Shown: positions 1-15,719 of the stretch, piece by piece
Position numbering within the stretch: the stretch's first letter is position 1
How the letters are laid out: each line of letters opens with the position of its first letter
Origin: Verrucomicrobia bacterium UBA7008
Lineage (GTDB): Bacteria; Verrucomicrobiota; Kiritimatiellia; RFP12; UBA1067
Length of the DNA: 15,719 bases
Assembly: GCA_002449695.1 (NCBI GenBank)
Contig: DJXI01000002.1
Span: 1,818-17,536 of the forward strand
Direction: 5' to 3'
The notes under the pieces: generated by a model
Seen by the model: only the letters and a program-made list of their open reading frames with translations
Told to the model about the DNA's origin: nothing
The model's database searches: none
Program-made: the position numbers and the translations under genes

Positions 1-83
1 ATCGGGAAGGACCTGTGACGCAGGATGCGAATGTTTTTTTTCAAGAGCATACCCGAAGGGGTAGGGCGGCGGCGTTCGAAAAG
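1..83. other. Upstream spacer with a T-run and a small hairpin
   Basis: No gene is supported here. A run of eight T residues at 34-41 follows a weak inverted repeat (CCTG 12-15 / CAGG 21-24). This could be the tail of a terminator for a gene upstream of the window, but the stem is short, so this is a weak call. A second tiny hairpin (TACCC 50-54 / GGGTA 59-63, loop GAAG) sits just before the promoter. The short 67-codon open frame across this stretch has no credible ribosome binding site and no recognisable product. Confidence 0.3.
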
Positions 84-92
84 TGGTATAAT
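84..92 (+). promoter_or_regulatory. Extended -10 promoter for the giant secreted protein gene
   Basis: The sequence TGGTATAAT gives a perfect TATAAT hexamer at 87-92 preceded by the TG of an extended -10 element at 84-85. No good TTGACA-like -35 lies 16-18 bases upstream, which fits an extended -10 promoter that needs little -35 contact. Transcription would start near 99, leaving a leader of about 23 bases. The match is seen in sequence; promoter activity is inferred. Confidence 0.65.
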
Positions 93-107
93 TGCAATGA
101 CAACAGA

Positions 108-113
108 AAGGAG
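108..113 (+). promoter_or_regulatory. Ribosome binding site for the giant secreted protein
   Basis: AAGGAG lies 8 bases before the ATG at 122. It fixes the start codon and places a good signal peptide directly at the N terminus. Confidence 0.8.
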
Positions 114-121
114 TCCTTGCA

Positions 122-3100
122 ATGAGAGAGAAAGTTCTACCTTGTTTCCTTGGCCTTGCGCTCGGCGCGGCGACGTTCGCGGCCGAAGCGTTTACGACGG
201 GGGCTGTCCCCGCGAACGGCGTGTATAAGTTCACGTTTGGCGTGAGCGAGACGCAGGACGGGTCGATCCCCGTTCCGGCAAGCGCCGTCTGCGATGTGAA
301 GGACGAGACGCTGGAGAGCGGCAAGTTCTCGTATGGCTTTCTCGGCACGACGGACACATCCTACATTGACGACATCCCCTGGTCGCTGGGCGAGCCTCGT
401 GCAATCGATGGATTTAGCGTGGTTCAGGGGCAGAAGATCGTCCTTCGCAATGCGACGGACGCGAACGGCGTCTTTTGCGTGGCTGGTCCTGCAATGGCGG
501 AATACCTCCCATCTGGAGCGTCTGACTACGAAGGACGCTATCCGGTTCGTTTCGCGATGCGCGGTGAGGAGTACGCCTACTACGCGGTCACCTGTACCGT
601 GGCGAACGCATCCTCCACGGCGAACGCCGACGTGACGCTTTTCTCCGAGCGCACGCACATCATCGCGCATCATCTCTCCCTTGTGCCAGGCGAGACGAAG
701 ACCTTCGCATGGAGCGTCGAACTTGCACCGAATGTCTACAAGACTCAAGGCACATATCGCGACGACTGCGTTAATGTATGCGTCGTCGGCGAGAATGCCG
801 CGCTCGCGTCGCTTACCGTCGTCAAGCAGCCGCAGATCGCCGGAACTGTCCGCGGCGAGGCGGTGGATAGCATGAACGTCGGGCGGACCATGTGGCTTTG
901 CACGGACTCCACCGGAACGGATCAGGCGATTGCGACGCCGTTTTTCTCGCTTCAGAACTATGCCGGCGTCGGATCGGGCCTCTCGCGCTGGGCTCCCGCA
1001 AACCTCTCCATCCGCAACCAGGGGGAGGGCGGGCTTGCCACGAACGCCAATGCGCATCGCCAGAGCTGCCGCCTGAAGCCCGGCGACTATCTTTACGTTG
1101 AATACGGACACAACGAGAGCGGCGTCACAAGCTTCACGAACAATCTTGAGACGTATCTCTCCGACGCCAATGCGGCGGGCGCATATCTCGTCATCGTCTC
1201 GCCGGTCGAGCGCCGCAACAGCTGGGACAGCGCGACTTCTACGTGGGGTCGTTCTCTTCAGGGCATCGCCGAGGCCGGAGAGGCGTGGGTGACGAACAAG
1301 ATTGCACAAGGCGCGCGCAACGTCGCGTTCATCGACCTCAACAAGAAATACAACGACTGGATGAACGAAGAGCTGCGCCGCATCAACGGTGTCAACGGCG
1401 ATGTCTCCCTCAATGCCGCCATAAGTTTCTACTACCGCAGTGCGAAAGGCGCAAACGTCGACAATACGCACATAAACACGGCCGGAGCCGACTGGGCTGC
1501 GTATTGGGTCTGGCAGGACGCGCTCGAGCGCGTCGCCGCAGGCGAGAACGCGGAGGAGGGATCTGCCGCGAAAGTGCAGGCGGATGTCCTGAAGGGAATC
1601 ACGGATGGTTGCCAGCTCAAGGTTGGCGTTGGCGGCACGGTCAACAACACGCCCTGGCTCGTTGCCGACGAAATCATCAACGCCGGACCCGCGCCGAATT
1701 CCTTCTGGGATACGCCTGTCTCCGAGGGATATGCATACGTGAACGACGCCGCTGTGGCAAATGTGGACGCGACGGCCAACGCAGACGGAACGGTGACTAT
1801 CACCGGCGTCACCATGCGCATCCTCAACCCCAACAACTACTACAAGTCCGTCATTGAAGTCTTCAGCGCATCAGGCCTTTCGCAGGGTGTTTACTATTCC
1901 TACTACAACTACGACATTGGCGGTGCCGGCAAGACTTCCGGCGATCTCGTGAATCCCAACCAACCTGGTTTTCTGACGAGCGACAAGGGCAAGGACGACG
2001 TTTCCGCCGCGGATGTCGAATCCGTCACCATCCCTGTCGGCGGCAAGGCACTCGTCTGGGTCGCCGAGGCCGATGCCGGAACATGGCAGGTCGGCGAAAA
2101 CGCGCCATGCTCTGCGAAGTATCCCGTAGAATGGTGGAGCGACGTCATCTTCGACAACGACTGCTCGTCGCTCGATGGCTGGGCCGTCAATTCCCAGGCA
2201 GTCAACGAATACTCGCTGTCGGACAAGGGCGGGATCTATTTTATGTCGGCCGGCGCCGACGCAGGTAATACCAAAAAGAACTACGGGTTCTACCATCAGT
2301 TCGACGATGCGGCGCAGATGACGAACGGACGCTATCGCGTTTCCTTCAAGGTGATGATGGATTCGGGCCATATCACCTGGCAGCTGTTCAATTCGCTCGG
2401 GACGACCACAACCCCATTCAACGGCACAGCCACACCGTTCCTCGACATCAGTGGAACGTCGCTGACGTCGTATGCCGGAACCGCCCCCCTGTTTACTCTT
2501 GGTGACGACGATGCGCCGCAGAACATAGTGAACAAGCTTCGCTGGATCGACGTGGATGCCATAATCGATCGCGACAACGACCGCGCATGGGTCTCGGTTG
2601 GCGGATCCGATTACGTCGAATACCAGAACGCGTCGTTCCTTCCCGGCGGCTATGCCGGCACGACGTGGAAGTACTTCGGCATCAGCTGCGAACAGCAGAA
2701 GTCCAGCTATGGCTATGTTGACGACGTGAAGATCGTGAAGCTCGCGAGCGTCGAATATCCCACCGTCACAGCCGCCGCCGCACCGAGCGATGCCTCGATG
2801 GGTTCGGTGACGATCAACGGCTACGAAACGGACGAGCTCGCCATCTACTCCGGCAACGATTTCATGATACGTGCCACGAGCGCCGACCCCGACTTCTATG
2901 CTTTCCAGAACTGGACGGACGACGAGGGTAATGTCGTCTCCACCGACGCAAACCTCTTCATCGACAACGCCTCTGAGGATATTTCCCTCACCGCCAACTT
3001 CCGCGAATATGCGAGAAGCGAAAACCGCGTCGTCACGTGGGACTTCTCCGCATATCAGGGAGACTTTGAGGTGACCGCCTCCGACGCTACCACCATCATC

Positions 3101-6100
3101 GACAACGGCATGACCGTCTCTCTCCAGAATGGCGACAAAATCACCTCCGACGGCATATTCTGGGAAAACGCAGCGACTGGTGCGGTTATCAAGAAAGAAG
3201 ATGTGCTTTCCGCCTCGGACGATCACTACATCGTCTATACGCCAAAGACTTCCGGCACTCTATCGATGCAATTCTCCGTTGACAATTATGTCAGCAATCG
3301 CAAACCAATAATGTGCATCAAGGCCGCATCATCTGCCGATGAGTGCAATAATTCCAATGGCGATGCAACACTCACAGTAAATGCCAAGGATACTGAATAC
3401 ACTCTTTCGGCCAATCTGACGGCTGGTGCGACTTACTATATTTGGGCCTATTCTTATAACTGGAGTGCGGGGGGATTTCAGCACAACTACACCATACCCT
3501 CCATCACCTACACCTATGCGCCAGTATATTACACGGCGGCAGCGACAGTGGCGGAAGGACAGGAGAAGTTTGGCAGTGTTGGCGTCAGTGATGCAGAGGT
3601 CATCTCGGGCAGGAACGTCACGTTCACGGCGAAGCCCGTCTCCGGCGCCTACAAGTTCGTGAACTGGACGGACGGCGAGGGCAACGAAATTTCCACCGCC
3701 GCCACATACACGGCCGTCGTCACCGCCGACCTCGAACTTACTGCAAATTTCGCCACGCTGGGCGAGGGTGAGAATTACGTCGCTGCAATGAACTTCGAGC
3801 GTTTCGCCGGCAACAATGCCGTGACCACTTCAGGCTCAAGCCTCGTCACGCAGTATGGCGACTTCGAGATCTACACCTCCGACAGCAGCTACGGCAACGA
3901 CTCAATCACGGAAAACGGCATCTACTGGCACGTCCCGGCCAATGACATTTACGCCAAAAAATACAACGCCGACCAGCCCTGTGACTATGTCCACTACATC
4001 AAGCTGACGGCGCAGTATTCCGGCACGATCACGATGGTGTTCCACGTGGACAAGATGGTCAGCAATAGAACCCTCTCCATGAACGTGACGAGCGGCGAAC
4101 TTTCCAGCGCGACTAAGAACAACACGCTGCACAGTGTGGACGCGACCGCAGCAAATACTGACCAGACCTTTACATGCGAAGTGACGGCGGGGACGACTTA
4201 CTGGTTCTGGTGCGCCTCGCAGAACTGGTCGGGTGCCGGCGACCCCACCGCCTGCACGATTTCCTCGCTCACCTACACACACGCCTCCGATCCGGTCACG
4301 CTGACGCTGGCGGCGGAAAGCGGGACGGTCGCCATCAATGGCGTCGTTGGCGCGGGCGAATATACGGTGCAGAAGGGCGAATACGTGTGGATTTCCGCAG
4401 TGCCCTCCGAAGGCCATGTGTTTGAAAAGTGGACAAATGCGGACGGCGAGACGGTCAGCGAAGACGCCGGCTTCTGGTGCTGTGTCGAAGATGGCCTTTC
4501 GTTCACGGCGAATTGGCGGGAATTAAATACAAACTCGTTCGTCTGGAACTGGGAAGTCGAGGAGGGCGACTGGAACGATCCGGCGAACTGGCTGTACGAA
4601 GGCGTCGTTCCCGCGACGACATATCCAAATGACGCGGAAGCCGATTATGCCACGTTCAACACGGCAGCAACGGTCAATCTCGGAGAGAATGTGTACGTCA
4701 AAGAGATGTGGGCGAATGAGAATGTGACATTTGAGGGCGGTAAGACCATTTCGCTGAAGATGTCCACTGGCGATGGAAAACTTACACTCAACGGTGTCGG
4801 ACTTTCCAACGTAAGCGGTAAATCCTTGGTTGTTTCAAATGATCTTGTCATAGCGGGAACAGAAACTTCATGGTTCAATGCGCTCTCGTCCACAGTTGAA
4901 TTGCGCGGTAATATATCTGGCAGTGCGCCGATGAATTTCTGGCTCGACAACAATTCCTCCAGCCGCGTTCGTCTGTATGGAAACAATAATGAATACACTG
5001 GTAATGCAAAGGTGTCGGGCGGTTATCAGTCCGCCCGTCGCAGCGTGTTCTCTTGGCAGAACGAAAATGCGGCGGGAACGAACGCCTACTGGACCGTCGA
5101 ATACAATTCAGCGTCATATAACAAGGACGACTATCGCATGGTACGCGGAACAACGCGGTTTGGCGGTTACTGGGGCGAGATTTCAGATACGCAGAACGGC
5201 ACTAAGCTTATCGTCGGATATCTGAACCGTGACAGCTACATGTACTTGATCGATCCAAACTCAGGTCGTGAATTCGACATTGTGAAGGTTGGTACGGCAA
5301 ACCTGAGATTTGGTACGACACTTGTTCGTAATTTGGATCTCCAAGCTGGTTCTGTCACGCCAGTTGTCGGTACGGAATTCGCCACCCTCACCCTTGCCGC
5401 CGATACGACAATCTATCTGGCGGGTGACGAGACCTGGACGGTGGGGACGGTGACAAACCTCTTCAGCTACACGACGCTTGCGGGCGCGGGAACGCTTGCG
5501 GAGCAGGTCGAGGTGACGGGACTTGCGGAAGGGCTTGTTGCGAAGATTACCGTTGAGGACAACACCGTGTCGGCGACGATAGAGGCGGCCGAAGTTGCGC
5601 CGACGACGGACGACGAAAACGCGACGATCACGAAGAACGGAGACGGCACCTACACTGTCGAGGTGGAGTCGGAGACGGTTGCCATTACGGTGCCCGATGG
5701 AGTTACGGTCAGCGAAGTTGTCGTTTCTCCTGATACCGCGACGGTGACGGGTGTTCCGGAGAATGCGACGGTCAAGGTTGCCGTTTCGTGGACCGATGCC
5801 GAGTCGGCAGAGCAGTCCGCCTCCTATGCGATCGTCAAAGTCTCCGAGACGGGCGCGGTGACGCTGGACGAAGATGCCGTTGTCACGGTCGGCGAGGAGG
5901 ATATCCCGCTCAAGCCGCTCATTGCCGCGGCGGACGCGGAAAGCGAGCCGTTTGAAGTCAGTGATGATGTCTCGGTCGGCGTTAAATCCATTCCCGGCCT
6001 CGTCTACCGCCTTGCGCGCGGCATGACGCCGGACGGAATCAACACCGTGGCCGAGAACGCGGTCGCGACAGAGGCTGCGACCTCTTCGCGCGTCAGCCTG

Positions 6101-6160
6101 ACGGATGAGGAGCCGCCTGCGGGCGCGGCGTTCTATCGCGTGACGGTGGATTTGAAGTAG
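122..6160 (+). CDS. Giant secreted multidomain protein with N-terminal SGNH/CE12-type acetylesterase
   Basis: An exported 2012-residue mosaic, probably a carbohydrate esterase that removes acetyl groups from a glycan such as pectin. Residues 1-23 are a signal peptide (FLGLALGAATFAAEA). Residues ~24-245 resemble the beta-sandwich that precedes CE12 enzymes (YxiM type). Residues ~250-470 look like a rhamnogalacturonan-acetylesterase-type SGNH hydrolase: block I TDSTGTDQ with Ser263, block II around N299-G304, block III GHN with Asn331, and DNTH with Asp447/His450. The 'GDS' glycine is Thr261 here. Residues ~675-875 form a LamG/jelly-roll-like domain ending in YGYVDDVKIV. Then come InlB-like, module A, InlB-like, module A and InlB-like units (~879-1466), an autotransporter-like beta-helix stretch opened by a W..GDWNDPANW motif (~1474-1825) and a C-terminal module ending FYRVTVDLK. 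I see no LPXTG, PEP-CTERM or transmembrane anchor. The gene stands alone between its own promoter and terminator. Domain calls are by motif recognition; CE12 is probable and the substrate unknown. Confidence 0.85.
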   Translation: MREKVLPCFLGLALGAATFAAEAFTTGAVPANGVYKFTFGVSETQDGSIPVPASAVCDVKDETLESGKFSYGFLGTTDTSYIDDIPWSLGEPRAIDGFSVVQGQKIVLRNATDANGVFCVAGPAMAEYLPSGASDYEGRYPVRFAMRGEEYAYYAVTCTVANASSTANADVTLFSERTHIIAHHLSLVPGETKTFAWSVELAPNVYKTQGTYRDDCVNVCVVGENAALASLTVVKQPQIAGTVRGEAVDSMNVGRTMWLCTDSTGTDQAIATPFFSLQNYAGVGSGLSRWAPANLSIRNQGEGGLATNANAHRQSCRLKPGDYLYVEYGHNESGVTSFTNNLETYLSDANAAGAYLVIVSPVERRNSWDSATSTWGRSLQGIAEAGEAWVTNKIAQGARNVAFIDLNKKYNDWMNEELRRINGVNGDVSLNAAISFYYRSAKGANVDNTHINTAGADWAAYWVWQDALERVAAGENAEEGSAAKVQADVLKGITDGCQLKVGVGGTVNNTPWLVADEIINAGPAPNSFWDTPVSEGYAYVNDAAVANVDATANADGTVTITGVTMRILNPNNYYKSVIEVFSASGLSQGVYYSYYNYDIGGAGKTSGDLVNPNQPGFLTSDKGKDDVSAADVESVTIPVGGKALVWVAEADAGTWQVGENAPCSAKYPVEWWSDVIFDNDCSSLDGWAVNSQAVNEYSLSDKGGIYFMSAGADAGNTKKNYGFYHQFDDAAQMTNGRYRVSFKVMMDSGHITWQLFNSLGTTTTPFNGTATPFLDISGTSLTSYAGTAPLFTLGDDDAPQNIVNKLRWIDVDAIIDRDNDRAWVSVGGSDYVEYQNASFLPGGYAGTTWKYFGISCEQQKSSYGYVDDVKIVKLASVEYPTVTAAAAPSDASMGSVTINGYETDELAIYSGNDFMIRATSADPDFYAFQNWTDDEGNVVSTDANLFIDNASEDISLTANFREYARSENRVVTWDFSAYQGDFEVTASDATTIIDNGMTVSLQNGDKITSDGIFWENAATGAVIKKEDVLSASDDHYIVYTPKTSGTLSMQFSVDNYVSNRKPIMCIKAASSADECNNSNGDATLTVNAKDTEYTLSANLTAGATYYIWAYSYNWSAGGFQHNYTIPSITYTYAPVYYTAAATVAEGQEKFGSVGVSDAEVISGRNVTFTAKPVSGAYKFVNWTDGEGNEISTAATYTAVVTADLELTANFATLGEGENYVAAMNFERFAGNNAVTTSGSSLVTQYGDFEIYTSDSSYGNDSITENGIYWHVPANDIYAKKYNADQPCDYVHYIKLTAQYSGTITMVFHVDKMVSNRTLSMNVTSGELSSATKNNTLHSVDATAANTDQTFTCEVTAGTTYWFWCASQNWSGAGDPTACTISSLTYTHASDPVTLTLAAESGTVAINGVVGAGEYTVQKGEYVWISAVPSEGHVFEKWTNADGETVSEDAGFWCCVEDGLSFTANWRELNTNSFVWNWEVEEGDWNDPANWLYEGVVPATTYPNDAEADYATFNTAATVNLGENVYVKEMWANENVTFEGGKTISLKMSTGDGKLTLNGVGLSNVSGKSLVVSNDLVIAGTETSWFNALSSTVELRGNISGSAPMNFWLDNNSSSRVRLYGNNNEYTGNAKVSGGYQSARRSVFSWQNENAAGTNAYWTVEYNSASYNKDDYRMVRGTTRFGGYWGEISDTQNGTKLIVGYLNRDSYMYLIDPNSGREFDIVKVGTANLRFGTTLVRNLDLQAGSVTPVVGTEFATLTLAADTTIYLAGDETWTVGTVTNLFSYTTLAGAGTLAEQVEVTGLAEGLVAKITVEDNTVSATIEAAEVAPTTDDENATITKNGDGTYTVEVESETVAITVPDGVTVSEVVVSPDTATVTGVPENATVKVAVSWTDAESAEQSASYAIVKVSETGAVTLDEDAVVTVGEEDIPLKPLIAAADAESEPFEVSDDVSVGVKSIPGLVYRLARGMTPDGINTVAENAVATEAATSSRVSLTDEEPPAGAAFYRVTVDLK
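2756..3007 (+). repeat. InlB B-repeat-like unit 1 within the giant protein
   Basis: Codes for residues ~879-962. It shows the typical order of a GSVTINGYE strand, a 'F.NWTDDEGNVVST' core and a closing 'LTANF' strand. Units 2 and 3 follow the same plan. In other bacteria such repeats form small beta-grasp-like stalk units in surface proteins; here they probably space out or present the flanking domains. Confidence 0.7.
3029..3520 (+). repeat. Module A copy 1 (unrecognised beta-rich domain)
   Basis: Codes for residues ~970-1133, beginning VVTWDF and ending ITYTYA. It is clearly homologous to copy 2. Over a 31-residue stretch (1034-1064 against 1290-1320) I count 16 identities, including HYI, SGT and VSNR. 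Both copies share an NGI/DGI-(F/Y)W motif and a C-terminal AG.TY..W....NWS motif. I do not recognise the family; a carbohydrate-binding beta-sandwich is a guess based on the aromatic content. Confidence 0.65.
3527..3751 (+). repeat. InlB B-repeat-like unit 2 within the giant protein
   Basis: Codes for residues ~1136-1209 between the two module A copies. The core reads FVNWTDGEGNEISTAATY and the unit ends in LTANF, nearly matching unit 1 at the same positions. Confidence 0.7.
3779..4285 (+). repeat. Module A copy 2 (unrecognised beta-rich domain)
   Basis: Codes for residues ~1220-1388, from VAAMNFERF to LTYTHA. It is the partner of copy 1, with the conserved HYI...SGT...VSNR block at 1290-1320 and TAGTTYWFW...QNWSGAG near the end. 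The copies have diverged at protein level, so the duplication is not recent. Confidence 0.65.
4295..4519 (+). repeat. InlB B-repeat-like unit 3 within the giant protein
   Basis: Codes for residues ~1392-1466. The core reads GHVFEKWTNADGETVS and the unit closes with FTANW. It contains a Cys-Cys pair (FWCCVED) absent from units 1 and 2. It ends the alternating array and leads into the beta-helix-like stretch. Confidence 0.65.
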
Positions 6161-6187
6161 CGCGGCTGCGGCACAACGCGAGCGGCG

Positions 6188-6226
6188 AAGGTGGGACATT
6201 GCGACGCAGTGTCCCACTTTGCTTTT
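6188..6226 (+). terminator. Factor-independent terminator after the giant gene
   Basis: GTGGGACA (6191-6198) pairs perfectly with TGTCCCAC (6210-6217). Further inner pairs are possible around the GCGACGC loop region, and AA/TT pairs lie outside. The 3' arm runs straight into the T-rich TTTGCTTTTGT. It lies 28 bases after the TAG. The shape is that of an intrinsic terminator and it separates this gene from the chaperone run. Confidence 0.75.
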
Positions 6227-6239
6227 GTCTCACTTTTGG

Positions 6240-6284
6240 CCCATCGAAGTGGGGACAGACCCCGCTTCGATGGGGTCAGACCCC
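6240..6284. repeat. Nested hairpin and two GGGG-N5-CCCC repeat units
   Basis: CCCATCGAAG (6240-6249) pairs over 10 bases with CTTCGATGGG (6265-6274). The loop holds one GTGGGGACAGACCCC unit (6249-6263), itself able to form a GGGG/CCCC stem. A variant unit, ATGGGGTCAGACCCC (6270-6284), follows at once. The units match those upstream of dnaK. The layout resembles REP/BIME-type short palindromic elements, but no transposase is present here, so the class is inferred. Confidence 0.7.
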
Positions 6285-6294
6285 AAACAATATG

Positions 6295-6332
6295 TTGAAA
6301 ACAATCGAATAGTTGGATGAAATTAGTATAAA
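6295..6332 (+). promoter_or_regulatory. dnaK: AT-rich promoter-like patch before dnaK
   Basis: This is the only AT-rich stretch in the spacer. It contains TTGAAA (6295-6300) and TATAAA (6327-6332), but the 26-base spacing is wrong for one sigma-70 promoter, so at most one of them is a real element. A start just after TATAAA would put the three following GTGGGGACAGACCCC copies in the mRNA leader. No CIRCE element (TTAGCACTC-N9-GAGTGCTAA) is seen. Confidence 0.35.
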
Positions 6333-6334
6333 TC

Positions 6335-6395
6335 GTGGGGACAGACCCCGTTGAACGTGGGGACAGACCCCAAGACGGGCGTGGGGACAGACCCC
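6335..6395. repeat. Three direct GTGGGGACAGACCCC repeats upstream of dnaK
   Basis: Exact 15-base copies lie at 6335-6349, 6357-6371 and 6381-6395, separated by 7 and 9 bases. Each is an imperfect palindrome (GGGG-ACAGA-CCCC) able to form a 4-pair hairpin. The same unit occurs at 6249-6263. Spacers are too short for a CRISPR array and the unit is palindromic, which points to REP-like dispersed repeats. Confidence 0.85.
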
Positions 6396-6428
6396 AAAAG
6401 ACGGGTTGGCACGGGGATTGCTTGTAAA

Positions 6429-6441
6429 GGGTGCTGTCCCA
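6429..6441 (-). repeat. Degenerate inverted copy of the dnaK-leader repeat
   Basis: GGGTGCTGTCCCA resembles the reverse complement of the repeat (GGGGTCTGTCCCC). CTGTCCC at 6434-6440 is exactly complementary to GGGACAG in each upstream copy. In RNA this could close a longer hairpin ending 16 bases before the dnaK ribosome binding site. Origin from the same repeat family is inference. Confidence 0.4.
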
Positions 6442-6456
6442 GTAAGACGGCAGAAC

Positions 6457-6462
6457 AGGAAG
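6457..6462 (+). promoter_or_regulatory. dnaK: Ribosome binding site that fixes the dnaK start
   Basis: AGGAAG lies 8 bases before the ATG at 6471. The open frame continues upstream to an ATG at 6351, but that extension only translates the repeats and has no such site. Confidence 0.8.
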
Positions 6463-6470
6463 AAAAGATT

Positions 6471-8399
6471 ATGGCAAAAGTACTTGGAATTGACCTTGGC
6501 ACGACGAATTCGTGCATGGCTGTCATGGAAGGCGGCGAGGCGACGGTGATCCCCAACAAGGAGGGCGCGCGCACGACTCCTTCAATCGTGGCGTTTACAA
6601 AGACGGGCGAAATCCTCGTCGGCCAGGCGGCAAAGCGCCAGGCGGTGACGAACCCGCAGTCGACCATCTACTCCATCAAGCGTTTCATCGGCCGCCGCTT
6701 CAGCGAGATGACCGACGAGATCAAGATGGTCCCCTACAAGGTCGTGGCGGCGCCGAACGGCGACGCGGCGGTCGAGGTGAACGGCAAGACCTACACCGCG
6801 CAGGAGATTTCGGCGATGATTCTGCGCAAGCTGAAGGAGGATGCGGAATCGTTCCTCGGCGAGAAGATCACAGAGGCGGTCATCACGGTCCCGGCCTACT
6901 TCAACGACCAGCAGCGCCAGGCGACGAAGGACGCGGGCAAGATCGCGGGCCTCGACGTCAAGCGCATCGTCAACGAGCCGACGGCGGCCTCGCTCGCCTA
7001 CGGCCTTGACAAGAAGAAGAACGAGAAGATCGCCGTCTACGACTTCGGCGGCGGCACGTTCGATATCTCCGTCCTCGACATCGGCGACGGCGTCTTCGAG
7101 GTGAAGGCGACGAACGGCGATACGCACCTCGGCGGCGACGACCTCGACCAGGTGATCATGAACTGGCTCGCCGACGACTTCAAGGCCGCCAACGGCGTGG
7201 ACCTCCTCGCCGACACGATGGCCAAGCAGCGCCTGAAAGAGGAGGCCGAGAAGGCGAAGTGCGCGCTCTCGAGCGCGACGACGTACGACATCAACCTGCC
7301 GTTCATCACGATGAACCAGTCGGGCCCGCTGCATCTGACGGCGACCCTGACGCGCTCGAAACTCGAGACGCTGACGATGGACCTCGTCAACCGCACCGCC
7401 GAGCCGTGCCGCAAGTGCATGGCCGACGCGGACCTGAGCACGGTCGACGAAGTTGTGCTCGTCGGCGGCCAGACGCGCATGCCGCTCCTGCAGGAGAAGG
7501 CGAAGAGCCTCTTCAACAAGGAGCCGCACAAGGGCGTCAACCCGGACGAGGTGGTCGCGATGGGCGCGGCGATCCAGGGCGGCATCCTGAAGGGCGAAGT
7601 GAAGGACGTGCTGCTGCTGGACGTGACGCCGCTGACGCTCGGCATCGAGACGCTGGGCGGCGTGCTGACCCCGCTCATCGAGCGCAACACGACGATCCCG
7701 ACGAAGAAGTCGCAGGTGTTCTCGACGGCGGCGGACAACCAGCCGGCGGTGACGATCGCGATCTTCCAGGGCGACCGCAAGATGGCGCGCGACAACAAGT
7801 CGCTCGGCAACTTCAACCTCGACGGCATCCCGCCGGCGCCGCGCGGCGTCCCGCAGATCGAAGTGACCTTCGACATCGACGCGAACGGCATCCTGAACGT
7901 CTCCGCCAAGGATCTCGGCACCCAGAAGGAGCAGAAGATCACGATCACGGCGGCGGGCGGCCTCTCCAAGGAGGAGATCGAGAAGATGCGCAAGGACGCC
8001 GAGGCCCACGCGGCCGAGGACGAGAAGCGCCACGCCGAGGTCGAGGACCGCAACAAGGCCGACGGGCTCGCCTTCCAGGTCGAAAAGACGCTGAAGGATT
8101 CGGGCGACAAGATCGCCGCCGACAAGAAGGCGCCGGTCGAGGCCGCGCTGAAGGAGCTCAAGGACGCCCTCGCCAAGAACGCGCCGATCGCCGAGATCAA
8201 GACGAAGCAGGAAGCGCTCATGAAGGCGATGGAGCCGGTCGCGCAGGAGATGTACGCCTCGGCGCAGCAGGCCCAGCAGCAGGCGGGCGCCGGCACGCCG
8301 CCTCCGGGCGCGGGCACGCCTCCGCCGAACGGCGGCGCGGGCGGCAGCGAGAAGAAGGGCGGCGACGATGTCGTCGACGCGGATTTCACAATGAAGTAA
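6471..8399 (+). CDS. dnaK: Chaperone DnaK (Hsp70)
   Basis: ATP-driven cytosolic chaperone that binds exposed hydrophobic peptides, working with DnaJ and GrpE; neither is encoded in this window. The 642-residue product has the usual length. The ATPase domain shows GIDLGTTNS (residues 6-14), the [10 protein letters not shown] stretch, DFGGGTFD (191-198) and [11 protein letters not shown]. The interdomain linker [13 protein letters not shown] follows at about 382. The substrate-binding domain has NTTIPT and IFQGDR, then a helical lid and a Gln/Pro/Gly-rich tail ending VVDADFTMK, close to the common DnaK tail. It includes the longer ATPase-domain loop typical of Gram-negative DnaK. It heads the dnaK-groES-groEL run; grouping these three without grpE, dnaJ or hrcA is one of several known arrangements. 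Control probably lies in the repeat-rich upstream spacer, as no CIRCE is seen. Confidence 0.98.
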
Positions 8400-8409
8400 A
8401 CAACGGAAC

Positions 8410-8437
8410 GGCCGGGGGAGACCCGTCTCCCCCGGCC
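8410..8437 (+). promoter_or_regulatory. Strong GC hairpin between dnaK and groES
   Basis: GGCCGGGGGAGA (8410-8421) pairs perfectly over 12 bases with TCTCCCCCGGCC (8426-8437) around a CCCG loop. It starts 10 bases after the dnaK stop. C and A residues, not a T-run, follow it, so it does not look like a complete intrinsic terminator. It could protect the upstream mRNA 3' end after processing or partly attenuate transcription into groES. The groES ribosome binding site (AAGGAAG, 8446-8452) lies just outside the stem. Confidence 0.7.
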
Positions 8438-8460
8438 CCCCACAAAAGGAAGAAAAAACC

Positions 8461-8748
8461 ATGAAGATCAGGCCTCTGGGCGACCGCGTGCTGGTCGAGC
8501 CCATCGAAGAAAAGGAACAGACCGTCGGCGGCATCATCATCCCCGACTCGGCGAAGGAAAAGCCCATGCAGGGCTTGGTTCTCGCCGTCGGCAAGAAGAC
8601 CGACAAGGACGGCAAGGAAATCGCGTTTGACGTCAAGGCGGGCGATACGGTGTTGCTGCCGAAGTACGGCGGCACGGAAGTGAAGCTCGACGGCAAGAAG
8701 CTCCAGCTCGTGCGCGAAGAAGACCTGCTGGGCGTGCTGGAAAAGTAA
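8461..8748 (+). CDS. groES: Co-chaperonin GroES (Hsp10)
   Basis: Seven-subunit lid that caps the GroEL chamber during protein folding in the cytosol. The 95-residue length is typical. The N terminus [14 protein letters not shown] is the family signature. The mobile loop that contacts GroEL is seen as [15 protein letters not shown], then VLAVG and an [19 protein letters not shown] core, ending LLGVLEK. AAGGAAG lies 8 bases before the ATG. It is followed after 21 bases by groEL, the classic pair order, and preceded by dnaK across a 12-pair hairpin, so its level may be set partly separately from dnaK. Confidence 0.98.
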
Positions 8749-8769
8749 AAAAGAATTGGAGAAACCATT

Positions 8770-10404
<1,635 letters not shown>

Positions 10405-12204
10405 GTGAAGGCGCTCGCATCATTACTGACGGCGATCGGGTTGGCGGCGACGGCATATGCCTCGCCGCCGCCCGTTCGTCTGGCCTACAACTACTGCACG
10501 CTGTCGTACACGATGGCGTACTGGGGCGAGGCGGAATGGACGGCCGAGATTGACCGCCTCGCGCGCGCGGGCTACAACGCCGCGCTTGTCACCGACGGCA
10601 CGTTCAAGGTCTGGCAGCTCGCGCTGCGCGAGCTGGGCGCGAACGAGGAGACGATCCGCGCGTTCATTCCCGACGAATGCGCCCGCGCCTGGTGGCTGAT
10701 GGGGAATCTGACGGGCGAGGGCGGCCCGCTCGACCCGCAGACGATCGACGACGACGGCGCGCGCGGCCGGTGGATCTGCGCGCAGATGCGCGCGCGCGGC
10801 ATTGAACCGGTGCTGCAGGGCTGCACGGGCATGGTGCCGCTGGAGGACGTTTTTTCGGGCGCGGCGTCGCCGAATCGCGGCGACTGCGTGCTCATCCCGC
10901 AAGGGAAGTGGGGGCCGTACGAACGGCCGCCGCTGGTGGATCCGACCTGTCCGGCGTTCAGGCGTCTGGCCGAAGTGTGGTACGCGAAGCTGGAGGAGGT
11001 CTACGGTTTCAAGCCGGCGTATCTGGCGGGCGATCTCTTCCACGAGGGCGGGCGGACGGACGGCGTCGACGTGACGGCGGCGACGCGCGCGGTGCAGGCG
11101 GCGCAGCAGCGGGCGTTCCCCGGCGTCACCTGGGTCGTGCAGGCGTGGCAGCGCAACCCGACCGCAGCCGTCCGCGCGGGGCTCGATCCGCGCTTCACCC
11201 TGATCGAAGCGCTCGCCAAGGACATGAGCCGCGATCCGCAGCCGATGGATTTCGGCGACCTGCCGTGGATCTGGTGCGAGGTGCTGAACTTCGGCGGCAA
11301 CCACGGGCTGTACGGCAATCTCAGGACGTTCGCGCATCTCGGCGCGTGCACGAACGCGACCTTCCGCGGCTACGGGCTCCTGTCGGAAGGGCTTGGCACG
11401 AATCCCGTCTGCTACGATCTCTTTGAAGAGATGATGCGGCGCGACGCGGGAAGTGTGATGACCGACGCCGAACTGGACGAGTGGCTGAACAAGTGGGTCG
11501 ATCAGCGCTACGGCCTCCCCCCCGTCCACTCTCCACTCTCCACTCTCCACTCTCAATTCTCAACTCTCAACTCTCCACTCCACACCGCCTGGCGGATCTT
11601 GGCGGAGACGGTCTACGCCTGTAACCGCTGTCAGGAAGGGACGACGGAAAACGTGATCTGCGCCGAGCCGTCGTGGACGGCCAACAACGTCAGCACGTGG
11701 GGGCCGACGGAGGGCCTCTGGTACGATCCGGCGCGGCTCGAAGAGGCGGCGCGGCTCTTTGACAAGGCCGGCGAAGAGATGATGTTCACCAATTTGCAGA
11801 GCGTGCTGAACTTCACGCATGATCGGTATGACATCCGGCGCCAGGTGCGGGCCAACGACGTGCGCCGCCTGCTGCCGCGCCTGAAGGATCCGCACGACCT
11901 GCCGGCACGGAAGGAATTCATGCGCCACCTGTTCGCCCTTGAGCCGGTCTGCACGTGGCTGGGCGTCCCGGACGCCTTTCGCCTCGAACCGCAGCTCGCT
12001 CTGGCGCGGGCGCGGGCGGGCGCGCGCGGCGAGGCGGCGTTCCGGCGGATGGTGACGACGTGGGCCGACCCGAAGTACGGCCGCACGACGCTCGCCGACT
12101 ACGCCAACCGCGAATATGTCGAGCTCCTGCGCGACTACTATCTGCCGCGCTGGTGGGCGTTTTTGAACCGGGCCCCCGCTGACGGCGTTCCTACAATGGA
12201 ATGA
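10405..12204 (+). CDS. Exported alpha-N-acetylglucosaminidase, GH89 (NAGLU family)
   Basis: Releases terminal alpha-linked N-acetylglucosamine from glycans; known family substrates are heparan sulfate and the GlcNAc-alpha-1,4-Gal caps of gastric mucin. The GTG start gives an immediate signal peptide (MKALASLLTAIGLAATAYA). The catalytic barrel begins almost at once with YNYCTLSYTMAYW (family YxNxCTxSYxxxxW). Other landmarks are MGNL, the loop DLFHEGG with Glu214 as likely acid/base (aligned with human NAGLU Glu316), WCEVLNFGGNHGLYGNL (~290-306) and LLSEGLGTNPV with Glu328 as likely nucleophile (human Glu446). The helical domain ends near DYANREYVELLRDYYLPRW. At 599 residues it is short: the small N-terminal domain seen in human and clostridial enzymes is absent and the C terminus stops early. 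A 7-base tandem repeat sits in frame at 11525-11580. There is no clear ribosome binding site, so it probably relies on coupling to groEL. It overlaps the next gene by ATGA. Confidence 0.93.
   Translation: MKALASLLTAIGLAATAYASPPPVRLAYNYCTLSYTMAYWGEAEWTAEIDRLARAGYNAALVTDGTFKVWQLALRELGANEETIRAFIPDECARAWWLMGNLTGEGGPLDPQTIDDDGARGRWICAQMRARGIEPVLQGCTGMVPLEDVFSGAASPNRGDCVLIPQGKWGPYERPPLVDPTCPAFRRLAEVWYAKLEEVYGFKPAYLAGDLFHEGGRTDGVDVTAATRAVQAAQQRAFPGVTWVVQAWQRNPTAAVRAGLDPRFTLIEALAKDMSRDPQPMDFGDLPWIWCEVLNFGGNHGLYGNLRTFAHLGACTNATFRGYGLLSEGLGTNPVCYDLFEEMMRRDAGSVMTDAELDEWLNKWVDQRYGLPPVHSPLSTLHSQFSTLNSPLHTAWRILAETVYACNRCQEGTTENVICAEPSWTANNVSTWGPTEGLWYDPARLEEAARLFDKAGEEMMFTNLQSVLNFTHDRYDIRRQVRANDVRRLLPRLKDPHDLPARKEFMRHLFALEPVCTWLGVPDAFRLEPQLALARARAGARGEAAFRRMVTTWADPKYGRTTLADYANREYVELLRDYYLPRWWAFLNRAPADGVPTME
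11525..11580 (+). repeat. Eight tandem 7-base repeats inside the GH89 gene
   Basis: The units are TCCACTC four times, TCAATTC, TCAACTC twice, then TCCACTC, with no interruption. They encode a Ser/Leu/His-rich insert (HSPLSTLHSQFSTLNSPLH) between QRYGLPPV and TAWRIL, where relatives run straight from RYG to the AWR helix. Seven is not a multiple of three, so gain or loss of one unit would shift the frame downstream and remove the helical domain. The present copy number keeps the frame open. Confidence 0.9.
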
Positions 12205-13439
12205 GGTTTCAAATCACGGCGATGGATCCGCGCGGATCGCGGACGACGTTTTCGCGCGAAGCGACGACGGCGGAGGCGCTTTCCGCCCAGCTGCGCGCGG
12301 AAGGCTTTGTCGTTGTCGCGCTGACGCCGGACACCGCCGCCGCGCCCGATCCGACGGCGCGCGAACCGGACCGGACGCTGCCGCGCTACCATCCGGCGTG
12401 GCTGAAGCCGATGACGAATTTCGACGTGGAAATGGGCCTGCGCCAGATCGCCTCGATGATCGGCAGCGGCGTCACCCTGCTCTTCGCGCTCCAGACGGTC
12501 CAGGAGCAGGCCGCCTCGCCGCGCGCGGCGCGGGCGTGGGGGCGCGTGGCGGAGAAGATCCGCGCGGGCCGCTCGTTCGCCGAGGCGCTGGCGGACGACG
12601 TGAAGCGGTTCGGCGAGATCACTGTGCGCCTCGCGGAAGTGGGCGAGCGCTCGGGCGAGCTGCAGCGGACGATGACCCGCGCCGCCGACCAGATGGAGGC
12701 GCGGCGGAACCTGCGCACGACCGTCGTCAACGCGCTCGTCTACCCGGTCCTCGCGGTCGCGCTCGCGATCGGCGTCAGCGCCTACCTCGTCACGATGGTC
12801 ATCCCCAAGATCGCCGACTTCCTGAAGTCGGGCGGCGTGGCGCTGCCCGGCCTGACGCAGCTGCTGATGGATTTCGCGGACTGGGTGAACGCGAACGGGC
12901 TGGCGATCCTCGCCGGCGCGGTCGCGGCGGTCGCGGCGTGGATCGTCGTGCGGCTCAACGCGCACGGCCGCGAGCTCGAGGACGTGTTCCTCCTGAAGAT
13001 CCCCGTCACGGGCCGGATCCTGCGGCTGTCGGCCACGGCGCTCTTCGCGCGGTCGATGCAGATCATGACGGAGTCGGGCGTGACGCTCCTCGACGCGCTG
13101 GCCACGTCGGCGCGGCTGCTCGGCAACCGCCGCTGCCGGCGCCGGGTGGCGGCGGCGCACGACGCGGTGATGCGCGGCGCGTCGCTCGAACGCGCGCTCG
13201 CGCCCGCGCGCGAGTTCCTGCCGATGCTGCGGCGGATGGCGGCGGTGGGTGAGGTGACGGGCGCGCTGCCCGAATCGTTCGGCGAGACGGCGCGCTTCCA
13301 CGAGATGCTGCTCGCGATCGCCGTCAAGCGCTTTGGCATGATGATCGAACCGGTGATGATCGTCATCACCGGCATCATCGTCGGTTTCGTTTACGTTGCG
13401 TTCTTCATGGCGCTCTTCGCCATCGCGGGCGCGGCGTAG
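12201..13439 (+). CDS. gspF: Type II secretion / type IV pilus inner-membrane platform protein (GspF/PilC family)
   Basis: Polytopic inner-membrane protein that links the assembly ATPase (GspE/PilB) to pseudopilin or pilin assembly. The 412-residue length is usual. A short cytoplasmic N-terminal region (MRFQITAMDPRGSRTTF, family-like) precedes two T2SSF domains at ~74-170 and ~281-370. Both carry the expected 'M..SGV.LL.AL' and 'GE.(S/T)G.L' motifs (VGERSGELQ, VGEVTGALPE). Three membrane segments lie at ~173-203, ~232-254 and ~380-410, the last ending FFMALFAIAG. Its ATG overlaps the GH89 stop as ATGA, suggesting translational coupling. The secretin gene follows after 27 bases. GspF and PilC cannot be told apart from this sequence; the ATPase and pseudopilins are not in the window. 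Confidence 0.9.
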   Translation: MRFQITAMDPRGSRTTFSREATTAEALSAQLRAEGFVVVALTPDTAAAPDPTAREPDRTLPRYHPAWLKPMTNFDVEMGLRQIASMIGSGVTLLFALQTVQEQAASPRAARAWGRVAEKIRAGRSFAEALADDVKRFGEITVRLAEVGERSGELQRTMTRAADQMEARRNLRTTVVNALVYPVLAVALAIGVSAYLVTMVIPKIADFLKSGGVALPGLTQLLMDFADWVNANGLAILAGAVAAVAAWIVVRLNAHGRELEDVFLLKIPVTGRILRLSATALFARSMQIMTESGVTLLDALATSARLLGNRRCRRRVAAAHDAVMRGASLERALAPAREFLPMLRRMAAVGEVTGALPESFGETARFHEMLLAIAVKRFGMMIEPVMIVITGIIVGFVYVAFFMALFAIAGAA

Positions 13440-13447
13440 GAGGACAA

Positions 13448-13457
13448 AAGGAAGGGA
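13448..13457 (+). promoter_or_regulatory. gspD: Ribosome binding site that fixes the secretin start
   Basis: AAGGAAGGGA lies 9 bases before the ATG at 13467. It supports this start although the resulting signal peptide has a long 20-residue leader before its hydrophobic core. Confidence 0.7.
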
Positions 13458-13466
13458 GCGGACAAT

Positions 13467-15635
13467 ATGGAGAGGACGGATTTTGATTGCGCGCAGCGGC
13501 GCAGCGGCGCAGGGACGTGGAGAAGGGGCGTCCTGTGGACCGCGCTGGCCGTGGCGCTCGCGCTTCGCGCCGCGGCGTCGCCGGACGCGGACGGTTTCGA
13601 TCCGACGCGCGCGAGCGAGATCCTGGCGGAGCGGCTGAAGGCGCAGGTCGCGTCGTCGCCTTCGCTGGCGCTGAAGGCGCTCGTCGTCGGCGCGGCGAAC
13701 GACGGCGTCGCGCTCGTCGGCGCGGACGGCGCGCTGCGCACGCTGCGCCGGGGCGGCAGGATCGCGGAGACGGTCGACGGCGTGGCGGTGGAGCTCCGGG
13801 TGCGCGCGGTGGGCGCGGCGGGCGTGGAGCTGGGCGCGGCGTCGGGCGGCGACAGCGTCGTGCTGCCGGGCTCGTTCGCGCCGCTGCCGCCGCCGGCCGA
13901 GCCGCCGGCGGAGTTCCTCGGCTACCTGGAGAGCGAGGCCGTGCCGCTCGGCACGCTGATGCGGCTCATTGCCGACCAGACGGGCGTCAACATCTCGGTG
14001 TCGGACACGACGCGCGCGAAGCCGGTGTCGATCTTCCTGCGGAACGTCACGGCGGACACGGCGGTGGAGGAGATCTGCCGCGCGACCGACCTGCTCGCCC
14101 GCCGCGAGAAGGGCAGCTCGATCATCCGCATCCTGACGAAGGGCGAATACGCCGAGAACCTCAACTCGTTCCGCGAGGAGGTGACGGAGCTGTTCACGCT
14201 CCTCTACCCGAACGTCGTCGAGGTGGCGAGCGTCATCTACGGCCTCTACCCCGACCGCACCTTCCTGTCGCTCGGCGAGGAGGAGTTCGAGGAGGACGGC
14301 GAGTACGACCTGTCGCGGCGCTTCCGCCGCTTCCGCCTGCTGGAGGACAACGGCGGCTCGCCGTTCATGCAGATGGAGGCGCCCCAGACCTCCGCGAGCG
14401 GCGCGCGTTCGGGCGGCGGCAGCTTCTCGTTCTCGCGCGGGAGCGCGCTCTCGCGTCTCGCGCAGTGGGACCAGCTGCGGCGGCGGCAGCGCGGCTTCGA
14501 CGGCTTCGGCGCGGCGGCGACGATCGGCGCGGACGACGCGCGCGTCATCGAGCGGGCGGCGGCGGCGGGCGACACCAACCTCGTCGACCGCGTGCGCGCG
14601 CAGGCGACGGCGGCGGTCGCCAACATCTTCGTGTCGCTCTCGCGCAAGAACAACATCCTGATCGTCCGCACGAGCGACCGGCGCGTGATGGAGGAGATCC
14701 GCGCGCTCGTCCAGCGCCTCGACGTGCCCACGCCGATGGTGCTCCTGGAGCTGAAGGTGATGGAGCTGTCGATCGACGACGACTACGAGGCGTCGTTCCG
14801 GTATGCGTTCAACCGCGCGACGCACACGGCGGGCAATTCGGGCCAGGTCGCCGCGAGCGCGCTGCAGGCGGGCATGGACACGTTCAACCCGACGTTCGCG
14901 TTCGCGGTCGTGAACGACACGCTGTCGGCGCAGATCCAGCTGATGCAGACGGACGGCCGGATCAAGACGCTCGCGACGCCGTCGCTGCTCGTCGCGAACA
15001 ACGAGGTCTCGCGCATCTTCTCGGGCAAGCAGTATCCGCTCGTGACGGGCTGGCGGCCCGGCGAGACGACGGCGACGACGCTCGGTCCGTCCATCGTCAG
15101 CACGCCGACGGTCGAGATCACGAAGGAGGACGTCGGCACGATGCTGCTCATCACGCCGAACATCAACGCCGACAAGACGGTGACGCTCCACCTCGTGCAG
15201 GAGGAGAGCGAGGTCAGCCCCGACAAGGTGGACATCCCCGTCGACGGCGGCAGCGGCGCGACGAAGGCGATCGAGTTCGTGGAGTCGCGCTCGCTCGCCG
15301 GGACGTTCGTGGCGAACGACGGCATGACGATCATGGCCGGCGGCCTCGTGAAGGAGAAGGAGGGCGAGACGTACTGGCGCACGCCTGTCCTCGGGTCGAT
15401 CCCGCTCCTCGGGTGGCTCTTCCGCGGCACGGAGAAGGTGAAGGAGCGCACGGAGCTCATCGTCCTCATCAAGCCGCACGTCATCCTGACGCCGATGGAG
15501 GGCGGCCGTCTCTCGGAGGAGGTCCTCAAGGCGGTCTCGGCGCATCCGGCGGCGGACGGCCGCGACACGCTGGGCGTGCACAAGCCCGACCGGCCGCACA
15601 CGCCGGCGGACGACGTGCGCAACGCCGTCCAGTGA
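13467..15635 (+). CDS. gspD: Outer-membrane secretin (GspD/PilQ family)
   Basis: Forms the gated ring through which folded exoproteins or pili cross the outer membrane. Of its 722 residues, ~21-38 are the signal peptide core (GVLWTALAVALALRAAAS). Residues ~45-140 are a small beta-rich region (VGAANDGVALVGADG...) that loosely recalls the GspC/PilP homology region. An N0/STN domain follows (~149-226: GTLMRLIADQTGVNISVS), then a secretin_N domain (from ~232) split by a ~115-residue insert (~270-385) rich in Glu, Arg, Gly and Ser. It resumes at NNILIVRTSDRRVMEEI. The secretin core (~425-675) shows VLLELKVMEL, RIKTLATPSLLVANN, GTMLLITPNI, the signature PVLGSIPLLGWLF (~640) and ELIVLIKPHVI. A hydrophilic tail ends the protein. 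Pairing with the GspF-type gene supports a T2SS or pilus role. There is no lipobox, so a separate pilotin may be needed. GspD versus PilQ is unresolved. Confidence 0.92.
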   Translation: MERTDFDCAQRRSGAGTWRRGVLWTALAVALALRAAASPDADGFDPTRASEILAERLKAQVASSPSLALKALVVGAANDGVALVGADGALRTLRRGGRIAETVDGVAVELRVRAVGAAGVELGAASGGDSVVLPGSFAPLPPPAEPPAEFLGYLESEAVPLGTLMRLIADQTGVNISVSDTTRAKPVSIFLRNVTADTAVEEICRATDLLARREKGSSIIRILTKGEYAENLNSFREEVTELFTLLYPNVVEVASVIYGLYPDRTFLSLGEEEFEEDGEYDLSRRFRRFRLLEDNGGSPFMQMEAPQTSASGARSGGGSFSFSRGSALSRLAQWDQLRRRQRGFDGFGAAATIGADDARVIERAAAAGDTNLVDRVRAQATAAVANIFVSLSRKNNILIVRTSDRRVMEEIRALVQRLDVPTPMVLLELKVMELSIDDDYEASFRYAFNRATHTAGNSGQVAASALQAGMDTFNPTFAFAVVNDTLSAQIQLMQTDGRIKTLATPSLLVANNEVSRIFSGKQYPLVTGWRPGETTATTLGPSIVSTPTVEITKEDVGTMLLITPNINADKTVTLHLVQEESEVSPDKVDIPVDGGSGATKAIEFVESRSLAGTFVANDGMTIMAGGLVKEKEGETYWRTPVLGSIPLLGWLFRGTEKVKERTELIVLIKPHVILTPMEGGRLSEEVLKAVSAHPAADGRDTLGVHKPDRPHTPADDVRNAVQ

Positions 15636-15651
15636 GGGGCGTTTTGTTTTT

Positions 15652-15681
15652 GGAAACAACTTGAACAACTTGTTCGTTTCC
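15652..15681 (+). terminator. Hairpin after the secretin gene, possible terminator
   Basis: GGAAAC (15652-15657) pairs with GTTTCC (15676-15681), with an inner GAAC/GTTC stem (15663-15666 / 15672-15675) and AACTT as both bulge and loop. A T-rich run (TTTTGTTTTT, 15642-15651) lies before it rather than after, so on the + strand it is a poor intrinsic terminator. Read on the - strand the stem is followed by an A/C-rich-complement T-less order only beyond AAAAACAAAA's complement, which does not clearly help either. It could be an mRNA 3'-end structure. Confidence 0.35.
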
Positions 15682-15699
15682 GCGCGCCAAGCTGGTAGG

Positions 15700-15719
15700 G
15701 GCGATTGTCCTCAATCGCC
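15700..15719. repeat. Perfect 8-pair palindrome at the window edge
   Basis: GGCGATTG (15700-15707) pairs exactly with CAATCGCC (15712-15719) around TCCT. The 5' side extends as TAGGGG, so the stem may continue beyond the window. It looks like a short dispersed palindromic element; the class cannot be decided from one copy. Confidence 0.6.

Follow-up and report, generated by a model that had tools for sequence, protein, structure and literature searches.

A heptanucleotide array inside a Kiritimatiellae GH89 gene probably belongs to a dispersed satellite that is kept in frame within genes as a disordered linker

The window, the whole stretch of 15,719 nucleotides from Verrucomicrobia bacterium UBA7008 that was analysed here, holds a GH89 gene overlapped at its stop codon by a gspF-type gene and interrupted, in frame, by a tandem array of 7-base units (Table 1). 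The encoded protein is a GH89 enzyme by its NAGLU barrel and C-terminal domains and its similarity to solved enzymes, and its activity is predicted accordingly. With the GH89 enzymes 2vc9, 7mfk and 4xwh it has the barrel, the C-terminal domain and the conserved glutamates in common; Glu214 and Glu328, which we take to be the catalytic pair, are invariant in 36 aligned homologues and both precede the array. It differs in a repeat-derived loop about 16 residues longer than in the solved enzyme, the array corresponding to a 16-residue gap in the alignment to 2vc9. An AlphaFold model based on 36 sequences (mean pLDDT 86.2, pTM 0.88) places the array between helices 354–368 and 391–401, with a short helix (377–380) inside it and block confidences of 69 and 61, compared to 97, 94 and 95 around it. 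In this model the array appears as a low-confidence loop that links the barrel to the helical part.

Table 1. Features of the GH89 locus, with positions in the window
Feature	Position	Strand	Basis or remark
GH89 (alpha-N-acetylglucosaminidase) gene, 599 aa, GTG start	10405-12204	+	ORF, Pfam, similarity to solved enzymes; array in frame
NAGLU TIM-barrel domain PF05089, residues 25-344	10477-11436	+	upstream of array; contains Glu214 and Glu328
NAGLU C-terminal domain PF12972, residues 360-589	11482-12171	+	envelope starts before array; array is an insertion in PF12972
Low-confidence loop, residues 371-390	11515-11574	+	AlphaFold model, pLDDT blocks 69 and 61
Tandem array, 8 units x 7 bases (TCMAYTC)	11525-11580	+	encodes GH89 residues 374-392; member of dispersed heptamer satellite (probable)
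gspF-type gene (PF00482)	12201-13439	+	start overlaps GH89 stop as ATGA, 12201-12204

Tandem Repeats Finder described the array with period 7, 8.0 copies, 91% matches and consensus TCCACTC; its units are, in order, four of TCCACTC, one TCAATTC, two of TCAACTC and a final TCCACTC. A three-unit pattern (up to one mismatch) matched six times in the window, each time within the array, against a mean of 0.00 matches in 200 dinucleotide-preserving shuffles of the window, and both results agree with the initial sequence-only reading, which had reported eight contiguous 7-base units in the coding sequence. Within this coding frame the unit length is not divisible by three, and the prediction of that reading that a change of one unit would truncate the enzyme was confirmed by the computed products, 414 aa for one unit less and 408 aa for one more instead of 599 aa, while three units fewer or more keep the GH89 frame. 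It had inferred on/off phase variation, in which slippage toggles GH89, possibly along with the gspF-type gene that overlaps it, and for which neuO of E. coli K1, as described in the part of PMC3046976 available to us, is a precedent. The four identical consecutive units would favour such a switch, this being among the longest perfect runs of the arrays surveyed (at least four in 5 of 48 arrays, see below), and together with the varying copy number between close relatives they make slippage at the GH89 array plausible; the mixture of unit types speaks against a switch. A lone frame-shifting repeat in an uncultured genome is weak evidence of phase variation until the same repeat has been searched for genome-wide.

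A protein search for GH89 returned 285 proteins, of which 120 were listed, clustered at 90%. In P0001 (98% identical to the window protein) the array is equally long, with the unit types reordered and two residues fewer before it, and P0003 (96% identical), which begins at an internal codon and of which just the linker was used, has seven residues fewer in the linker. Read back from the peptides of these two cluster representatives, which were compared at the protein level, the unit numbers are about 8 in P0001 and about 5 in P0003, with 8 in the window. Unit number thus differs between near-identical homologues, as phase variation would have it, but by three units, and changes confined to multiples of three are what the sequence-only reading had set beforehand as evidence against switching. 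Lengths of 401–421 aa, as expected of an off product, do not occur among the 120 homologues listed, which also argues against a switch, with the proviso that the 90% clustering may conceal some. In 24 genomes of the genus, 26 further GH89 loci were compared: two have, at this site, clear arrays belonging to the satellite family (L144 of G431 and L062 of G006), 20 have a short native turn only and four have other inserts; by eye, similar peptides occur in P0019, P0024, P0026, P0030, P0045 and P0058 among 70 aligned homologues. The supposed absence of the Ser/Leu/His-rich loop from known GH89 enzymes therefore holds for 2vc9 but not for several relatives, which carry similar peptides or arrays at this site. 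A lasting pairing of GH89 with gspF was considered and discarded, since the flanks (about 1.5–3 kb) of 15 GH89 loci in 11 genomes of the genus contained no groEL, gspF or secretin gene.

Searching the genome for the same array, as the sequence-only reading had proposed, uncovered it at both genic and intergenic positions. The three-unit pattern matched 96 times in this draft metagenome bin of 94 contigs and at most once in each of eight other genomes of the genus within a sample of the phylum, in which 31 of 387 genomes had any match. Our census covered 30 stretches around the matches of one pattern search, plus the window, and yielded 48 arrays of at least three units in 37 clusters; these numbers are a lower bound, as at least one more array of related spelling exists in the genome. 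The reversed pattern was unsuited as a control and was left unused, TCAACTC reversed being a rotation of itself. Within genes lie 26 of the 37 clusters, amounting to 36 arrays (20 in the direction of the gene and 16 against it) with the frame open throughout, although two are weakly supported as genes: L083 has a weak DHDPS match, and L093, without a gene call or Pfam match, was counted for its open frame and its likeness to L097. We rejected the idea that the 11 non-genic clusters mark genes broken by the repeat, because the neighbours on the two sides belong to different Pfam families in nine, which are hence not genes split by an array; one of the other two has a neighbour without a Pfam match and one lies at a contig end. 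A viral carrier is unlikely, the four-unit pattern being present in just 17 stretches of a viral collection.

Five inverted pairs of arrays were observed, some 17–27 bases apart. The in-gene pairs at L076:2503-2604, L085:2506-2591, L099:3866-3973 and L101:6946-7043 have predicted folds of −51 to −70 kcal/mol and are apparently read through by ribosomes. L093:2537-2631 and L097:2487-2521 share a composite of a reverse array, a short GC-rich hairpin and a forward array, located right behind an apparent signal peptide. Such pairs and the common composite, as well as palindromic elements in the DNA polymerase I linker of two other genomes (G434 and G436, see below), are what would be expected if a small mobile element with defined ends, similar to a MITE or a Rickettsia palindromic element (RPE), carried the arrays. 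Apart from that composite and the GH3 paralogues described below, however, no common ends were seen by eye in the flanks of the 48 arrays, whose lengths vary freely, so that we regard such a carrier as highly improbable.

The host genes include several with housekeeping functions. Arrays lie between the DNA_mis_repair and MutL_C domains of MutL, between the 5′–3′ and 3′–5′ exonuclease domains of DNA polymerase I (polA), between the GTPase and KH domains of Era, within the catalytic model of alanyl-tRNA synthetase (alaS), ahead of the biotin domain of an oadA-like carboxylase and ahead of the Fis-type HTH of a sigma-54 activator. TrmD also holds one, as do PBP1C-like, UvrD/PDDEXK, FHA-T2SSE, GH35, GH2-type and GH81-type proteins, and three GH3 paralogues (L087, L096) have arrays at about the same place, ahead of an Fn3-like domain. 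Scores exceeded the NCBIfam equivalog thresholds for MutL, PolA, Era, AlaS and TrmD but not for PBP1C and oadA, although the pyruvate carboxylase subunit B model was passed. Several of polA, mutL, era, alaS and trmD are usually essential, and hence switching cannot be the general purpose of arrays that occur in all five, a further point against phase variation. At the 3′ ends of three genes, of argG, thiG and decarboxylase type, the array itself seemingly supplies the stop codon, a TGA or TAA contained in the reverse unit (L080:2543-2577, L102:2504-2559 and L101:2499-2533).

When placement was compared with domain boundaries, 16 of 21 usable clusters fell outside Pfam domains, against 4.9 expected, the count being confined to the region bounded by the outermost domains. 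Left out of the 26 in-gene clusters were L073, L083, L093 and L097, which have at most one domain and the array beyond any such region, as well as L099's first GH81 cluster, since it runs into the beginning of the domain; one TrmD boundary was estimated, and without TrmD the result is 15 of 20. The five inside domains are in AlaS, a GDSL-GH2 protein, a decarboxylase, a solute-binding protein and the window GH89, the last counted as inside because the PF12972 envelope starts at residue 360.

Because the unit length of 7 cannot be divided by 3, forward arrays are free of stops in all three frames and encode one and the same heptapeptide, of the STLNSQL type, in each. Forward arrays in genes are translated as (STLNSQL)n and reverse arrays as (ELRVENG)n or (ELRVESG)n. 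The latter stay open because they have TCCACTC or TCCATTC where TCAACTC would give an in-frame TGA: TGA is found in 0 of 25 codon-aligned slots and in 44 of 64 other slots. Although the zero follows in part from selecting open frames, the contrast shows that the alternative unit type is placed where it is needed.

Length differences were analysed against G009, a near-sister with a 98% identical PolA, array-flanking DNA about 90–99% (mostly >95%) identical and 178 matches to a two-unit pattern. GH89 was not found in the G009 data, except for a short match to the repeat peptide, and the decisive length comparison hence rests on the other arrays, whose sites were paired through flanking DNA and flanking protein. 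Nineteen of the 26 in-gene clusters could be paired, of which five were equal in length and 14 had changed, by +9, +63, −21, +30, +21, −39, +3, +21, −21, −21, +42, +27, +105 and +21 bases. All 14 changes are divisible by three and leave the frame open, and nine are divisible by 21, the length of three units; for changes that ignore the frame, the odds of 14 out of 14 would be about 2e-7. Thus, in a comparison of one genome per species and of consensus assemblies (cluster representatives for GH89), frame-breaking copy numbers amount to 0 of 14 length changes. Three changed pairs are weak, namely L093 (74% on one side, so that it may be a paralogue), L096:1677 (another linker sequence in G009) and L090:2472 (57% on one side), and without them 11 of 11 still keep the frame. 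With DNA anchors alone, L084 and L093 showed differences that three does not divide, owing to anchors that lay inside repeats or ahead of the gene, and L082 came out at −6 instead of +21; where these anchors were poor (L084, L093 and L096:1677), pairing by flanking protein was used. In contrast to the in-gene arrays, both intergenic arrays that changed moved by a single unit: six of the 11 intergenic clusters could be paired, four equal and two 7 bases longer in G009, namely L080 and L090's first cluster (the latter read from the sequences by eye, as unavailable bases distort the computed value).

Repeats are generally prone to misassembly and the genome is a draft bin, which might suggest an assembly or binning artefact. 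This is extremely improbable, given that the 56 bases of the GH89 array fit within one short read, that near-identical GH89 homologues have arrays at the same site, and that an array is present in both independent bins at 18 of the 19 paired in-gene sites.

These data point, with a probability that we put at roughly 0.8, to the GH89 array being part of a heptanucleotide satellite, dispersed in the Kiritimatiellae lineage of this gut bacterium, which is kept in frame within genes and tolerated there as a disordered linker. The observations behind this are its dispersal, the open frames, the excess between domains, the frame-keeping differences between close genomes and the low model confidence of the GH89 loop. 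Arrays would gain and lose units, probably by slippage or unequal recombination, and may spread through ectopic recombination or template switching; the strongly folding in-gene inverted pairs are a hint of the latter. Within genes only frame-keeping length changes would persist, purifying selection presumably acting as the frame filter and the linker peptide being near-neutral, so that the arrays would survive as unstructured interdomain linkers, the places that tolerate the satellite. Phase variation of GH89 is, with GH89 homologues differing by three units and every in-gene change keeping the frame, quite unlikely and we no longer favour it, although a minority off state may occur at this array; the other option mentioned in the sequence-only reading, harmless insertion of a dispersed satellite, is instead supported by the same arrays genome-wide, in frame and in housekeeping genes.

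Arrays with an AACTC core were found in 34 of 61 genomes of the genus, this one included. In G004, seven of eight examined arrays (8 of 10 places) are in genes and open, compared with none of six in G016 (five stretches, one array overlapping a gene end) and one of 14 in four other genomes, one from the same family and three from other families of the phylum. The in-gene habit is therefore not general. Two genomes of a distant lineage of the phylum, G289 and G379, have TCAATTC arrays of their own (52 and 58 matches, respectively), with one of 11 examined in a gene.

The PolA linker was surveyed at 30 loci, 26 of them readable, with repeat types judged by eye. G030 has another heptamer spelling there, G426 and G440 have G-rich heptamer-like repeats, and G436 (L175) and G434 (L181) have an in-frame palindromic GGTAGGG...CCCTACC element resembling an RPE; in G020, whose PolA is 92% identical, no heptamer, G-rich or palindromic element was seen by eye. 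Stops in some polA matches were traced in five loci, and none lay in the linker (three ahead of the apparent start, one at residue 150 and, in one locus, none). Among 30 MutL linkers a strong 7-base period occurs in the window's genome (G000) only, and L291, L297, L301 and L308 have, by eye, different short peptide repeats. The MutL linker segment measures 100 residues in G000, with the satellite, and 99 in G020, without it, and hence the array there replaces linker rather than lengthening it.

This similarity also bears on the possibility that linker length is adaptively tuned, being selected in seven-residue steps for activity or domain spacing in the manner of NeuO heptads. The nine changes by multiples of 21 bases agree with such tuning, as does the growth of NeuO efficiency with heptad number in the portion of PMC3046976 available to us, whereas the five changes by other multiples of three, the wide variation of linker sequence among species and the MutL lengths make it unlikely. 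Tentatively, the frame-kept satellite may be one case of a genus-wide process in which short dispersed repeats, heptamers whose spelling varies with the species and, in some species, palindromic elements, time and again invade and rebuild the disordered linkers of multi-domain housekeeping proteins, with PolA, MutL, Era, the biotin-dependent carboxylase and GH3 among them.

Cyanobacterial STRR repeats are related dispersed heptanucleotide repeats. Further ones are TAACTGA, known from marine Beggiatoaceae (PMC4679880), and GGGAATC, known from Xanthomonas and akin to repeats in Nostoc (PMC4692102); in the available portions of these two reports, they resemble the present satellite in their scattered short tandem arrays with lengths that differ between close relatives. 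The Beggiatoaceae repeats should, according to the same portion of PMC4679880, be tolerated at the ends of proteins or between their modules. Such heptamers, as these portions describe them, lie mainly outside genes and, where they are genic, mostly at the protein periphery, in contrast to the 26 of 37 clusters that lie in genes here, mostly between domains. RPEs, going by the part of a review of MITEs at hand (PMC10969869), likewise occur in frame in unrelated protein genes at tolerated places but are palindromic units of about 150 bases in several families, unlike the variable 7-base arrays, which are mostly non-palindromic, have no common ends by eye and change length by unit steps. Like neuO, as described in the accessible part of PMC3046976, the satellite is a translated heptanucleotide in which three units make one heptapeptide of a flexible peptide and unit numbers outside steps of three break the frame. 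In the same source, however, neuO is a single locus with one unit sequence directly after the start codon, 2–93 copies and off states, whereas the arrays here are short, mixed, genome-wide and in mid-gene, with only in-frame states seen. The satellite hence unites features of dispersed heptamers and RPEs, and the off states that define neuO were not seen. We found no description of it in Kiritimatiellae among the open-licence papers listed, as judged from titles and the beginnings of abstracts.

A simple satellite thus sits inside housekeeping genes at domain boundaries, where its length shifts and the frame is held, a direct and testable tie between selfish DNA and the evolution of protein linkers. 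Since a unit of length 7 is translatable in every forward frame, selfish DNA may double as a supplier of linkers under frame-keeping selection. The window also has a second dispersed repeat, GTGGGGACAGACCCC, which is tandem at 6334-6397, ahead of a dnaK-type gene, and has 20 matches in the genome.
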